DNA from: Natronorubrum aibiense
GTDB lineage: Archaea; Halobacteriota; Halobacteria; Halobacteriales; Natrialbaceae
Reading direction: 5' to 3'
NCBI RefSeq assembly: GCF_009392895.1
Contig: NZ_CP045488.1
Coordinates: 2,356,001 to 2,420,000, forward strand
DNA: 64,000 nucleotides
The notes under the pieces were generated by a model, which saw nothing but the letters and a program-made list of their open reading frames with translations, had not been told where the DNA came from and did not search any database. The position numbers were made by a program, and so were the translations under genes. Each line of letters starts with the position of its first letter. Position 1 is the stretch's first letter. This document shows, piece after piece, positions 1 through 64,000 of the stretch.

Positions 1-78
1 GTGTTCGGCCTCGAGTCACGACTTGCAGGTCGACGGCAGGCCTTTATGCGTGCCGTCGGTGTACGCCCGATCGATCTC

Positions 79-468
79 ATGAACTACAAGGAGTTCGTCG
101 GACAGGTCCAGCACCGACTCGAGTATGCGGAGTTCGGCCGGGCCGTGCGGGCGACCAGAGCCGTCCTGACGACGCTCGGTGAGCGTCTCCAGGAAGGCGA
201 GGCGACCGATCTCGCCAGCCCGCTGCCGATGGAGATCGATCGCTATCTGACCGAGGCCGACCACGGCCAACGGTTCGACTATCAGGAGTTCCTCGATCGC
301 GTCGCCGACCGTGAGGGTGTCGATCGGGCCGACGCGAACTACCACGCCCAGCAGCTGCTGGCGGTCGTCGGCGAGGTCGTCCCCGCAGGGAACCTCGAAA
401 AGATCGACGCACAGCTGCCCGAGGAGTTCGACCCATTGTTCGAACTGGTCGAAACAGCAGCAGAGTGA
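79..468 (+). CDS. DUF2267 domain protein
   Basis: A small acidic protein of about 129 residues that matches the DUF2267 family, which is common in haloarchaea and often found beside stress proteins; its biochemical role is unknown. The recognisable core runs from MNYKEFVGQVQHRLE at the N terminus through the segment LASPLPMEIDRYL to a helical C terminus. The reading frame is open to the window edge (GTG at 1), but family members normally begin at the MNY motif, so I chose ATG 79. Its stop overlaps the GTG start of the next gene by four bases (GTGA), so the two are probably translated together. Confidence 0.8.
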   Translation: MNYKEFVGQVQHRLEYAEFGRAVRATRAVLTTLGERLQEGEATDLASPLPMEIDRYLTEADHGQRFDYQEFLDRVADREGVDRADANYHAQQLLAVVGEVVPAGNLEKIDAQLPEEFDPLFELVETAAE

Positions 469-1208
469 GCAACGCCGAGCAGCCAGCGATGGCGTCTGCG
501 GCGGCCTCGAGATGCAGCCGCAGCGACGCGACGGATGAGCGGCCGCCGGGACCGATCAGCCGCGTGCCCCGATCGAACGGGGCCGCCCGCGAGTGGTACG
601 ACCGGATCAGCGCCCAGTACGACACGGTCGCCGATCCGTTCGAAGCACCGGCTCGAACGACCGGCCTCGAGCTCCTCGCCGCCGAACCGGGTGAGTGCGT
701 CCTCGACGTTGGCTGTGGCACCGGCATCGCCGTCGTCGAGCTTGCTGGAGCCGTCGGCCCGAACGGGACGGCAGTCGGAGTCGACCTCGCGGACGGAATG
801 GCTCGTGTCTCGAGGGCTGCGCTCGACGATGCCGGGCTCGATCGTGGCGTCGTCGTGGTCGGCGACGGCGCGGCGCTGCCGTTCACCGCCGATGCGTTCG
901 ACGCCCTGTTCGCCAGTTTCGTTCTCGAACTCTTCGATACACCCGAGATACCCGGCGTGCTAGCGGAGTGGCGACGCGTGCTCGCTCCCGGTGGTCGGCT
1001 CTGCGTCGTCTCGCTGTCCCGTCGCGGGGACGGGCCAGCCACGTGGCTGTACGAGCGAGTCCACGAGCGATTGCCAACGATCGTCGACTGTCGACCGATC
1101 TACGTTCGTGAAACACTCCGCGAGGCCGGGTTCCGGATCGACGAGACGCGAACGGAGACGGTCTGGTGGTTTCCGGTCGAGATCGTTCGGTGTCGACTCG
1201 AGTCGTGA
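465..1208 (+). CDS. Class I SAM-dependent methyltransferase
   Basis: A 247-residue methyltransferase of the UbiE/Methyltransf_11 type. Motif I (VLDVGCGTG) lies at residues 79-87, followed by an acidic post-I segment (VGVDLADGM) and a post-III motif (APGGRL). The first 40 residues are low-complexity and basic/acidic and may not all be translated. The substrate cannot be read from sequence; the family includes quinone and small-molecule methylases. It starts with GTG inside the stop of the DUF2267 gene, so it forms a two-gene operon with it, and ends 25 bases before the convergent Usp gene. Confidence 0.8.
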   Translation: MSNAEQPAMASAAASRCSRSDATDERPPGPISRVPRSNGAAREWYDRISAQYDTVADPFEAPARTTGLELLAAEPGECVLDVGCGTGIAVVELAGAVGPNGTAVGVDLADGMARVSRAALDDAGLDRGVVVVGDGAALPFTADAFDALFASFVLELFDTPEIPGVLAEWRRVLAPGGRLCVVSLSRRGDGPATWLYERVHERLPTIVDCRPIYVRETLREAGFRIDETRTETVWWFPVEIVRCRLES

Positions 1209-1232
1209 TCGCAGCCCAGACGCGCCGCCACC

Positions 1233-2120
1233 TCACTCCGCCGTCGGTGCCCCGCGGACGATCGTGACCGTCCGTGGGGATCGACGAGCGATTCGTTCCG
1301 CGCCCGATCCCGTAAACAGCCGCGCCGCGAGCGACCGTCCGTGGGCCCCCACGACGAGTTGATCGGCGTCGGTCGCTTCGGCGTAGTCGAGGATTTCTGC
1401 GGCCGGTTTCCCGGCGACGGTCTCCGTTTCGAGCGTCGTGCCGTGATCCTCGGCCACCGCTGTCGCTGACTCGAGGATCTCTTCGGCGCGAGTTTCGTGC
1501 TCGTGCAGGATGTCCTCGAGGTACGTTCCCTCGACGTCCTCCCGTGGACGGTCGAACGGCAGTTCCTGGACGTACAGGGCCGTGTGTGTCGCATCGGGGA
1601 ACGTCTCGAGGGCGTACTCGAGGGCGGCCTCAGCCTGCTCCGAGCCGTCGATCGGGACCAGAATCGATTCGGGGAGTTCGCGGTCGCGAACGGCACTCAC
1701 CGTTTCGGGGACGACGGTCGTCGTGATCGGTGCACGTCGGACGACGGCCTCGCTGACGTGGCCCAGAAACGGCCGTGTGATCGGTGATTCGCCGTGCGTT
1801 CCTAACACGACGTGGTCGACGCCGGCGTCGGTCGTCGTCGCGAGAATCTCGGTCTGTGGCGTGCCGATTCGAAGCTGTGTGCGGAGGGAGCGACCGCACT
1901 CGTCGGCACGCTCGGCCGCCCGATCGAGTACGCGCTCGCCGCGGTCTTCGGCGTGGTCGAGCGGCGAATCGGCCGCGCCGACGGTCGCGTCGTGATCGGT
2001 CGTCGGATCGACGACGAACAGTGCGGTGCGCGTGGCGTCGGGAAACGAGGCGAGACTGTACTCGAGTGCGGCGAACCCCTGCTCCGAGCCGTCGAGTGCA
2101 ACGAGAACGTGCTGTGGCAT
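1233..2120 (-). CDS. Universal stress protein with two UspA domains
   Basis: A 295-residue protein made of two tandem UspA (Rossmann-like, ATP-binding) domains, roughly residues 1-140 and 148-290. Each begins with a strand of the type VLVALDGSEQ or ILVPIDGSEQ and ends with the nucleotide-loop pattern G-x2-G-9x-G (GTHGESP and GAHGRSL). Such proteins act in the cytoplasm as nucleotide-binding stress factors. A TATA-like sequence (TTTATA on the minus strand) at 2171-2176 lies about 50 bases upstream of the ATG. It is one of four Usp loci in this window, and a single-domain Usp is encoded just upstream. Confidence 0.9.
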   Translation of the reverse strand: MPQHVLVALDGSEQGFAALEYSLASFPDATRTALFVVDPTTDHDATVGAADSPLDHAEDRGERVLDRAAERADECGRSLRTQLRIGTPQTEILATTTDAGVDHVVLGTHGESPITRPFLGHVSEAVVRRAPITTTVVPETVSAVRDRELPESILVPIDGSEQAEAALEYALETFPDATHTALYVQELPFDRPREDVEGTYLEDILHEHETRAEEILESATAVAEDHGTTLETETVAGKPAAEILDYAEATDADQLVVGAHGRSLAARLFTGSGAERIARRSPRTVTIVRGAPTAE

Positions 2121-2217
2121 GGCAGATCCGTGGCACGGTGGCCACTGCCCCGACGTTCTACGTCGGCGCGTATAAAGCCGGAGCCACGCTCGAGAAAGAG
2201 CGAACCCGGTGTGGCCG

Positions 2218-2649
2218 TTAGCGAACGATCGTCACCGGAACCGACGCACGGCGGGCCACCGTTTCGGCGACGCTACCGAGTAGGATCCGCGAGAGGCCGG
2301 ACCGGCCGTGACTACCCATGACAATGTGGTCGGCGTCGCGCTCGTCGGCGACCTCCAGGATCGTGTGGGACGGTCGCCCGGTTTCGACGACCGTCTCGAA
2401 GATCGTCGACGAGTCGAGTCCCGCTTCCTCGAGCATCGCTTTTGCTTCCTCGCAGAGTTCCTCGCCGCGTTCGACCGCACGATCGAACGCGGCGCTGTCG
2501 TAGTCGTCGGATCCCGTGTAGGAGCCCTCGATCGGATCGACGACGTGTAACACGGTGATCCGTTCCCCATTGTACTGTTCGAACGCGTACGAGACCGCGT
2601 CCCACGACGATTCGGAGCCATTCAGCGGAACCAGTACGTGTTTCGTCAT
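2218..2649 (-). CDS. Universal stress protein, single UspA domain
   Basis: A 143-residue single UspA domain beginning MTKHVLVPLNGSESS and ending with the ATP-loop GSHGRSGLSRILLGS and the strand VPVTIVR. A longer reading frame continues upstream to 3294, but that part is the shadow of the neighbouring SDR gene. The Usp domain starts at ATG 2647-2649, and an AT-rich stretch at 2672-2682 is suitably placed as a TATA box for a leaderless transcript. It lies 98 bases upstream of the two-domain Usp on the same strand, so the pair may be co-regulated. Confidence 0.9.
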   Translation of the reverse strand: MTKHVLVPLNGSESSWDAVSYAFEQYNGERITVLHVVDPIEGSYTGSDDYDSAAFDRAVERGEELCEEAKAMLEEAGLDSSTIFETVVETGRPSHTILEVADERDADHIVMGSHGRSGLSRILLGSVAETVARRASVPVTIVR

Positions 2650-2720
2650 ACCGGAACGATACGGTGCGATGGTAAAATAGTATTCCTCGGATTTGACCGG
2701 ATCCGCCGCCAATGCGGCGA

Positions 2721-3533
2721 TCAGATTACGTTCTGGAGGATGCCGCCGTCGACGGTGACCGCCTGACCAGTAACGTTTCGGTTCTCCGCGAGGAAGACTG
2801 CGGTCCGGCCCATATCTTCGGGCGTCTGATCGCGTTTCATCGGAATGACTCGCTCGATGGTTTCCTCGTAGGGTTCGTCGAGTTCGGGTGTCAACACGTC
2901 TTCCCACATCGGCGTCTGGACGATGCCCGGACAGATGGCGTTGACCGTCACGTCCGGGGCGAGCTCGAGCGAGAGCGACTTCGTCAGGCCGAGCACGGCG
3001 TGTTTCGACGCGCAGTAGTGGCCGAGTCCGGCAGCGCCGATGGAGCCGGCGATCGAGGCCGTGTTGATGATGCTCCCCTCGGCCTCTCGAAGGTGTGGAA
3101 TAGCGGCTCTGGAGACGAGAAAGGCCCCTTTCACGTTCACGTCCATGATCGAATCCCACTCGGCCTCCGCCATCTCCTCGACGGGCGTGACGGTGATGAC
3201 GCCCGCGTTGTTCACGAGCAGGTCGAGTTTGCCGAACTCCGAAACGGTCTCCTCGACCATCGCATCGACTTGCTCCGGTTTGGTCACGTCGCACTCGATG
3301 ACGTGAGCCCGCTGTCCCTGATCTTCGATCCGCTCTACGACCTCCTTTGCGTGCGTCGCACCGCTGACTTCCTGTGAGGACTGCTGATTGTACTCCGTCT
3401 CGAGGACGTCCACATCGGCAACGACGATGTCGCTGCCGGCGGACGCCAGTTCCATTGCGATCCCAGTGCCAATATCGCCACCCGCGCCAGTAACGATCGA
3501 GACTGCTCCGTCGAGTGAGGTTCGTTCGACCAT
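2721..3533 (-). CDS. Short-chain dehydrogenase/reductase (SDR)
   Basis: A 270-residue NAD(P)-dependent oxidoreductase. It has the N-terminal cofactor motif (TGAGGDIG, residues 16-23), the NNAG motif, the active-site Ser in NTASIAGS and the catalytic Y-x3-K (YCASK). An insertion of about 20 residues after the second strand (near residues 45-65) resembles the one used to define nicotinoprotein-type SDRs, but no mycofactocin genes are visible here. The substrate is unknown; sugar or alcohol oxidation is typical. The gene stands alone, with about 70 bases between its end and the Usp start. Confidence 0.88.
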   Translation of the reverse strand: MVERTSLDGAVSIVTGAGGDIGTGIAMELASAGSDIVVADVDVLETEYNQQSSQEVSGATHAKEVVERIEDQGQRAHVIECDVTKPEQVDAMVEETVSEFGKLDLLVNNAGVITVTPVEEMAEAEWDSIMDVNVKGAFLVSRAAIPHLREAEGSIINTASIAGSIGAAGLGHYCASKHAVLGLTKSLSLELAPDVTVNAICPGIVQTPMWEDVLTPELDEPYEETIERVIPMKRDQTPEDMGRTAVFLAENRNVTGQAVTVDGGILQNVI

Positions 3534-3693
3534 GCTCTATTGTAGTTCGTCACACGGTAGCATAAAGATGCGCGGCGTTCGCACGCACACGAGATGGCGA
3601 CCAGCACAGTCCGAGCGCCGTTTGCCAGCTTTCGAAGACACTCCGGATCGCTGTAACTGAACCTTTTCTCACTTCGACCTGTACGCATAGCGT

Positions 3694-4134
3694 ATGACAG
3701 GCCTTCGCTGGGTGCAGCTGTCAGCACAGGAGCGAGACGAGTTCCTGGGAACCGGCGGCATCGGCGTGCTCTCGTTTACGCGGGGCGGAGACGAGCCGCC
3801 GGCATCGCTCCCGGTTTCGTACGGCTACTACGACGACGCCGAAACGTTCTACTTTCGGCTCTCGTTCCCACCGAGCAGTTCGAAAGAGTCGTTCATCGAT
3901 AACCCAGTGTCGTTCGTCACCTACGACGAAACGGACGAGGGCTGGCGCAGCGTCGTCGCCACCGGCACGCTCGAGGAACTGACCGAACTCCCACACGAGT
4001 CGGCTGCCGTCCAGGGCATGTGGGCGGTCGAAATCCCCGCCGTCGAGGTGTTCGACCGGCCACGGTCGGAGATCACGTTCCACGATTTCCGACTCGAGCC
4101 GGACAAGTTCAGCGGCCGAAAAGAAGCCACGTGA
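3694..4134 (+). CDS. Pyridoxamine 5'-phosphate oxidase family protein
   Basis: A 146-residue flavin-binding split-barrel protein. The pattern of a first strand GGIGVLSFTR, a substrate strand SLPVSYGYYDD, the segment FRLSFPPSSSKESFI and the later strand VVATGTLEEL is that of haloarchaeal PNPOx-like proteins. These usually bind FMN or F420 and reduce small molecules; the specific reaction is unknown. The start ATG follows a short AT-rich region and the gene stands alone. A T6 run at 4159-4164, 25 bases past the stop, may terminate its transcript. Confidence 0.82.
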   Translation: MTGLRWVQLSAQERDEFLGTGGIGVLSFTRGGDEPPASLPVSYGYYDDAETFYFRLSFPPSSSKESFIDNPVSFVTYDETDEGWRSVVATGTLEELTELPHESAAVQGMWAVEIPAVEVFDRPRSEITFHDFRLEPDKFSGRKEAT

Positions 4135-4158
4135 ACGCACATCGTGGCTGCCAGTGCA

Positions 4159-4164
4159 TTTTTT
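4159..4164 (+). terminator. T-run terminator candidate
   Basis: Six consecutive T residues lie 25 bases after the stop of the PNPOx-like gene, at the start of the AT-rich gap before the convergent trxB gene. Archaeal transcription typically ends in such T-tracts. The rest of the gap, to 4390, holds no gene that I can support. Confidence 0.35.
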
Positions 4165-4390
4165 GACATATTTCACAATAGTATCGGTAGCTATCAGGAA
4201 AGAGTTCTCGAGAAGACACACTTCGAGACGTGGAGGATCACTCGAGTAGAGTCCAGAAGCGATCGATTTTGGTGCGTTTTGAAACGAAGACCGTTCACAA
4301 AAATGGACGGCTTCGGTAGACAGGCACTCAGAATCTATCAGAACATAGAGTATATAGAACTAGTGAAACGTGGTAAGCGACTCGAGCGAG

Positions 4391-5431
4391 TTAGTCGTCC
4401 GCTTCGACGGCAACAGCGGCTTCGGTTTCGGATTCGAGTGCCTGTTCCTCGAGCCACGATTCCGCGTCGAGTGCGGCCATACTTCCGGTGCCGGCGGCCG
4501 TGATCGCCTGCCGGTAGTCGGGGTCCATCACGTCACCCGCGCCGAAGACGCCCTCGACCGCGGTCTCGGTCGTCATTCCCTCGAGGGTCAGCAGGTGGCC
4601 CTCGTCGTCGAGGTCGACGGCGGTGTCCGCTAAGAACGTCGTGTTCGGGATGTGGCCGACGCCGTAGAAGATCCCGCCGACGTCGACGTCCTCGTACTCG
4701 ACGTCCTCGCCCGATTCCAGTTTCTCCTTCGGGCGACCGTCGGGGTGACTGACGAGTGTCCCGCCAGTGACACCCTCGTCTCGGGAGCCGTGGATCTCGA
4801 GCAGTTCCGTGTTCCATCGGAACTCGATCTGGTCGTGCTCGCGGGCGCGACGCTCCATGATGTCGGAGGCGCGCAGTTCGTCGCGACGGTGGACGATCGT
4901 GACGCTGTCGGCGAACTTCGCGAGGAAGAGCGCTTCCTCCATCGCGCTGTCGCCGCCGCCGATCACGAGCACGTCGTCGCCGCGGTGGAACGCGCCGTCG
5001 CAGGTCGCACACGTCGAGAGGCCGTAGCCCATCAGTTCGTCTTCATTCTCGGCCCCGACCCAGCGAGCGCTCGCGCCGGTTGCGACGATCAGCGCCTGCG
5101 TTCGCAGCGTCTCGCCGTTCGATAGCTCGAGAGCGAACGGCCGCTCCTCGAGCGCCGCGTCCTCGACGGTCCCGTGGACGAACTCGGCACCGAACCGTTC
5201 GGCCTGGTCTTTCCCGTTCTGGATCAGCTCCATGCCGCCGATCCCCTCGGGGAAGCCGAGGAAGTTCTCGACCTCGGTCGTCAGCGTTAGCTGGCCGCCG
5301 GGCTCTGGACCCTCGAGCACGATCGGCTCGAGGTCGGCGCGCGCGGCGTACACCGCTGCCGAGAGGCCGGCAACGCCCGAGCCGACGATGACGACGTCGT
5401 GGACGGTCGCGTCAGGTGTGTCCTCGTTCAT
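4391..5431 (-). CDS. trxB: Thioredoxin-disulfide reductase
   Basis: A 346-residue flavoprotein that reduces oxidised thioredoxin using NAD(P)H. The FAD-binding GSGVAGLSAA lies near residues 17-26, the redox dithiol CATC at residues 141-144, the second dinucleotide motif GGGDSAMEEA follows it, and the C-terminal FAD-contact motif GVFGAGDV is intact. A short acidic extension of about 25 residues follows the usual end of the family. The ATG overlaps the trxA stop by four bases, which makes a trxA-trxB operon with thioredoxin as its direct substrate. The promoter upstream of trxA carries the shared thiol-regulon box, so this reductase is likely under the same control. Confidence 0.95.
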   Translation of the reverse strand: MNEDTPDATVHDVVIVGSGVAGLSAAVYAARADLEPIVLEGPEPGGQLTLTTEVENFLGFPEGIGGMELIQNGKDQAERFGAEFVHGTVEDAALEERPFALELSNGETLRTQALIVATGASARWVGAENEDELMGYGLSTCATCDGAFHRGDDVLVIGGGDSAMEEALFLAKFADSVTIVHRRDELRASDIMERRAREHDQIEFRWNTELLEIHGSRDEGVTGGTLVSHPDGRPKEKLESGEDVEYEDVDVGGIFYGVGHIPNTTFLADTAVDLDDEGHLLTLEGMTTETAVEGVFGAGDVMDPDYRQAITAAGTGSMAALDAESWLEEQALESETEAAVAVEADD

Positions 5432-5787
5432 TCAGTGTATCCCTCGATCATGTTGCGCAGTCGGTCCGCCGGCAGGACGCCGGTGTGCTGTTCGACCTGC
5501 TCGCCGTCCGCGAAGAGCACGAGCGTTGGGACGCCGCGGACGCCGTATGCACCTGCGAGCTGCTGGAGTTCGTCGACGTCGACTTTCGCGACGACAGCGT
5601 CGGTCTCGCTCGCCAGCCCTTCCATGACGGGCTCGAGCATCTGACATGGCCCACACCACGTCGCAAAGAAGTCTACGAGGACGACGTCGTGGTCCGCGAC
5701 GACCTCATCGAGGTGGCTTTTGCTCTCGATGTGAACGGGTTCGTCGGGAGACTGTCCGGGTGAGCCGCTGTGTGCATCAGTTGCCAT
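5428..5787 (-). CDS. trxA: Thioredoxin
   Basis: A 119-residue cytoplasmic thioredoxin with the classical active site WCGPC (Cys45 and Cys48) and the cis-proline segment VRGVPTLVLF. The N-terminal 20 residues are a disordered acidic lead. I chose ATG 5785-5787; a GTG one codon earlier is also possible. A GGAGG lies close upstream, but the TATA-like TTTAAA at 5813-5818 predicts a start of transcription almost at the ATG, so the message may be leaderless. It is co-translated with trxB through an ATGA overlap. Confidence 0.95.
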   Translation of the reverse strand: MATDAHSGSPGQSPDEPVHIESKSHLDEVVADHDVVLVDFFATWCGPCQMLEPVMEGLASETDAVVAKVDVDELQQLAGAYGVRGVPTLVLFADGEQVEQHTGVLPADRLRNMIEGYTE

Positions 5788-5811
5788 CACTCCCTCCTAC
5801 GAGCCGAGAGT

Positions 5812-5841
5812 GTTTAAAGGTTTTGTGTGTATTGCACAATA
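5812..5841 (-). promoter_or_regulatory. Shared thiol-regulon box and TATA of trxA-trxB
   Basis: On the minus strand TATTGTGC (5834-5841) is followed by exactly 15 bases and then TTTAAAC (5812-5818). Inside lies the inverted repeat TTGTG-N7-CACAA, and GTATTGTGCAATAC is itself a perfect inverted repeat with a two-base centre. The same arrangement recurs at ten other promoters in this window. Its position directly upstream of the TATA/BRE region fits an activator or a redox-sensing regulator. Confidence 0.7.
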
Positions 5842-6008
5842 CAGGATCGGCCCAATTCACGCTGAGCTAGCAGAGACACACGGGGTGATCATCGAACGGC
5901 CCGTATTCCCCGAGAAACTCCCGTTTCATTCGATGGATTGTCTCTTCGAGCAGACTGTGTGGCGAGCAAACACGACCCAGTGTTTCGAGGAGTGTGCAAC
6001 GCAGCCGA

Positions 6009-6653
6009 TTACGCGGGCGATGCAGGAACGTGAAAGCGACCGAAGTAGCCGACTCGAGTGCCCGCGAACGTGTCGAACTCGAAGCCTTCCTGACTGGCTC
6101 GCCTGCGAAGCGTCGTTCGGGTGACGAAGTGTGGGTCCGGGAGCAGTTCCCCGACGACGAGACGGCCACCGGGTTTCACCACGCGGTGGAGTTCGGCGAG
6201 CGCCTGCTGTTGATTGGGAATTTCACCGAGGGCGAGGACCAGATACGCGGCGTCGAAGGTATCGTCGGGATACGGCAGTGTCTGTCCGTCGGCGTGAACT
6301 GGGACGACGTTCTCACGGCCGCGAGCAGTCGCCTGCGTTCGTAGCTGCTCGAGCATCTCACGCTGGATATCGACCGCGTGGATCGCTCCCCCCGGCTCGA
6401 GCTGCTGTGCGATGGGGAGCGTATAGTAGCCCGTTCCCGATCCGACCTCGAGGATTCGCTCGCCGGCTTGCGGCTCGAGCAGGTCTCGCAACCGTGCTCT
6501 CGTGATGACCGGCCGCGGAAGACCGATCCAGCGTCGACGCGCATACGGGCACGGAGACGGATTCGTGCGCCAGCGGAGCGCGTACGCGATTCCAGCGACC
6601 GAAAGCAGCCCCAATACGCCGACGAGCGCTCGAACCGTGCGTCGAGTAACCAT
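6009..6653 (-). CDS. Membrane-anchored SAM-dependent methyltransferase
   Basis: A 214-residue protein with one N-terminal hydrophobic segment (about residues 8-26, VRALVGVLGLLSVAGIAYAL) followed by a class I methyltransferase domain. Motif I is ILEVGSGTGYY, the acidic loop HAVDIQREM follows, then LPYPDDTFD and the post-III motif KPGGRLVVGEL. The topology suggests the catalytic domain is tethered to the membrane, which would suit a lipid or quinone substrate, but this is inference. It has no operon partner; the divergent DUF302 gene begins about 100 bases upstream. Confidence 0.82.
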   Translation of the reverse strand: MVTRRTVRALVGVLGLLSVAGIAYALRWRTNPSPCPYARRRWIGLPRPVITRARLRDLLEPQAGERILEVGSGTGYYTLPIAQQLEPGGAIHAVDIQREMLEQLRTQATARGRENVVPVHADGQTLPYPDDTFDAAYLVLALGEIPNQQQALAELHRVVKPGGRLVVGELLPDPHFVTRTTLRRRASQEGFEFDTFAGTRVGYFGRFHVPASPA

Positions 6654-6752
6654 CGACTAGCGGTTGTCGACGGATCGACTAAGGTGTTGGTCTCGACGAT
6701 ACGCGACGGACGGCGTCGACGTCTCGGGGCTGCCACTGCGACCACAACAGTA

Positions 6753-7166
6753 ATGGGGGTCCATTCAGTCTTGTGCGATGTGTCCTATACAACAAACAAG
6801 CACGTTGACGGATCGTTCGACGAGGTCGTCGAGACAACGATCGATGCACTAGAAGACGCGGGATTCGGCGTCCTCTGTGATATCGACGTCCAGGCGACGT
6901 TCGAGAAGAAACTCGACGAGTCGTTCCGCCAGTACAGAATTCTGGGCGCGTGCAACCCCGAACTGGCCCACCGAGGCCTCGAGGACGAACTCGAACTCGG
7001 AACGCTCCTGCCGTGTAACGTCGTCGTCTACGAGGACGATGCCGGCGACGTAGTCGTCAGCGCTGTCGATCCCGGCCAGTTGCTCGCCGTCGCCGACAAC
7101 CCTGCGCTCGAGTCGGTGGGCGACGACGCAAGCGAGCGGTTCGAACAGGTCTTCGAGCAACTCTAA
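6753..7166 (+). CDS. DUF302 domain protein
   Basis: A DUF302 protein of about 137 residues. The family signature is present: an N-terminal alpha/beta unit (SFDEVVETTIDALEDAGFGV), the central RILGACNPELAHR and the LLPCNVVVYEDD strand. The open frame extends far upstream, but similarity begins only here. Starts at ATG 6753 or GTG 6780 are both plausible. The family is often found near sulfur and heavy-metal genes; the function is unknown, and the conserved Cys residues in GACNPE and LPCNV may be functional. Confidence 0.8.
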   Translation: MGVHSVLCDVSYTTNKHVDGSFDEVVETTIDALEDAGFGVLCDIDVQATFEKKLDESFRQYRILGACNPELAHRGLEDELELGTLLPCNVVVYEDDAGDVVVSAVDPGQLLAVADNPALESVGDDASERFEQVFEQL

Positions 7167-7472
7167 TCCGTTTCGCAGACGACTCGGGTGAACGATTCTC
7201 CCGTCTCGGTGACTCGAGCAGCCGATTTGATCGCCGGCAAACATCGATGGACTGTGCGTTCGGCCCGGTTGCGATTCGATCGTCGCTGGCCGAGCGAAAA
7301 CGAACGGACGCTACTCGAGGCCGACGGCGACGGTGATCGCAACGTTGTCGACACACTGTCAGTGGCGACGATCACAGCCGTCCTCTCTCGATCGGCGACA
7401 GTACGCGCAGCCGGACGTTCGCGGCGACCTCGAATAGCCCTTCTTACGCACCAGCGGTGTACAGCCGCAGGC

Positions 7473-8177
7473 ATGAGAGACGACAGCAACGCGGTCCGGT
7501 CGATGCTCGATCGACGATCCGTCCTCGTTACCGGGGCCACTGCGCTGGCGGGACTGGGAACACTTTCGATGGCCCACGCGGCGAGCGCACAGAACGACTC
7601 GGCGTCGGACACACCGGTCGAGACGCCCGACGACGGGAACGAAACCGAGCTTCCTGACGACTCGGACTACGAGCAAGAGGAGACGATCGCCGACGACACC
7701 GAAACGATCGAATGTACGGTCCCAGCCGACTGGAGCGACGTCGACGGCACGACGATCGACATCGGTCCCGCACTGCGAGCCGCGCCGGATCTGGAAGGCT
7801 ACACCACCACGTGGGACGTACCCGGCATCGAACTGATCGTGATGACGGAACTGGACGACGATCAGGAATACGTCCCCGAGGCGCTCGTCGATTTCAGTAG
7901 CGAGTGTGCCGACGGCGGCCAGCAATCGTTCCAGTCCGGCGAGTTCGTCTTTCGGGCCCAGACCTGGTATCAGTGCGGTGGTGGCGACACGCTGTATCTG
8001 GCGATGGTCGGCGCACCGGGCGAGTCTGCGAACGGAAGCGAGGACGCGGCGTTCCCGTCGGACCCACCGTACCTGATCTTCTTCGGCGCACAACTAGTCA
8101 CCGAACCCGACCTAGACGCGGTCGGCACCGTGATCGAGTCGCTCGAGATCACCTCGCCGGAGGAAGTAACCGTCTGA
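7473..8177 (+). CDS. Tat-secreted protein of unknown function
   Basis: A 234-residue exported protein. The N terminus has a twin arginine (DRRSVLVTG) and a hydrophobic stretch ending AHAASAQ, followed by a long acidic Thr/Glu/Asp linker (about residues 40-80). The mature domain contains two cysteine-bearing segments (SSECADG and WYQCGGG). ATG 7473 was chosen because it places the signal sequence at the N terminus; the longer frame from 7188 has no such logic. I do not recognise the mature domain. Confidence 0.72.
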   Translation: MRDDSNAVRSMLDRRSVLVTGATALAGLGTLSMAHAASAQNDSASDTPVETPDDGNETELPDDSDYEQEETIADDTETIECTVPADWSDVDGTTIDIGPALRAAPDLEGYTTTWDVPGIELIVMTELDDDQEYVPEALVDFSSECADGGQQSFQSGEFVFRAQTWYQCGGGDTLYLAMVGAPGESANGSEDAAFPSDPPYLIFFGAQLVTEPDLDAVGTVIESLEITSPEEVTV

Positions 8178-8214
8178 TCGAGTCTGCGACTCGAGTCAGT
8201 CCGCTGTAGTCACA

Positions 8215-8310
8215 GCCCGGTACCGCTGGGTCGGGATGTGTGCCCACGATGCACTCGCAAAGCGCCCCGACCGCGAGCGAGCCGGTCACGCGATTCTCGT
8301 TGAAAACTGA
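8215..8310 (-). pseudogene. Relic of an alpha/beta hydrolase C terminus
   Basis: The minus strand encodes RVTGSLAVGALCECIV in an open frame, which closely matches the last 30 residues of the intact hydrolase at 11103-12023 (HVTGSLAAGALREHVV). DNA identity is also visible, for example gagccggtcacg in both. No upstream portion of the hydrolase remains. It sits just downstream of a CPBP protease gene, as the intact copy also lies next to one. Confidence 0.6.
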
Positions 8311-8380
8311 GACCGTCACGCAACCACTGTGCCATTTGATTATCGGTTCTGCGTAGGAAATACCCACGTCTATGGCTCGG

Positions 8381-9259
8381 TTACCGACTAGCACGAGGCG
8401 GAGGACGTGGAATTGCGGTCGCACCGCGAAAGGACGTCGGTCCCCAGATCACGGTAAGTACGACTGCGAGCGCGATCCAGAGGAGGATCGTGAACGCGTC
8501 CGCCCGCTGAGTGACAGCGATGAGTTCGCTGGCGAAGTTGATCATCCCGTGGAACAGGATCACGGCGAGGATGCTCCGCGACGTGTTGTTGTAGAGCCAC
8601 GTGAACGCCACCGAGAGCGGGATGATCCCAATCGTGAACAGCCAGAACTCGAGCGTTCCCACCCCGAGACCGTGCTGATAGGACCCCTCGACGAAGAACA
8701 GCGGAAGGTGCCAAGTCGACCAGACGATTCCAAGGATCAGGCTGGCGCTCAGGGCCGACCAGGTCAGTTGGAGGCGATCAAGTGCGTAACCCCGCCAGCC
8801 CAGTTCCTCGAGCAGTGGGGGAAGCGTCGCAAAGAACACGGCCGGGAGGAGCGAGAGAGAACTCGAGGCAAAGCCCAGTACCGCGTCACCCCACGTCGCG
8901 CCGGTGCCACCAAGCAGGATATCTATCGCTGCTGCGGTACCGTTCAGGGCCGGAGCGAGCAGCACAATCACGAGCACCCACGGAAGACCGATTCGGCGGA
9001 CGTCTCGAATACGAGTCCAAAAATCTCGTCGACCCCGTTCGTCGTAGACGAGGTATGTAAAGCCGATACCGGCGATTCCGGGGCCAAACAGACCTGCTAC
9101 CAGTAGCACGAACCCTGCGGCGCTGTCGAAACGCAGACCGAGTGCAATTGCACCCAGCCAGAACGACCACGTGATCGCGAACGTCACGCCGAAGAACAGC
9201 AACGGGCTCGCGACGGAGACCGTGGATTTCCAGATCCGCAACCGTGGCGTCTCGTTCAT
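8381..9259 (-). CDS. CPBP family intramembrane metalloprotease
   Basis: A 292-residue multi-pass membrane protein (about eight hydrophobic segments) of the CAAX protease/bacteriocin-processing family. Motif 1 is EELGWRGY (catalytic Glu-Glu and Arg), motif 2 is WHLPLFF (His) and motif 3 is FHGMINF (His), so all metal-ligand residues are present. It acts in the membrane; the substrate is unknown. Its ATG overlaps the stop of a 33-codon frame by four bases. A homologue lies at 10045-10899 on the other strand, so the family is duplicated here. Confidence 0.9.
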   Translation of the reverse strand: MNETPRLRIWKSTVSVASPLLFFGVTFAITWSFWLGAIALGLRFDSAAGFVLLVAGLFGPGIAGIGFTYLVYDERGRRDFWTRIRDVRRIGLPWVLVIVLLAPALNGTAAAIDILLGGTGATWGDAVLGFASSSLSLLPAVFFATLPPLLEELGWRGYALDRLQLTWSALSASLILGIVWSTWHLPLFFVEGSYQHGLGVGTLEFWLFTIGIIPLSVAFTWLYNNTSRSILAVILFHGMINFASELIAVTQRADAFTILLWIALAVVLTVIWGPTSFRGATAIPRPPPRASR

Positions 9260-9357
9260 GCTGTCGTGTCTTCGGTTTCGCCGTCACCGAACGCCGGTTC
9301 AGCGGCCGACGACCTGCCAGTTTCCGCACGTTTCTTTGGCATTTCTATCGTGCTCAT
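9256..9357 (-). CDS. Small hydrophilic ORF coupled to the CPBP protease
   Basis: A 33-codon frame starting at ATG 9355-9357 and ending in an ATGA overlap with the protease start. The peptide is charged and low in hydrophobicity (KKRAETGRSSAAEP), with no recognised domain. Support is limited to the exact start/stop overlap; it may be a leader peptide or simply chance. Confidence 0.35.
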   Translation of the reverse strand: MSTIEMPKKRAETGRSSAAEPAFGDGETEDTTA

Positions 9358-9566
9358 GGGATAGGACTCGTAGGAGGCATGAGACAATAAGCAAAATCTA
9401 CGGCGAACGGGACGTTCTATCGGCATTTCGGCTCTCGGTAGCCTGTCGGTCATTTTCGGCTCTTTTCGACCGGGATGCGAACCGACCGAGAACTCGAGAC
9501 GACAGAATCAGTTGGCAAGTGGATCCTCCTCGCCACAGATCCGCTGTTCGCCCTCGAGGTCGTAGC

Positions 9567-9723
9567 CTATAGTAACAACTGAAACGATGTACACACGCAT
9601 CGCACAGCGAACGGGTCACGTCGTTCCCCGCTCGCCAGTTCGCGGTTCTCGATCCGACGGTCGCGTCGAACCGCGCTCCCGTCGTGCGATGCGGTGTGCA
9701 TTGACTTTCAGTGGCTACTATAG
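9567..9723. mobile_element. MITE-like inverted-repeat element, copy 1
   Basis: A 157-base element bounded by imperfect terminal inverted repeats of about 39 bases. The left end begins CTATAGTAACAACTGAAA and continues to GCATCGCAC; the complement of the right end begins CTATAGTAGCCACTGAAA and also reaches GCATCGCAC. It carries no coding frame of its own. Its ends match two other copies (20315-20397 and 53828-53909), but this copy has about 75 additional internal bases. The surrounding gap (9358-10044) holds no convincing gene; beside the right end, 9725-9800 on the minus strand encodes a short hydrophobic tail (LFVSALALVVL) that may be the end of a gene truncated by the insertion. Confidence 0.75.
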
Positions 9724-10044
9724 CCGACGAGTGAGGACCACGAGCGCGAGGGCGCTGACGAACAGGATGCGCACCGATCCGTTCACGACCGGCGATTTGA
9801 ATCACGCCGTTCGATAAGCGGCGAGGATCGATGTACTCGTCGACGATTCCACCCCGCGTATAACTGTCCGGAACGACGACTACACGGGATTTCACTCGAG
9901 AGGCATTGACAGACACGAACCACACTGTCGGATATACCTCCACTGAGCGACATCTCGATATGTGAAGCCAACGAACGTTCGGATGACATGCTGACCCGGA
10001 CGTGTTTCGAACAGGGTGTGATCGAACGTGGCGGAGCGTAATCG

Positions 10045-10899
10045 ATGACCGCACGAGCCCCGCTGGAACGCACTCGAGGGTTCGACGTTTGGGGGTTCCT
10101 GCTGTTCTCTCACGGCTGGACGTGGCTCTGGTGGAGCGTCCCGATCATCGCCGACTGGCACGTCTTCGAGTTTCCGGGGATCGTCTTTCTGATCGGCGGC
10201 GGCCTCGGCGTTACGATCGGCGGCGTGGTCATGGCGTGGTGGATTGGCGGCCAGACCGGGCTCGCGGACCTAAAACGGCGACTCGTCGACGTGCGGCTGA
10301 TTCCGGGTCGCTGGGCCGTCGTGACACTTGCGCTCTGGCCAGCGCTCGCGCTGGTCGGTTCCGTCGCCGCGACCGTCGTCGATGGAGCGAGTCAGCCGGC
10401 AAGCGCGGCACCATTGCTCGACCTGCTGGCCGAACCGGTCGTGCTCGTCGGAACGCTGCTGGTTATCTTCCTGCTCGGTCCCTTCCACGAGGAGATCGGC
10501 TGGCGGGGCTACTGGCTCGATCGACTCCAGTTGCGATGGAGTGCGCTGACCTCGAGTCTCGTCCTCGGCGTCGCGTGGGCGGCCTGGCACGCGCCGCTGT
10601 TCTTGATGGTCGGCTACTTCAGCAGCTGGGACTTCTCGCCGGACCCAGCGCTGTTCGCGTTCAACATCCTCGTCGGCACGATCCTCTACACGTGGCTGTT
10701 CAACAACACGGCTCGCAGCCTTCTCGCCGCGATCGCCTTTCATTTCGTTGGTAACGCTACCGGCCAGCTCCTCGACCTCTCGCCACAGGCGGATTTCTAC
10801 CAGACGGTGGCCACGACTGCGCTCGTCGTCATCGTCCTGCTCTGGTGGGGACCGGCGACACTCCGGCGAGACGAGGAGCGTCCGCTGGCGCCGTACTGA
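10045..10899 (+). CDS. CPBP family intramembrane metalloprotease (second copy)
   Basis: A 284-residue polytopic membrane protease with the three family motifs: EEIGWRGYWLD, WHAPLFLM and FHFVGNATG. It is the same family and length as the protein at 8381-9259 but clearly divergent, so this is an old duplication or two independent acquisitions. The upstream gap contains the MITE-like repeat. It is convergent with an alpha/beta hydrolase and a hydrolase remnant. The substrate is unknown. Confidence 0.9.
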   Translation: MTARAPLERTRGFDVWGFLLFSHGWTWLWWSVPIIADWHVFEFPGIVFLIGGGLGVTIGGVVMAWWIGGQTGLADLKRRLVDVRLIPGRWAVVTLALWPALALVGSVAATVVDGASQPASAAPLLDLLAEPVVLVGTLLVIFLLGPFHEEIGWRGYWLDRLQLRWSALTSSLVLGVAWAAWHAPLFLMVGYFSSWDFSPDPALFAFNILVGTILYTWLFNNTARSLLAAIAFHFVGNATGQLLDLSPQADFYQTVATTALVVIVLLWWGPATLRRDEERPLAPY

Positions 10900-10980
10900 T
10901 CGCTGTCGGGCCGTCGTCACGGCTATTGTGGCCATCGTAGCCGCCGGTTCCGCGTCCTCTCTACGCCCGACTTCAGCCGG

Positions 10981-11106
10981 CCACACGACGTCGGCAAACT
11001 CCCGGACGGCCGCGGTGTGCGCCGCCGGCCGATCGAGAGAACAGGTGTGTCCAGCATCGGCGATCGTCAGTACTCGCGCGCTCGAGAGCGCGTTGAACGG
11101 CGTCAT
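10981..11106 (-). pseudogene. C-terminal remnant of an alpha/beta hydrolase
   Basis: A minus-strand frame encodes about 42 residues including LTIADAGHTCSLDRP and AVREFADVVW, the typical catalytic-His end of haloperoxidase-like alpha/beta hydrolases. No nucleophile elbow or upstream domain exists in the frame, and the 5' boundary coincides with the end of the next hydrolase gene. I read it as a remnant of a deleted hydrolase. Confidence 0.45.
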
Positions 11107-12023
11107 CGGTCCACTGCCGGTTCGAGATCGGTGAGCGAACGCACCACGTGCTCGCGGAGTGCCCCAGCCGCGAGTGAGCCGGTCACGTGGCCCTTCTCGA
11201 GGACCGATAGCGGTAGTCCCTCGTAACCGGGCCGTTGGCGGTCGAACTCGATGATCCGGTCGTACCGTGCGAGCAGCGGCTCGCAGTCGGCCGTATCGAC
11301 GGCCCTGAACGCTGCCTCGAAGTCGAGCACGTCCCGTAGTCGCTCCGCGTGTCGGTGGGCCGGTTCGGCAACCAGCCGCCGGTAGACCGAGGAGACGAAC
11401 AGCTCGCCGAGGGCTGCACCGGCGAAGATCGGCACGTACTGGTCGATGGAGTCGAAGCAGGCGCGGTGGAGGTTGACCGCCCAGCCGCCGAGGCTAATCC
11501 CCGACGCCACGACGGGACCGCCGGTTCGCTCGCGCACCCGCCGTGCGAGCGCTTCGAGCAACCCGACCGAGGCGGCGAGCATTCCGACGAAGTTCTCGAG
11601 GTCGCCCATCGCGCGGGCGTAGGCCTTTCTCGAGCGGTCGTGGAACGGCGCTCGGACGGCGATGATGTTGGCGGGAAGCTCTCGCTCGTGGCCGACGAAC
11701 AGCCGCCGGAAGGAGTTCGAACTGAACCGTCCGAAGTCGAAGGGGCGTTCGCCGCTCCCGTGGTGATACAGGAGCGTCGGGTACTCGGGACCGCGCCACC
11801 GCCAGGGGACGTACGCGGTCTCGAAGTCGCCGATCGGGGTCTTCACGGTCACGTCACGTTGGCCGGCACGAGCGACGTGGTCGACGCTCGCCGTTGCAGC
11901 CGACGCAACATCGACGATCGGCGGGGACTCGAAGGATCGGCTCCGTGCGAAGAACTTCGCGTCACGAAGGAGGAGGCTGCTAAGCGCGACGGTCCCGACA
12001 TCGACGACTTCGTGGACGTTCAT
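11103..12023 (-). CDS. Alpha/beta hydrolase
   Basis: A hydrolase of about 306 residues with the nucleophile elbow ASGISLGGWA (Ser of G-x-S-x-G), an oxyanion region YHHGSGERP and a C-terminal His in LEKGHVTGS. These fit an esterase or acyl hydrolase; the substrate is unknown. The frame opens at 12047, but the second ATG (12023, MNVHEVVD) was chosen because family similarity begins near it. A relic of a paralogue's C terminus survives at 8215-8310, which shows that a second copy once existed nearby. Confidence 0.8.
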   Translation of the reverse strand: MNVHEVVDVGTVALSSLLLRDAKFFARSRSFESPPIVDVASAATASVDHVARAGQRDVTVKTPIGDFETAYVPWRWRGPEYPTLLYHHGSGERPFDFGRFSSNSFRRLFVGHERELPANIIAVRAPFHDRSRKAYARAMGDLENFVGMLAASVGLLEALARRVRERTGGPVVASGISLGGWAVNLHRACFDSIDQYVPIFAGAALGELFVSSVYRRLVAEPAHRHAERLRDVLDFEAAFRAVDTADCEPLLARYDRIIEFDRQRPGYEGLPLSVLEKGHVTGSLAAGALREHVVRSLTDLEPAVDR

Positions 12024-12098
12024 CGCGTTCGTATACGCCCACCTCACTGTTAGCAGTACCTACAGATTCGCCGCTGCTCACGAAGCCAATCGCGCATC

Positions 12099-12983
12099 TC
12101 ACACGTCGTCTCCCGGCGGTCGATCCGCAACCGACGTCGCGTCGTGGGCCGTGGCTGCCGTCGAGGTGCGTTGTGGGTCGATCGCGTACAGGAATCGGCC
12201 CAGAAGCGCGAGACTCGAAAGCGACAGGAGCCCGAACACGGCGAGGATGGGCGCGGGAACGACCTGTCCATCTCGAATCTGGAACACGGCCATCGTCAAC
12301 ACGGCCAGACCGAGCGTCGCCGCTTTCACGAGGAGGACAGCGGTGAACGCATAGCCCCACGCCCGGCGCTTCCGGAGCCAGTACGCCGAGAGCAGAAACG
12401 CCGGGACGATGATCCCAAGATCGAACGAGTAGATCACCGACGTGGGGAGCGCTGCGTCGGTGACACTCGCCGGGACGGTGCCCTCGAGGATTGCCGGGAC
12501 GACTTCCGCCAGCCAGAGGAACGCAACCAGGACGGCGAGCAGCGCCTGGAAGCCGACGTACGGGCGGACGGACATCTCGCCAGCGGCCTGTTTCACGTCC
12601 TCGGCGTTGAGGCGAATCATCCCGCCGACGAACGTAACGAGAGTGAGCCACAGCAGCGTCGTGTAGACCAGATACAGCTCGTTGAACGCCGTCATGAACG
12701 CGTACGAGGCGTAAGTGTAGAGCAGGTAGCCGTCGACGCCCAGCCAGACGACGTAGCCTCGCAACGATCCTCGAGCGGCGAAGTACAGCGCAACCGCGAA
12801 GACGGGAAGTGCCACGAACAGGGTCAGCAAATCTTGGCCGTAGACCTGCGGCAAGAGCACCGGCGCGTCGCGATAGAATCCGGGAACGAACAGTCCGACG
12901 AGGGTCGCGACGCCCGCGAGGACGAGCGTCGCCAGCGATGCAAAGACGTACGGCCGCGGTAGTGATTCATCAACGCGGCTCAT
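12099..12983 (-). CDS. Eight-helix membrane protein of unknown function
   Basis: A 294-residue integral membrane protein with eight clear hydrophobic segments and a hydrophilic, Ala/Thr/Asp-rich C-terminal tail of about 25 residues. The YLLYTYASYAFM segment near helix 3 and the charged turn RLNAEDVKQAA between helices 4 and 5 are notable. I do not recognise a transporter signature. It stands as a single gene between the hydrolase and a hypothetical protein on the same strand. Confidence 0.75.
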   Translation of the reverse strand: MSRVDESLPRPYVFASLATLVLAGVATLVGLFVPGFYRDAPVLLPQVYGQDLLTLFVALPVFAVALYFAARGSLRGYVVWLGVDGYLLYTYASYAFMTAFNELYLVYTTLLWLTLVTFVGGMIRLNAEDVKQAAGEMSVRPYVGFQALLAVLVAFLWLAEVVPAILEGTVPASVTDAALPTSVIYSFDLGIIVPAFLLSAYWLRKRRAWGYAFTAVLLVKAATLGLAVLTMAVFQIRDGQVVPAPILAVFGLLSLSSLALLGRFLYAIDPQRTSTAATAHDATSVADRPPGDDV

Positions 12984-13197
12984 CGCTCACCTCGCCAGAA
13001 ACGGAATCACCACGCATCGCCACGTCAAACTCGTCGAATGGAGGCCGAGAATGCATTGTCGTAGTACGTTCGACGACAGCGTACAGCATAAAGCGCGGGA
13101 CCGCTTCTCAGTCGTCGGAAGTGTCATCTTTTGACGAATCGCGATCCCAACCGGGTCTGGACGCGCCGACACCAGGTGCCCGATCCGTATACGGCAA

Positions 13198-13548
13198 TCA
13201 CTCGTCTTCGGCCGCCGCGAGCGCCACCGGATCGGGGTACGCCTCGAGGTCGCGGACCTCCTGTGTGACCCGTCCATCGTCCGTTTCGTAGTACCGGTGT
13301 CGTTGGATCCACTCCGTCGCTCTGTCGTATCGGATCGCCACGCGTTCCATGACCTCGCCGCGGTCGGGATCGGTGTGGATCGAGACCGTCTCGTAGGCGT
13401 GAATCCGGAAATCCCCGTCGGCGTAGCCCGTCATCTCGAGCGTCGTGCGCTCGGGTTCGAGTTCCTCGGCGGCGTACTCGAGGAGTCGATCGGCTAACTC
13501 GTCGAGGACGTCCAGTGAGGGAATGCCGGTGTCGTCGCTCGCGGTCAT
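13198..13548 (-). CDS. Hypothetical haloarchaeal protein
   Basis: A 116-residue acidic soluble protein with no recognised motif. Codon use and amino-acid composition (many Asp and Glu, few Lys) are typical of real haloarchaeal genes, and the alternative frames lack this bias. It contains no Cys or predicted membrane segment. The neighbouring gaps of about 200 bases on either side show nothing recognisable. Confidence 0.65.
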   Translation of the reverse strand: MTASDDTGIPSLDVLDELADRLLEYAAEELEPERTTLEMTGYADGDFRIHAYETVSIHTDPDRGEVMERVAIRYDRATEWIQRHRYYETDDGRVTQEVRDLEAYPDPVALAAAEDE

Positions 13549-13730
13549 CGATGTGGAATCGAGACGTCGCTGGCCCTTGCCGTCAAGTGATCGAGACGTC
13601 GGCCAAGTGGGTGAGCGGTCCGTTCGAGCACGCAGCCAGCTACCATCGCACTCGAGTTAACCGTTCGCCCTCGAGCGAACCGCGTCTCGAGGCGACTGCG
13701 AGCGGAACGAAAACGAGTGCTCGAGCGGCG

Positions 13731-14876
13731 TCAGGCCGCGCAGTTGTTCGGCCCGAGCTCGAGTTCCGTCGCTTCCGCTGGGTCGTCGAGGTCATCTCGC
13801 CCCGTGTTCAGCTCGATTACGCGCTCGTAGTTCGGCGGCTTCTCGGGTGCGTTGTCAGTTAACCTGCTGACAAATTCGTCTTTCTCGAGCCCGAGTAAGT
13901 CGAGGTCATCGCGGAGGTCGCCGAGTCGAGCGGCGATCGGGTCGCCCGGCGACCCAACCTCGTATCGGCCGTCCGCCGCGACCGAGACGTGACCCGGCAG
14001 GATGGTAGTGTCGTCGGGCAGTTCGAGGATCGTCTCGTGGAGCGACTCGTACAGCAGTTCGGCACCGGTGGCGGCGTCCTCGTCGCCGAACTGGAGTTCC
14101 GTCCGGCCGACGGACTCGACGAACAGCGTATCACCGGTCAACAGCGCCTCGCCGTCGACGAGGTAGTTCATCATCTCGGAGGTGTGCCCCGGCGTGTGCA
14201 GGGCCTCGATCTCGACGTCGCCGATCTCGATCGTCTCGCCGTCGGCGAGCGGTTCGTACTCGTAGGCGACGTCACGATCAGTGGCTTCCTCACCGAGGTG
14301 ATAGGGCACGTCGAGTGTCTCCGCCAGCGTCCGCCCGCCGGAGATGTGGTCGGCGTGGACGTGCGTGTCGAGGACCCGATCGATGGTGAAGCCGGCTTCG
14401 CCGGCGACGAGCGTAAACTGGTCTGTCTGACGGGTCGGATCGACGACGACGGCGCTCTCGGCTGCCCTCGAGCCGACGACGTAGCCCAGACAGCCTTTCG
14501 CGCGCCGCTGGAGTTGTGCGAGAAACAGGTCGTCGTTTTGCGTCTCGATCGGAACGACCTCGTACACCTTGCTCCAGTCTTCCATCCCGCCTTTGACGAC
14601 CGAAACGTCGTCGTAGCCGTGTTGCTCGAGTTCGAAACTAAACGGCGTCGACGTGAGTCCTTTGCCACAGATGGCGACGACCGACTGGCCGTCAACCAGT
14701 TCGTTCACGCGGTCCAGTTGTTCCTCGGAGAGGTCGTCGTCGGGTCCGAACGGAACGTTCTCCGCGCCGGGGATGTGCCACTGCTCGTAGCTGTCTTCGG
14801 GTCGCGTATCGACGAGCGTGAACGACTCGCCGGCGTCGAGTTTGTCCGCGAGCCGGTCTGCAGTGATCTGTTCCAT
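13731..14876 (-). CDS. Rhodanese/MBL-fold persulfide dioxygenase-like protein 1
   Basis: A 381-residue protein with an N-terminal rhodanese domain (residues 1-110, active loop CGKGLTS, Cys70) followed by an MBL domain. The metal-binding residues THVHADH (His172, His174, Asp176, His177), HTPGH (His231), GDT (Asp249) and PGH (His296) are all present. This domain order is inverted with respect to some bacterial PDO-rhodanese fusions. The likely role is sulfur transfer from persulfide plus oxidation of glutathione-like or low-molecular persulfide to sulfite. The protein ends with ELGPNNCAA, a tail shared by the two other MBL proteins in this window. Confidence 0.88.
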   Translation of the reverse strand: MEQITADRLADKLDAGESFTLVDTRPEDSYEQWHIPGAENVPFGPDDDLSEEQLDRVNELVDGQSVVAICGKGLTSTPFSFELEQHGYDDVSVVKGGMEDWSKVYEVVPIETQNDDLFLAQLQRRAKGCLGYVVGSRAAESAVVVDPTRQTDQFTLVAGEAGFTIDRVLDTHVHADHISGGRTLAETLDVPYHLGEEATDRDVAYEYEPLADGETIEIGDVEIEALHTPGHTSEMMNYLVDGEALLTGDTLFVESVGRTELQFGDEDAATGAELLYESLHETILELPDDTTILPGHVSVAADGRYEVGSPGDPIAARLGDLRDDLDLLGLEKDEFVSRLTDNAPEKPPNYERVIELNTGRDDLDDPAEATELELGPNNCAA

Positions 14877-15056
14877 AATTGGGATCTACCTACAACATTA
14901 GTCCCGTATCGGCATGCATAGCTACCCGCCTTGCAACAGCGACCCGACTGAAAACGGTGCTGCGGGCCGAGAGCGTCATACGGACCGCTGTCCGTCACTG
15001 CCGGCGCGACCGCAGCGTATCGCGGCCACACCGAGCCACCAGTACCGCACTCCGCA

Positions 15057-16166
15057 TCAGTTCGCCGCGCAGTTGTTCGGGCCGAGTTCGAGTTCCGCGG
15101 CGTCGTCGGTCAACGGCTCTTTGCCCCAGTTGATGGCTTTGATCCGGTTGTAGTTCGCTGGTTCGTCGGAGAGGCCGTCGACGATGGTCTGGACGAACGC
15201 GTCACGGTCGTCCATGCCGAACAGGTCGTTGGTCGCCTCGAGTTCGCCGAGCGTCGTCGCGAGCGGCCGGATCGCTTCGTCGCTGAAGTGGCCGGGCAGG
15301 ACGACCAGCTCGTCGGGCAGGTCGGAGAGGCGATCGAGGCTCTCGAAGAGCTCGCGTGCTCCTTCGCGGACATCGGCCTCGTCAGTGCCCTCGAGGTCGG
15401 GCCGCCCGACGCTTCTGATGAACAGCGTATCGCCCGAGAGCAGCCCATCGCCGACGCGCAGCGAGACGCTACCGGGGGTGTGGCCGGGCGTGTGGAAGAC
15501 CTCGAGGTCGCGATCGCCGACGGCGATCGTGTCGCCGTCTTCGATCGACGTATATCCCTCGAGTTCGCCGCCGTCGGCGTCGTGCAGGTAGTAGGGAATG
15601 TCGAGTTCGTCGGCCAATGGCCGACCGCCGCTAACGTGGTCCGCGTGGGCGTGCGTGTCGACGACACCGACGAGTTCGACGTCGCGGTCGTCGGCGACGC
15701 GTCGATACTGCTCGACGTACATACTCGGATCGACTACGACGGCTTCGTCACCGTCGTCGACGAGATACGAGATACAGCCGGTACCGGGGCGGACGATCTG
15801 TGTGACGCCTGCGACGCTGTCGACGTTGTACGTGACGTGAACCCGTCCCCAGCCGTTCATGCCGTCAGCCATCGACCGGGCGTCGTAGCCATGATCTCGA
15901 AGGACGCCCGCGGCGGTTGCGGACGTTACACCGGCGACACAGACGACGGCGATCTCCTCGTCGTCAGGGAACTCCTCGAGCGAGGCCTCGAGTTCGGAGA
16001 CGTCACCCTCGAGCAACTGATCGTAGATCGGGAGGTTGTAACTGCCCTCGACGTGCCACTCGTCGTACTCGTCCTCGTTTCGAACGTCGAGGACGAACAG
16101 TTCGTCGCGTCGAGCAGCTACTTCGTCGGGAGCGATCGTCGGGTCCGCACCTTCTGTCTTGCTCAT
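15057..16166 (-). CDS. Rhodanese/MBL-fold persulfide dioxygenase-like protein 2
   Basis: A 369-residue paralogue of the preceding protein with the same order: rhodanese (Cys76 in VVCVAGVTS) then MBL (THAHADH at 171-177, HTPGHTPG, GDTLF, PGHFSD). The C terminus is ELGPNNCAAN. The frame opens at 16211, but ATG 16166 (MSKTEG) was chosen because upstream codons encode a hydrophobic stretch that overlaps the promoter: a TATA-like TTTTATTATC lies about 30 bases upstream. The linker is shorter than in protein 1. The two genes are on the same strand but 180 bases apart, so each probably has its own promoter. Confidence 0.88.
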   Translation of the reverse strand: MSKTEGADPTIAPDEVAARRDELFVLDVRNEDEYDEWHVEGSYNLPIYDQLLEGDVSELEASLEEFPDDEEIAVVCVAGVTSATAAGVLRDHGYDARSMADGMNGWGRVHVTYNVDSVAGVTQIVRPGTGCISYLVDDGDEAVVVDPSMYVEQYRRVADDRDVELVGVVDTHAHADHVSGGRPLADELDIPYYLHDADGGELEGYTSIEDGDTIAVGDRDLEVFHTPGHTPGSVSLRVGDGLLSGDTLFIRSVGRPDLEGTDEADVREGARELFESLDRLSDLPDELVVLPGHFSDEAIRPLATTLGELEATNDLFGMDDRDAFVQTIVDGLSDEPANYNRIKAINWGKEPLTDDAAELELGPNNCAAN

Positions 16167-16285
16167 ATCATTCAATACTATGTACAGGACGATAATAAAA
16201 CTGCCCGCCATATGACGGTGTGTAGAGTGTTACACCTGACAGGTTCAAATACCGAGAAATCGGGGATCTGAACTCGAGACTGTCG

Positions 16286-16630
16286 CTACGCCGCCATGTT
16301 GCGACACGACTCGGCACACTCCGGCAGGACGTCGGCACACACCTGACAGTGCTCGTGATCGAACTGCGCGCATTCGTCGGCACATGCCTCGCACGCGTCC
16401 GCGCAGACGCTCGCCAGCTCGCCGTGATAGTCCGAATCACGGGCCATCAACCGGGCGTGCAGCGTCGTCAGATCAGCGACGTCGCGGCAGAGTCGGATAC
16501 ACTCGGCCATCTCCTCGCCGTGGTCTGCACAGGCGTCTGCACACCACTCACAGGCCTGTGCGGCCTCGAGACAGTTGTCGATGCACTCTTCCATCTGGTC
16601 GTCCGAATGTGCAAGTTGTTGTAACGACAT
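16286..16630 (-). CDS. Cys-rich four-helix copper-storage-like protein (DUF326)
   Basis: A protein of about 114 residues with 15 Cys in the repeating pattern CxxxC along predicted helices (ECIDNC, CEWCADAC, CADACEACADEC, CQVC, ECAESC), the pattern of DUF326/Csp-type four-helix bundles that store Cu(I) in bacteria. The first four codons of the open frame (MTLA) are probably not translated; ATG 16630 (MSLQQL) was chosen. No signal peptide is visible, so a cytoplasmic store is likely. Neighbouring persulfide genes make thiol protection another possibility. Confidence 0.85.
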   Translation of the reverse strand: MSLQQLAHSDDQMEECIDNCLEAAQACEWCADACADHGEEMAECIRLCRDVADLTTLHARLMARDSDYHGELASVCADACEACADECAQFDHEHCQVCADVLPECAESCRNMAA

Positions 16631-16700
16631 TGCAAGAGTCATATCGCCACGACTCTCAATCAGCCTCGCGCATGCCGCTGCAAGCTATCGTCACAGTCGC

Positions 16701-17596
16701 CTACCGCAACTGTCGCTCGAGAAACGCACTCTGACGGTCGACGACGTGTTCGAACGTGGCTCCCTGGTAGACGTCGAAGTGGCCGACAGGCAGCCTGATT
16801 CGCTCGACGTCGTCGAGCTTCGAGACCAGTCGCTCGACGGTCCAGGGCGAGATAATCGTACTCGAGTCGCCGCCGTGACGAACACCGGACAGGAGACTTC
16901 GCTGGCAGCCGTGATCGGCCGGTACAACGGGACGGTTGCGAGGATGCGTCCGGGGCACGCGTTTCGAACCGTCGCGCCGTCAGGCACGATCGACTCGAAC
17001 CCGGGCTTCGCGTCGGGTGTGTTCAGGACAGCGAATTCGTCGGGATCGCCGACGAGTGGGACGTAATTCGGGTCACGCCCGGTTGCCGCCCGTGTGAGAT
17101 CCGTGAGTGAGCCGGCAACTGCCCCGCGGACGTACGATACCCCGCCACGCCGAATTAGCGTGGCTGCCGTCGCGAGGCCGTCGGTGAACGGCACCTGCGC
17201 AACGGCCGCGGACACGTCGGGGTCTCGAGCCGCGGTTGTAATGACGTGGCCCCCGCTGAACGACGTTCCCCAGAGGCCGAGTCGATCGCCGTCGATATCG
17301 TCGCGCGACCGGGCATGGGCGAGCGCCGCACGCCAGTCCTCGAGTTGCTGTCGCGGACGAATCTGGTTTCGTGGCGTTCCGTCGCTGTCCCCGAACGTGC
17401 GGTAGTCGAAGACGAGCGCGGCGAGCCCGTGGTCGGCGAACCGTCTCGCAAACGCGGGAAGTCGCCACGTTCGCTCCCCACCGAAGCCGTGTGCCATCAC
17501 AACCACCGGTGGCTCGTCGACGGCAGTCGGTAGGAACAGCTCCCCACGACAGGATGTCCCGGCGCTGGAAAACGAAAGCGACGTCTGTTTGACCAT
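16701..17596 (-). pseudogene. Alpha/beta hydrolase with frameshift
   Basis: The first 240 residues are a clear alpha/beta hydrolase (VVMAHGFGGER, elbow LWGTSFSGGH with catalytic Ser, VFDYRTFGDS). Near 16880 the frame breaks: after CPVFVTAA the matching continuation (TIISPWTVERLV, then LPVGHFDVY with the catalytic His) lies in the adjacent frame and ends at 16701. Reading on in the original frame gives a Ser/Arg-rich tail of no meaning. A one-base deletion explains it; a sequencing error cannot be excluded because all other motifs are intact. Confidence 0.75.
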
Positions 17597-17644
17597 CGTC
17601 TCGAGCGATCGTTCTACGCGGAGAACAGTAAACGGTTCCCAGCG

Positions 17645-18373
17645 CTACGCGTTTTCGATCCGCTCGATTGCATCGTCAAATCGGTCGTTCGGCTGCGCAC
17701 CGACGAGTCGCCCAGCTGTTTCGGCGGCTGGGTTGAAGACGATAAACGTCGGTGTCCCCGACACGCGGAGCGACTGTGCCCGTTCTCCGTCGGTTTCGAC
17801 CTCGGATTCGAGTTCCGATCGACGGTCCTCGAGACAGGACTCGAGAGCCTCGGCGTCGACACCGGAGACCGAACGGGTGTACTCGATGAGATTGTCAGCG
17901 GCGGCCCAGCCCGCGTTCTTCTCGCCCTGTTCGTCGAACACCGCCGTATGCCAGTTCCAGTACGCCGTTGGCTCGTCCTCGCGGACCTGGTCCCAGACGC
18001 ACTTGCTAGCAACTGCGGCGGTCATCGAGTCCGCGCCGAAGTACGCCAGCGGAATGAAAATGATTCGAACCTGCCCCGGCTCGACGTAGTCCGAGACGAG
18101 GCCGGGGAGCGTCTCCCGTTCGAACTGCTCGCAGAACGGACACTGAAAGTCGGTCCAGTAGTAGATCTCGAGCGGCGCATCGGGCGAGCCCATAATCGGC
18201 TTTCCGGCGAGGTCGACGTCCAGCGGGGACGTCTCGTCGGTCGAGTGGAACGTCGCCGACTGGGCGTGGGCGGTGTCCTCGTCGGAGCGTGTAAGATAGT
18301 ACGCGCCGCCAGCACCGAGTGTCACGACTGACCCGGCGAGGAAGGCGCGACGGGATGGCTGATCGAGCGACAT
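17645..18373 (-). CDS. Tat-exported DsbA-like thiol-disulfide oxidoreductase
   Basis: A 242-residue exported thioredoxin-fold protein. The N terminus carries the twin-arginine signal SRRAFLAGSVVTLGAGGAYY. The mature domain has the dithiol CPFC (Cys78, Cys81) and the cis-proline loop SGTPTFIVF. Two further Cys (SKCVWD and ESCLED) could form a structural disulfide. It would act outside the membrane, making or isomerising disulfides, or delivering electrons. It is divergent from two CxxC membrane proteins across a 110-base region containing a perfect palindrome, which suggests a shared thiol pathway. Confidence 0.88.
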   Translation of the reverse strand: MSLDQPSRRAFLAGSVVTLGAGGAYYLTRSDEDTAHAQSATFHSTDETSPLDVDLAGKPIMGSPDAPLEIYYWTDFQCPFCEQFERETLPGLVSDYVEPGQVRIIFIPLAYFGADSMTAAVASKCVWDQVREDEPTAYWNWHTAVFDEQGEKNAGWAAADNLIEYTRSVSGVDAEALESCLEDRRSELESEVETDGERAQSLRVSGTPTFIVFNPAAETAGRLVGAQPNDRFDDAIERIENA

Positions 18374-18422
18374 CTGGTAGTGTGCAGTCGTTCACGGGAC
18401 GTGACTGTAACGGACTCGTCGA

Positions 18423-18439
18423 TTTGCTGAGTCAGCAAA
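18423..18439. promoter_or_regulatory. Palindromic operator candidate TTTGCTGA-G-TCAGCAAA
   Basis: A perfect inverted repeat with eight-base arms and a one-base centre lies in the 109-base region between the divergent dsbA-like gene and the membrane protein pair. Palindromes this long are rare by chance in such a short interval. It is distinct from the TATTGTGC-type box found elsewhere in the window. The binding protein is unknown. Confidence 0.5.
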
Positions 18440-18482
18440 ACAGAGCCGCGCATTTCAGTTCCCCCTGCATCGGTTCACGTAG

Positions 18483-19031
18483 ATGCTCTCGCGGAACTCG
18501 ATTCGGGAACACCTGATGAACCTCTCCGCGGCGGTCTGGTACCCGTTCGAGACGTGGCGAGGAACGATCGGACTCCTCGTCGTCGCATTCGTGACGTACG
18601 TCCTCTTGATCTTGAGTACGATGCCGGAATTTTCGCTCCAGATGCTCGGCGACGGCGTCCACTGGTTCGAGTACGTCCTCGTCTCGTTGACGGAGACGGT
18701 GTACCGCACCGACGGCTGGACCGGACTGGGGACGATCGTCCTCTACGCGCTTCTCTCGGGCGTCGCCATCGTTAACGCCGCTGCACAGCTTCGTATCGTC
18801 GGCCTCTCGAGTCTCACCGACCTGTCCGGTGTGCTCCCCGGCCTCCTCGCATCGGGCTGTGCCAGCTGTGGCGCTGGACTGCTCGGTTTTCTCGGCTTTG
18901 CGGGCGGACTGGCAATGCTACCGTACGACGGCGCGTTGCTTCGCGTCGGTGGCCTCGCGCTTCTGGTGTTTTTCCTCGGGCGGGCTGGCCATCCCGAACA
19001 GTGTGCGATTCCGACGGAGGTGTCGCGATGA
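18483..19031 (+). CDS. Membrane protein with SGCASCGAG motif
   Basis: A 182-residue protein with about four to five hydrophobic segments and a dithiol, SGCASCGAG, at the start of the fourth segment. The ATG at 18516 (MNLSAAV) is an alternative start. It overlaps the next gene by four bases. A CxxC at a membrane boundary, in an operon with a second CxxC membrane protein and opposite a DsbA, suggests transmembrane thiol-electron transfer, analogous to but not homologous in sequence with DsbB/CcdA. I do not recognise a named family. Confidence 0.75.
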   Translation: MLSRNSIREHLMNLSAAVWYPFETWRGTIGLLVVAFVTYVLLILSTMPEFSLQMLGDGVHWFEYVLVSLTETVYRTDGWTGLGTIVLYALLSGVAIVNAAAQLRIVGLSSLTDLSGVLPGLLASGCASCGAGLLGFLGFAGGLAMLPYDGALLRVGGLALLVFFLGRAGHPEQCAIPTEVSR

Positions 19032-19510
19032 CGGCCCCACGCACGCTCGGAGCGATCCGCTCGAATCCACGAGCAGTGTTGTGGGGAACGGTCGCCGCCG
19101 TCGGCGTCTTCTCGCTGGTCGGCCTCGTCACCGGACTCATCCCGAACCCGCTGTACGTTCGGATGGTTCCCCGGACACCGACAGATTACCTGTTTCTGAT
19201 CCTGACCGCGCTGCTGGCGGGTGTCTACACCGCACAGCGGCTATCGACCGACGTCGTCGAGTCCGAACTCGAGGAAGACGACGCGGGCACGGGCTCCGAG
19301 GACCGCTGGGCGATGGGCGGGCTGGCTGGTGGCTTTCTGGCAGTCGGCTGTCCGATCTGTAACGCCTTCCTGCTCGCGCTGTTCAGTTCGTCCGCGCTGA
19401 TGACGTACTTCGATCCGCTTCGGCCGCTGCTCGGTGCCATCTCCGTGGCGCTGCTGGCAGGGCTAATCTACACGCGCCACAAACGCACGTGTCCGACCTG
19501 TGCCACGTGA
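19028..19510 (+). CDS. Membrane protein with GCPICN dithiol
   Basis: A 160-residue integral membrane protein with about four helices. The motif AVGCPICNAFLLALF places a CxxC at the beginning of a helix, and the C-terminal tail ends KRTCPTCAT, a second CxxC. Its ATG overlaps the previous stop (ATGA, 19028-19031), so the two proteins are made together and probably form a complex. Its helices resemble those of its partner in length, so the two may be distant homologues. The function is inferred only from context. Confidence 0.75.
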   Translation: MTAPRTLGAIRSNPRAVLWGTVAAVGVFSLVGLVTGLIPNPLYVRMVPRTPTDYLFLILTALLAGVYTAQRLSTDVVESELEEDDAGTGSEDRWAMGGLAGGFLAVGCPICNAFLLALFSSSALMTYFDPLRPLLGAISVALLAGLIYTRHKRTCPTCAT

Positions 19511-19591
19511 TCGCGGACGCTCAGACGGTCTGCTGTCCCGGTTTACTGGTGCATCCGAAGGTGTGCCGGAACTGTCTTACAGTCGTCCGTC

Positions 19592-20281
19592 TCACTCGGA
19601 CTCCTTCCAGTCGCCGGCCTCTGTCTCGCGAAACTCCTCTTTCGCCTCGCGCTCGCGCGGCCAGAACGCGAGCACGAGAACGCCGACGTAGAACGTTCCG
19701 ACGACCCCTGCGACGACCGCGCCGGGGGCAGACGCGATGGCCGCGGTATCGGGAAAGTTCTCGCCCGGCGCGAAGGCGGTGACGCGAAAGAGCCACGCGA
19801 GACAGAGCACGGTCAGCAGTGCGAAGTAGATGCGCCGCAGCCGGTTCGAGATCGCCTCGAGCAGCGTGATCTTCAACGTCGGTCGCCGGTAGTCGTCACT
19901 GAGATCGGTTCGCCAGTCACTGTGTTCGTCGCGTTGGGATGGATCCAGTGTCGTCGCGAGGAAGTTCTGCTGGAGGAGTCGCACGCGAGCACGATAGACG
20001 TCGTAGTCGCGATATCGCCGCGCCTCGATCAGGAGACGGCCACACCCCAACGAGGACGATGTAGTGGGGGTTGTCGGGGCTCGAGAACGCCCACGTGAGG
20101 ATCGCGGCATCACCGTGACGCTCCACGTCGTCGTTTGGTCGAGCCGCGAACACCAGGTCGTCTCGCGGGCGAGTTCCCCGCGATAGGCGTGACCCAGAAC
20201 CGCATTCAGCACCGAGAGATCGTAACCGAACTCCCGTCTCGGTTCGGTCTGCGTGGACTCGTCGTCGGTGGTGTCGGTCAT
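19592..20281 (-). pseudogene. DUF2270 membrane protein with two compensating frameshifts
   Basis: The start (MTDTTDDES, then DLSVLNAVLGHAYRGELARETTW) and the long C-terminal part (LLIEARRYRDYDVYRARVRLLQQNF onward, with two membrane segments) are typical DUF2270. Between about 20037 and 20107 the annotated frame gives Arg/Ser/Thr-rich nonsense, whereas the adjacent frame gives AILTWAFSSPDNPHYIVLVGV, the family's first membrane segment. One base is missing near 20107 and the frame is restored near 20038, probably by a deletion. The protein may still be made but lacks its first helix. Confidence 0.7.
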
Positions 20282-20314
20282 CAGTTGCGCACTGCTTCCA
20301 CGACTGGCGAGAAA

Positions 20315-20397
20315 TATAGTCGCCACCGAACGTCAATGCACACCCGATCGCACAGCTGTCGTGCGATCAGATGTGAATCGTTTCAGTTGTTCCGATA
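20315..20397. mobile_element. MITE-like inverted-repeat element, copy 3 (degenerate)
   Basis: Terminal repeats TATAGTCGCCACCGAACG at the left and, complemented, TCGGAACAACTGAAACGATT at the right enclose two inverted GATCGCAC blocks, in inverted orientation relative to copies 1 and 2. It lies about 35 bases upstream of the DUF2270 start and so is within its promoter region. The right terminus has diverged (CGATA in place of ACTATA). The remaining gap to 20656 holds a T6 run (20411-20416) and no convincing gene. Confidence 0.65.
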
Positions 20398-20656
20398 ATT
20401 AATAGCACGGTTTTTTATTCAGTTTGATGCATGAAACTCGCGGTCAGTACAGAGGTTCCATGCAGCACGGCGGCTTCTTTTCTTTCGTGCCGGAGACGTT
20501 GAACCAGCTGCTCACTGAGCCTGTGAATTGAGTGTTTTGGGTTACCGAGGAGTCCGAACACTGTCCCGTCTTCGGTTCCGTTTCTCGAGAGAGAGTTCCA
20601 ACGATTCCCGCACCGATAATCGGGGAATGAACATCCCAACAAAGGCTCTTGTGACG

Positions 20657-20974
20657 TCAGGACTCGCGCCACTTGTGGCCGCACTCGACGCAGGTGAACA
20701 GCCGAACCTCGTAGGAGCCGCCCGGCTTCGGCATCAACTCGTAGTAGGCCCGGTCGCTGTCGCAGTCGTCCGCCAGACAGGGCTCCTGCATCGTCTCGGT
20801 GGAGCCCTGGGTCGCGTCGGCCACGGCGGGTGCCCCGTCGTCCCGCTGTCCATCCTGGGTCGCCATCGTTGCTTCTGCTTGCGAGTCCCGCGGCTCCTCG
20901 TTCTCACAGGAGCGACACACCCACGTGTCGCCCTCCGTGTGCATCATCGAACCACACTCGTCACAGAATTTCAT
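20657..20974 (-). CDS. TFS/RpoM-like zinc-ribbon protein lacking the catalytic acidic pair
   Basis: A 105-residue protein related to archaeal transcript-cleavage factor TFS. The N-terminal ribbon has Cys4, Cys7, Cys20 and Cys23 (FCDECGS and VCRSCEN). A hydrophilic linker of about 35 residues follows, then a TFIIS-type ribbon (PCLADDC, later TCVECGHKWRES). The hairpin that normally carries the Asp-Glu pair needed to stimulate RNA cleavage reads PKPGGSYEVR here, so cleavage activity is doubtful. It may be an RNA-polymerase-binding regulator. ATG 20974 was chosen because the frame upstream has no ribbon residues. TTATAT lies directly upstream. Confidence 0.82.
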   Translation of the reverse strand: MKFCDECGSMMHTEGDTWVCRSCENEEPRDSQAEATMATQDGQRDDGAPAVADATQGSTETMQEPCLADDCDSDRAYYELMPKPGGSYEVRLFTCVECGHKWRES

Positions 20975-21135
20975 ATAAAGTAGGGATACACGGTTGTCGG
21001 ATATATGTGTTAACTTCCGATCCGTTGTGGATTTCAGGCAACTGCTCATGCTGACTGTACTGAGTTATCGAAGAAGCAACAGGCAACGTTTGATCTTGCC
21101 TGACATCTATCAACTGGCCACGGGGTGTAGTAGAT

Positions 21136-21234
21136 ATGGCTCAGAATCTCGGGACGAAAGTGGACGTCGGTGTCGGAGTCATCGGAATTATAGCGGGAAT
21201 ACTCGTCGTCATACAATTACCAGCCGCTCATTAG
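21136..21234 (+). CDS. Small single-helix membrane peptide
   Basis: A 32-codon frame encoding a hydrophilic start (MAQNLGTKVD) and one hydrophobic helix (VGVIGIIAGILVVIQLP). Small one-helix proteins of this style are common in haloarchaea. Support comes from composition and clean start and stop only. The rest of the gap 20975-21558 is AT-rich and shows no other gene; an 11-base palindrome TATTCGGAATA is at 21284-21294. Confidence 0.45.
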   Translation: MAQNLGTKVDVGVGVIGIIAGILVVIQLPAAH

Positions 21235-21558
21235 TATCACGAAACGACACTCTTGTCCGCTGACATCGGAATTTTACTGCCTCTATTCGGAATAAAAACA
21301 CTAGCGGAGTTACAGCGGTAGTGTACTTCGTGTTTACTCTGTACTGGCCGAATCAGACAGCTCCGGTTCTCGGTGTGCGACGTGCTGCATACGCACACAT
21401 CGTTACCGAATCACCTGTTTCAGTTTCGGGTGCGAGACTGAATACAGCAATTGTGCTACTATCTACTGATAACGCCAGTCGAGTACGCGGCCACGCGACG
21501 ATAATCGAGCGGTCCCAGCATGAACAATCTGAGCGAGGACCGCAATCTGGCCCACCAA

Positions 21559-21588
21559 TATTGTGCATTTTGTACAAAACACTCAAGT
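21559..21588 (+). promoter_or_regulatory. Shared thiol-regulon box of the CGIC thioredoxin
   Basis: TATTGTGC (21559-21566), 15 bases, then an AT-rich TATA position (21582-21588), with the ATG 24 bases further on. The 15-base spacer contains the perfect palindrome TTTTGTACAAAA (21568-21579), and the box forms TTGTG-N7-TACAA. Confidence 0.65.
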
Positions 21589-21611
21589 ACTGTCGGCTCA
21601 TTGGTTCGATA

Positions 21612-21980
21612 ATGACTGAAACAGCACCTTCGGAGACGGTCGGCGATGGAAGCGGTCCCCAGAAACCCGTCCAACTGGACAGCGTCGCCGACTACGACGA
21701 GTTGCTCGAGACACACGACCTCGTGTTGCTCGAGTTCGTCACGTCGGGTTGTGGGATCTGTGCGTCGATGGAGCCGGTGCTCAGCGCAGTCGCTCGCAGC
21801 GCACCGGGTGCCGTCGCAACGGTAAACGCCGGCCTCGTTCCGGACGTTGCCGACGAGTACCAGATCCGCAGTGTCCCAACGCTCGTCGTCTTGAAAGACG
21901 GCGAGGAGGTCGCGCGCCTCGACGACGGCTTCCAGAGCGCAGAGACGGTCGTCGAACTGCTCGAGACGCACGCAGCGTAA
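21612..21980 (+). CDS. Thioredoxin family protein with CGIC active site
   Basis: A 122-residue thioredoxin-fold protein. The redox dithiol is SGCGICAS rather than WCGPC, and the cis-Pro loop IRSVPTLVVLKDG is intact. The loss of Trp and the Ile in the dipeptide predict a different redox potential from TrxA. ATG 21612 was chosen because it follows the promoter box and TATA position at a leaderless distance; the frame from 21321 has no family similarity upstream. It is a single gene. Confidence 0.9.
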   Translation: MTETAPSETVGDGSGPQKPVQLDSVADYDELLETHDLVLLEFVTSGCGICASMEPVLSAVARSAPGAVATVNAGLVPDVADEYQIRSVPTLVVLKDGEEVARLDDGFQSAETVVELLETHAA

Positions 21981-22144
21981 CGGGATTTGTCGAACGAAGG
22001 CGGCAGTAGTGCACACAAAATTCAATATCGACTGTGGTGCTGACTCGAGTCAGCACCGATCGCTCGACCAGTGAAGCTCGAGTCGCGTTCAGTTAGGATG
22101 CTCGTCAAACGCCCGAAACGAGCGTGTGGTTGCTCGAGTCGGAA

Positions 22145-23905
22145 TCAACTCGTGACCGCGAGCCGTTCGTCAGGTCGCTTTTCGGCCGAGACATCTTTTT
22201 CCACGACGAAATCCTCGAGTACGAGCACGTCGAGGCCCATTCCGTAGAAGTCCTTGATCGCCTGTGTCGGCGTCCGGACGATCGGTTCGGCGTGGTCGTT
22301 GAACGAGGTGTTGAGGACGACTGGCACGCCGGTGATGTCGGCGAACTCGGAAATGAGTCGGTGATAGCGCGGGTGCTGGTCCTCGCGGACGGTCTGGGGA
22401 CGCGTCGAATCGTCGGCTGGATGGAGGACGGCCTCGAGGTCGTCTCGCTTCTCGGGGTGGACGTCGTAGGCGTCGATCATGAACGGGGCGGGCTGGCCGT
22501 CGACGAGATCTTCCGCGGCGGCCTCCTCGAGCATCGACGGGGCGAACGGTCGCCACTCCTCGCGGTGTTTGACGAACCGGTTGACCCGATCCCGCGACTC
22601 GATCGACCGCGGATCGGCGAGAATGCTTCGGGCCCCGAGCGCTCGCGGGCCGAGTTCCATCCGTCCCTGGAACCAGCCGACGAGGTCGCCGTCGGCGAGT
22701 CGTTGGGCGACGTACCGCTCGAGTTCGTCGGGTTCCGCGTACGGAATCTTGTTCGTCTCGAGAGTCGACCGAATCTCGTCGGTCTCGTACTCGGGACCGA
22801 AGTAGACTGTGGTCTGGCGGTCGACGTCCGACGGCCGTTGTTGTGACCAGCCCGCACCGAGTGCGAGGCCGGCGTCGTGGGCGACTGGCTGGACGAAGGT
22901 GTCGTCGACGGCCGGCGATTCGCGAACGCACTTGTTCAACTTACAGTTGAGCGCAACCCCGCCTGCGAGCGCGACGTTGCCGGTTCCGAGCTGGTCGACG
23001 GCCGTCTCCGCAATGTCGACGACCGTCTCCTCGAGCAGTTTCTGAGCCGTGTAGGCGAGGTCTTTCTCCCACTGATCGAACTCGCCGGGCGTCTCCGTTC
23101 GCCCGCGACCGAAGGCGTCCTCGAGCGTTTCGACGCCGTGGCCAGTGCCCCACCGCTTTGTCAGTGCGGTCACGTCGTAGTCGGCACCCGTGTCGATCAG
23201 GTCCCGCAGCGTGCGTTCGATCTCGGGGTTCTCCTCGCCGTAGGGTGCAAGTCCCATCACCTTGCCCTCGCCGTTGAACATGTGATAGCCGAGGTACTCC
23301 GTGATGATGGCGAAAAAGAGCCCGAGACTGTTCGGGTGCTCGTACGTGTAGACGCGCTCGAGGCGCTCGCCGTCGGCGTACCAGATCACCGTCGAGTCGG
23401 ACTCGCCTTTGGCGTCCACCGTCAGGACGACTCCCTCGTCGAATCCGGACGGATGAAAGGCGCTCGCCGCGTGACAGCGATGGTGGGGAATCGTCTCGAC
23501 CGGTGGCAGCGGCGTGCCGAACGATTCGAGGCGGTTTTCGATCTGTTGGGTCGGGACGAATCGGCTGCGGAGCTGCATGGTGAGCGTCTGCTCGAGCGCC
23601 GAGAGCTTTCGGCTGAGACCGGGCGCTCGAATCGCGTCGGCCAGGTAGTGTGTCGCGATCTCACTGCGACGCTGAGGTTCGTAGGGCAGCAGAATACGAT
23701 CGAGATCAGTGAGATCCAGATCCCGATGGTCGAGACAGGCCTGAATGGCGTGTTCGGGGAACGTCTCCGGGGCGTGTTTGTCCCGCGTGTATCGCTCTTC
23801 CTCGACGGCGAAGACGGGTGTCCCGTCTTCGAAGAGGACGGCGCTTGGATCGTGCTGTCCGTACAGTCCGATTGCGGGCTTGAACGCGAGTAGATACGTC
23901 GTCAT
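22145..23905 (-). CDS. Carbamoyltransferase of the NodU/CmcH/TobZ family
   Basis: A 586-residue protein. The N-terminal Kae1-like domain has HHRCHAASAF and LTVDAKGESDS, the ADP/carbamoyl-adenylate site is marked by GLFFAIITEYLGY and LAGGVALNCKLN, and the C-terminal domain has FQGRMELGPRALG and VLNTSFNDHAEPIV. The family transfers carbamoyl to hydroxyl groups of sugars or natural products through a carbamoyl-adenylate. No biosynthetic cluster accompanies it here, so the acceptor is unknown; cell-surface glycan modification is one idea. It is divergent from a small HTH regulator. Confidence 0.92.
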   Translation of the reverse strand: MTTYLLAFKPAIGLYGQHDPSAVLFEDGTPVFAVEEERYTRDKHAPETFPEHAIQACLDHRDLDLTDLDRILLPYEPQRRSEIATHYLADAIRAPGLSRKLSALEQTLTMQLRSRFVPTQQIENRLESFGTPLPPVETIPHHRCHAASAFHPSGFDEGVVLTVDAKGESDSTVIWYADGERLERVYTYEHPNSLGLFFAIITEYLGYHMFNGEGKVMGLAPYGEENPEIERTLRDLIDTGADYDVTALTKRWGTGHGVETLEDAFGRGRTETPGEFDQWEKDLAYTAQKLLEETVVDIAETAVDQLGTGNVALAGGVALNCKLNKCVRESPAVDDTFVQPVAHDAGLALGAGWSQQRPSDVDRQTTVYFGPEYETDEIRSTLETNKIPYAEPDELERYVAQRLADGDLVGWFQGRMELGPRALGARSILADPRSIESRDRVNRFVKHREEWRPFAPSMLEEAAAEDLVDGQPAPFMIDAYDVHPEKRDDLEAVLHPADDSTRPQTVREDQHPRYHRLISEFADITGVPVVLNTSFNDHAEPIVRTPTQAIKDFYGMGLDVLVLEDFVVEKDVSAEKRPDERLAVTS

Positions 23906-24020
23906 GAGTCCGTGATAGTTCGCACGTTAGACGGAACCGAAGGCGACACAAAACACTCGTGGCGTTTTGCTGAACCGGCAAATCGTGGCCTATTTGTTCG
24001 ACGGCGGTAATCGACTCGCC

Positions 24021-24380
24021 GTGCAACACGAGGGACAGACGAACTCGGCAGCGATCTTTCAGGTCCTGGCCGACGACTACGCGCGGCGGATCCTCGTCGC
24101 CGCGGATCAGGGGCCGATGACGGCGAAGGCGCTCAGCGAAGCCTGTGATGCCTCGCTCACGACGGTGTACCGTCGCTGCTCGATGCTCCAGGAACACGAC
24201 CTGCTCGAGGAACGAACGTCGGTCGGACCCGACGGCACGCACAGAAGCGAGTTCGAGACGGTTCTCGAGGAACTCCACGTCGACCTCTCGGGTGGTGAAC
24301 TCTCGCTGACGATGGAAACACGCGACGAACTCGCGGACAACTTTACGGCGCTGTGGGACGGGTTGCGAGGAGACAAATGA
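24021..24380 (+). CDS. Winged-helix transcription regulator
   Basis: An ArsR-like helix-turn-helix protein of about 119 residues. The core is FQVLADDYARRILVAA, then MTAKALSEACDASLTTVYRRCSML (recognition helix) and the wing LLEERTSVGPDGTHRSEFE. GTG 24021 is taken as start because a TATA-like TATTTG lies about 30 bases upstream; TTG 23967 is also possible. It is followed by an ATGA-coupled DUF7521 membrane protein, a pairing I know to be common in haloarchaea. It may regulate itself and the divergent carbamoyltransferase. Confidence 0.82.
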   Translation: MQHEGQTNSAAIFQVLADDYARRILVAADQGPMTAKALSEACDASLTTVYRRCSMLQEHDLLEERTSVGPDGTHRSEFETVLEELHVDLSGGELSLTMETRDELADNFTALWDGLRGDK

Positions 24381-24643
24381 TCGAAGTTCCGTTCGTGCTC
24401 GCGAAACTGATTACGCTCGCGTTGAGCCTCGCGGTCGCGTATCTGGCCTATCACGGCTACCGGCGACACGGCCGCGAGCCGATGCTGTACGTCGCCGCCG
24501 GGTTCGTGTTCATCGGAGCCGGCGCGATCTGTGAAGGCCTTATTTATACGATGTTCGGCACGTCGATCCTGTCTGCCGGTCTCATCCAGGCCGCGATCGT
24601 CTCGAGCGGCATGGTGCTCGTGCTCGTTTCGCTGACCAAGTGA
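24377..24643 (+). CDS. DUF7521-type small membrane protein
   Basis: An 88-residue protein with three hydrophobic helices (LITLALSLAVAYLAYHGY, LYVAAGFVFIGAGAICEGL, AAIVSSGMVLVLVSL). It begins in the stop of the HTH gene (ATGA), so it is co-translated. The pattern YHGYRRHGREPMLY between helices 1 and 2 is a hallmark of this haloarchaeal family. It is possibly a membrane partner or sensor for the HTH regulator; the function is not established. Confidence 0.8.
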   Translation: MIEVPFVLAKLITLALSLAVAYLAYHGYRRHGREPMLYVAAGFVFIGAGAICEGLIYTMFGTSILSAGLIQAAIVSSGMVLVLVSLTK

Positions 24644-24663
24644 CGGCTCGATCCGTCGACGTC

Positions 24664-24918
24664 TCAGCGGCTACACGACGTCTCGCAGGTCGAACAGCCG
24701 GTCCGACGGCGCAGAACGACACCGACGACCGAAAGCGTCAGCACGGTCACGAGCACCTGTCCGAGTCCGGCACCCAGTCCGGTGGCGGTGACACCGCCCG
24801 TGACGGCCATCGCTCCCGGCCCGAGACAACAGAGACTCGCCAGTCCCGCGAGTCCGAGCAGCGATCCGCGAGATGCACTCTCCGAGTTCATATCCAGCCG
24901 TAATGCACACGATTTCAT
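24664..24918 (-). CDS. Small Cys-containing membrane protein next to SCO
   Basis: About 84 residues from ATG 24918 (or 75 from ATG 24891, MNSESAS). It has two hydrophobic helices: LAGLASLCCLGPGAMAVTGG with a CC pair at the first, and VLVTVLTLSVVGVVL at the second. The tail is CSTCETSC. Cys-pair helices of this size recall small mercury/heavy-metal transport proteins (MerT/MerF style), but similarity is too weak to name. The divergent gene codes for a copper-chaperone SCO protein, so metal handling is plausible. Confidence 0.6.
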   Translation of the reverse strand: MKSCALRLDMNSESASRGSLLGLAGLASLCCLGPGAMAVTGGVTATGLGAGLGQVLVTVLTLSVVGVVLRRRTGCSTCETSCSR

Positions 24919-25048
24919 ATAGATTGGTGTGCCCGCTCGTCGAATGCGACGACGACGGTGGATAGGCCACGTCGTCTTAACGGCACTCGATTCGCTGACC
25001 CGGCAACTAACCGGTCGCCATTTATATGCTCGACAACAACCTCGAGAC

Positions 25049-25732
25049 ATGCATCGCCGTCGGTATCTGTATACGGCTGCCACCGCTGGGATCGTCGGCA
25101 CTGCCGGCTGTCTCGAGTCGCTGCCGGGAACGGGCGATAGTCGAACGGTCCTCGAGCCACCGGAGCAAGACCTGAGCGAGGCGTCCCATCCGTCCTACGA
25201 CGAGGAGCTCCCCGAGTCCACGCTTCCCGATCCGCTGCTCGGCGAGGAAATTTCGACAGCACAGTTCGAGGGCAAGCGAACCGTGTTGATGACATTTATT
25301 TATACGAACTGTCCTGACGGGATGTGCCCGGCGCTGACACAGCGCCTGCGCCGGACACAGGAAGTCGCAGCGGAAGAGGGGTTCGCTGACGAATCGGCGT
25401 TTCTCGCGCTGACGTTCGATCCCGAGCGGGACACGCCAGACGTACTCGAGACCTACGCCGGCCAGCAAGGCGTCGACCTCGATGCCGGCAACTGGCATTT
25501 CCTTCGGCCCGAAACGTACGAGGAGGCACAGCAGGTCGTCTCCGAACAGTACGGCTTGCCACTCGAGAAACGCGACGCCGACCAGTACGAGAACCTCGAG
25601 TACGCGTTCCCGCATTACAATCTGATCTTGCTCGTCAACGATCAGGGGATCGTCGAACGGGCGTACCCGAACGGAGCAACGATCGACATTTCGACGGTCG
25701 CTGACGACTTCGAAACCGTCGTCACCGCGTGA
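25049..25732 (+). CDS. SCO1/SenC-family lipoprotein
   Basis: A 227-residue lipoprotein of the SCO family, which delivers copper to the Cu-A site of cytochrome oxidase or acts as a thiol reductase. Residues 1-21 are an RRR-containing signal ending in a lipobox-like GTAGC. The thioredoxin-fold domain has the metal site TNCPDGMCPA (Cys88, Cys93) and the distal His in AFPHYN. The cysteine spacing is CxxxxC, one residue longer than the family's CxxxC. The TATA box TTTATAT (25020-25026) is 23-29 bases from the ATG, so the message is leaderless. Confidence 0.88.
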   Translation: MHRRRYLYTAATAGIVGTAGCLESLPGTGDSRTVLEPPEQDLSEASHPSYDEELPESTLPDPLLGEEISTAQFEGKRTVLMTFIYTNCPDGMCPALTQRLRRTQEVAAEEGFADESAFLALTFDPERDTPDVLETYAGQQGVDLDAGNWHFLRPETYEEAQQVVSEQYGLPLEKRDADQYENLEYAFPHYNLILLVNDQGIVERAYPNGATIDISTVADDFETVVTA

Positions 25733-25744
25733 GGGAGTCGGACG

Positions 25745-26149
25745 TTACTGCTCGGTAGTTGCCGTGCCGTCGCTGGCACGTTCGTACTTCGCTTCGAACA
25801 CGCCGATGAGTCGGTCCATTTTCGCGTACCAGTTGTTGACGGTTCGCTGCATATCGCGTGCGATCTGTGTGGGTGGCGTCGAGAAGTAGACGTGGTAGTA
25901 CCCACCGTGCTCGTAGTTGATCTGCTCCTTTTTGACGAATCCGCTCTGGAGCAGTCGCTGGATCGATCGGTAGGTCGTCGAGCGCTCGCGGTCGACCCGT
26001 TCGGCGACGTCATCGATCGTCAGTGGCTCATCACTTTCGACGAGCACTCGGTAGCACGCGGTATCGAGTTGTGTGTGGCCGTGGAGACACTCCAACAGTC
26101 CCTCACACACCATCTCCTGCTGGAGTTGCTTGGCCATCGAGTTCGCCAT
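25745..26149 (-). CDS. OxsR/TrmB-like transcription regulator, paralogue 1
   Basis: A 134-residue winged-helix protein. The DNA-binding part is LTIDDVAERVDRERSTTYRSIQRLLQSGFVKKEQ, followed by the wing YEHGGYYHVYFS and a long C-terminal helix. Three Cys (15, 21 and 32) are shared with paralogue 2 and lie in the N-terminal helices, where thiol oxidation could alter dimerisation. In Haloferax volcanii a TrmB-like regulator, OxsR, is a thiol-sensing switch under hypochlorite stress, and this protein looks like that family. ATG 26149 follows a TATA and the shared box, so the gene is probably self-regulated. Confidence 0.85.
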   Translation of the reverse strand: MANSMAKQLQQEMVCEGLLECLHGHTQLDTACYRVLVESDEPLTIDDVAERVDRERSTTYRSIQRLLQSGFVKKEQINYEHGGYYHVYFSTPPTQIARDMQRTVNNWYAKMDRLIGVFEAKYERASDGTATTEQ

Positions 26150-26178
26150 CGTTCTACACCGATATTCGCGTCGCGTGG

Positions 26179-26208
26179 TGATAAGAGTTTTGTAGAGTTT
26201 ATACAATA
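26179..26208 (-). promoter_or_regulatory. Shared thiol-regulon box of regulator paralogue 1
   Basis: On the minus strand TATTGTAT (26201-26208) is followed by 15 bases and CTTATCA (26179-26185). The box contains the perfect inverted repeat TTGTA-N7-TACAA, the clearest example in the window of a symmetric site abutting the TATA region. Confidence 0.7.
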
Positions 26209-26286
26209 TTAGTTAGTCATAGTGGCAGACACGTCCACAGCCACAGTCTCTGTGCGGTCGCACTGCCACAGGGGGTCGTGATGCAG

Positions 26287-26709
26287 TCAGTACGGCGGTC
26301 GTTGTGCCTGCACGACGTCCGCGAGCTGTTGGTGTTCGTCGGCGAGTAGTTCGTTCAGGTCGTCGACCGTGATGATGCCGGTCAGGTCACCGTCGCCGTC
26401 GGTCACTGGAAGTCGACGCACGCCGTGCTCACTCATGAGTTCGGTGGCCCGGTAGAAGCCGCTATCGTGGGCGATCGTACACAGATCAGTCGACATTACG
26501 TCCTCGGCGACGAGTTCGTCTGGTGCTGTTCCCTCCGCGACCACCTCGAGGGTCAGGTCTCGATCGGTCACGATCCCGACGGGTTCGTCACCGTCAGTGA
26601 TCACGATGCTGCCGACGTCTTCGTCGTTCATCATCGTCGCGAGTGCCTGTACCGATTCGTCCGTGGCCGCAGTGATGACGTCACTCCGAGCGAGGTTGTC
26701 TACTGGCAT
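26287..26709 (-). CDS. CBS-domain pair protein
   Basis: A 140-residue protein with two CBS domains (about residues 8-60 and 70-125), with GIVTDRDLTLEVVA and GIITVDDLNELLA at their ends. Such stand-alone pairs bind adenosine nucleotides and regulate partners. Family names such as IMPDH-like or signal-transduction protein are common but unspecific. It lies between the two OxsR-like regulators on the same strand, with its own 250-base upstream gap (26710-26964) in which I see nothing else. Confidence 0.9.
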   Translation of the reverse strand: MPVDNLARSDVITAATDESVQALATMMNDEDVGSIVITDGDEPVGIVTDRDLTLEVVAEGTAPDELVAEDVMSTDLCTIAHDSGFYRATELMSEHGVRRLPVTDGDGDLTGIITVDDLNELLADEHQQLADVVQAQRPPY

Positions 26710-26964
26710 GTCTTGGACACCAGGCTACCCTCCCCACACGGGAGGGTATAATCCTATGTGGCACTCGTTCGGTGGTGTTACTTTCCGGGCCGCTAACCAG
26801 AAACGAATCGGACGGAAAACCGAACCGAAGCCGACGTCAACGACTGGCCACGTAGCAATCGCTGCGAATCGGTCGACCTCCTTCACTCGAGTCCAGCCGT
26901 ATTCCGGTACGAATCACGAGTCGCGACGCGGAGAGCGACGAGTGGTCCGGAGACAGCAGTACTG

Positions 26965-27366
26965 TTAGCTCTCGACTGCAGCCGCGCTGTCGACGTGTTC
27001 GTACTTGTCCTCGAACTCTTGGATGAGTTGCCCCATTTTCGCGTACCAGTCGTTTAGCATCCGCTGCATGTCGTTTGCGATCTGGGACGGGTCGGTTGGG
27101 GAGTAAACGTGGTAGTACCCACCCTGCTCGTAGTTGATCTGCTCTTTCTGAATGAACCCGCTCTGGAGCAGGCGCTGGATCGATCGGTAGGCAGTCGAGC
27201 GCTCGCGGTCGACTCGTTCGGCGACCTCGTCGATCGTCAACGGCTCGTCGCTCTCGACCATCACTTGATAACACTCTTTGTCCAGTTGCTTGAGACCGTG
27301 GATACACTCCAGGAGCCCCTCGCAGGCCATGTCTTGCTGGAGTTGTTCAGCCATCGAATTTGCCAT
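26965..27366 (-). CDS. OxsR/TrmB-like transcription regulator, paralogue 2
   Basis: A 133-residue protein very similar to paralogue 1 along its whole length (MANSMAEQLQQDMACEGLLE, same HTH and YYHVY wing), so a gene duplication is clear. Cys15, Cys21 and Cys32 are conserved. The C-terminal helix differs most (KMGQLIQEFEDKYEHVDS). Its promoter holds the same box, and it lies directly downstream of the TauE-1 operon on the same strand but with its own TATA (27396-27402). It is probably a redox- or sulfur-responsive regulator of the surrounding genes. Confidence 0.85.
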   Translation of the reverse strand: MANSMAEQLQQDMACEGLLECIHGLKQLDKECYQVMVESDEPLTIDEVAERVDRERSTAYRSIQRLLQSGFIQKEQINYEQGGYYHVYSPTDPSQIANDMQRMLNDWYAKMGQLIQEFEDKYEHVDSAAAVES

Positions 27367-27395
27367 GTTACTGGCTCTAGATTGGGATCCTGATG

Positions 27396-27425
27396 ATATA
27401 AGGGTTGTGTGAGTATTGTGCAATT
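27396..27425 (-). promoter_or_regulatory. Shared thiol-regulon box of regulator paralogue 2
   Basis: On the minus strand AATTGCAC (27418-27425) is followed by 15 bases and CTTATAT (27396-27402). Compared with trxA the spacer is nearly identical (AATACTCACACAACC against AATACACACAAAACC). Confidence 0.65.
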
Positions 27426-27469
27426 TCGATGCGCAGTAATTGGGTCGTCGAATCGGCTGCCGCCGGGCG

Positions 27470-28507
27470 TTAGTCCGCGACCGCCGTCGCCGTGTTCGAC
27501 TCCGCTCGCATCGTCTTGATCGTGCTGTAGATCACGGCGCCGCTGACCAGGAACGCCGAGAGCAGGATCAGCGCAAAGCTGACCGTGCTCAGGACCTCCA
27601 TCCCGAGGTAGTCGCCGGCCTGACGGAACGCGACGGCGATCGATCCACCCAGGAGCATCAGTCCGAAGTAGATCTTGATATCGCCTTCGTTGACGATCCC
27701 CGTCGCGGCCGAACCGATGCGAGCCCCGAGTGCGCTCCCAGCCAGCAGGGGCGCGACGATCGAGAGGTCGACGCCGCCTTCCATCCCGTAGAGGAACGAG
27801 CCGATCCCGCCCGAGAACACGATCTCGAACAGGTCGGTCCCGACCGCCACGGGAACTGGCACCCCGATGAGATAGAACATCGCGGGCATGCGGATGAAGC
27901 CACCGCCGACGCCGAGGAAGCCCGACAGCAGGCCCGTCGCGAACGCGACGCCTAACACCATCCACAGCGAAACCTGAATGCCGCCGGCGATCGTCATCAT
28001 GGGCGGCACGTGGTACGACTGGATCTTCTTTGCGATGTCCGGAATCGCGTCCGGGTCGATCTCCTCGTTTGCGGCCTCGTGGTGGCCGCCGCCGCTGTCG
28101 TCACCGTCATTTTTGAGCGCGTTTCGCGTGACGAACACGCCGATCACGCCCAGCAGGACGACGTAGGTGACGCCGATGACCCCGCTGGCGAGGCCGAGCT
28201 CCTCGAGGTAGAACACCCCGATTCGACCGACTTCGATCCCGACAGAGGTCCCGACGATCATCAGTCCGCCGAGTTTGTAGTCGACCTGTCCGAGGTCGTG
28301 GTGTTTCAGCGTCGCGATCACGGCCGTCCCGAAGACGAACGCCATCCCACTACCGACCGCGACCCGTGCTGGATACCCCATCACGAGTAACGCGGGCGTG
28401 ACGAGGAACGATCCGCCCATGCCGAAGAAGCCGAACAGCACGCCGACCATAAAGCCGAAGCTGACGAACAGCACGATCAGCGTGAGTCCGATGCCAAATA
28501 TCTCCAT
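27470..28507 (-). CDS. TauE/SafE-family sulfite exporter, copy 1
   Basis: A 345-residue membrane protein of about nine helices belonging to the TauE/SafE/TSUP family, which exports sulfite, sulfonates or related anions. The repeated glycine motifs are present: GVLFGFFGMGGSFLVTPALL in the N-terminal half and GLLSGFLGVGGGFIRMPAMF in the C-terminal half. A soluble loop of about 45 residues with a His-rich stretch (GGGHHEAANEEID) joins the halves. It is preceded with no gap by a 49-residue DUF7512 protein, so the two form an operon. It is a paralogue of the gene at 29267-30286. Confidence 0.92.
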   Translation of the reverse strand: MEIFGIGLTLIVLFVSFGFMVGVLFGFFGMGGSFLVTPALLVMGYPARVAVGSGMAFVFGTAVIATLKHHDLGQVDYKLGGLMIVGTSVGIEVGRIGVFYLEELGLASGVIGVTYVVLLGVIGVFVTRNALKNDGDDSGGGHHEAANEEIDPDAIPDIAKKIQSYHVPPMMTIAGGIQVSLWMVLGVAFATGLLSGFLGVGGGFIRMPAMFYLIGVPVPVAVGTDLFEIVFSGGIGSFLYGMEGGVDLSIVAPLLAGSALGARIGSAATGIVNEGDIKIYFGLMLLGGSIAVAFRQAGDYLGMEVLSTVSFALILLSAFLVSGAVIYSTIKTMRAESNTATAVAD

Positions 28508-28657
28508 TTATGTATTCTTGATCGTCTCGATGACCGGTGGTGCTGCGACCTGCTCGAGTGCGCCGTAGCCGACGTAGAGGACGATTGCCTCGACGAGGAC
28601 GGCACCGACGAGCACGCCTGCCTGTACTGCTGGGGAAAGGGTTGCGAAGTCGATCAT
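28508..28657 (-). CDS. DUF7512 one-helix microprotein
   Basis: A 49-residue protein (MIDFATLSPAVQAGVLVGAV at the start, ending PPVIETIKNT) with a single hydrophobic helix. The stop TAA directly abuts the ATG of TauE copy 1. A Shine-Dalgarno GGAGGT lies about 10 bases upstream of the ATG, as expected for a message with a 5' leader. It matches the haloarchaeal DUF7512 proteins that accompany TSUP exporters, and is probably an accessory subunit or stabiliser of the transporter. The second TauE gene has no such partner. Confidence 0.75.
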   Translation of the reverse strand: MIDFATLSPAVQAGVLVGAVLVEAIVLYVGYGALEQVAAPPVIETIKNT

Positions 28658-28733
28658 GCGTCTCGACCTCCATCCGATACCGGTTGTGTGCGGATCATGG
28701 ATTTCTACTCAGTACACTCTACCAGCAGAGTGC

Positions 28734-28763
28734 GTATAACGCTTTTGGGGAAAGCGTACAATA
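28734..28763 (-). promoter_or_regulatory. Shared thiol-regulon box of the TauE-1 operon
   Basis: On the minus strand TATTGTAC (28756-28763), 15 bases, then GTTATAC (28734-28740). The spacer forms an inverted repeat (GCTTT / AAAGC). The TATA is about 77 bases from the DUF7512 start, which leaves room for a leader with a ribosome site. Confidence 0.7.
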
Positions 28764-29266
28764 TTACTGCAACCTATCTCATTGCTATCCCACGGAAATA
28801 TTTGTATACGTTATGTAAATATAGCGTCCCTCTAGGCGGCTCTTCGAATTGCTCGGACGCGCTCGAGAAAAGGGTGTGTCAATAACACACATTCAGAAGC
28901 TGTTTGTTCACGCCGCGACCGACACGAAACGTGTTTTCTCAGAGAGGAGTCTTGCACGGAATAGTCTCTTCAGCTAACAGCTGTTTGTCCGGTCGTACGG
29001 CCAGCAGGACGGGTATGCGATCGGATCACTGCAAACGGAAAATCAGTCGAGTGCCCGCTCAGATGGTGTCGTTCGCTCGAGAGCGACCCCCGAACGACGC
29101 GATCAGTCGACCGGCGAGCCAGTCACTGCGACTCGAGGGGCGCAGTGGTCCGACCGTAATCGCCGAATCGAACACGCGACGACAGCAATTGAGGAATTGT
29201 CCTTGTGCGCACGTACGCGACCGAAAAACCAGTTGGCACCAATCGTCAGTCAACGGTCGACCGCTG
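28764..29266. other. Gene-poor interval between the two TauE loci
   Basis: About 500 bases without a supportable gene. The first 65 bases are AT-rich and match the region upstream of the second TauE gene (shared CTATCC, ACGG, AATAT and AAATATAG blocks at 28784-28825 and 30374-30417), so they belong to a duplicated regulatory region. The remainder has only frames with unlikely Arg/Ser-rich composition. Confidence 0.6.
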
Positions 29267-30286
29267 TCAGTCGTCGCCGCCTGCCGTAGCGGACAGGTGG
29301 TCGTCAGCCGTCCGGATCGCCCGGATCCCGTAGTAGAAGATCACGACGGTGACGAACAGCGACGAGCCGACGAGCAGGACGAAACTCACTGTATCGAGCA
29401 CCGGTCGCTCGAGCCACGTCGCGAGTTCGCCGAAGGCGACGGCCGTGCTAGCTAACAGGAGCATGATGCCGAAGTAGATGGTGACGTCGTTTTCGTCGAC
29501 GTACGCCGTCGCGGCCGAGCCGATACGGGCCCCGAGTGCGCTGCCGATCAACAGCGCCGTGACGACGCCAATGTCGATGACGCCGGAAAGTCCGTAGCTG
29601 AACGCGCCGACCGCCCCGGACATGAGCGCGCCGAAGAGACTCGTGCCGACGGCGGCGGAGAGGGGAACGCCGATCAGGTAGTAGATTGCGGGCATCCGAA
29701 GGAAGCCGCCGCCGACGCCGAGAAAGCCCGAGACCAATCCGACGCCGCCGCCGACGCCTGAGATCGTCCACATCGAAGCCTTGCTCCCATCGGTGAGCGT
29801 CACCATTGGCGGGATGTTGTACGACTTGATCGTCTGTGCTAACTCGGGGATCTCGTCGGCCTCGGCGTCGTCGGCATCGTCGTCCGAACCGTTGAGCGCA
29901 CTTCGAACGAACAACAAGCCGATCGCCGCGAGCAACAGCACGTAGGCGACGCCGACGACCAACTCGGCCCGGCCGAGTGTCTCGAGGAAGAACACGATGG
30001 CCTTGCCACCCTCGATCCCGAGGACGATACCGACGAACATGAGCGCGCCGAGTTTGTAGTCGACCTGTCCGACGTCGTGGTGTTTCAGCGTCGCGATGAC
30101 GGCCGTCCCGAAGACGAACGCCATCGAGCTACCGATCGCGACCGGCGCAGGATAGCCAAGAATCAACAGCGCGGGCGTCACGAGAAACGACCCACCCATG
30201 CCGAAAAAGCCGAAGAAGACGCCGACCATGAAGCCGAAGCCGATAAACACCGCCAAAAGCTCGAGACTGAGTCCAAGTAGTGCCAT
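29267..30286 (-). CDS. TauE/SafE-family sulfite exporter, copy 2
   Basis: A 339-residue membrane protein with the same two halves and motifs as copy 1 (GVFFGFFGMGGSFLVTPALL and GLVSGFLGVGGGFLRMPAIY). The middle soluble loop is shorter and Asp/Ala-rich rather than His-containing. It is likely to export sulfite or another small sulfur anion. Unlike copy 1 it lacks a DUF7512 gene. It shares the promoter box and about 60 bases upstream of it with copy 1, so both genes and promoters derive from one duplication. Confidence 0.92.
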   Translation of the reverse strand: MALLGLSLELLAVFIGFGFMVGVFFGFFGMGGSFLVTPALLILGYPAPVAIGSSMAFVFGTAVIATLKHHDVGQVDYKLGALMFVGIVLGIEGGKAIVFFLETLGRAELVVGVAYVLLLAAIGLLFVRSALNGSDDDADDAEADEIPELAQTIKSYNIPPMVTLTDGSKASMWTISGVGGGVGLVSGFLGVGGGFLRMPAIYYLIGVPLSAAVGTSLFGALMSGAVGAFSYGLSGVIDIGVVTALLIGSALGARIGSAATAYVDENDVTIYFGIMLLLASTAVAFGELATWLERPVLDTVSFVLLVGSSLFVTVVIFYYGIRAIRTADDHLSATAGGDD

Positions 30287-30325
30287 AGATGAGCGGTTAC
30301 GTACCGGGCACTATCCGGAGTGGTC

Positions 30326-30355
30326 GTATAACACTTGTGAGTCTAGTGTACAATA
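30326..30355 (-). promoter_or_regulatory. Shared thiol-regulon box of TauE-2
   Basis: On the minus strand TATTGTAC (30348-30355), 15 bases, then GTTATAC (30326-30332), the same boxes as in TauE-1 but with a different spacer core (ACTAGACTCACAAGT, with the small inverted repeat ACT/AGT). Confidence 0.7.
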
Positions 30356-30577
30356 TTATTATGAGAAACGACATAGCTATCCAACGGGAATATCTGTAAT
30401 CATTACACAAATATAGGCCGCATATTCGAGAGCGAATTGACGAGCGCCCCTCCTGCTTCGCTCGATTTGGCTTCGCTCCCGAGCAAATCCTGTGTCGGTT
30501 TGTCCGTGCGATGTCCGAAAAACAAACGTGAACCTGACCGTCCCAATCGCGCTACGTTCTCAGGTCTATCGGCACTA

Positions 30578-30607
30578 TATTGAACAATCCAAACAATATT
30601 ATACCGT
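30578..30607 (+). promoter_or_regulatory. Shared-box candidate of the tandem Usp gene
   Basis: TATTGAAC (30578-30585), 15 bases, then ATACCGT, with an overlapping ATTATAC TATA sequence. The ATG is 24 bases further on. The first box departs from the consensus at two bases, so this is one of the weaker members. Confidence 0.5.
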
Positions 30608-30624
30608 CGACACCTACAGCCACT

Positions 30625-31470
30625 ATGAAAGCCGTCTGTGCCACTGATCTCTCGGCAGCGAGCGAAGCGACCATCGAAAGCGAAACCTGCCTCGAGTGTC
30701 TCGGGCGGATCGGCGTCGAGGAGATCCACCTCGTCACCGTTATTCCATCGAACGTCCACGCGGGAATGCCCGGGATCGACTTCGAAAAACGCCGACGGCA
30801 GGCGCTCGATCGCTACCGCGAGGTCATCGAGAAGGCCGGCTTCGACGTCGAAACCCACGTCGTTCGCGGCACACCCCACCGACGGATCACCGGCATCGCC
30901 GAAACGATCGGCGCGAGCCTGACGATCGTCGGCTCCCGCGGGAAGAGTCCGCTCGAGAACCGCGTCATCGGGTCGACGGCGCGCAACCTCGCCCGGACGA
31001 CGGTGACGCCGTTGCTGGTCAACCGGATCGAACGCGAGACCGAAGACCCGGACGTCGTCAGAGAACACCTGTTCCAGCGGATGCTGTACGCGACGGACTT
31101 CTCGCAGAACGCGGAACGCGCGTTCGAGACGTTCTCGTACCTTCGCCACGCCACTCAGGAAGCGACGCTGGTCCACGTCCAGACGCCAAAGGACCCTGAC
31201 CTTCCGGAGGAAGAAGACCCCGAAGCGGCGCTCGAGGAACTCGCTGCCCAACTCGAGGAGTGGGGCATCGAGACGCAGATCGACGTTCGACAGGGCGATC
31301 CTGCCGATGAAATCCTTGCCGCAGAGGCCGAGTACGAGCCAACGACGACCCTCGTCGGCTCGCGCGGTCACAGCCGACTCCGCCGACTGCTGCTCGGCAG
31401 CGTCTCCGAAGACATCGTCGCACGGGCGAACGGGAACGTGATGCTCGTGCCACCCGAGCGAATGGCCTAA
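30625..31470 (+). CDS. Universal stress protein with two UspA domains
   Basis: A 281-residue protein with UspA domains at about 1-140 and 148-280. ATP-loop motifs are VGSRGKSPLENRVIGSTA and VGSRGHSRLRRLLLGSVS. The first domain begins MKAVCATDLSAASE, a variant of the usual KILVATDGS, and contains a Cys-rich patch (SETCLECLG). The start follows the promoter box at a leaderless distance. It is divergent from TauE-2, which suggests that it responds to the same stress as the exporter. Confidence 0.88.
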   Translation: MKAVCATDLSAASEATIESETCLECLGRIGVEEIHLVTVIPSNVHAGMPGIDFEKRRRQALDRYREVIEKAGFDVETHVVRGTPHRRITGIAETIGASLTIVGSRGKSPLENRVIGSTARNLARTTVTPLLVNRIERETEDPDVVREHLFQRMLYATDFSQNAERAFETFSYLRHATQEATLVHVQTPKDPDLPEEEDPEAALEELAAQLEEWGIETQIDVRQGDPADEILAAEAEYEPTTTLVGSRGHSRLRRLLLGSVSEDIVARANGNVMLVPPERMA

Positions 31471-31640
31471 TACGGACTGCGGGAGTCAAGCACCGCCGAT
31501 CACCAGCGGCGGGGTCGGTGATCGGCAGTACATCGGTACAGCAGACCGTATAAAACACGTGGTCGCGTTTTTCGAGGCGGATATCGTGGGTATCGCCGAC
31601 GTTCGACGCGATCGTCGCATCGTCAGCAGCTGCCGGGCGC

Positions 31641-32294
31641 TCACCGAACGGATGCGGCACCGACGTACTCGTCAGCGAACCAATGGGCAATCGCTCCCTC
31701 GGCGCGGTGCAAGACGTTGCTACACGTCGATTTCGAAACGTCGAGTGCCGATGCGACGTCCGTGAGCGTCGCCTCGCGTGGGACGTCGTAGTAGCCACAC
31801 TCGAGTGCAGTCAGAAACACCTCGAGTTGGCGATCGGTCAACAGCTGCTCGGCCTGACCTGCGTCGACGTCGTGAACGTACTCGAGGCGATAGCTGACGC
31901 CGTTTGCCTCGAGCGAGTCGCCGAGCGCGGACAGTCGGTCGGCACTCGTCGTTAGCTCCCAGGTGACGACGCCGTCTTCGATCACGAACGGCGTCTCCAT
32001 CGGGACGCCCGCCTGCTGGATCGGGATGAGCAGCGACGGGTTCGACGCCTCGACCTGCAACAGGGCCGTCTCGTCGTGTTTCCAGAGTAACTCGAGGGAG
32101 GCGACGTCGTCTCGGTCGTCGATCGCGGCGAGGATCGGCACCGGGTTCGATGCGGTCACCTCGAGGACGCCGATCGCGACGTCAAGGCCCGGCAACACGG
32201 AAGTCACTCGAAACGTGACGTCGGGATGGGCCGTAGAGACGTCGTGAATCCAGAGTGAGTCGGGAAGATCGACGGTGAGTTTCGCTCGCGGCAT
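31641..32294 (-). CDS. Bat-type HTH_10 transcription regulator
   Basis: A 217-residue regulator. The N-terminal 150 residues are the haloarchaeal bacterioopsin-activator (Bat) sensor-like region, and the C-terminal HTH_10 is LLTDRQLEVFLTALECGYYDV followed by TLTDVASALDVSKSTCSNVL. ATG 32294 (MPRAKL) is preferred over ATG 32342, which lies inside a palindrome. It is divergent from a heme-copper-oxidase-like gene, a layout known for regulators of NO or nitrate respiration (NarO/NorR analogues in haloarchaea). It is probably the regulator of that gene. Confidence 0.85.
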   Translation of the reverse strand: MPRAKLTVDLPDSLWIHDVSTAHPDVTFRVTSVLPGLDVAIGVLEVTASNPVPILAAIDDRDDVASLELLWKHDETALLQVEASNPSLLIPIQQAGVPMETPFVIEDGVVTWELTTSADRLSALGDSLEANGVSYRLEYVHDVDAGQAEQLLTDRQLEVFLTALECGYYDVPREATLTDVASALDVSKSTCSNVLHRAEGAIAHWFADEYVGAASVR

Positions 32295-32332
32295 CGGTAG
32301 CAGTGGTTCGGGGCCGAACGCCGTAGCATGCG

Positions 32333-32350
32333 GTTCGAACATGTTCGAAC
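32333..32350. promoter_or_regulatory. 18-base palindrome GTTCGAACATGTTCGAAC
   Basis: A perfect palindrome in the region between the Bat-type regulator and the heme-copper-oxidase-like gene. It contains CGAAC-AT-GTTCG, which resembles the inverted CGAAC/GTTCG sites reported for the haloarchaeal nitrate regulator NarO, but with a shorter centre. It lies about 40 bases upstream of the regulator start and 55 upstream of the other gene. Confidence 0.6.
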
Positions 32351-32404
32351 GAAGCGTCGATGTTCGCGACAACCGGTAGGCAGCGGCCGCTCGAACGAAC
32401 GTGT

Positions 32405-33751
32405 ATGCCCGACTCACACGCACACGACGCGGCTCGAGGTGCCACGGATCGCCGAACCGCTCGCGGCTCGACCGGCGGGCCGCCGCTCTCGCTGACACCG
32501 TTTCACGTCGCCGGCGTCGGCTTTCTGCTCGCCGGCCTCTTGCTCGCGCTCTATCAGGGTCTCCAGGAGTTCGCACTCGTCCCCGAACTATCGTGGCTCA
32601 CGTGGACGCACATCCACTTCGTCACCGTCGGCGCGTTCACGCAGTTGCTCTTCGGGACGCTGCCGCAGGTGGCGGCGCGGATCCTCGATCGCCCGGGGCC
32701 GTCGTCGTGGGCGATGAACGCGGGCTTCCTTGGCTTGAACGGCGCGCTCGTGCTCGCGTGGTACGGCCGCGCGTTCGGCGAGCCGCTGTGGTTCGACGTC
32801 GGCCTCGGAACGATCTGGCTGCTCGCGGGCTGGCTGTTCGTCGTCGTCCTGACGATGGCCCTCCGGAGCGACGGCGGCCGAGCGCGAAATCCGACCGTCG
32901 GCTTCTACCTGCTCTCGCCGTTCGTCTACCTGCTCGGGCTCACCCTGGCGTTCGGGCTGTTCAGCCACGGCTGGGACGTCCCCGGCGGCTGGTATGGGCT
33001 TCGGGAGGCGCACGTCCACGCCAACGCGTGGGGCTTTCTCGGCCTCGCGGCGATCGGCACGCTGTACGACCTCTTCCCGCGACTCGTCGGTACGGAACTC
33101 CACAGCAAGCGTCTGCAGCGGTATTCGCTACCGCTGTTCGCACTCGGCATCTTCCCGCTCGTTGTCGGGCCGGTGCTCGGGATGGGAAAGACGGTGACGG
33201 GTGTCGGGCTGGCGCTGTACGCCGCGGGCTATCTGCTGTACGTCTACACGCTCGCCCGAACCTACCTCGCTGGCACGTCGAACGGAACGGCACTCTCGGT
33301 GCTGGTCGCGCAGGGATGGATCCTCGGACCGGCCGCGTTCGCGCCGTTCATCCTGTTCGAAGTCCCGCTGGGGATTCCCGAACCGTGGATCGAGACGGGC
33401 GCGCTGCACTTTTTCTTCGTGGGCTGGGCGCTCCCCATCGCGCTCGCAGGCTCGCTGCTCGTCGTCCGCTCGCTCGAGTGGCCAGGAACCGACGCGCGTG
33501 CGAGCGCTGGTGACGGCGCTGCCGGACTCGTGCCCGCGGACAGCGTCCCCTCGGTCGTCGGCCCGTGGACCGTTCTGGCCTGGAATCTCGCGGTGCTCGC
33601 CGTCGGAATCGGTTTCTTCTACCAGGAACAGGCGTGGTCGGCGGTCCTGCACGGCTCAGGCTATGCCGTCTTGCTCGTGATCTGGGGGTACTACTTGCTC
33701 CGAATCGTCGACCAGCGGTGGCGCTCGAGGGCACATACGGCGACAGCCTGA
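32405..33751 (+). CDS. Heme-copper oxidase subunit I-like (NnrS/cbb3-like) membrane protein
   Basis: A 448-residue protein with about 12 helices. His-containing helices are HIHFVTVGAFTQLLFGTLP, REAHVHANAWGFLGLAAIG and ALHFFFVGWALPIALAG, the spacing seen in stand-alone subunit I-like proteins related to cbb3 oxidases and NnrS. It probably binds heme and/or copper and deals with NO or oxygen, but the full ligand set of a proton-pumping oxidase is not obvious. ATG 32405 (MPDSHAHD) was chosen because the preceding codons run into the palindromic promoter. Confidence 0.72.
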   Translation: MPDSHAHDAARGATDRRTARGSTGGPPLSLTPFHVAGVGFLLAGLLLALYQGLQEFALVPELSWLTWTHIHFVTVGAFTQLLFGTLPQVAARILDRPGPSSWAMNAGFLGLNGALVLAWYGRAFGEPLWFDVGLGTIWLLAGWLFVVVLTMALRSDGGRARNPTVGFYLLSPFVYLLGLTLAFGLFSHGWDVPGGWYGLREAHVHANAWGFLGLAAIGTLYDLFPRLVGTELHSKRLQRYSLPLFALGIFPLVVGPVLGMGKTVTGVGLALYAAGYLLYVYTLARTYLAGTSNGTALSVLVAQGWILGPAAFAPFILFEVPLGIPEPWIETGALHFFFVGWALPIALAGSLLVVRSLEWPGTDARASAGDGAAGLVPADSVPSVVGPWTVLAWNLAVLAVGIGFFYQEQAWSAVLHGSGYAVLLVIWGYYLLRIVDQRWRSRAHTATA

Positions 33752-33787
33752 ACCAGCCACGGACTGTTCGCTGGGCATCCAGTCTCG

Positions 33788-34132
33788 CTATCGAGGTGGT
33801 CGACCGGGACCACCGCTTCGGAGCCACGCCTTGACGAGTTCGTTTACGTTGTAGAAGATGATCCCGACGGTGAGCAGGGTCGTCGTCAGGTAGATCACGA
33901 ATCCGGGCGGGCCGCCCACTGTCGCCCCGAGTATGCCGCCAGTGATCCCGACGACGGTGAGTTCGATCCACGTCACCAGAATCCGCGACCCCAGCCGCGG
34001 TGGTGACGACTCCTGTGCGTCCGACCCGTGCCTCGAGCGCTCGTCGGGCGGTTGGGCAGTGGCCTCGAGACCCGTCGATCGACCATCATCGGGGTCGATA
34101 TCGCCATTTTCGCCGTCACCGTTTATCCGCAT
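33788..34132 (-). CDS. Small membrane protein at the end of the cyd operon
   Basis: A 114-residue protein with an acidic, disordered N-terminal half (to about residue 47) and two hydrophobic helices (ILVTWIELTVVGITGGILGA and FVIYLTTTLLTVGIIFYNV). Its ATG overlaps the cydB stop by one base (TGATG), so it is translated with cydAB. It could be an accessory subunit analogous in position to CydX, though far longer; this is inference from context. Confidence 0.7.
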   Translation of the reverse strand: MRINGDGENGDIDPDDGRSTGLEATAQPPDERSRHGSDAQESSPPRLGSRILVTWIELTVVGITGGILGATVGGPPGFVIYLTTTLLTVGIIFYNVNELVKAWLRSGGPGRPPR

Positions 34133-35142
34133 CAGTACGACTCACCCGCTTCGATCGGACCGCTGAACGCCGAGTAGAGGACGCCGAAGTAGACGAAGAC
34201 CAGCGGTAACAGGATCGCCGCCCCGATCGACATCAGATTCAGCGGGAGTGTCGAAACGATCGCCGTCTCGACCGTCAGCCCGCCGGCGCGATCGATGGCC
34301 GGATACATGAGTCCGGCGACGATGCCGACCAGCGCGAAGACGAGTCCCGCGGCGGCACCGAACGCCACGTAGTAGCGGTCTTCCTTCGTCGCCACGGCGT
34401 AGACTACGGCGAGGACGAGCGTCGCGAGGACGAGCGCGGCAACCGGGACCGAAAACAGGGACGAGCGCAGCGCAGGCACCCCAGCGTAGACGTAGCCGAG
34501 CGTCAGGACGATCAGGCCGAGATACGCGCCGAGCGCTCGGTAGCCGTCCGTCTGGAGATCCGCGCGCAGGTCACCCCGCGTTTTCACTCGGAGGAAGGCG
34601 ACGCCGTCGACGACGGTCAGGGCGACGACGGCGAGGCCAACGACGACGCCCGGCAGCGTCACGATCGTCGTTGCGCCGAGCAGCCAGTTCGCCGTGAACA
34701 TGCCCAGAAAGAACGGGGCCGTGAGGCTGCCGACGACGAATGCTCGCCCCCACCAGCGCTGCCACGCCTCGTCGTGGCGCTGTTCGTACATCTCGGGGGC
34801 GAGCCCGCGAACGATGAGCGCGCCCAGAATGGCGAACATCAGCAGGTAGTAGCGACTGAACAGGTTGGCGTAGACGGCCGGAAACGCCGCAAACAGCGTG
34901 CCGCCGAAGACGACGAGCCACACCTCGTTGCCGTCCCAGAACGGGCCGATCGCGGACAGTAACTGCTCGCGCTCGTCGGCGTCGTCGCGCAGCGCGAACA
35001 GCGCGCCGACGCCGAAATCGAAGCCGTCGAGAAACAGGAACATCCCGAAGATGAAAAACACGAGTCCAAACCAGAGGTCAGAAAGTGGCAGACCGAACAG
35101 TGGCTCGGCCGCGAGCGTCGCGGGCATCGTGAGTTCAGTCAT
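34132..35142 (-). CDS. cydB: Cytochrome bd oxidase subunit II
   Basis: A 336-residue protein with about eight helices matching CydB/CydIII. The N-terminal GMFLFLDGFDFGVGAL and the conserved GPFWDGNEVWLVVFGGTLFA motif are intact. It forms the terminal oxidase with CydA, reducing oxygen with quinol electrons. Its start overlaps cydA by eight bases, which indicates translational coupling. Bd oxidases resist sulfide and NO, which suits the sulfur genes around it. Confidence 0.93.
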   Translation of the reverse strand: MTELTMPATLAAEPLFGLPLSDLWFGLVFFIFGMFLFLDGFDFGVGALFALRDDADEREQLLSAIGPFWDGNEVWLVVFGGTLFAAFPAVYANLFSRYYLLMFAILGALIVRGLAPEMYEQRHDEAWQRWWGRAFVVGSLTAPFFLGMFTANWLLGATTIVTLPGVVVGLAVVALTVVDGVAFLRVKTRGDLRADLQTDGYRALGAYLGLIVLTLGYVYAGVPALRSSLFSVPVAALVLATLVLAVVYAVATKEDRYYVAFGAAAGLVFALVGIVAGLMYPAIDRAGGLTVETAIVSTLPLNLMSIGAAILLPLVFVYFGVLYSAFSGPIEAGESY

Positions 35143-36559
35143 CGGTACCGGCCTCCGACGTGGGCGTCTCCGGTGACTCCTGTCTCGAGGCCCCGTCTAC
35201 GTCCGGCGGTCCGGCGCGGATGATCCGGACGATGACGTACGTATAGAGGACGAGTAAGCCGAGGTAGACGACGGCGAATCCGGCGAGCGTCGCCGTCGCT
35301 TCGGCGGCCGTCAGCCCCGGCGAGACGCCGTCGCTCGTCCGTAAGACGTCCTGGATGACCCACGGCTGTCGCCCGACCTCCGTGACGATCCAACCCAGCT
35401 CGACCGCGAGGATGCCGAGCGGCGTCGACGCCATCAGCGCCTTGTGGAGCAGGTCGTCCTCGAGGAGGTCACCTGTCCACCAGCGGTAGCCGCCCCAGAC
35501 GGCGAGCAGGATGAACCAAAAGCCGAGCGCGACCATGATCCGGAACGCCCAGAAGACGATCGCGACGGGAGGCTGGGGACCAGGGAACTCCTCTAACCCC
35601 CGAATCGTCGCCTGCGGGTCGCCGTGGCTGGCGAGCCACGACGCGCCGCCGGGGATACCGATGCCGAAGATGTTCTTGGCCCGCGGATTCAGCAGGTCCT
35701 CGAGACTCGTCGGGAACGCGACGATGTATTCGGGGACGTAGGAGTCAGTCTCCCAGACGGCTTCCATCGCGGCGAACTTCTGAGGTTGGGTCTGGAAGAC
35801 GTGCTGGGCGTACAGGTCGCCGTGGATCACCTGCAGCGGCGCGGTGATCAGCAGCGCGACGAGGCCGAACTTGAGCGTCGTCTCCCAGAATCGGACGTTT
35901 TCGACCGGGTACCCCCACACGTAGTGTCTGAAAACGAAGTAGGCACCGAGGCCGGCCATAAACAGCGCGACGGACTCGACCGCGGCGTTTTGCATGTGGA
36001 CGAACATCCACGGGAAGCGGGGGTTCGCGTAGGCGGCGACCGGATCGACCAACTGGACGATCGTCTGGCCGTTCTCCGTGGCCAGTTCGTACCCCCGTGG
36101 CGTCTGCATCCACGAGTTGGCGATGAGAATCCAGACAGCAGAGAGCCACGTGCCGAGGCCGACGGCGACCGCCGAAATCATATATAGTACGTTCCCGACG
36201 CGCTCGCGACCGAAGACGAAAATGCCGAGGAACGTCGCCTCGAGCATGAACGCCATCATTCCCTCGAGCGCGAGCGGGCCGCCGAACAGTTCGCCGGCGG
36301 TCGTCGAGAACGCCGCGAAGTTGGTGCCGAACTCGAACTCGAGGACGAGCCCCGTCACGGTGCCGACGACGAAACTGACGGCGAAGATCCGCGTCCAGAA
36401 CCGGCGTAGCTGCTCGTAGATGGCTTTCCCGGTTCGAATGTCTTTCCACGTGAAGTAGATCAAAAACGGTGCGAGCCCCATGCTCATCACTGGGAAAATA
36501 ATGTGGACGATGGTCGTGAGGGCAAACTGGAGGCGACTGCCGGTGACTGGGTCGATCAT
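35135..36559 (-). CDS. cydA: Cytochrome bd oxidase subunit I
   Basis: A 474-residue protein with about nine helices. An early helix has the heme-ligand-type His (TTIVHIIFPVMSMGL), then FAVSFVVGTVTGLVLEFEFGTNF; the late quinol-site motif is GRQPWVIQ. The Q-loop is short, as in cyanide-insensitive (CIO) or archaeal bd oxidases. It catalyses quinol oxidation and O2 reduction in the membrane. It is the first gene of cydAB-33788. Upstream 36560-36743 contains no shared box; the SQR operon ends just beyond, so electrons from sulfide could enter here via quinone. Confidence 0.94.
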   Translation of the reverse strand: MIDPVTGSRLQFALTTIVHIIFPVMSMGLAPFLIYFTWKDIRTGKAIYEQLRRFWTRIFAVSFVVGTVTGLVLEFEFGTNFAAFSTTAGELFGGPLALEGMMAFMLEATFLGIFVFGRERVGNVLYMISAVAVGLGTWLSAVWILIANSWMQTPRGYELATENGQTIVQLVDPVAAYANPRFPWMFVHMQNAAVESVALFMAGLGAYFVFRHYVWGYPVENVRFWETTLKFGLVALLITAPLQVIHGDLYAQHVFQTQPQKFAAMEAVWETDSYVPEYIVAFPTSLEDLLNPRAKNIFGIGIPGGASWLASHGDPQATIRGLEEFPGPQPPVAIVFWAFRIMVALGFWFILLAVWGGYRWWTGDLLEDDLLHKALMASTPLGILAVELGWIVTEVGRQPWVIQDVLRTSDGVSPGLTAAEATATLAGFAVVYLGLLVLYTYVIVRIIRAGPPDVDGASRQESPETPTSEAGTDD

Positions 36560-36743
36560 GTACGTAGTTCGTCAGGTACCTGTGAGCGATGCTACCCCAA
36601 ACCGGTGAATTGATTTCGGTAATCCATACGGGAGAACGAAAGGTAATGTTTGCGGTGCGACCGTCGAAAGGCCGGATGCTCCGGTTCGGGCCACCGCGTT
36701 CGGCCGGTGACGGGTCGACCCGTCACACAGCGCGTGGCGACCG

Positions 36744-37385
36744 TCACCGCTCGTGTCGGTCCGATACGTTCCCGCCCACTGCACCGGCGATGGTCAGCAT
36801 GAAGCCCAATCCGCGCCGCACGTCAGGATCTCGGAGGGCACGCACCAACTCGCGGATTCCGACCGGCTCTGCTGGTTCGCTGCCGGCCTCGCCAACGGCC
36901 TCGAGCACCGATCCGAGCGTGCGAGCGACGTCGTCGTCGGACGCTGTGTCGGCCAACTCGCCGAGGCTGGTGCCGGTCGCTGCGAGTTCGGTTATCATCT
37001 CGTCGTCCAGCGCCGACGAGGCGAGCGCGGCGACGTCCGAAAGCGCCACCAGATCGTCGAGCGTTCCGGACCGCTGCAGGCGAGCGATGGTCTCGATCGC
37101 GTCGGCCAGTTCGTCGGCGTTCTCGCCGGTGGCCTCGCCGAGTCGTGCGACTTCGTCGGTCGCGAGTCCGTCCGCCGCCGCGCCGAGGTTCGTCGCCGTG
37201 CCCGACAGTTCCTGGATCATTCGGTCGTCCATCGCAGCCGTCGCGAGATCCGCGGTGTCGAGCAGGTCGTTGACGACGTCGAGTCGCTCGAGGAACCGGG
37301 CGACTTCCTCGGGGTTCTCGGCGACGACGTCCTCGAGGGTCGGGTCACCGTCGTCTCGCTCGGGAACGGATTCGGTGTCAGACAT
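36744..37385 (-). CDS. DUF1641 domain protein
   Basis: A 213-residue, very acidic, Ala-rich helical protein. The DUF1641 signature is at the C terminus (RELVRALRDPDVRRGLGFML), and a repeated helical unit with LAATGTSLGELAD and LSGTATNLGAAAD appears before it. The start abuts the SQR stop with no gap. DUF1641 proteins often accompany sulfide:quinone reductase or formate dehydrogenase, so an accessory or membrane-tethering role for SQR is likely. Confidence 0.88.
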   Translation of the reverse strand: MSDTESVPERDDGDPTLEDVVAENPEEVARFLERLDVVNDLLDTADLATAAMDDRMIQELSGTATNLGAAADGLATDEVARLGEATGENADELADAIETIARLQRSGTLDDLVALSDVAALASSALDDEMITELAATGTSLGELADTASDDDVARTLGSVLEAVGEAGSEPAEPVGIRELVRALRDPDVRRGLGFMLTIAGAVGGNVSDRHER

Positions 37386-38525
37386 TTAGAGTAACCCCCG
37401 TGCGGTCAGCCAGTAGGATTCGTTGTAGCCGAGTTTCGCCCAGTGGAGCGGTTTCGAGGGCTCGCGCACGTACGGCTCCTCGCCGTACGTGAACTCGATG
37501 AACGTCGCCTCGTCCATGCCGGCCTCGAGGAAGCAGACAGTCTTGCCGTCGTACGTTGCCGTCGGCACCGTCCCGCGGGCGCGACTGGCGATTCGGTCGG
37601 CGACGACGCCCGCCTCGTAGTGGGCGACGCTGCCGGCCTTGCTCGTCGGCACGTCCGCGACGTCACCGATCGCGTAGACGTTCTCGGCCGCGGTCGCCTC
37701 GAGGGTGTGCTTGTCAACGTCGACCCAGCCGTCATCGCCCAGTCCCGCGTCGATCACGAGGTCGCTGCCCGCGTGGGGCGGGATGGCGACGAGCAGGTCG
37801 TAGTCCAGTTCGGTGCCTTCGACGGTCTCGATGACCTCGTTGTCGGGGTCGATCTCCTCGACGTTGAAGAACGTCTCGAGGGTAACGTCACGTTCCTCGA
37901 ACAGGTCGGTCGCCCAGTCGGCGATCGACTCGAGGCCGTGGGCGCGGTTGATCGGGTACGTGTAGGTGATCTCGACGTCCTCGCGCCGTCCCTGTTCGCG
38001 GAGCCAGTCGTCGACCATCAGCGTGAACTCGACGGGCGCGGCCGGGCACATATGTGGGACGCCGACGACGCTCAGTACGAGGTGGCCTTCGGTGAACTCT
38101 GCGAGCTCGTCCCGGAGGCGTTCGGCTCCCTCGGGACCGTAGAAGTGGTGGCCACCGTCGGCGAGTCCGGGGACGGCCTCGGGCTCGAGGTTCGCGCCGG
38201 TGGCGAGTACGAGTTGGTCGTAGCCGAGGACCGAGCTATCGGCGAACGCCAACTTCTGTCTGTCCGTGTCGATGTCGATAACGCGGCCGATCGTGAGGTC
38301 GACACGACGGTCGACCAACTCGTCGATCGGCCGTTTCGCGTCGTCGACCGTCTTCTTCCCGAACGGCACGTACAGGAAGGTCGGCTTGTAGACGTGGTTC
38401 GGATCGGCCGTGATCAGCGTGAGGTCTACCTCGCCGGCCTCGAGTTCCGACTGTAGTTCGTCCGCGAGCCGATTCGCGAGTACTGTGCCACCCGTTCCGC
38501 CGCCGACGATCGCGATTCGATGCAT
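37386..38525 (-). CDS. Sulfide:quinone oxidoreductase-like flavoprotein
   Basis: A 379-residue FAD enzyme. The dinucleotide motif GGGTGGTVLAN is at residues 8-18 and a second near VYAIGDVADVP. It has exactly two Cys, Cys160 in PHMCPAAP and Cys331 in TVCFLEAG, which matches the redox pair of SQRs that lack the third Cys. The C-terminal amphipathic PLHWAKLGYNESYWL would bind the membrane and quinone pool. Related annotations (NDH-2, flavocytochrome c sulfide dehydrogenase) fit less well. It sits between TusA and DUF1641 in one operon. Confidence 0.85.
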   Translation of the reverse strand: MHRIAIVGGGTGGTVLANRLADELQSELEAGEVDLTLITADPNHVYKPTFLYVPFGKKTVDDAKRPIDELVDRRVDLTIGRVIDIDTDRQKLAFADSSVLGYDQLVLATGANLEPEAVPGLADGGHHFYGPEGAERLRDELAEFTEGHLVLSVVGVPHMCPAAPVEFTLMVDDWLREQGRREDVEITYTYPINRAHGLESIADWATDLFEERDVTLETFFNVEEIDPDNEVIETVEGTELDYDLLVAIPPHAGSDLVIDAGLGDDGWVDVDKHTLEATAAENVYAIGDVADVPTSKAGSVAHYEAGVVADRIASRARGTVPTATYDGKTVCFLEAGMDEATFIEFTYGEEPYVREPSKPLHWAKLGYNESYWLTARGLL

Positions 38526-38527
38526 GC

Positions 38528-38767
38528 TCAGTTAACCTCGATGTAGAGACTCCAGTGGTCGTCGCGCGATTCGATCTCGAGTAAGTCGTGACCGGCCTCC
38601 TCGAGCCACTCCGGGACGTCCGTCGTGGAGTTGCGTTCGGTGGTCTGGAGTTCGACGACGGTGCCGGCCTCGAGCGTTTTCACCTTTCCGATGAGGTCCA
38701 TCAGCGGGCCGGGACACGCCGCATCGCGTGAGTCGATCGTAACGTCTGGTTCGATAGTTGCTGTCAT
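38528..38767 (-). CDS. TusA-family sulfur carrier
   Basis: A 79-residue protein with the TusA/SirA fold and the motif DAACPGPLMDL (Cys18), the residue that carries persulfide sulfur. The C-terminal strand YIEVN ends just before the SQR start, two bases away. The product of SQR is sulfane sulfur, and this carrier is the obvious acceptor. A second TusA is encoded at 52665. The upstream SHOCT gene is five bases away. Confidence 0.92.
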   Translation of the reverse strand: MTATIEPDVTIDSRDAACPGPLMDLIGKVKTLEAGTVVELQTTERNSTTDVPEWLEEAGHDLLEIESRDDHWSLYIEVN

Positions 38768-38772
38768 TGTAG

Positions 38773-39147
38773 TCACCCTTGCAGTTGCAACGTCCGTCGG
38801 CGCTGTGCGAACTCCTCCTCGGAGAGCTCTCCGCGTGCATAGCGCTCGCGGAGTTCGACGAGCGCCGGATCCGATCGGTCGGTGTGATCGTGCACTCGCT
38901 CGTCTCGCTGGGGTCGGTCGTCCCGACCGCGGCCCACGGCCCAGGCGGCCACGAGCGCGAGCACGCCGAGAAGCACGACCGGCCAGAGGACCATCCAACC
39001 GCCGACCGGCCCCCAACCGCCCATCGCCCCGCCAGCACCGCCGTGACCCTGCGCCGTCACCGCTGTACTCGCAGCGACGAGGAGGACGGCACCACTCGCC
39101 GTGGCGCGTCCGACATACCGTCCGAGTAGGTCGCGTGGTTGCAACAT
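38773..39147 (-). CDS. SHOCT-domain membrane protein
   Basis: A 124-residue protein with an N-terminal signal-like segment (ATASGAVLLVAASTAVTAQG), a Gly/Trp-rich stretch (GGAMGGWGPVGGW), a second helix (VLWPVVLLGVLALVAAWAV) and a C-terminal SHOCT motif (LRERYARGELSEEEFAQRR). SHOCT domains are short oligomerisation or interaction helices. It is the first gene of the TusA-SQR-DUF1641 operon. The promoter region contains GGTATTGTATAATC, similar to the regulon box but without the fixed spacing to a TATA box. Confidence 0.85.
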   Translation of the reverse strand: MLQPRDLLGRYVGRATASGAVLLVAASTAVTAQGHGGAGGAMGGWGPVGGWMVLWPVVLLGVLALVAAWAVGRGRDDRPQRDERVHDHTDRSDPALVELRERYARGELSEEEFAQRRRTLQLQG

Positions 39148-39458
39148 GGTTCGATCACAATTGAAACACGGTATTGTATAATCAAACCACTACCGCAAAA
39201 TTCCCCTAATCAGGAATGGCCGAAGCATATATCCGTGATGACGTAGTCTTGAGTGAAACGTCGGCTCGCTCGAGTTCGAGCAGACGAGCGGCCAATCTCC
39301 CAACAAACGCTGGACAGCGTCGATAGTTCGATCAATACAACGGTACTTCCGCTGGCGTTCGCGATCGTTCTCGAGCCGTTCCTCGCGGCCATCGCGAGTG
39401 GTACTCGATCGCCCCATGCCGTATCGCGCTGCGTGGCGTGACCGTTTCACCGGCCCAA
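39148..39458. other. Non-coding gap upstream of the SQR operon and thioredoxin
   Basis: About 310 bases between two divergent genes. It is relatively AT-rich and holds GTATTGTATAAT at 39171-39182, which may serve the minus-strand operon. No supportable gene is seen; the frames present have shadow-like composition. Confidence 0.55.
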
Positions 39459-39488
39459 TATTGTTCGCCACACACACAATTATTATAG
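39459..39488 (+). promoter_or_regulatory. Shared thiol-regulon box of the third thioredoxin
   Basis: TATTGTTC (39459-39466), 15 bases (GCCACACACACAATT), then ATTATAG (39482-39488). The ATG at 39513 is at a leaderless distance. Confidence 0.65.
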
Positions 39489-39512
39489 TTGCTGAGTCCG
39501 TACGGTCGGGTG

Positions 39513-39950
39513 ATGAGCGACTCTGCAGACGACGAACGGCAACGGATCCGTGAGCAGAAAAAACAGGAGTTGCGCGAACGCCTCGAGAACGGTGGCAGCG
39601 TCGGCGGCCCCGACGCCCAGCAAGCGGCGACGCCGTCCGACCCGATCAGCATTCGGGGTGCCGACCACCTCGAGTCCGTCGTCAGCGACCACGACGTCGT
39701 CCTCGTGGACTGCTATGCCGACTGGTGTGGACCCTGTCAGATGCTCGAGCCGACGGTGAAGGCGCTGGCCGCAGAAACCGACGCCGCGGTCGCGAAAGTC
39801 GACATCGACGCCAACCAGAGGCTCGCCCAGCAACTGGGCGCGCGCAGCGTCCCGACGCTGCTCCTCTACGCCAACGGCCAGCCCGTCGAGCGCATGGTCG
39901 GCGTGCAGGATAAGGCGACGCTCAAAGGACTCATCGACCAACACAGCTGA
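39513..39950 (+). CDS. Thioredoxin with charged N-terminal extension
   Basis: A 145-residue protein: a 50-residue charged, coiled-coil-like lead (DERQRIREQKKQELRERLEN) followed by a thioredoxin domain with WCGPCQM and the cis-proline loop RSVPTLLLY. It resembles TrxA in the active site, but the extension is unlike TrxA and could mediate partner choice. ATG 39513 was chosen over 39489 because the TATA lies immediately upstream. It is a candidate partner for the sulfur genes nearby. Confidence 0.92.
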   Translation: MSDSADDERQRIREQKKQELRERLENGGSVGGPDAQQAATPSDPISIRGADHLESVVSDHDVVLVDCYADWCGPCQMLEPTVKALAAETDAAVAKVDIDANQRLAQQLGARSVPTLLLYANGQPVERMVGVQDKATLKGLIDQHS

Positions 39951-40010
39951 GATCGTACGACAGCCGAGAGACGGCACCCGAACTGACGACGACTCCACAC
40001 TACTTCACCC

Positions 40011-40550
40011 ATGACCGACGACTGGAAACGGACGCTCGAGACGCAACGCGCCGAGAAAGACCAGTACTTCGCCAACGATCCCCACTCGCCGATTCCGCCG
40101 GCCGAACGCGAGTCGATCGACGGACTCGAGTACTACCCGACCGACGGCGACTACCGGTTCGAGCTTCCGCTCTCCGAGTACGACGATCCGGAACGAGTCG
40201 TCGTTGGGACGAGCACAGACGGCGAGCGCGAGTACCTGCGCTGGGGCGAGTTCCGGTTCACCGTCGACGGTGAGGACGTCACCGTCCAAGCGTACAAATC
40301 CGAGCCGGGCGACGACCGGCTCTGGGTGCCGTTTCGCGACGCGACCAGCGGTGAGGCAACCTATGGCGCGGGTCGGTACCTCGATTTAGAGCCCGGCACC
40401 CACCGGACGGCCGACGGGAAGTGGATCCTCGATTTCAACGAAGCGTACAACCCCACGTGTGCGTACTCGGACCAATACGACTGCCCACTTCCGCCGATGG
40501 AAAACTGGCTCGAGGTCCCGATCGAAGCCGGCGAAAAGACGTTTCACTGA
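40011..40550 (+). CDS. DUF1684 domain protein
   Basis: A 179-residue protein matching DUF1684: DYRFELPLSEYDDPERVVVGTS near the start, GAGRYLDLEP in the middle and the near-invariant CAYSDQYDCPLPPMENWL with two Cys at the end. The function is unknown; the family fold is a small beta-rich protein. It is 60 bases downstream of the thioredoxin on the same strand, which suggests co-transcription and perhaps thiol control of the two conserved Cys. Confidence 0.88.
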   Translation: MTDDWKRTLETQRAEKDQYFANDPHSPIPPAERESIDGLEYYPTDGDYRFELPLSEYDDPERVVVGTSTDGEREYLRWGEFRFTVDGEDVTVQAYKSEPGDDRLWVPFRDATSGEATYGAGRYLDLEPGTHRTADGKWILDFNEAYNPTCAYSDQYDCPLPPMENWLEVPIEAGEKTFH

Positions 40551-40564
40551 TTCCGGAAGCGTGG

Positions 40565-42211
40565 TCACTCGTCTTTGAGGTACGTCTGTTCGAATACGCG
40601 GACACTCTCGTCGGTTCCCGCGACGATGATCTCGTCACTCGGTTCGAGCTCGAACGTCTCTGGATCGAACTCCGCGGTCAGCTCTCCATCGCGGACGACG
40701 ACGAGGACGGTACAGCCGGTCTTTTCCCAGACGTCGGCGCCGGCGAAGGTGCGACCCGCCAGCCGACCAACGGGGAGTCTGACGACGTTGATCTGCTTGT
40801 CGAACGCCAGCACCGATTCGTCCTCGAAGATCGTCGACGCCAGCATGCGGCCGCTGACGGTCGCCAGCGACTGGACGTAGGCCGCGCCTGCACGGTACAG
40901 TTTCACCTCGCTTTCGGGTTCGTTCGCCCGCACGATCACGTCGACGTCGGAGTTCAGATCGCTCGCGATCAGCGTCGTGAAAATCGCGGTCGTGTCGTCG
41001 TTGAGGGTGACGATCACGGCCGAGGCGTCTTCGATCCCGGCCTCGAGGAAGGTCTCCGGCTTTCTGGCATCGCCCACGACGTCGACATCCGCTTTCTCCT
41101 GGCGATCGATCACCGTTACTTCGGTGCCCGTGTCGTCGAGGACGTCGGCCGCAGCTGCCCCCGCCTCGCCGTAGCCGGCGACGAGGACGCGCTGGCGCGA
41201 AAACGTCCGAACCGAGGACGTCGCCTCCTCGCGCAGGGCCTCGATCCGCGCCGGGTCTCCAGCGACGAGCAGCCGAACGTCGTCGTCCAGTTCGAGTTCC
41301 GGGTCGATCGGGCTCTCGAACTCGCCATCGACCCAGACGCCGACGATATCGACGGCGAATCGATCTCGAAGCTGTACCTCGCTCGCGGTTCGATTGCAGA
41401 GGTCGCTTCCGGATTCGATCGAGAGCTCGACCAGTTCCAGATCGTTCCCGATTTCGATACCGTCGTCGACCGTCGTCGTAACCGCAGTCGGGACCTGCCG
41501 AGCCAGACTCTCTCCCAGTAGTTGCCGCGGTGAGAGCACGCTGTCGGCCCCCGCAATTCGGTGGTACTCCGCGAGAGCGACGTCTTCGACGAGCGTCACC
41601 GTCGTGACGTCCGGGTTCACTTCCCGCGCCGAAAGGACGATGCTCGCGCTACTCTCGTCCGAGCTGTCCGCAACGAGCGCCATCGCCCGATCGACCCCCG
41701 CGTTCTCGAGCACCTCGACGGACTCCGGGTCGCCGTGGACGACCCGGTGGCCGTCCTCGTGGAGGCGCGTCGCCAGTTCGTCGTCGGACTCGACGATAAC
41801 GTAGGCTCGGCCTCGGGACTCAAGTTCCTCGATGAACGTCTCGCCGCGGGAGGTGTACTCGCAGATGACGACGTGGTCGTCGACATCCGTCACCGCCGTC
41901 GGTGCCGTAGGAGAAAGCGCGTTCCGCAGCCATGGCACCGCGAACACGTCCGCGGCGGTGAGGATCAGTCCGATGCCGGCCAGTTGCATCCCGATCATCA
42001 ACAGGTTCATCTGCGGGGTCTGCCACGGTGCGTCCTCACCGTAACCCGTCGTTGTGTACGTCTGGAAGACGATCTCGAGCGAGCGATACAGGGGCTGTGG
42101 CCGTCCTTCCCACGTCGACATTCCGTAGTTGTACAGGAGCGTAAAGAAGACGGTCGTCACCGCCACCAGCGCCAGATAGTAGCCGGTCCGCCGGGACTTC
42201 CACAGTGACAT
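40565..42211 (-). CDS. Potassium channel with two RCK domains
   Basis: A 548-residue ion channel: two transmembrane helices (YYLALVAVTTVFFTLLY and MNLLMIGMQLAGIGLILTA) around the selectivity filter TTTGYGED, then two TrkA-N nucleotide-binding domains (VVICEYTSRG and VLVAGYGEAGA), each followed by a TrkA-C domain. It would conduct K+ under nucleotide control. The frame continues upstream to 42874 only as the shadow of the VIT gene; ATG 42211 (MSLWKSRR) is the start. Potassium is the main osmolyte of haloarchaea. Confidence 0.93.
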   Translation of the reverse strand: MSLWKSRRTGYYLALVAVTTVFFTLLYNYGMSTWEGRPQPLYRSLEIVFQTYTTTGYGEDAPWQTPQMNLLMIGMQLAGIGLILTAADVFAVPWLRNALSPTAPTAVTDVDDHVVICEYTSRGETFIEELESRGRAYVIVESDDELATRLHEDGHRVVHGDPESVEVLENAGVDRAMALVADSSDESSASIVLSAREVNPDVTTVTLVEDVALAEYHRIAGADSVLSPRQLLGESLARQVPTAVTTTVDDGIEIGNDLELVELSIESGSDLCNRTASEVQLRDRFAVDIVGVWVDGEFESPIDPELELDDDVRLLVAGDPARIEALREEATSSVRTFSRQRVLVAGYGEAGAAAADVLDDTGTEVTVIDRQEKADVDVVGDARKPETFLEAGIEDASAVIVTLNDDTTAIFTTLIASDLNSDVDVIVRANEPESEVKLYRAGAAYVQSLATVSGRMLASTIFEDESVLAFDKQINVVRLPVGRLAGRTFAGADVWEKTGCTVLVVVRDGELTAEFDPETFELEPSDEIIVAGTDESVRVFEQTYLKDE

Positions 42212-42252
42212 ACTGACACGTCTAGCCGGTTCGGTGTTGACGTTACCGGTCG

Positions 42253-42822
42253 TCACCCCGGCAGAAATAGGTTGAGGGCGGCGACGACGATACCTGCAAG
42301 TCCCATCCGGATGCCGGCGACGATCCAGTTCTGTTTCGAGATCGACCCGAGATACGCGCCGAACGTAAACAGGACGACGACGCCGACGGCGATCCCGACG
42401 AGCGTCGCCTCGAGCAGCGTAAAGAGGACATCGTGGGCGAGAAACGGGAGCAACGGCAGAATAATGCCGATTAACGGCCCGATACCGCTCGCGACTGCGT
42501 TGATCTTTCGCGCCCCTGTTCGTCGCTGTTGAACCGTCGTCTCGTCTAACTCGGTCAGCATGGCCTGCTCGATCCGCAGCAGTTCGGCCTGTTTCTCGGC
42601 GCGTTCGATCTCCCAGACGCTCCAGACGCCCGAAGTGCCGAGCCCGACGGCCGCGCCGAGGCCGATGGTGACGACGGTGATACCCTCGGTCACGCCCGAC
42701 AGATACGCGCCGACGATGATCCCGATGCTCGTCAGCGTGCCGTCGAACCCGTTCGAGATGAAGTAGCGCCGAGAAATCGACCGGACGTCCTCGTCCGCGA
42801 GGAGAGTGTGAAGCGACGGCAT
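42253..42822 (-). CDS. VIT1/CCC1-type ion transporter
   Basis: A 189-residue membrane protein with about four helices, beginning RRYFISNGFDGTLTSIGIIVGAYLSG, the first-helix motif of the VIT1/CCC1 family (Fe2+/Mn2+ transport). A cytoplasmic helical segment with many Glu (EIERAEKQAELLRIEQAMLT) corresponds to the metal-binding domain. It lies just downstream of DUF211, six bases apart, so the two are an operon. Confidence 0.88.
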   Translation of the reverse strand: MPSLHTLLADEDVRSISRRYFISNGFDGTLTSIGIIVGAYLSGVTEGITVVTIGLGAAVGLGTSGVWSVWEIERAEKQAELLRIEQAMLTELDETTVQQRRTGARKINAVASGIGPLIGIILPLLPFLAHDVLFTLLEATLVGIAVGVVVLFTFGAYLGSISKQNWIVAGIRMGLAGIVVAALNLFLPG

Positions 42823-42827
42823 ATGCC

Positions 42828-43121
42828 CTAGCGGTCCTGTGGCGTCGCGCTCTGTTCGACAAGTCGCTCGCCACAGACGACCTGATCGATCGAATGGACC
42901 GTCCCGCCGAGGTCGACGACGGTCTCTTCGATGGCCGCCGCCTCGAGGTCGTCGCCCTCGATCGTGAGTTTGAGATTCTGGACCGCCCGATCGGTTTCGA
43001 CGAGCACGGCGTTGACGCCCTCGACGCCCGAACAGCCGGCGACGGCGTCGGCGAACTCGAGGATATCGGGGTCGTGTGGCTTCATGACGTCGAGAACGAG
43101 CCGTCGTATCGGGGCACTCAT
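42828..43121 (-). CDS. DUF211 domain protein
   Basis: A 97-residue protein of the archaeal DUF211 family (IRRLVLDVMKPHDPDILEFA, NAVLVETDRAVQNLKLTIEG, SIDQVVCGE), which has a ferredoxin-like fold and forms oligomers. The function is unknown; the family is often encoded next to ion transporters. It precedes the VIT1-like gene with a six-base gap, so they are probably co-translated. Confidence 0.92.
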   Translation of the reverse strand: MSAPIRRLVLDVMKPHDPDILEFADAVAGCSGVEGVNAVLVETDRAVQNLKLTIEGDDLEAAAIEETVVDLGGTVHSIDQVVCGERLVEQSATPQDR

Positions 43122-43235
43122 GTTACGTACCGTCTCGGGCGAACGCCTTAGTGACGAGGGCGATTCGCGTCCGACGAGATCGGCAGTCGACCTGCCAGCC
43201 CGGCGAGCGAACGCTCCCGTATTCCCACCCGCTCG

Positions 43236-45806
43236 TCACCGATGCCGTCGTTTGACGAACGCGGCGACTGCGAGATAGCCGGGCAGACAGACGGCGAGGA
43301 CGACCGCGATGAGTCCCCAGTCAGCCAGTTCGAGCGGGATCGTCCCGAAGTACTGGTTGAGCGGCGTATACAGCACCGCGAGCTGGAGTGCGATTGACAT
43401 CGCGACGGCGACCGTCAGCCACGGGTTCGACAGCGCCGGCGTCTCGTGGAGCCAGCGGATGACGTAGAGGCCGACGAGTTCGAGGAAGACGAACGACGTG
43501 AACACCATCGTCATTGTATACGGCGTGACCGACGCGGCTCCCTCGAGCGTGTAGAACATGAGCGCGAGCAGGACGACCGTGGTCACAGTCCCGATGCCGG
43601 CGATCAGTGTGAGTATCTGCCGACCGATGATTCCCTGGTCACGGTCGCGCGGGGGCCGATCCATCACGTCGCCGCTTGCGGGATCTGCGCCCAGCGCCAG
43701 CGCCGGCAGCCCGTCGGTGAGCAGGTTGATCCACAGCAACTGGACGGCGGGCAGGATGAGATAGCCGTACAGCGAGGCGATGAAAACGATCGCCACCTCG
43801 GCAACGTTCGCGGTGAGCAGGTAGGCGACGAACTTCCAGATGTTGTCGAATATCGCTCGCCCGCGCTCGATCGCGCGCTCGATCGTCGCGTAGTTGTCGT
43901 CGAGCAGGACCATATCCGAGGCTTGTCTGGCGACGTCCGTGCCGCGAATCCCCATCGCGACGCCGATGTCGGCGTTTTTCAGCGCGGGCGCATCGTTGAC
44001 GCCGTCGCCAGTCATCGCGACGTCGTGGCCTCGGTCCTGTAGCGCCCGCAGGATTCGTACCTTGTGTTCCGGCGACGTCCGCGCGAAGACGTCGACCGAG
44101 GCGACCCGCTCGCGCAGCGTCTGCTCGTCCATCCGTTCGATCTCTCTGCCCTCGAGTACGGCGCTCCCGAACCCGAGCGATTCGCCGATCGCCCGCGCCG
44201 TCCGGACGTTGTCGCCGGTCACCATCTTCACGTCGATGCCAGCGCGTATCGTCGCCGCGATCGCGTCGGCGACCTCCGTTCGCGGTGGGTCGATCATCCC
44301 GGACAACCCGACGAACGTCAGCCCGTCGTTGAGGTCGTCGGCATCGGCAGGCTCGTCGCGGTAGGCCATCGCGAGCACGCGCAACGCGTCGTCGCCGAAC
44401 GCCTGCACTGTCTCCTCGATCCGAGCGCGGCGGTCGTCCGTCAACTCGACGGGGCCATCGTCGGTCAGAATCCGATCGCAGTTCTCGACGACGACCTCCG
44501 GTGCGCCCTTGACGTAGCCGACGTCGTCGTGGACGGTTCCCATCCACTTGCGCTCGGAGGAAAAGGGGATCTCGTCCGTCCGCGGCTTCTCGGCCCGGCG
44601 CTTTTCGATGTCGATTCCGCGGTTCGCTGCGGCCTCGAGTAACGCCTGTTCGGTCGGATCGCCGTCCTCGAGCGTCGAATCGTTACAGCACACGCCGATC
44701 TCGAGGAGCAGGTCCTCTCGGTCGGAGCGCGTCGTGGGCTCGTCGGTAGCCGACTCGAGATCGACGACGGCGTCGTTCAGCCAGAGTTTGCTGACGGTCA
44801 TCTGGCCTTTCGTGAGCGTCCCGGTCTTGTCCGTACAGACGACGTCGACGGCACCGAGCGCCTCGACCGCGGGGAGCCGACGGACCAGTGCGTTCTCGGC
44901 CGACATCCGGCGAACGCCGAGCGCGAGCGTGAGCGTGACCACCGCGGGCAGCCCCTCCGGAATCGCCGCGACGGCCAGCGACACCGCGGTCAGCGCGGCC
45001 TGAAGCGCCGACGTTCCACGGAAGAGCAACAGCGGCGCGACCAGCGCCGAGAGGACGAGCACGCCGAGTCCGAGGGTCCGACCCAACTGGTCGAGTTCGT
45101 CCTGCAGCGGCGTGCGCGTCTCCTCGGTCCCGGCGAGTTCGTGGGCGATCGCCCCGACCGCCGTCTCCATGCCCGTGTCGGTGACGACGGCACGGCCCTT
45201 CCCACGGGTGACGTTCGTGCCCTTGTAGACCATCCCCTCCCGCTCCGCCAGCGGTGCCTCGGACTCGACCGTCGCCGTCGACTTCGAAACCGGGACGCTC
45301 TCGCCGGTCAGCGCTGCCTCGTCGACCTCGAGGTCGGACGCCTCGAGCAGCCGGGCGTCGGCGGGGACGACGTCGCCGCCGCGGAACACGACGACGTCAC
45401 CGGGGATGAGTTCGGTCGCGGCGATCTCGCGCGTGTCGCCGTCTCGGCGGACCGTGGCCGTCGGCGCGGCGAGTTCCCGAAGCGCCTCGAGGCTCCGCTC
45501 GGCCCGAAAGTCCTGGATAAAGCCGAAGATCCCGTTTGCCACGACGATGATCGCGATCAGGATCGCGTCGACGGCGTTCCCGGCCCAGATCGAGAGGGCG
45601 GCCGCAGCGATCAGGACCCAGATCAGGACGCTGTCGAACTGCGCGATGAAGATTTCGGCCGGCGATCGGCCGCCGCCCCGGACGATATCGTTCTCGCCGT
45701 AGGTCTCGAGTCGACGCCGTGCCTCCTCGCTCGTCAGTCCGTCGGGGTTCGCGTCGAGGTCCTCGAGGATGTGCTCGGGCGGCCGCTCGTGTGGCGAGGC
45801 TGCCAT
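43236..45806 (-). CDS. Calcium-type P2A cation ATPase
   Basis: An 856-residue P-type ATPase. The N-terminal actuator domain has TGES ([10 protein letters not shown]), the phosphorylation site is [10 protein letters not shown], the [10 protein letters not shown] helix 4 carries ion-binding residues and the hinge is [16 protein letters not shown]. The C-terminal block of six helices ends at AAFVKRRHR. Family members pump Ca2+ or Mn2+ out of the cell. The frame has five further codons upstream (MKGGI), but ATG 45806 fits the family better. It has no operon partner. Confidence 0.93.
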
Positions 45807-45993
45807 TATTCCGCCTTTCACTGTGGATACCTATAGGCGTACACCCCGGAATCGTGGTCCGATGGCGAGCAGGACACATCGGTGGCCGACAGAATCCATC
45901 TCGAGCGATGGGCGCAATTCGGTCGCGATCGACACGACTGCAGCCGAGTTGAAGACAAAGTGATTACTCGCTCCACTCCGAAGTGGCAACCGA

Positions 45994-47070
45994 GTGAACG
46001 GGATCGAAATCGGAGTTCGGTTGATCGCTGGTGTCGGCCTCATCCTCGCGAACGCCTTTTTCGTCGCCATCGAGTTCGCGCTCACCCGTGTCAGGCAGTA
46101 CCCCGAGTCGACGTTCGACGAACCCGGCCTCCGCCGGGCCTGGGAGATGACCGACGACCTCGAAATCTATCTCACGAGCTGTCAGGTCGGCATTAGCGCG
46201 ACGAGCATCGCCGTCGGCATCGTCGCCGAACCGGCACTCGCCGTGCTCGTCGCACCCGTCTTCGAGAACACGGCGCTCGCCTCCGCAGGTGCGGGCGCAG
46301 TCGTCGCATTCGTCATCATCAACCTCCTGCATCTCACCCACGGCGAACAGACGCCGACCTACCTCGGCGTCGAGCGGACGAAGCTCGTTGCCCGGTACGG
46401 CGCGACACCGCTGTACTGGTATGCTGCACTGCTCCGGCCCGTGATCTGGTTCGGCGACGCTGTCGCGAAGTGGACGCTCCGACGCTTCGGGATCGAGATG
46501 ACTGGCGCGTGGCTCGAGACCGAGGCAGAAATCATCGAGACACGCGCCGATCTCCGGCGGAAACTCGGCTCGGTCCTCGAGCAAGGTGACCTCCCGCGGG
46601 AACGTCGAGAGGAGATCCTCAACGCGCTCGTCGTCGGCGAAGAACTGGTCAGCGACGCTATGACTGACGTCGAGGACGTGACCTTCCTTTCGACGACGGC
46701 GTCCGTGGAAGACAATCTGGATCGGATCGGCTCAAGTCCGCACACGCGGTTTCCGCTGATCGATGGCGAGCCCGAGGCGTTCGTCGGTATCGTCTACGTC
46801 CCCACGGTCGTTGACTGCATCGACGACCTCCGCGATGGGACGGTGACGTTCGAGGATCTCGCAACGCCGCCGATGACGCTTTCGGCCGACACGCCAGTCA
46901 GCGACGCCATCGACGCGTTACAGGCCGAACAGCAGGAACTCACGCTCGTCGAGGACGACGGCGACGTCGTCGGTCTGCTGACGGTTACGGACGCCCTCGA
47001 GGCGCTGGTCGGGGCGTTCGAGGATCCGCTCGAGACGGACGATCTCCTGTCGGAGCGCGTCGGTGGGTGA
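45994..47070 (+). CDS. CNNM/CorC-type protein with DUF21 and CBS domains
   Basis: A 358-residue membrane protein. The DUF21 domain (about residues 5-180) contains ILANAFFVAIEFALTRVRQ and LHLTHGEQTPTYLGVER; a CBS pair (about 210-350) follows with DAMTDVEDVTFLSTTAS and LTVTDALEALV. CNNM/HlyC proteins transport or sense Mg2+ and other cations. The start is GTG 45994, directly after an AT-rich promoter. It ends just before a Usp gene on the same strand. Confidence 0.9.
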   Translation: MNGIEIGVRLIAGVGLILANAFFVAIEFALTRVRQYPESTFDEPGLRRAWEMTDDLEIYLTSCQVGISATSIAVGIVAEPALAVLVAPVFENTALASAGAGAVVAFVIINLLHLTHGEQTPTYLGVERTKLVARYGATPLYWYAALLRPVIWFGDAVAKWTLRRFGIEMTGAWLETEAEIIETRADLRRKLGSVLEQGDLPRERREEILNALVVGEELVSDAMTDVEDVTFLSTTASVEDNLDRIGSSPHTRFPLIDGEPEAFVGIVYVPTVVDCIDDLRDGTVTFEDLATPPMTLSADTPVSDAIDALQAEQQELTLVEDDGDVVGLLTVTDALEALVGAFEDPLETDDLLSERVGG

Positions 47071-47178
47071 CGCTCGCGGACGGACACCTGATCGACGCCG
47101 TTCCCTCGTTCGTCTCGCCCGTCTCGCTGTCGAATCGCCGACAACAAACGTATACCACTCCTCGCCGAACTCGAAACC

Positions 47179-48060
47179 ATGTACAATTTCGTTCTCGTTC
47201 CCGTCGATGGCAGCGACTCGTCGATAGCAGCCCTCGAGCACGCCGTCGAGATTGCAGCCGACCACGGGGCGACCGTCCACCTCCTCTACGTCGCCGACAC
47301 GAACACGCCCAGTCTCGCTCGACAGGGGACGACCGTCGTCGATACGCTCGAGCAAGAAGGCGAAGACGTCCTCGCGGAGGCCCGGTCCGTGGCCGAGGAA
47401 CAGGGCGTGCCCATCATGAGCGACGTCATCCAGGGCGATCCGCGCAAGGTCATCCTCAAGACCGCCGATTCCGGGCCCGTCGATCTCATCGTCATGGGAA
47501 CGCACGGCCGACGCCGACTCGGGGAGTACGTCCTCGGGAGCGTCACGGAAGGCGTCATCAACGAAACCGAGATGCCGGTGGTGACGGTTCGGGCGGCCGA
47601 TGACGTGACGCCATCGTATCCCTACGATGGGATCTGTATCCCCACGGATGGCAGCGACCACGCGGCGGCCGCGGTTCGACTCGGTGGCGAACTCGCAGCC
47701 CACCACGACGCGACGGTCCACCTGCTCACCATCGTCGACACGCCCGCACTGGGGATCGCCGACGGGACCGTCTCGATCACCGACCAACTCGAGGAACGGG
47801 CCCGCGAGATCCTCACCGAAGCCTCGGCGATCGCGTCGGACGCGGGTGCCGAGGACGTCGTCACGACGGTCGAATCGGGCTCAGTGACGCGAGAGATCGA
47901 GTCGGCCGCAGACGCAGACGGTGTCGATCTCGTCGTCATGGGGACCCACGGGCGGGTCGGTCTCGATCAGCGACTGCTCGGCTCGACGACCGAACGGGTG
48001 ATTCGGACGGCCCCGACGCCCGTGTTGACGACGACCGCACCTGCCGTCGACGACGAGTGA
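47179..48060 (+). CDS. Universal stress protein with two UspA domains
   Basis: A 293-residue tandem Usp (domains about 1-142 and 150-290). ATP-loop motifs VMGTHGRRRLGEYVLGSVTE and VMGTHGRVGLDQRLLGSTTE both fit G-x2-G-9x-G(S/T), so both domains can probably bind nucleotide. It starts at ATG 47179, 108 bases after the CNNM gene, and precedes the ZIP transporter. It is the fourth Usp locus in this window. Confidence 0.92.
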   Translation: MYNFVLVPVDGSDSSIAALEHAVEIAADHGATVHLLYVADTNTPSLARQGTTVVDTLEQEGEDVLAEARSVAEEQGVPIMSDVIQGDPRKVILKTADSGPVDLIVMGTHGRRRLGEYVLGSVTEGVINETEMPVVTVRAADDVTPSYPYDGICIPTDGSDHAAAAVRLGGELAAHHDATVHLLTIVDTPALGIADGTVSITDQLEERAREILTEASAIASDAGAEDVVTTVESGSVTREIESAADADGVDLVVMGTHGRVGLDQRLLGSTTERVIRTAPTPVLTTTAPAVDDE

Positions 48061-48145
48061 GACGGACAGTAGACCGTCACTGTCTCCGATCGCGGGGCCG
48101 CTTCCGCTGGCGATTTATACGATGGGTTCGAACGGTGACAGATAG

Positions 48146-48943
48146 ATGTCCCTCCTCGAGAATCTCGTCTTAGTGTTCGTCGCCGGGTTCATCACGGCGC
48201 TGGCGACCGGGATCGGTGCGCTGCCGTTTTTCTTTTTCGACGCGATCAACGACCGAACCAACGTCGTGCTCTGGGGGCTCTCGTCTGGGATCATGGTCTC
48301 CGCGTCGGTGTTCGGCCTCATCGAGGAGGGGTTGGCCGAAGGGACGATGGGCCAGATCGCCGTCGGGATGGCCGCCGGCATCCTCCTCGTCGTCGTCGCC
48401 CACGACGTTCTCACGGACGCCGAGATCGATCCGCGCGACTACGAGGAAGCAGACTTCAAGAAACTCGTGCTCATCTTGGGCATTTTGACCGTCCACAGCT
48501 TTCCCGAAGGGATCGCCGTCGGCGTCTCGTTTGCGGATCTCGGCCTCGAGGGCGGCGTGGCGTTTCTTGGCTTTACCGTCCCGCTGCTTGCGATCTTCAT
48601 GACGGTCGCGATCTCGATTCACAACATTCCCGAAGGCACCGCGATCTCGATTCCGCTGCGATCGATGGGCGTCTCCGAGTGGAAAATGGTCTGGTGGGCG
48701 GTCTTCTCGAGTCTGCCACAGCCACTCGGCGCGGTCATCGCCTTCGCCTTCGTCAGCGTCGCACGGGAGTTCCTGCCCTACGGCTTTGGCTTCGCCGCGG
48801 GGGCGATGATCTACCTCGTGCTCACCGAGTTCATCCCGGAGGCGCTCGATCTCGGCGAGGGGTTACCGAAGGGCGGGAAGCCGGAACTCGTGGGCGGCAT
48901 CGTCCTCGGCGTGGCGATCATGGTGCCGCTGGCGTTCATCTGA
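48146..48943 (+). CDS. ZIP-family metal transporter
   Basis: A 265-residue membrane protein with about eight helices. The family's His/Pro motifs HSFPEGIAVG in helix 4 and HNIPEGTAI in helix 5 are present and form the metal-binding site. Zn2+, Fe2+ or Mn2+ import is likely. Its stop lies seven bases from the stop of the convergent PiT permease. It follows the Usp gene by 85 bases and may be in the same transcription unit. Confidence 0.92.
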   Translation: MSLLENLVLVFVAGFITALATGIGALPFFFFDAINDRTNVVLWGLSSGIMVSASVFGLIEEGLAEGTMGQIAVGMAAGILLVVVAHDVLTDAEIDPRDYEEADFKKLVLILGILTVHSFPEGIAVGVSFADLGLEGGVAFLGFTVPLLAIFMTVAISIHNIPEGTAISIPLRSMGVSEWKMVWWAVFSSLPQPLGAVIAFAFVSVAREFLPYGFGFAAGAMIYLVLTEFIPEALDLGEGLPKGGKPELVGGIVLGVAIMVPLAFI

Positions 48944-48949
48944 CCGCGA

Positions 48950-50125
48950 TCACAACAACTCCACGGCGTACATCGAACCGTAGCCAAGCCCGAGTGCCAA
49001 TACGAGCGAGCCAGCCCAGGCGGCGACCGTCAGTCCGAGTTTCCGGGGGCTGACACCGCTTCCGCCGCCGACCGCGAGGCCGCTGCCGATGATCGCGCTG
49101 ACGATAATCTCGTTGAACGATACCGGCACACCGAGTAAGACCGCGGTCTGGGCGATCAGAAACGAAGGGACGAGCGTCGCGATCGATCGGCGCGGCCCCA
49201 GCGAGGCGTACTCCTGGGATAACGACTTGATCATCCGCGGCGCGCCGGTCCACGAGCCGACGAGAATTCCGACGCCGCCCCCGAGCAGGATCGCGATCGG
49301 CGAGACCATCGATAGCTCGTCGAGCAGCGGGAGCAGCGGGCCGACGGCCAATCCGACCTGACTCGCCCCCGCGGAAAACGCGACGAATCCGCCGAGTGTG
49401 AGCAGGAACCGACGCAGCCCGCCCGACTTATCCCGGGCGACGTCCCAGTGGACGCCGAGCGCCGCCAGCAGCGCAACAGCGAACGAGACCACCGCGCCGG
49501 CGACGGTGCCGTCGATCGGTAACGCCATGCTCCCTGCGGCCGCGAGCGTCCCGCCGACCGACGCGAGGAACGCGAACTCGAGATTCGCGACGACCGCGCC
49601 GACGACTGCCGCAAGCACTGGAACGCTGAGCCGTTCCGGGACGTCCGGACGCGGGAGAACGCTCGCGATCCCGTACGCGATCGCGCCGCCGACGAACGGG
49701 GTGAGAACCCACATCGCGCCAATTTCGGTGTACTTCGCCCACGCTGGCTCGCCGCCGATCGCGAGTCCGACGCCGATCACCGCGCCGGTGACGGTAAAGG
49801 CGGTCGCGATCGGGTAGCCGGTCGAAATGCCGATCGCCATCAATCCGGCCCCGATCAGCAGCGCGACGATGACGCCGGTCGGCGGGAGACTGACCCCGTG
49901 GATCAGCCCCCGACCGACGGCATCGGAGACGCTCGCACCCTGTGTGACCGCGCCGGCGAACCCGAGAACCCCGACGATAAACGCCGCGCGCATCGTCGAG
50001 ATCGCGTTCGCGCCAACGGCCGGTGCGAACGGAGTCGCGCCGCTCGAGCCAGCCCCGATCACCCAGGCCATGAACAGACTCGAGACGGCGGCGAGGCTAA
50101 ACAGCAGTATCGTTGTTGGGTCCAT
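48950..50125 (-). CDS. PiT-family anion permease (phosphate or sulfate)
   Basis: A 391-residue permease of the PiT family with the duplicated motifs GANAISTMRAAFIVGV near the N terminus and GSGLAVGGGSGV near the C terminus. It has about ten helices. PiT proteins transport phosphate, but a branch (CysP of Bacillus) carries sulfate. It is the last gene of an apparent operon with a rhodanese/MBL protein and two YeeE-like proteins, which favours a sulfur anion. There is a 61-base gap upstream. Confidence 0.82.
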   Translation of the reverse strand: MDPTTILLFSLAAVSSLFMAWVIGAGSSGATPFAPAVGANAISTMRAAFIVGVLGFAGAVTQGASVSDAVGRGLIHGVSLPPTGVIVALLIGAGLMAIGISTGYPIATAFTVTGAVIGVGLAIGGEPAWAKYTEIGAMWVLTPFVGGAIAYGIASVLPRPDVPERLSVPVLAAVVGAVVANLEFAFLASVGGTLAAAGSMALPIDGTVAGAVVSFAVALLAALGVHWDVARDKSGGLRRFLLTLGGFVAFSAGASQVGLAVGPLLPLLDELSMVSPIAILLGGGVGILVGSWTGAPRMIKSLSQEYASLGPRRSIATLVPSFLIAQTAVLLGVPVSFNEIIVSAIIGSGLAVGGGSGVSPRKLGLTVAAWAGSLVLALGLGYGSMYAVELL

Positions 50126-50186
50126 AAGTCGTGTACAAAAACGCGTTCAAACAGCGGTTCGTGGGGCGGGAGTCGAAGTCACGGGG

Positions 50187-50648
50187 TTAGTCAGCACCCG
50201 CGGGCGTGGTTTCGGACGCGGCACGCTGGCTCCGCCAGTACCCCTGGATGTAGGCGCCGGCGAACATGCCGACGAGCGCCCAGAGGATCGTGAAATTGCC
50301 GATCCCGAGGCTGGCGTAGGCCGCGCCGGGACAGATCCCCGAGAGGCCCCAGCCGACGCCGAAGATCGCGCCGCCGATGAGAACGTTGCGATCGAACGAC
50401 TTCAGCCGCCGGCCGTAGGCCCTGCCCGTCAGCGGCGCGCGGTCGCCAACCCGAGGCATGATCGCGAACGCGATCCCGGTGACGATCGCCGCGCCGAACA
50501 TGACGAACAGCAACCCGAAGTCGTCGAACTGGAGGAAATCCAGCACGACTTCCGGGCGAGCCATGTGGCTGAAGCCGAGCCCGAAGCCGAAGATCAGGCC
50601 GCCGACGAAGATCAGCGGCATGAACAGAGGGTGGCGATTGCCGCTCAC
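50187..50648 (-). CDS. YeeE/YedE (DUF6691) sulfur transporter half 2
   Basis: A 153-residue membrane protein with about four helices, the second half of a YeeE/YedE transporter. The signature Cys motif is GLSGICPGAAYASLG. YeeE/TsuA imports thiosulfate through such Cys motifs by transient hydrogen bonding; here the protein is split into two genes. The upstream half is 50703-51194, 54 bases away. Together they probably form one channel. Confidence 0.88.
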   Translation of the reverse strand: MSGNRHPLFMPLIFVGGLIFGFGLGFSHMARPEVVLDFLQFDDFGLLFVMFGAAIVTGIAFAIMPRVGDRAPLTGRAYGRRLKSFDRNVLIGGAIFGVGWGLSGICPGAAYASLGIGNFTILWALVGMFAGAYIQGYWRSQRAASETTPAGAD

Positions 50649-50702
50649 GGGTCGTCACCTCCCCGTTCGCTATCTCGAGACGCAAGCGTCTCGCAACTCA
50701 TA

Positions 50703-51194
50703 TTACGGACTCACCCCCATGGCCTGGACCAGCTGTGCCGTCACGATCGCGACCAGCAGGAACGTCATCACGCCGACGATCGACGTCTTCGACGCCGAGC
50801 CGACGCCACAGACGCCGTGGCCGGACGTACAGCCCTTGCCGATACGGGTCCCGATGCCGACGAAGACACCGCCGAGCAGGAGCCGCCAGGGCTGGACGTC
50901 GGTCGTCCACGTGCCACCCTGCCAGAAGACGGCGTAGACGGCCGCCCCGAGGATGATCCCCAGCGTGAACACGATCCGCCAGTCCCGCGAACTGCGGTAC
51001 TGCTGGAACCGGGACTGGTCGGAGACGTACGACAGCGTCGACTCGAGGAACGTACTCGCGCCGGCGGGAATGCCCGTCCCCATGTAGATTACTACCGCTC
51101 CGAGACCGACGAGCAGCCCCCCGACGGCGTACCGAAATATCCCGTTGGGGAACAGCTCGGCGGTCAACGCGAGCGGAACGAGTTCTGTGAACAT
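50703..51194 (-). CDS. YeeE/YedE sulfur transporter half 1
   Basis: A 163-residue membrane protein with about four helices and the other signature, IGKGCTSGHGVCGVGSAS, with two Cys. It is the N-terminal half of YeeE/YedE. Its ATG is 20 bases after the stop of rhodanese/MBL protein 3, so it is in the same operon. Import of thiosulfate or polysulfide for the rhodanese enzyme is the likely role. Confidence 0.88.
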   Translation of the reverse strand: MFTELVPLALTAELFPNGIFRYAVGGLLVGLGAVVIYMGTGIPAGASTFLESTLSYVSDQSRFQQYRSSRDWRIVFTLGIILGAAVYAVFWQGGTWTTDVQPWRLLLGGVFVGIGTRIGKGCTSGHGVCGVGSASKTSIVGVMTFLLVAIVTAQLVQAMGVSP

Positions 51195-51214
51195 TCAGTA
51201 TCAGATCACGTGGT

Positions 51215-52408
51215 TCAGTCGTCCGCCAGCGAGTCCTGGCTGGCAGCGCAGTTGTTCGGGCCGAGCTCGAGTTCGAAGGCCTCGTCGTCGTCGGCCTGCT
51301 GCTGGCCGAGGTTCGTCGGGATAATATCCTCGTAGTTCGCCGGGCGAGGCGGCATGTCCGAGAGGATCAGCTCGACGAACTCGTCCTCGTCCATCGTCAG
51401 CGCGGCCATCTCTTCTTTGAGCTGGCCAACCGGAGCGGTGTAGGTCCCGTCTTCGGCAGGCTCGGCGGCGTCGCTGAAGTGAGCACCACCGATGAGGGTG
51501 TCGTCGGATTGCGTGAGGACGCGCTCCTGAAGGCTCTCGTAGAGCAGGCTAGCGGCTTCGGGTGCACCGTCGTCGCCTTCTTCCAGGTCGGGACGGGCGA
51601 CGCTCTCGATGAACAGCCCGTCACCGGTCGCGAGCAGCGAGCCGTCGATCAGGTACGAAGTCATCCCGGAGGTGTGCCCGGGCGTGTAGACCGTCTCGAT
51701 CGTGACGTCGCCGACTTGGAACTCGTCGCCGTCCGCGGCGAGGGTCATCTCGTCGGCGTAGGTGACGCCACGGTCGACCGAGGCCTCGGGGATAACGCCT
51801 TCGACGCCGACGGCGTCTAGGGCGCGAACGCCCGAGATGTGGTCTGCGTGGATGTGCGTGTCGATCGCGTACTTCAGCTCGACACCGAGCTCGTCGGCGT
51901 CGTTGAGGTAGCGGTCGGTGAACGCACGCAGCGGATCGATCACGGCTGCCTCACCGTCGTCGTAGACGAAGTAGCCCAGACAGCCCGAGGATGGGCGCTG
52001 GTACTGGAGCAGCGTGCCGGCGCCGTCGTAGCCGGCGACCTCGACGGCCTCGTAGATCCGCGCCCAGCCGTTCATCCCGTCTTCTAAGTGGTGAACGTCG
52101 TAGCCACGCTCAGCGAGCGTCCCGGCGACGTACTCGCTTGCGCCACCTTTCGCACAGAGGACGGTGATCTCGCGGTCCTCCGGAATCTGCTGGAGGACGT
52201 GGGCGTCGATGTCGTCCTCGAGGAACTCGAAGTACGGGACGTTGATCGACTCGACGTTCTCGCCGTCGATTCGCCACTCGTCGTAGTCGCTTTCCATGCG
52301 CGCGTCGAGGATCGTGACCTCGTCGCCCGCGTCGATTCGTGCTTTCAGTTCGTCAGGGGTCACCGATTCGACCGGTTCGTCCGGGGTTGGAAAGTCCATG
52401 TCGGCCAT
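51215..52408 (-). CDS. Rhodanese/MBL-fold persulfide dioxygenase-like protein 3
   Basis: A 397-residue paralogue of the proteins at 13731 and 15057: rhodanese (VLCAKGGAS, with the active Cys) followed by MBL (THIHADHISG, HTSGMTSY, GDGLFIESVA, then AHFSD near the end). Compared with copies 1 and 2, the GDT motif reads GDGLF and the next ligand is AHFSD, but the His ligands remain. The tail is ELGPNNCAASQDSLADD, the conserved CAA plus seven extra residues. ATG 52408 was chosen because it follows the shared box; the 32 codons upstream have no rhodanese similarity. It heads the operon with the YeeE halves and PiT. Confidence 0.88.
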   Translation of the reverse strand: MADMDFPTPDEPVESVTPDELKARIDAGDEVTILDARMESDYDEWRIDGENVESINVPYFEFLEDDIDAHVLQQIPEDREITVLCAKGGASEYVAGTLAERGYDVHHLEDGMNGWARIYEAVEVAGYDGAGTLLQYQRPSSGCLGYFVYDDGEAAVIDPLRAFTDRYLNDADELGVELKYAIDTHIHADHISGVRALDAVGVEGVIPEASVDRGVTYADEMTLAADGDEFQVGDVTIETVYTPGHTSGMTSYLIDGSLLATGDGLFIESVARPDLEEGDDGAPEAASLLYESLQERVLTQSDDTLIGGAHFSDAAEPAEDGTYTAPVGQLKEEMAALTMDEDEFVELILSDMPPRPANYEDIIPTNLGQQQADDDEAFELELGPNNCAASQDSLADD

Positions 52409-52447
52409 GTTGTACAGTTCCCTGTACCGGCTGCGTCCACTTAAGAG

Positions 52448-52477
52448 TTTGTATAGTATTTCCCTTATCGCACAATA
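52448..52477 (-). promoter_or_regulatory. Shared thiol-regulon box of the MBL-3/YeeE/PiT operon
   Basis: On the minus strand TATTGTGC (52470-52477), 15 bases, then ATACAAA (52448-52454). The spacer GATAAGGGAAATACT shares GAAATACT with the promoter of the disulfide reductase at 54011. Confidence 0.65.
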
Positions 52478-52584
52478 CGGCTTGTTCGAGAGGAAGTGAT
52501 TCACTCTAGTTCATACGCATATACGCGCTTACGCACGTTTCTGGTGCGAATTTTCGCTCATCCGCTGAACCACAGCTGTTCGTA

Positions 52585-52614
52585 GAAAGCACAATAATCG
52601 ATATCCTTTTATAG
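52585..52614 (+). promoter_or_regulatory. Shared-box candidate and TATA of the TusA-DsrE operon
   Basis: GAAAGCAC (52585-52592), 15 bases, then TTTATAG (52608-52614), with only the right half of the first box matching. A good core copy, TATTGTGT at 52625-52632, lies downstream of the TATA and could act as a second site. Confidence 0.4.
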
Positions 52615-52664
52615 CCGTAGCCAATATTGTGTAATAGCTCCAATACAGAGCACAGAGATAACCT

Positions 52665-52910
52665 ATGAGTTCGGAATACGACACCACAGAGACGCTCGAC
52701 GTGAAAGGACAGTCCTGCCCAATGCCCATCGTGAAGACGAAACAGGCCATCGACGGCCTCGAGGCCGGCGACGTCCTCGAAGTCGTCGCGACGGACTCGG
52801 GCAGCATGAGCGACATTCAGGGCTGGGCGGAAGGAACGGATGGCGTCGAACTCCTCGATCAGGTCGAGGGCGACGAGATCTACACCCACTACGTGAAGAA
52901 AACGGCGTAA
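52665..52910 (+). CDS. TusA-family sulfur carrier (second copy)
   Basis: An 81-residue protein with the motif GQSCPMPIVKTKQAI (Cys18), a conserved TusA-type sulfur carrier. It is more like the classical CPMP form than the first copy (CPGP). The C terminus ends HYVKKTA, two bases before the DsrE-like start, so the two are translationally coupled. Sulfur transfer to DsrE is expected. Confidence 0.93.
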   Translation: MSSEYDTTETLDVKGQSCPMPIVKTKQAIDGLEAGDVLEVVATDSGSMSDIQGWAEGTDGVELLDQVEGDEIYTHYVKKTA

Positions 52911-52911
52911 C

Positions 52912-53493
52912 ATGAGTACGGACAACACCACGCCATCGGCCGACGGCACCATCGACGCCGACGAGGTACAGGCGCTCCAAGAGCGCATCGACGAGCTCGA
53001 GCAGTCGCTGGCCGAGTTGGACGACGGCGACGACCAGAAGAAGATGACGATCGTCGCGACCCAGGGCAGCTTCGATATGGCTTACCCGCCGCTGATCCTC
53101 GCGAGCACGGCGGCCGCCTTCGGCTGGGACGTCGTCGTCTTCCACACGTTCTGGGGCCTTGACATCCTCCACGAAGAGAAATCGAAGAACCTCAAGCTCT
53201 CCGCCGTCGGCAACCCGAACATGCCGATGCCGAACGCGCTCGCTGCGCTCCCCGGTATGGACTCGATGGCGACGAAGATGATGCGAAAGAAGATCGACGA
53301 GAACGGCACCGCCACCATCGAGGAACTGATCGACCTCTCGCTCGATCAGGGCGTCGACCTGCAGGCCTGTCAGATGACCATCGAACTGATGGAGTACGAC
53401 GAGGACGACTTCTACGATGGTGTGACGACGGGTGTCGGCGCAGCAACCGCCCTCCAGCACATGGCCGAATCCGACGTCCAACTGCTGGTCTAA
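52912..53493 (+). CDS. DsrE/DsrF-like sulfur-transfer protein
   Basis: A 193-residue protein. Residues 1-45 are an acidic coiled-coil-like lead (EVQALQERIDELEQSL), then a DsrE fold begins MTIVATQGSFDMAYPPLIL. The conserved Cys is LQACQMTIELM (near residue 153), the sulfur-carrying residue in DsrE2-like proteins. The family pairs with TusA in moving sulfane sulfur to oxidation enzymes. It sits between TusA and the HalOD1 protein in one operon. The N-terminal coiled coil is characteristic of the DsrE2 membrane-anchored or peripheral types. Confidence 0.9.
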   Translation: MSTDNTTPSADGTIDADEVQALQERIDELEQSLAELDDGDDQKKMTIVATQGSFDMAYPPLILASTAAAFGWDVVVFHTFWGLDILHEEKSKNLKLSAVGNPNMPMPNALAALPGMDSMATKMMRKKIDENGTATIEELIDLSLDQGVDLQACQMTIELMEYDEDDFYDGVTTGVGAATALQHMAESDVQLLV

Positions 53494-53502
53494 GCCACAG
53501 CT

Positions 53503-53775
53503 ATGCTCTCACGCGACATCGGAACCGCGTCCCCGGACGAACGACCGACGGCACAGCCCCCAAGTCTGCGCGTCGTCGAAATCGTCGCCGATGCCGACGA
53601 CGTCGACCCTGTCGACCTCGAGCCGCCCCTGTACGATGTTGTCGATACGACGGCGCTGGATCGGCTCTTCGAACCGACCGGCTCCGAGACGACCGCCCGC
53701 CGTGGACAGGTCTCGTTTCGCTACCGCGGCTACGACGTGACGGTCCACTCGAGCGGCCGTATCGACCTCGAGTAA
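53503..53775 (+). CDS. HalOD1-type small protein
   Basis: A 90-residue protein with the haloarchaeal HalOD1 output domain: RVVEIVADADDVDPVDLEPPLYDVV followed by TALDRLF and a beta-hairpin FRYRGYDVTVHSSGRI. HalOD1 normally occurs as an output domain of signalling proteins or as a short stand-alone protein whose function is unknown. It follows DsrE by nine bases, so its role may be linked to the sulfur operon. Confidence 0.78.
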   Translation: MLSRDIGTASPDERPTAQPPSLRVVEIVADADDVDPVDLEPPLYDVVDTTALDRLFEPTGSETTARRGQVSFRYRGYDVTVHSSGRIDLE

Positions 53776-53827
53776 CGCGCGAGTACTTGTTTCTTCACGC
53801 GCTCGAGAGCCACCTCGAGACTGATGT

Positions 53828-53909
53828 ATAGTAACAACTGAAACGATTTACACACGCATCGCACAACCGTCATGCGATGCGGTGTGCATTGACGTTCAGT
53901 GGCTACTAT
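53828..53909. mobile_element. MITE-like inverted-repeat element, copy 2 (compact)
   Basis: An 82-base element with ends ATAGTAACAACTGAAACGAT (left) and, complemented, ATAGTAGCCACTGAACGTCA (right); both reach GCATCGCA near the middle. It has no internal sequence beyond the hairpin, and so is the shortest and probably the intact form. It lies between the HalOD1 gene and the reductase promoter. Confidence 0.75.
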
Positions 53910-53959
53910 CGTACCGACCTTCGAGCGCCAGTCGAGTGTGACTCCCGACCAATTACTAG

Positions 53960-53989
53960 TATTGTGAATTGTGCGAAATACTTTACTGG
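53960..53989 (+). promoter_or_regulatory. Shared thiol-regulon box of the disulfide reductase
   Basis: TATTGTGA (53960-53967), 15 bases with GAAATACT at the end, then TTACTGG (53983-53989). The ATG at 54011 is 25 bases further on. TATTGTGC-like sequence also occurs internally (ATTGTGCG, 53968-53975). Confidence 0.6.
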
Positions 53990-54010
53990 GGTGCGAGCAT
54001 AGTTCCAAAT

Positions 54011-55357
54011 ATGACAGATCCGTTTGTCGTTATCGGCGGAGACGCAGCCGGAATGAGCGCCGCAAGCAAGGCCAAACGCGAGGATCCGGATCGGGACGTA
54101 CTCGTGTTCGAAAAGGGGAAGTGGGTCTCGTATGCGGCCTGCGGGATGCCCTATTATATCAAGGGTGAGGTCGACGAACTCGACAATCTCGTCGCCGTCA
54201 CTCCAGAGGAGTTCCGCGAGCAACGCGACGTCGATCTCCGAACCGGTCACGAGGTCGTCGCGATCGATCCCGACGCGAAGACCGTCACCGTCGAGGCCGA
54301 CGACGAACGCTTCGAGCAGTCCTACGGCGACCTGCTGATCGGCACCGGCGCACGCGCCATCGAACCTCCGTTCGACGGGATCGATCTCGAGGGCGTGTTC
54401 ACCCTCCGAAGCATGGACGAAGCCGAGGCGATCGAAGACTACGTCGACACCAACGGGCCCGCAACCGCGGCGATCGTCGGCGGCGGTTACGTCGGCGTCG
54501 AGATGGCCGAAGCGCTCACTGAGCGAGGCGTCGAGGTCTCCATCTTCGAGATGCTTCCCCAGACGCTCCAGCCATTCGGCGAGGAGACCGCCGCGGTCGT
54601 CGAAGACCACCTCCGCGAGCAGGGCGTCGATCTGCACCTCGAGACCGCCGTCCAGGGCTTCGCCGGTCGCGATCACGTCGAGTCGGTCGAACTCGAAGAC
54701 GACTCGGTGTCGGCAGATCTCGTTATCGTCGGTGTCGGCGTCGCGCCGAACGTCGAACTCGCCGAGGAGGCGGGGATCAAACTCGGCCCGACGGGCGCTA
54801 TCGCGACCGACGAGTACGGTCGCACGAACCTCGAGGACGTCTACGCCGCCGGTGACTGTGCCGAGGCGACGAACGTCGTCACCGGCGAACCCGATCACGT
54901 GCCGCTCGCGCTGACGGCAAACCGGGCCGGCCGAGCGATCGGGACGACCGTCGCGGGCGAGCCTACGAAGACCGGCGGCACCGCCGGCACGGCGATCGTC
55001 AAAGCGTTCGAATTGGGTGCCGCCCGGACCGGCGTCATCGATTCGGAACGCGCACGCGAAGCCGGCTTCGACCCCGTCTCCGTCACCATCGACGCCGAGA
55101 CGCGCCCGCACTACTACCCCGGTGCGACCGAACTCACCGTCACGCTCGTCGCCGACCGAGAGAGCGAGCGCGTCCTCGGTGCCAGCCTCGTCGGTCGTGA
55201 GGGTGCAAAACGGATCGATACGGTCGCGACCGCAGTCGACGCTGGGCTGACTGTCGAGGAACTGCAGAACCTCGATCTGGCCTACGCGCCGCCGTTTAGT
55301 CCCGTCTGGGACCCGATCCTGACCGCCGCGAAAGTGCTGCAGGGCAAACTCGAGTAA
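54011..55357 (+). CDS. FAD-dependent CoA-disulfide/persulfide reductase-like enzyme
   Basis: A 448-residue flavoprotein of the CoA-disulfide reductase/NADH oxidase family. FAD motif VIGGDAAGMSAAS at residues 7-19, the single redox Cys in SYAACGMPYY (Cys44), the NAD(P) motif GGGYVGVEMAEAL and the dimerisation domain with AFELGAARTGV at the C terminus. Single-Cys members reduce CoA disulfide or persulfide/polysulfide (Nsr-type). With TusA, DsrE and rhodaneses next to it, reduction of persulfide or thiol-disulfide is likely; an oxidase role is an alternative. ATG 54011 was chosen from the promoter spacing. Confidence 0.9.
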   Translation: MTDPFVVIGGDAAGMSAASKAKREDPDRDVLVFEKGKWVSYAACGMPYYIKGEVDELDNLVAVTPEEFREQRDVDLRTGHEVVAIDPDAKTVTVEADDERFEQSYGDLLIGTGARAIEPPFDGIDLEGVFTLRSMDEAEAIEDYVDTNGPATAAIVGGGYVGVEMAEALTERGVEVSIFEMLPQTLQPFGEETAAVVEDHLREQGVDLHLETAVQGFAGRDHVESVELEDDSVSADLVIVGVGVAPNVELAEEAGIKLGPTGAIATDEYGRTNLEDVYAAGDCAEATNVVTGEPDHVPLALTANRAGRAIGTTVAGEPTKTGGTAGTAIVKAFELGAARTGVIDSERAREAGFDPVSVTIDAETRPHYYPGATELTVTLVADRESERVLGASLVGREGAKRIDTVATAVDAGLTVEELQNLDLAYAPPFSPVWDPILTAAKVLQGKLE

Positions 55358-55529
55358 CGCCCTCGCGACCCACTAACGGTCACAGAGCAGTGTGGCCGGC
55401 GCGGCGGGCCACACCGCTCCACAATCGGAAAAACGTCGTAAAGACGTCTCTTTCGCTCGGAAACCCCACGTATTCTGATCTCATTCGGATGCCGTGAGGT
55501 TTAAGCGGCCATCATCCGCCTATCCGGAT

Positions 55530-56507
55530 ATGAAAGCCACCGCCATGGCCCACCCGATTCAGGGGTTGGTGAAGTATCACGGGATGCGAGACGACATCAA
55601 ACGACTGCCGTACCACGACAGTATCAGCCTCTGTACGGCGCCAAGCCACACGCGAACGACCGTCGAGTTCTCGATGGACTACGACGAGGACACGTTCGTC
55701 GTCGACGGCGAGGAACTCGACGGTCGGGCCTACGAGCGGGTCGAAGCCGTCGTCGAAAAGGCGCGACAGAAATCCGATGCTGCCCACACCGTCTACCCCG
55801 TCCGCCTCGAGAGCGAGAACAGTTTTCCCTCGAACGTCGGGCTGGGCTCCTCCTCGTCCGGCTTCGCGGCCGCCGCGATGGCGCTGGCCGAAGCGGCTGA
55901 ACTCGACGCCTCGCGCCGGGAAGTCTCGACGATCGCCCGCGTCGGCTCGGCCTCCTCCGCTCGAGCCGTCACCGGCGCGTTCTCGCAGCTCTATACCGGC
56001 CTCAACGACGAGGACTGTCACTCCGAGCGGATCCCATCCGATCTTCACGAGGACTTAAAGATCGTCGTCGGCCTCGTCCCGTACCACAAAGAGACCGAAG
56101 ACGCCCACCGCGAGGCTGCCGACAGCCACATGTTCCAGGCGCGCAACGCCCACATCCACGGTCAGATCGCCGAGATGCGCGACGCGCTGCGAAACAACGA
56201 CTTCGACCGCGCGTTCGAACTCGCCGAGATGGACTCGCTGTCGCTCGCTGCGACCACGATGACCGGCCCGTCGGGGTGGGTTTACTGGCAACCGGCCACG
56301 CTGAAGATCTTCAACCGCGTCCGTCAGCTTCGTGAGGAGGAAGATATCCCGGTCTACTTCTCGACCGACACCGGCGCCAGCGTCTACGTCAACACGACCG
56401 ACGAGTACGCCGAGCGCGTCGAGGAAGAAGTCGCTGACTGCGGCGTCTCGACGACCATCTGGGACGTCGGTGGCCCCGCCCAACTGCTCGACGACCACCT
56501 GTTCTAA
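55530..56507 (+). CDS. mvaD: Phosphomevalonate decarboxylase
   Basis: A 325-residue GHMP-kinase-fold enzyme of isoprenoid synthesis. The phosphate-binding segment SNVGLGSSSSGFAAAAMALA, the segment YHKETEDAHREAA and the end GGPAQLLDDHLF are typical. In Haloferax volcanii the enzyme decarboxylates phosphomevalonate rather than the diphosphate, giving isopentenyl phosphate, and this homologue presumably does the same. ATG 55530 (MKATAMAHP) is the family start; the frame from 55494 has unrelated codons. It is a single gene. Confidence 0.93.
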   Translation: MKATAMAHPIQGLVKYHGMRDDIKRLPYHDSISLCTAPSHTRTTVEFSMDYDEDTFVVDGEELDGRAYERVEAVVEKARQKSDAAHTVYPVRLESENSFPSNVGLGSSSSGFAAAAMALAEAAELDASRREVSTIARVGSASSARAVTGAFSQLYTGLNDEDCHSERIPSDLHEDLKIVVGLVPYHKETEDAHREAADSHMFQARNAHIHGQIAEMRDALRNNDFDRAFELAEMDSLSLAATTMTGPSGWVYWQPATLKIFNRVRQLREEEDIPVYFSTDTGASVYVNTTDEYAERVEEEVADCGVSTTIWDVGGPAQLLDDHLF

Positions 56508-56641
56508 CCGCCTCGGGACACAACGTCGAGGGTCTCTTCCGCGATTTGGGACGCCGTGCTCCGATCGACGATTTGCTCGAGCAACTGAACGTCTTGGTTT
56601 GGCAACAGTAACTTTTTGGTATCTGTTAGCAATCGTCGTGT

Positions 56642-57726
56642 ATGGTCGCAGAACAGTTCACCGCGGCGGCCGCACAGGTGGAACCGGTCTATCACGACAA
56701 GGACGCGACGCTCGACAAGACGTGTCGGTGGATCGAGAAGGCGGGCACGCAGGATGTCGACGTCGTCGTCTTCCCGGAGACGTTCTTCCCCGGCTACCCC
56801 TACTGGCGAGGAAGTTCGATCGCCCGCTGGATCGATCTCATGGTCGACCTACAAAAAACAGCCTCTCGGTCGAGGACGACGCCCTCGAGGTACTCGGCGA
56901 CGCGATCGACGACGTGAACTGCCACGTCGTTCTGGGGACGAACGAACGATCCGAGCGGCCGGGGAGCGAGACACTGTACAACTCGCTGTTTTATTTCGAT
57001 CGCTCGGGCGAGTTGGTGCGTCGCCACCGGAAGCTCATGCCGACCCACGGCGAGTGAACGATCTGGGGCCGGGGCGATCCGTCGACGCTCGACACGCACG
57101 AGACCGACATCGGGCGGATGGGCGGGCTCATCTGCTACGAAAATCACATGACCCTGCTGAAGGGCGCACTCGCCGCGATGGGCGAGGAGATTCACCCCGC
57201 CGTCTGGCCGGGGTTCTGGGAACAGCACGGCCACCCCGGCGACAAATCGAAGGCGACGGATCGGTCGGCGATCGAAACCTGCGATCAGTACCCCGCGATG
57301 CGCGAGTACGCCTTCGAAACCCAGTCGTTCGTCATCTCGAGTTCGGCCTACATGAGCGACGAGATGCTCGGGCGCGTGATGGACGACGTCGACTTCAACA
57401 TCGCTGCCGGTGGGAGTATGCTCATCAACCCGGCCGGGATCGTCAAAGCCGGGCCGGCAATCGGCGAAGAGACGCTGCTCACCGCCGAGTTCGACCGCGA
57501 CGAACGCCGCGCGACGAAGGCGTACTTCGATTCTGTCGGCCACTACACCCGATGGGACGCAGTCAATCTGAACGTTCGAGACACCGAGTTAGCGCCGTTT
57601 GAGGGCGAACAGGCCAGCGAGACACCCCCCACGCCGAGTCCAGCCGCGATCGAAGAGATCGCGACCGAACACGACCTCCCGGTCGACACCATCGAGTCCA
57701 TCGTCGACTCGTTGCACTCGTCGTAA
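56642..57726 (+). pseudogene. Nitrilase/carbon-nitrogen hydrolase, disrupted
   Basis: The catalytic triad is visible across frames: Glu in VVFPETFFPGYP (frame 1), Lys in RRHRKLMPTHGE and Cys in GGLICYENH (second frame). Near 56854 a run of six A where seven would keep the frame shifts frame 1 into a stop; the rest continues in the other frame from LSVEDDALEVLG. At 57055-57057 that frame has TGA where the family has Arg (CGA), between PTHGE and TIWGRGD. Two lesions make loss of function likely. A neighbouring relation to mvaD or fen1 is not expected. Confidence 0.88.
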
Positions 57727-57732
57727 ACTCGT

Positions 57733-58710
57733 TCAGGTCCAACGGTCCAGCCCTGTCTGTGTGACGCTCTCCTCGATGCGTTCGAAGCCGCGCTCGACCT
57801 CGCCGGCGTCGACGCCCCACTCGTCGGTGACGTACGCCCGCGCGGCCTCGAGATCCGGCTCGAGCGTCGTCTCGAACTCGTAGTCGTCGGTCACGTTCGG
57901 ATCGCGGAACAGCTGTCGCACGCGGTCGCCGTACTCGACGCTGTCGCCGCGGGCTTCGAGCACACTCCAGAGGTCGCCGTGCTCGGTGATCTCGGAAATC
58001 GCCGTCTTGGGGCCGATTCCGTGCACACCGTCATTGAAGTCGGTCCCGATGAGGATCGCCGCGTCGATCAGTTGCTCCAAGGTGAGGTCGTGGTACTCGA
58101 GCGTGGCCTCGAGGTCCATCAGTTCCGGGTTGCCCTTGCTCGTGAGTTGGCGCAGGGTCAGCGGCGCGCCAAACAACAGCGCGTCGTAGTCCTCTGAGCC
58201 GACGTAGTCGGCGTCGCCGCGTCGGGCCATATGGGCGGCCTGAGCCTCGCCCTCCGCCGGCGCTTCGACGATCGGGACGTCGAGCAGTCGGAGCAGTTCC
58301 CGGCTGGTCTCCTGAATCGTCGGCGTCAGCCGCTGCGTTCGGGACTCGAGTTGGGCGATCGCGACCTCGTCACCCTCCTCGCGGGCGACCTCGAGTTGGT
58401 CCTCGTAGCTCTCGCGTTGTTCGCGACGGGAGGCGATTTCGTCGGCTTTGAGATCGGCGGGACCGCCGTCGAAGACCATCACCGGCGTAATGTCGTGTTC
58501 GAAGAATTTGGGAAGGCCTTGGATGATTCCGACGAGGTTTGCGACTTCAGTGCCGTCGGCGGTGGTGTATTTCGAACTGTTCGTCCACTTGACCGTCGTC
58601 GTCAGATACCGGTAGAGCCAGTTGTGCGCGTCGACGGCGACGACACCCTCGAGGTCGTCGAATGGAATCTCTTCGATGACGGCGATATCGCGTAGCGCAG
58701 CGTTTCCCAT
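57733..58710 (-). CDS. fen: Flap endonuclease 1
   Basis: A 325-residue structure-specific nuclease that processes Okazaki fragments and repair flaps. N-terminal MGNAALRD, active-site acidic residues in [49 protein letters not shown] and [13 protein letters not shown]. The C-terminal PCNA-binding motif is TQTGLDRWT. The second residue Gly after Met is normal in the family, and ATG 58710 was taken because of it. It is convergent with the broken nitrilase. Confidence 0.95.
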
Positions 58711-58814
58711 TGGCGACATTTGGGCCGACTGGGATTTGAATCGTTGGCTTCCCGGCCGAGGACTGGTTCGAGCGGGAAATATTCATCAGCTCGCTATCAA
58801 ACTGTAGCAACGGA

Positions 58815-60191
58815 ATGGTCACCGGAACGCACTCGAGTCGCCGAGCGGTGCTCGGCGGCATCGGTACCCTCTTCGTCGGCGGCTGTCTCGGACGGGCGAA
58901 CCCGTCGAGCGGAGCCAACGACTGGCGAATGTACGGTCGCGATCCCGGTCGAACGCGGTACGTCTCGGGCGTCGAGGTTCCAGAAGACGAACCGGAGATC
59001 GCGTGGGAACGCAGCGTCGGTGCCTCCGGCTGGCGACCACCGATCGTCGCCGGCGAGACCGTCTACTGTCAGTACGCGAACGGACTGTTCGTCCTTGATC
59101 TCGCGACCGGCGAGGGAACGCTCGCGAGAACTACCGGCGCGTTCGGTCGGGGGACGGGACCGATGGCGTTTGCATCGACGGAGATCTATCGCGACGGTGT
59201 GCTGGTCGTCCCCTACGGCGAGGCCATCGCCGGTTACGCCGCTGCCCCTGAGGGCTGGCCGGACGAGGTCTCGGGCTTCGGCGACGAACTGCTCCGGTGG
59301 TGGAGCGATGGAGAACGCGTCGGAACCGACGGTGCAGGTATCGCTTCGCGCTCGGTCGAGTCCCGGTCGCTCGCCTCGCCGGTCGTTGCCGATGGAACGC
59401 TCGTGACCGTTCACTCGTTCTCCGACAGCGTCTCCGCCGTCCGGCCCGACGACGGCAACCCGCGCTGGCGGTACCCCCTCGAGGACGCAATACCGGACGA
59501 CTGGGACTACGGCCTCTTTTCGATCGGCCACGTCGTCGACGAGACGACCGGCACCGTCGTTGTCAAGGGACGGCTCTTCGGAACTCCGTACCTGGTCGGG
59601 CTCGATCTCGCCGACGGGGACCTCGAGTGGACGGTCGACGAACGAGAAACCGGCGCCGAGTTCAACGAACGGGAGGATAGCCTGCTCGCACGCGAGGGGG
59701 TGGTTTACACAGTCGGACAGACCGAAGACCGCGACCGGCGGATCCTCGAGATCGACGCGGAGACCGGGGAACGAGGCTGGGACCGGGCGCTAGATCGATC
59801 CGATCACATTGGGCTCGCCGTCGACGACCGGACGCTGTATCACGTCGGGACTGTCGCCCGCGACGGAAGCGATCCGCTGACCGTCACGGCGCTCGACCTC
59901 GACGACGGGAGCGTTCGCTGGGAAGCGATCTTCGACGGCGGTTCGGTCGCCACGCCTTCGATCTCCCTCCAGCCGCCGACGGTAGCCGGCGACTCGCTGC
60001 TCGTTCCCGGAGACGACGGCCTGCACGCACTCGACTGCGAGACCGGCGACCTCCTGTGGACGTTCACCGAGATGGTCGGCACGTCGGGCGGGAGTGAGAC
60101 GGAGCGAGAGGCACTGACGCCAGCCGTCGTCGCGAACGATCGAATCATCCTCGGCACCACGCTCGCGCTGTACGGACTCGATATTTCCTAA
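58815..60191 (+). CDS. PQQ-repeat beta-propeller lipoprotein
   Basis: A 458-residue exported protein. Residues 8-27 form a Tat signal with a lipobox (SRRAVLGGIGTLFVGGCLG, lipid Cys). The rest is a seven- or eight-bladed beta-propeller with repeated blade patterns (VLDLATGEGT, LDLADGDLEWTV, LDLDDGSVRWEAI, LDCETGDLLWTF). Such proteins often act as outer scaffolds like BamB, or bind PQQ; no PQQ-binding residues could be confirmed. It is followed two bases later by a membrane protein. Confidence 0.88.
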   Translation: MVTGTHSSRRAVLGGIGTLFVGGCLGRANPSSGANDWRMYGRDPGRTRYVSGVEVPEDEPEIAWERSVGASGWRPPIVAGETVYCQYANGLFVLDLATGEGTLARTTGAFGRGTGPMAFASTEIYRDGVLVVPYGEAIAGYAAAPEGWPDEVSGFGDELLRWWSDGERVGTDGAGIASRSVESRSLASPVVADGTLVTVHSFSDSVSAVRPDDGNPRWRYPLEDAIPDDWDYGLFSIGHVVDETTGTVVVKGRLFGTPYLVGLDLADGDLEWTVDERETGAEFNEREDSLLAREGVVYTVGQTEDRDRRILEIDAETGERGWDRALDRSDHIGLAVDDRTLYHVGTVARDGSDPLTVTALDLDDGSVRWEAIFDGGSVATPSISLQPPTVAGDSLLVPGDDGLHALDCETGDLLWTFTEMVGTSGGSETEREALTPAVVANDRIILGTTLALYGLDIS

Positions 60192-60193
60192 CC

Positions 60194-61033
60194 ATGTCGA
60201 CGGACTCTGCTTCCACGACCGACACCACCAATACGAGCCCCGGATTCGCCACTGTAGCGCATGCCGTCGTCACCACGGTTCGCGATCGTCCCGCGTCGCT
60301 CGTCCCGTTTCTCCTCGCCGGAATCGTCGGCGCGGCCAGTACTCTCGGGAGAATCGAGACGCCGTATCCGGTCGGCGTCTCGTCGTTCGGCGCGAGCGGA
60401 TCGCTCCGGATACCGATCCCGCTCGTCCCTCGCCTCGAGCCGACCGTCGAACTCGCACCGACGATCCTGTCCGGCCTGCGACTCGAGTACGCCGTCACCC
60501 TCCTTGGCTGGCAGGTCGCGCTCGCAGCGGTGACGGCGGTCGCGTTCGCCGTCGGCATCTGGCTCGTCGCTTCCGGGACAAAGGGGTTCGCTCCGCCGAT
60601 CGCTCGAGTCGGCTGGCTCTCAATCTACGTGTTCGCCGTCCAGGGCGTGTCGTTCGGGGCGATCTACGTGCTCGGGAGCTGGTTCACCGGGATCGGAACT
60701 ACCGTGTTGACCGTACTCGCCGCAGTCGTCATCGCGGGCGGACTCCTGGTGGCTCCTGCATCGATCGTCCTCGGTGGAACCCGACCCGACGCGGCGGTGC
60801 TCGAGAGTCTCGCCTACGCCGGCTCCAGACCGTTCTCGAGTGCCGGCCTGGTTCTCTGTCTCGGAATTCTCGCGGTACTCTTCACTGGCGTTGCGACGAT
60901 CGTATCGGGGGTTCCAGGGCTCGCAGCCGGCACGATCACGAGCGTCGCAGTCACGGGGACGGCCCACGCGGCAGTCGTCGCCAGCATCTACGAGCACGGC
61001 AGCGAAAACGAAGTGTCGCCGAGCGACTCGTAG
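60194..61033 (+). CDS. Membrane protein downstream of the propeller
   Basis: A 279-residue integral membrane protein with about six helices and a short Ser/Thr-rich N-terminal lead. It is two bases after the propeller stop, so the two are an operon. The segment EYAVTLLGWQVALAAVTAVAF and the later VLGGTRPDAAVLESLAYAG are features shared by haloarchaeal proteins annotated only as hypothetical. It may hold or export the neighbouring lipoprotein. Confidence 0.75.
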   Translation: MSTDSASTTDTTNTSPGFATVAHAVVTTVRDRPASLVPFLLAGIVGAASTLGRIETPYPVGVSSFGASGSLRIPIPLVPRLEPTVELAPTILSGLRLEYAVTLLGWQVALAAVTAVAFAVGIWLVASGTKGFAPPIARVGWLSIYVFAVQGVSFGAIYVLGSWFTGIGTTVLTVLAAVVIAGGLLVAPASIVLGGTRPDAAVLESLAYAGSRPFSSAGLVLCLGILAVLFTGVATIVSGVPGLAAGTITSVAVTGTAHAAVVASIYEHGSENEVSPSDS

Positions 61034-61047
61034 CTGACCCGGGAACG

Positions 61048-61626
61048 CTACTCCGTACGTTCCAGCGTCGGCGGATCGCTGTCCGCTCTCGATTCGAGAA
61101 ATCGCTCTTCGTCGTCAGAAAGGTCGCGCTCGCGGAACTGCTCGAGGCCGGCCTGATACCGCGCTCGAGCGTCCTCGATAGTAGGAGTCGGGTACTCGAG
61201 GAGCAGTTCGGCGATTCCCGTTTGCTCGCCGGTGTAGGCGAAGCCGGTTCGATACAGCGCCTCGTAGGCGAACGGGTTGTTGACGGCGATTCGAAGCCGA
61301 TCGTAGCCGCGCTCTACGGCGCGGTCGCGAACGTGGCTCAGTAGCGCCGGGCCGATGCCCTCGCCACGGCGCTCGCGGTCGACGGTGACGTAGCGCAGCC
61401 AGAGCGTGCCCGCGTCGGTGCGGTCCTCGTTGAACGCGACGGCGGCGACGATCGTGTCGTCGGCTCGAGCCACGGCTTTCCCGGTGTTCGTCATCACGAA
61501 CTTGCCGGCGTAGCTGAATCGTTTGTAATCGAGGCGCAGTTTCGGCCCGTCGGGTGGCCAGCCGAGCAGTTCGTACTCCACGCCGAAGGGTTCGTGGGCC
61601 AGCACGTAATACTGACGGACGGCCAC
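61048..61626 (-). CDS. GNAT-family N-acetyltransferase
   Basis: A 192-residue acetyltransferase. The acetyl-CoA loop RRGEGIGPALLSHV (R/Q-x2-G-x-G/A) follows the beta-4 strand LWLRYVTVDRE, and motif B (NNPFAYEALYRTGFAYTG) comes after. The last 40 residues are acidic and helical. The substrate is not known. It is convergent with the propeller operon (14 bases) and divergent from the broken membrane gene. Confidence 0.88.
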   Translation of the reverse strand: MAVRQYYVLAHEPFGVEYELLGWPPDGPKLRLDYKRFSYAGKFVMTNTGKAVARADDTIVAAVAFNEDRTDAGTLWLRYVTVDRERRGEGIGPALLSHVRDRAVERGYDRLRIAVNNPFAYEALYRTGFAYTGEQTGIAELLLEYPTPTIEDARARYQAGLEQFRERDLSDDEERFLESRADSDPPTLERTE

Positions 61627-61711
61627 GGGAGCCAGAGTCTAATCGCCTGCCAGCGTGGTGGTTGTACCTGCCAGTCCAACTCTTTTGCAAGCGGTGGTGA
61701 GAGGCCGGCGT

Positions 61712-62247
61712 ATGAGCACCGAGACAGACACCAAGTCCGCGTTCGGCATCAGTGCAGCAGTGGCTTGCTCGTCGGCGGCGCAGTCGGCGGCGCCGCATTC
61801 GGCCTCCTGATGTGGCTAATCAACCCCGCGTCCGTCACCGTCGCGATCCCCGCGATCTACGGCCTCGAGCCGGTCGGTGCGGTCGGCTGGGCGATTCATA
61901 TCGCCCACGGGATCATCCTCGGACTCGTGTTCGGATTGCTGGTTACCCGCGGCCCGATCCTCGGAATTCTCCGGACGGACGTCGAAACGGACGCGCTCTC
62001 ATAGACCGGCATCGTCGGCCGACTCGTCGGCGCCGGTTCCGTGTTCGGACTGGCAGTGTGGGCGATCCTTCCGCTACTCGTCTTGCCCGTCTGGATCGAA
62101 ACGACCGGCGGCGGGGCCGGTGATTTCCCGACGGCAGCCGCCGAGAGCCTCGGCGGGCACCTCCTGTTCGGAACCATCCTCGGGCTCGTCTTCGCGACGA
62201 TCGTCGACCTCAGCGACCGACCGACGGAACGACCGCTCGAGGAGTGA
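61712..62247 (+). pseudogene. Disrupted four-helix membrane protein
   Basis: ATG 61712 starts MSTETDTKSAFGI in one frame. The protein then continues in the next frame as LLVGGAVGGAAFGLLMWLINPASV through two helices, so a frameshift lies near 61757-61763. At 62002-62004 a TAG stop interrupts the frame between ETDALS and TGIVGRLVGAG, after which two further helices (VFGLAVWAILPLLVLPVW and HLLFGTILGLVFATIVD) remain. Family members appear to be small haloarchaeal membrane proteins; the function is unknown. Confidence 0.72.
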
Positions 62248-62352
62248 CGTGGCTCGCCGAATCGGTTTTTCGTTATCACGTCTCACCAGGGATCTATCAT
62301 CGATGGCAAATGTAAGGGAACGGTTGACATAGCCCCGGTAGCTATCTCTAAC

Positions 62353-62727
62353 ATGGAGCCGGAAGACCGGTCGTCTGATCGCTCGACGGCGACTCGAGAC
62401 GCTATCGACGATGCGTTTCTGGCACTTCGGGACCGAAAGCGTCGCTTCGCGTGTTACTTCCTGCTCGAACACGAGACGGCGTCGCTTTCGGAGGTGGCCG
62501 ACGTCGTGTCCGGGTGGATCCACACGGCCGACGGGAGACTCGTCGAGTCGCGGTGTCGTGACCGGTGTCATCTGCAGCTCCGACACGTGCACGTTCCGAC
62601 GCTTGTCGAAACCGGCGTGATAGCGTACGACGACGAGGCGGAGACGCTCTCGCTGGCACCGTGTCGGGAACCCGTTCGTGAACTGATCGCGCGGGCCTGC
62701 CGGAACGAAACCGGCTCGTGCACGTAA
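62353..62727 (+). CDS. DUF7344 winged-helix protein
   Basis: A 124-residue DUF7344 protein, a haloarchaeal winged-helix family. The pattern LALRDRKRRFACYFLLEHE, SLSEVADVVSGWI and LRHVHVPTLVETGVIAYDDEAETLSL is characteristic. Seven Cys (rather many) include CRDRCHLQL, which may give metal or redox sensitivity. It is 44 bases upstream of the DICT gene, so the two may be an operon. Confidence 0.85.
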   Translation: MEPEDRSSDRSTATRDAIDDAFLALRDRKRRFACYFLLEHETASLSEVADVVSGWIHTADGRLVESRCRDRCHLQLRHVHVPTLVETGVIAYDDEAETLSLAPCREPVRELIARACRNETGSCT

Positions 62728-62770
62728 CTGCGCGGCGTCTACGCGCCGTGGATACTCGAGGCCCACCCCG

Positions 62771-63490
62771 ATGACACTCACCGACTGCTTTGCCCGGCTC
62801 GAACCGCCGACGCGAACGGTGACGATCTACTCGCCACAGCCACAGCCCGACGTTGCCGACTGGTTTCAGACGGGCATCGACACCGTCGACTACCGGTCGC
62901 TCCCGGACGTGACCGCACCAGAGCGGAGTTTCTTCGTCGTCCACGACGACGGGACGTTCGTTGCGGCCGTCGGCCTCGAGTCCGCCCGTGAGTTCCTCGA
63001 GCCGCCGATCCACGAGCCGTGGGCCGACGCGTTCGACGACGCCACGTACCGCCGTCTGGTCGACGTCTTCGAGTCCACGGTGTGGCACTCCCTCGAGCGG
63101 CGGCAACTGCTCGCCGTCAGTCGCGGGATCGAGAACCGAGCCTGGCAAGCCGGTAGTGGCACGCTCCGAGTCGGCTTCCAGAACGCGGCTGCCCTCGAAC
63201 CGATGGAACCGGTCTACACCCGTCTCGCCGCGGAAACGGCGCTCGACATCCACGTGTACATCGCCGACGAGTGGGACCGTCCGGCGATTCCCGGGGTGAC
63301 GATTCACACCGACGGCGGCGACGGAATCGGGTCGTTCTGGGTGCTCGTCTTCGACGGCGACGGCGATCCACTCCGAACCAGCGGGCTCATTGCCAGAGAG
63401 CGCAACAGCGGTGGGTTCGAGGGAGTGTGGTCCGACGAGCCACAGGTCGTTGCGCGACTCGAGCGAGCGCTGCAGGCGGCTGGCGACTGA
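62771..63490 (+). CDS. DICT sensory domain protein
   Basis: A 239-residue protein with a DICT domain (sensory domain found with diguanylate cyclases and two-component systems): SFFVVHDDGTFVAAVGLES, the long helical segment DDATYRRLVDVFESTVWHSL and the second half ETALDIHVYIADEWDRP with ending HTDGGDGIGSFWVLVFDG. In haloarchaea stand-alone DICT proteins may signal to light or redox regulators. No output domain is present. It follows the DUF7344 protein. Confidence 0.88.
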   Translation: MTLTDCFARLEPPTRTVTIYSPQPQPDVADWFQTGIDTVDYRSLPDVTAPERSFFVVHDDGTFVAAVGLESAREFLEPPIHEPWADAFDDATYRRLVDVFESTVWHSLERRQLLAVSRGIENRAWQAGSGTLRVGFQNAAALEPMEPVYTRLAAETALDIHVYIADEWDRPAIPGVTIHTDGGDGIGSFWVLVFDGDGDPLRTSGLIARERNSGGFEGVWSDEPQVVARLERALQAAGD

Positions 63491-63728
63491 CGACTGATTC
63501 AGTGCCAGATTCGGCGTCTTCGAACCGATTGCTCGTAACGAGTGGTTGTGGTGAAAGACGACAACAGAATCCTATCGCTGTCTCCGACTCAATATCTGAT
63601 TGATTTTCGCTCGGACCATCTTTTCGGTCCCAATCGGCTATTGTGGGGTCTCGATGTATATAATATATGATTTCTGCCACTGACGATGTTGAATCTTTAT
63701 TCGGTCGATTACCGCAATTACGTGTGCC

Positions 63729-64000
63729 ATGGTACCAAACACCAATGGTGGGCGTGAGAGCGTGCAACGAGTCTATCGGCGGCGCTTCATGCAAGCGGCG
63801 GCGACCGGAACGGCACTCGGACTGAGCGGTACTGTTCTCGGGCAAGCGGACGAGATTCAGTTGGGCGGCGAGACGAGTGGCTGGGTCGGCGAGGCACCGT
63901 CGGAGATCGAGAGAGAGACGAACCCGACGCTCACCCTCGAGGCGGGCAGCGACTACACGCTCACGTGGACGAACCTGGATGGCGCGTCGCATAATTTCGC
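63729..64000 (+). CDS. Tat-exported cupredoxin-like protein (partial)
   Basis: The 5' part of a gene cut by the window edge (90 codons seen). The N terminus has a twin-arginine signal (RRRFMQAAATGTALGLSGT) followed by a mature part with GGETSGWVGEAPSEI, NPTLTLEAGSDYTLTWTNLDG and SHNF, the typical His-containing start of a blue-copper (plastocyanin-like) or cupredoxin domain. It may be the N-terminal domain of a larger dehydrogenase. A TATA-like TATATAATATATG lies about 70 bases upstream (63656-63668). Confidence 0.75.
   Translation, partial: MVPNTNGGRESVQRVYRRRFMQAAATGTALGLSGTVLGQADEIQLGGETSGWVGEAPSEIERETNPTLTLEAGSDYTLTWTNLDGASHNF

Follow-up and report, generated by a model that had tools for sequence, protein, structure and literature searches.

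A conserved DsbA-linked pair of dithiol membrane proteins in haloarchaea: a candidate membrane partner for an exported thiol oxidoreductase

DsbA-like proteins are encoded in 185 of 195 Halobacteriales genomes, yet about a third of the sample (69/195) has neither DsbB nor VKOR nor the membrane protein called P2 below, which raises the question of how extracytoplasmic thiol chemistry runs in these organisms. The locus described here poses the question in a concrete form. The gene for an exported DsbA diverges from two coupled genes for dithiol membrane proteins, P2 and P3, which the initial annotation of the 64-kb stretch of DNA analysed here (the window) had suggested as a possible electron partner of DsbA and a substitute for DsbB or CcdA. 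Is the pair the partner of this DsbA, and what would it pass on? DsbA and P2, often with P3, very probably form one extracytoplasmic thiol-redox module with P2 as the dedicated membrane partner. A literature search found no description of this DsbA-P2/P3 pairing.

Three genes and their cysteines

The reading of the locus as a Tat-exported DsbA with a CPFC motif, divergent from two coupled membrane protein genes, holds for the twin-arginine start, the coordinates (Table 1) and the 4-nt overlap (ATGA) of the P2 and P3 genes. The DsbA N-terminus contains the twin-arginine motif SRRAFLAGS, and a Tat-like RR motif is present in 60 of 71 orthologue N-termini. CPFC occupies residues 78-81, with the C78 codon at 18140-18142. 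The protein matches PF13462 (E=1.2e-21, 78.1 bits against a curated cut-off of 23.2) as well as PF01323 (E=7e-12, 46 bits against 25.6), and its nearest solved structure is BdbD of Bacillus (3eu3, E=6e-24). Across the 71 orthologues C78 and C81 are found in 100% and P208 (GTPT) in at least 97%; C125 and C180 are further conserved cysteines. The nearest named relatives are Natronorubrum sulfidifaciens, with 98% identity in P2, and N. thiooxidans, with 96%.

Neither P2 nor P3 matches a curated family in Pfam, NCBIfam or PHROGs. Hydropathy and charge indicate four transmembrane (TM) helices with both termini inside for the two proteins, with the CxxC halfway along the third hydrophobic stretch. 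In P2 this is C126/C129 (codons 18858-18869), followed by C174 in the tail (19002-19004); in P3 it is C108/C111 (19349-19360), followed by a tail pair, C155/C158 (19490-19501). The dithiols SGCASCGAG, GCPICN and CPTCAT pointed out at the outset are thus present and, since C126, C129 and C174 are invariant in 57 P2 sequences and C108, C111, C155 and C158 in 37 P3 sequences, they are not chance occurrences. The tail cysteines would lie at the cytoplasmic face, judging by charge.

P2 and P3 are homologous by profile comparison. Their alignment spans 132 columns (E=2.1e-6, probability 89%; reversed control 0.067) when bacterial P3 and remote P2 sequences are taken in, haloarchaeal sequences alone giving a weak result, and it pairs CxxC with CxxC and tail cysteine with tail cysteine. 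AlphaFold models show the third helix broken at the CxxC in both proteins, with low confidence at this very position. The P2 model found no match below E=0.99 in a Foldseek search of the PDB, the P3 model (pLDDT 62) was too poor for a structure search, and solved structures searched with P2 and P3 profiles gave chance matches only.

Two neighbouring genes show irregular frames. The alpha/beta hydrolase gene has a low coding score and its tail apparently goes on in another frame (16701-16958), so that it is probably frameshifted or affected by a sequencing error. The middle ~25 residues of the DUF2270 gene are out of frame relative to its counterpart in a related locus (L095), as if two compensating indels had occurred.

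Table 1. Features of the locus, numbered from the first base of the window
Feature	Position	Strand	Remarks
Alpha/beta hydrolase gene	16691-17596	-	
DsbA-family exported thiol oxidoreductase (P0001)	17645-18373	-	242 aa; PF13462 and PF01323 matches
Operator TTTGCTGAGTCAGCAAA = TTTGCTGNNYCAGCAAA	18423-18439 (extended 18421-18441)		perfect palindrome, 8-bp arms and one central base
P2, 4-TM protein, N-in/C-in, SGCASCGAG	18483-19031	+	182 aa; topology and conservation
P3, 4-TM homologue of P2 (by profile), GCPICN and CPTCAT tail	19028-19510	+	160 aa
DUF2270 gene	19592-20281	-	
Cytosolic-type thioredoxin (CGIC)	21612-21980	+	PF00085 E=4.3e-13; TIGR01068 E=7.5e-15, below cut-off
NodU/CmcH-type carbamoyltransferase	22145-23905	-	operator 61 bp before start
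Second operator copy, 1 mismatch	23966-23982		before HTH5; 61 bp from carbamoyltransferase gene start
HTH5, ArsR-like winged-helix regulator	23985-24380	+	start codon uncertain
DUF7521 membrane protein, HTH5 partner gene	24377-24643	+	PF24365 E=2e-17
Small dithiol protein, MerT/MerF-like	24664-24891	-	75 aa
SCO1/SenC lipoprotein	25049-25732	+	PF02630 E=3.9e-17; cluster neighbour

Association of P2 and P3 with DsbA

Co-occurrence with DsbA in other archaea had been set beforehand as the refutation test of the proposed partnership. Counting strong P2 matches among 195 Halobacteriales genomes, we found P2 in 48, this type of DsbA in 49 and P3 in 50. All 48 P2 genomes also carry this DsbA, where a within-family permutation expects 17.6. 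The single genome with DsbA only holds a fragment that lacks residues 1-97, and with them the active site, and has a frameshift around residue 202; no P2 lies near this remnant, which looks like joint decay of the two genes.

The association is equally visible in gene order. Among 84,980 species genomes scanned, 71 P2 loci turned up, every one of them in haloarchaea; together with the window they make 72. In 70 of them a DsbA gene was called beside P2, on its upstream side. One exception (L162) is an extra P2, the genome having another copy (L169) with DsbA; the second (L182) is a P2 beside a DsbA that was overlooked as a gene by the gene caller, the P2 being the one missed. Natrialbaceae and a few others have the two genes divergent; elsewhere they form a tandem operon, DsbA first, mostly with a 4-nt overlap. 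DsbA and P2 distances correlate with r=0.90, a value to which shared species history adds. Two remote P2 relatives (L148, L149) match the P2 profile weakly, are full-length with the same CxxC and tail cysteine, and each lie directly behind a different DsbA of lipoprotein type or shorter. The link of P2 to this DsbA thus goes well beyond what chance would give. In Halorussus, Haladaptatus, Halogranum and Halomicrococcus the P2-DsbA pairs adjoin one or two superoxide dismutase genes (L177, L179, L182, L194, L199).

P3 is an optional member of the module, being present in 39 of the 48 P2 genomes. Its relatives extend into bacteria, at 28-38% identity with an invariant CPxCN and usually one tail cysteine. 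Two Arthrobacter plasmids and Pseudonocardia have the order DsbA-CcdA-P3 with overlapping ends, Streptomyces NBC_01197 has P3-DsbA-CcdA and Azospirillum DsbD-DsbA-P3; in Arthrobacter ANT_H58, P3 and DsbA-CcdA diverge from each other, and on several Rhodobacterales plasmids P3 and DsbA share one copper/cytochrome cluster. Bacterial P3 operons also hold rhodanese, MBL, TauE, YeeE and DsrE genes, and some bacterial P3 loci lie among copper genes, in contexts that include actinobacteria, with no DsbA within 6 kb. Several P3 entries had been flagged for one internal TGA; selenocysteine was considered and rejected, as these proteins end in CEVC-stop and the aligner had overrun the stop.

The idea of the pair as partner of DsbA therefore stands for P2, by virtue of the 48/48 co-occurrence, the operons and the remote branch, and in a looser form for P3, which is found in bacterial DsbA-CcdA operons. 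A dedicated membrane partner is well supported, and better backed than could be known from the window at first reading. An uncurated partner family that is one-to-one with DsbA, and that has a homologue in DsbA-CcdA operons of bacteria, provides a concrete experimental handle.

Operator, regulator and surrounding genes

The perfect 17-base palindrome noted in the 109-base gap between DsbA and P2 (18374-18482) is a real conserved site. Its distance to the DsbA start is 50 bp, that to the P2 start 44 bp. Bare 8+1+8 palindromes are found six times in the 64-kb window, but the 4.35-Mb genome has just two copies of this sequence with up to one mismatch, both in Table 1. The 72 related loci contain 66 such sites (42 exact, 24 with one mismatch) and the reversed pattern none, which together with the rarity in the genome argues against a chance palindrome. 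The sites are located mainly 42-53 bp from DsbA and 44 bp from P2, the other main positions being before HTH5 and at a distance of 61 bp from the carbamoyltransferase start, and the form conserved across divergent gaps is GATTTGCTGNNYCAGCAAATC. In two loci (L157, L158) DNA is inserted between DsbA and P2, and each side has its own operator copy.

Since the operator is common to DsbA/P2 and the HTH5 gene, HTH5 is the candidate reader; this linkage suggests that it probably binds there. It has a single conserved cysteine, C54, in 96% of 46 sequences. The operator in front of the carbamoyltransferase gene, also seen in related loci (e.g. L159, L168), makes this gene seem a member of the same regulon.

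To characterize the surroundings, 40 P2/DsbA stretches were compared with 37 random 20-kb stretches of the same contigs. Any sulfur gene was found in 29/40 versus 6/37, and individually the rhodanese-MBL persulfide dioxygenase in 25/40 versus 3/37, TusA in 15/40 versus 1/37, DsrE in 12/40 versus 1/37, YeeE in 12/40 versus 0/37 and TauE in 14/40 versus 0/37; thioredoxin was present in 21/40 versus 3/37 and CcdA-like genes in 9/40 versus 0/37, all of these counts being indicative because the stretches are phylogenetically non-independent and were themselves the source of the HMM labels. The module is mostly kept in islands of sulfur oxidation or persulfide detoxification. The thioredoxin of the window is a possible electron donor to the module.

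In Natrinema, Haloterrigena and Natronococcus (L152, L159, L168) the cluster ends with SCO1, TlpA-like and CcdA-like genes, an assembly that is reminiscent of copper-centre maturation and of which the window retains the SCO1 gene only. A copper storage protein (Csp) adjoining in the window was considered as part of the module and rejected, as it occurs in 4/72 loci only. The small dithiol protein has two helices, SLCCLGP in a helix and CSTCE in the tail, with no Pfam match; relatives, labelled CC31 and CC44, adjoin P3 in several loci. The module links DsbA chemistry to sulfane-sulfur and copper stress. PMC11073785 and PMC11582611 deal with the import of thiosulfate or sulfur of the YeeE type and with how it is regulated, and PMC5524982 with a copper-linked DsbA-like ScsC.

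Partner class, direction of transfer and known systems

P2 and P3 do not belong to a known partner class by profile: no match was obtained to DsbB (PF02600) or CcdA/DsbD_TM (PF02683) at E<=1, nor to VKOR (PF07884). With four TM helices and a single CxxC they differ from CcdA, with its two 3-TM repeats each carrying one mid-membrane cysteine, and P2 departs from DsbB in having three invariant cysteines, one of them placed at the cytoplasmic tail by charge.

The initial annotation saw neither DsbB nor CcdA in the window. This is correct for the 64 kb, and for DsbB it extends to the whole genome, which has no DsbB match and no VKOR match; however, one CcdA is encoded far from the locus. CcdA or CcdA-like genes are moreover found in the same operon or cluster at 21 of the 72 haloarchaeal loci, "CcdA-like" being a provisional label since the haloarchaeal genes have no PF02683 match and match an actinobacterial CcdA by profile (probability 91%). 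Because such genes sit in the same operons, those of bacterial P3 included, P2 as a substitute for CcdA is rejected as worded. The substitution claim is half right: P2 would be a new partner and not a simple CcdA replacement, and might at most replace DsbB.

Our best explanation is a dedicated-partner module forming a reductive dithiol relay across the membrane, switched at the operator, which we propose tentatively, at a little under an even chance for the whole. Reducing equivalents would pass from cytosolic thioredoxin to the tail cysteine(s) of P2/P3, on to the intramembrane CxxC and from there to the CPFC of DsbA. DsbA would stay reduced and act on extracytoplasmic disulfides or sulfane sulfur, as DsbD/ScsB do with ScsC, and the module would be switched through the conserved operator, probably by the linked HTH5. 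Taken together, the observations suggest that DsbA and P2 engage in thiol exchange. The outward flow of electrons is favoured by the third P2 cysteine and the P3 tail pair, both placed on the cytoplasmic side, by the recurrent thioredoxin and CcdA-type genes and by a layout nearer to DsbD than to DsbB; as to the cargo, sulfane sulfur or a soft metal may be carried instead. The strongest objection is that the CcdA(-like) proteins of some operons would make a second reductant conduit redundant there. The proximity of DsbA to BdbD, an oxidase, and the anticorrelation of P2 with DsbB, expected of an oxidase partner, also count against a reductive relay, and the weak models at the CxxC, the P2 model without likeness in the PDB and the bacterial P3 loci among copper genes without DsbA count against the explanation as a whole.

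The occurrence of CcdA alongside P3 and P2 keeps a serious rival in play, though we consider it rather unlikely. P2/P3 would carry a thiophilic cargo, which could be sulfane sulfur/persulfide or else a soft metal such as Cu or Hg, from DsbA via the CxxC and the tail cysteines to cytosolic sulfur-transfer proteins in the manner of MerT, CcdA merely keeping DsbA reduced. P3 and CcdA in one operon would then have different jobs, and the sulfur genes near the haloarchaeal loci, like the sulfur or copper genes around bacterial P3, fit such a cargo, although the sulfur island equally suits a plain supply of reductant. The sequence appears to follow the MerT feature order, and the Pfam MerT model is touched by 3 of 13 P3 members (best E=1.4e-6), but the best score, 28.8 bits for a Streptomyces P3, is below the curated cut-off of 32.9, and P2 and P3 of the window have no Pfam MerT match. 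An hhalign comparison of P3 with one MerT gave E=9e-4 and none for P2, the feature order being matched by eye and the topology charge-based. The C-terminal half of the proteins may remotely resemble MerT without being a member of the family. A broader formulation seems possible, if somewhat doubtful: P2/P3 would then make up a DsbA membrane partner class of their own, separate from DsbB, VKOR and CcdA, derived from a MerT-like scaffold and relaying sulfane sulfur (or electrons) between the cytosol and an extracytoplasmic DsbA in archaea and bacteria.

Improbable, in our view, is a DsbB-like role in which P2 re-oxidises DsbA, delivers electrons to quinone and replaces DsbB where this is absent. 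DsbB occurs in 69/195 and VKOR in 39/195 of the Halobacteriales genomes, and P2 avoids DsbB within families (5 genomes with both, 12.4 expected, p=0.001). This, the lack of DsbB and VKOR here and the DsbB-like layout (haloarchaeal DsbB genes are overlapping or divergent with their own DsbA in 3 of 6 loci), fits an alternative partner without fixing the direction of the electrons, and the nearness of DsbA to BdbD agrees with an oxidase. However, P2 and DsbB do coexist in five genomes, P2 and VKOR show no clear link within families, and a gap in known oxidases is common, 69/195 genomes having none of the three, so that P2 as a general stand-in for DsbB is weakened. P2 also has no CxxCWYQR motif and no second extracytoplasmic cysteine pair, and its third cysteine is cytoplasmic by charge. 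Many haloarchaeal VKOR domains in the 195 genomes lie in open frames of 450-520 codons, which suggests fusion proteins. Quite improbable, finally, is that P2/P3 are clients, membrane proteins of another function such as a metal/sulfur channel whose cysteines DsbA repairs or folds, with no role in a relay: P3 is sometimes distant from DsbA or in genomes without it, and has copper contexts in actinobacteria, but P2 is never without DsbA among the 195 genomes, clients of a general foldase are not normally obligate one-to-one companions, and the invariant cytosolic tail cysteine would be left without explanation.

Among known systems, the oxidative pair of DsbA/BdbD and DsbB/BdbC shares with the module an exported thioredoxin-fold DsbA with CPFC and the conserved proline, and an adjoining gene for the membrane partner that overlaps or diverges, as DsbB genes of haloarchaea do with their DsbA; the module differs from DsbB in the features of P2 listed above, including the conserved cytoplasmic-side cysteine. 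The cysteine pair at a mid-membrane helix break, the nearby cytosolic thioredoxin and the copper and sulfur contexts resemble DsbD/CcdA/ScsB with ScsC/TlpA, from which the single CxxC in four TM helices and the additional presence of CcdA-like genes set it apart. Like MerT (PF02411) with MerP, it joins a small membrane protein to an exported thiol protein, and it may have, as judged by eye and from charge, the same order of intramembrane cysteine pair, SGA, [E/D]PxRP loop, helix and cytosolic cysteine, but with CxxC in place of CC, an extra N-terminal TM pair and DsbA instead of MerP. To our knowledge, DsbA-P2-P3 is not among the known parts of bigR/cst-type persulfide detoxification operons, and HTH5 has one conserved cysteine and not a pair. 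The likeness to these operons lies in the persulfide dioxygenase, rhodanese, TauE, YeeE, TusA and DsrE genes that surround the module in archaea and bacteria.
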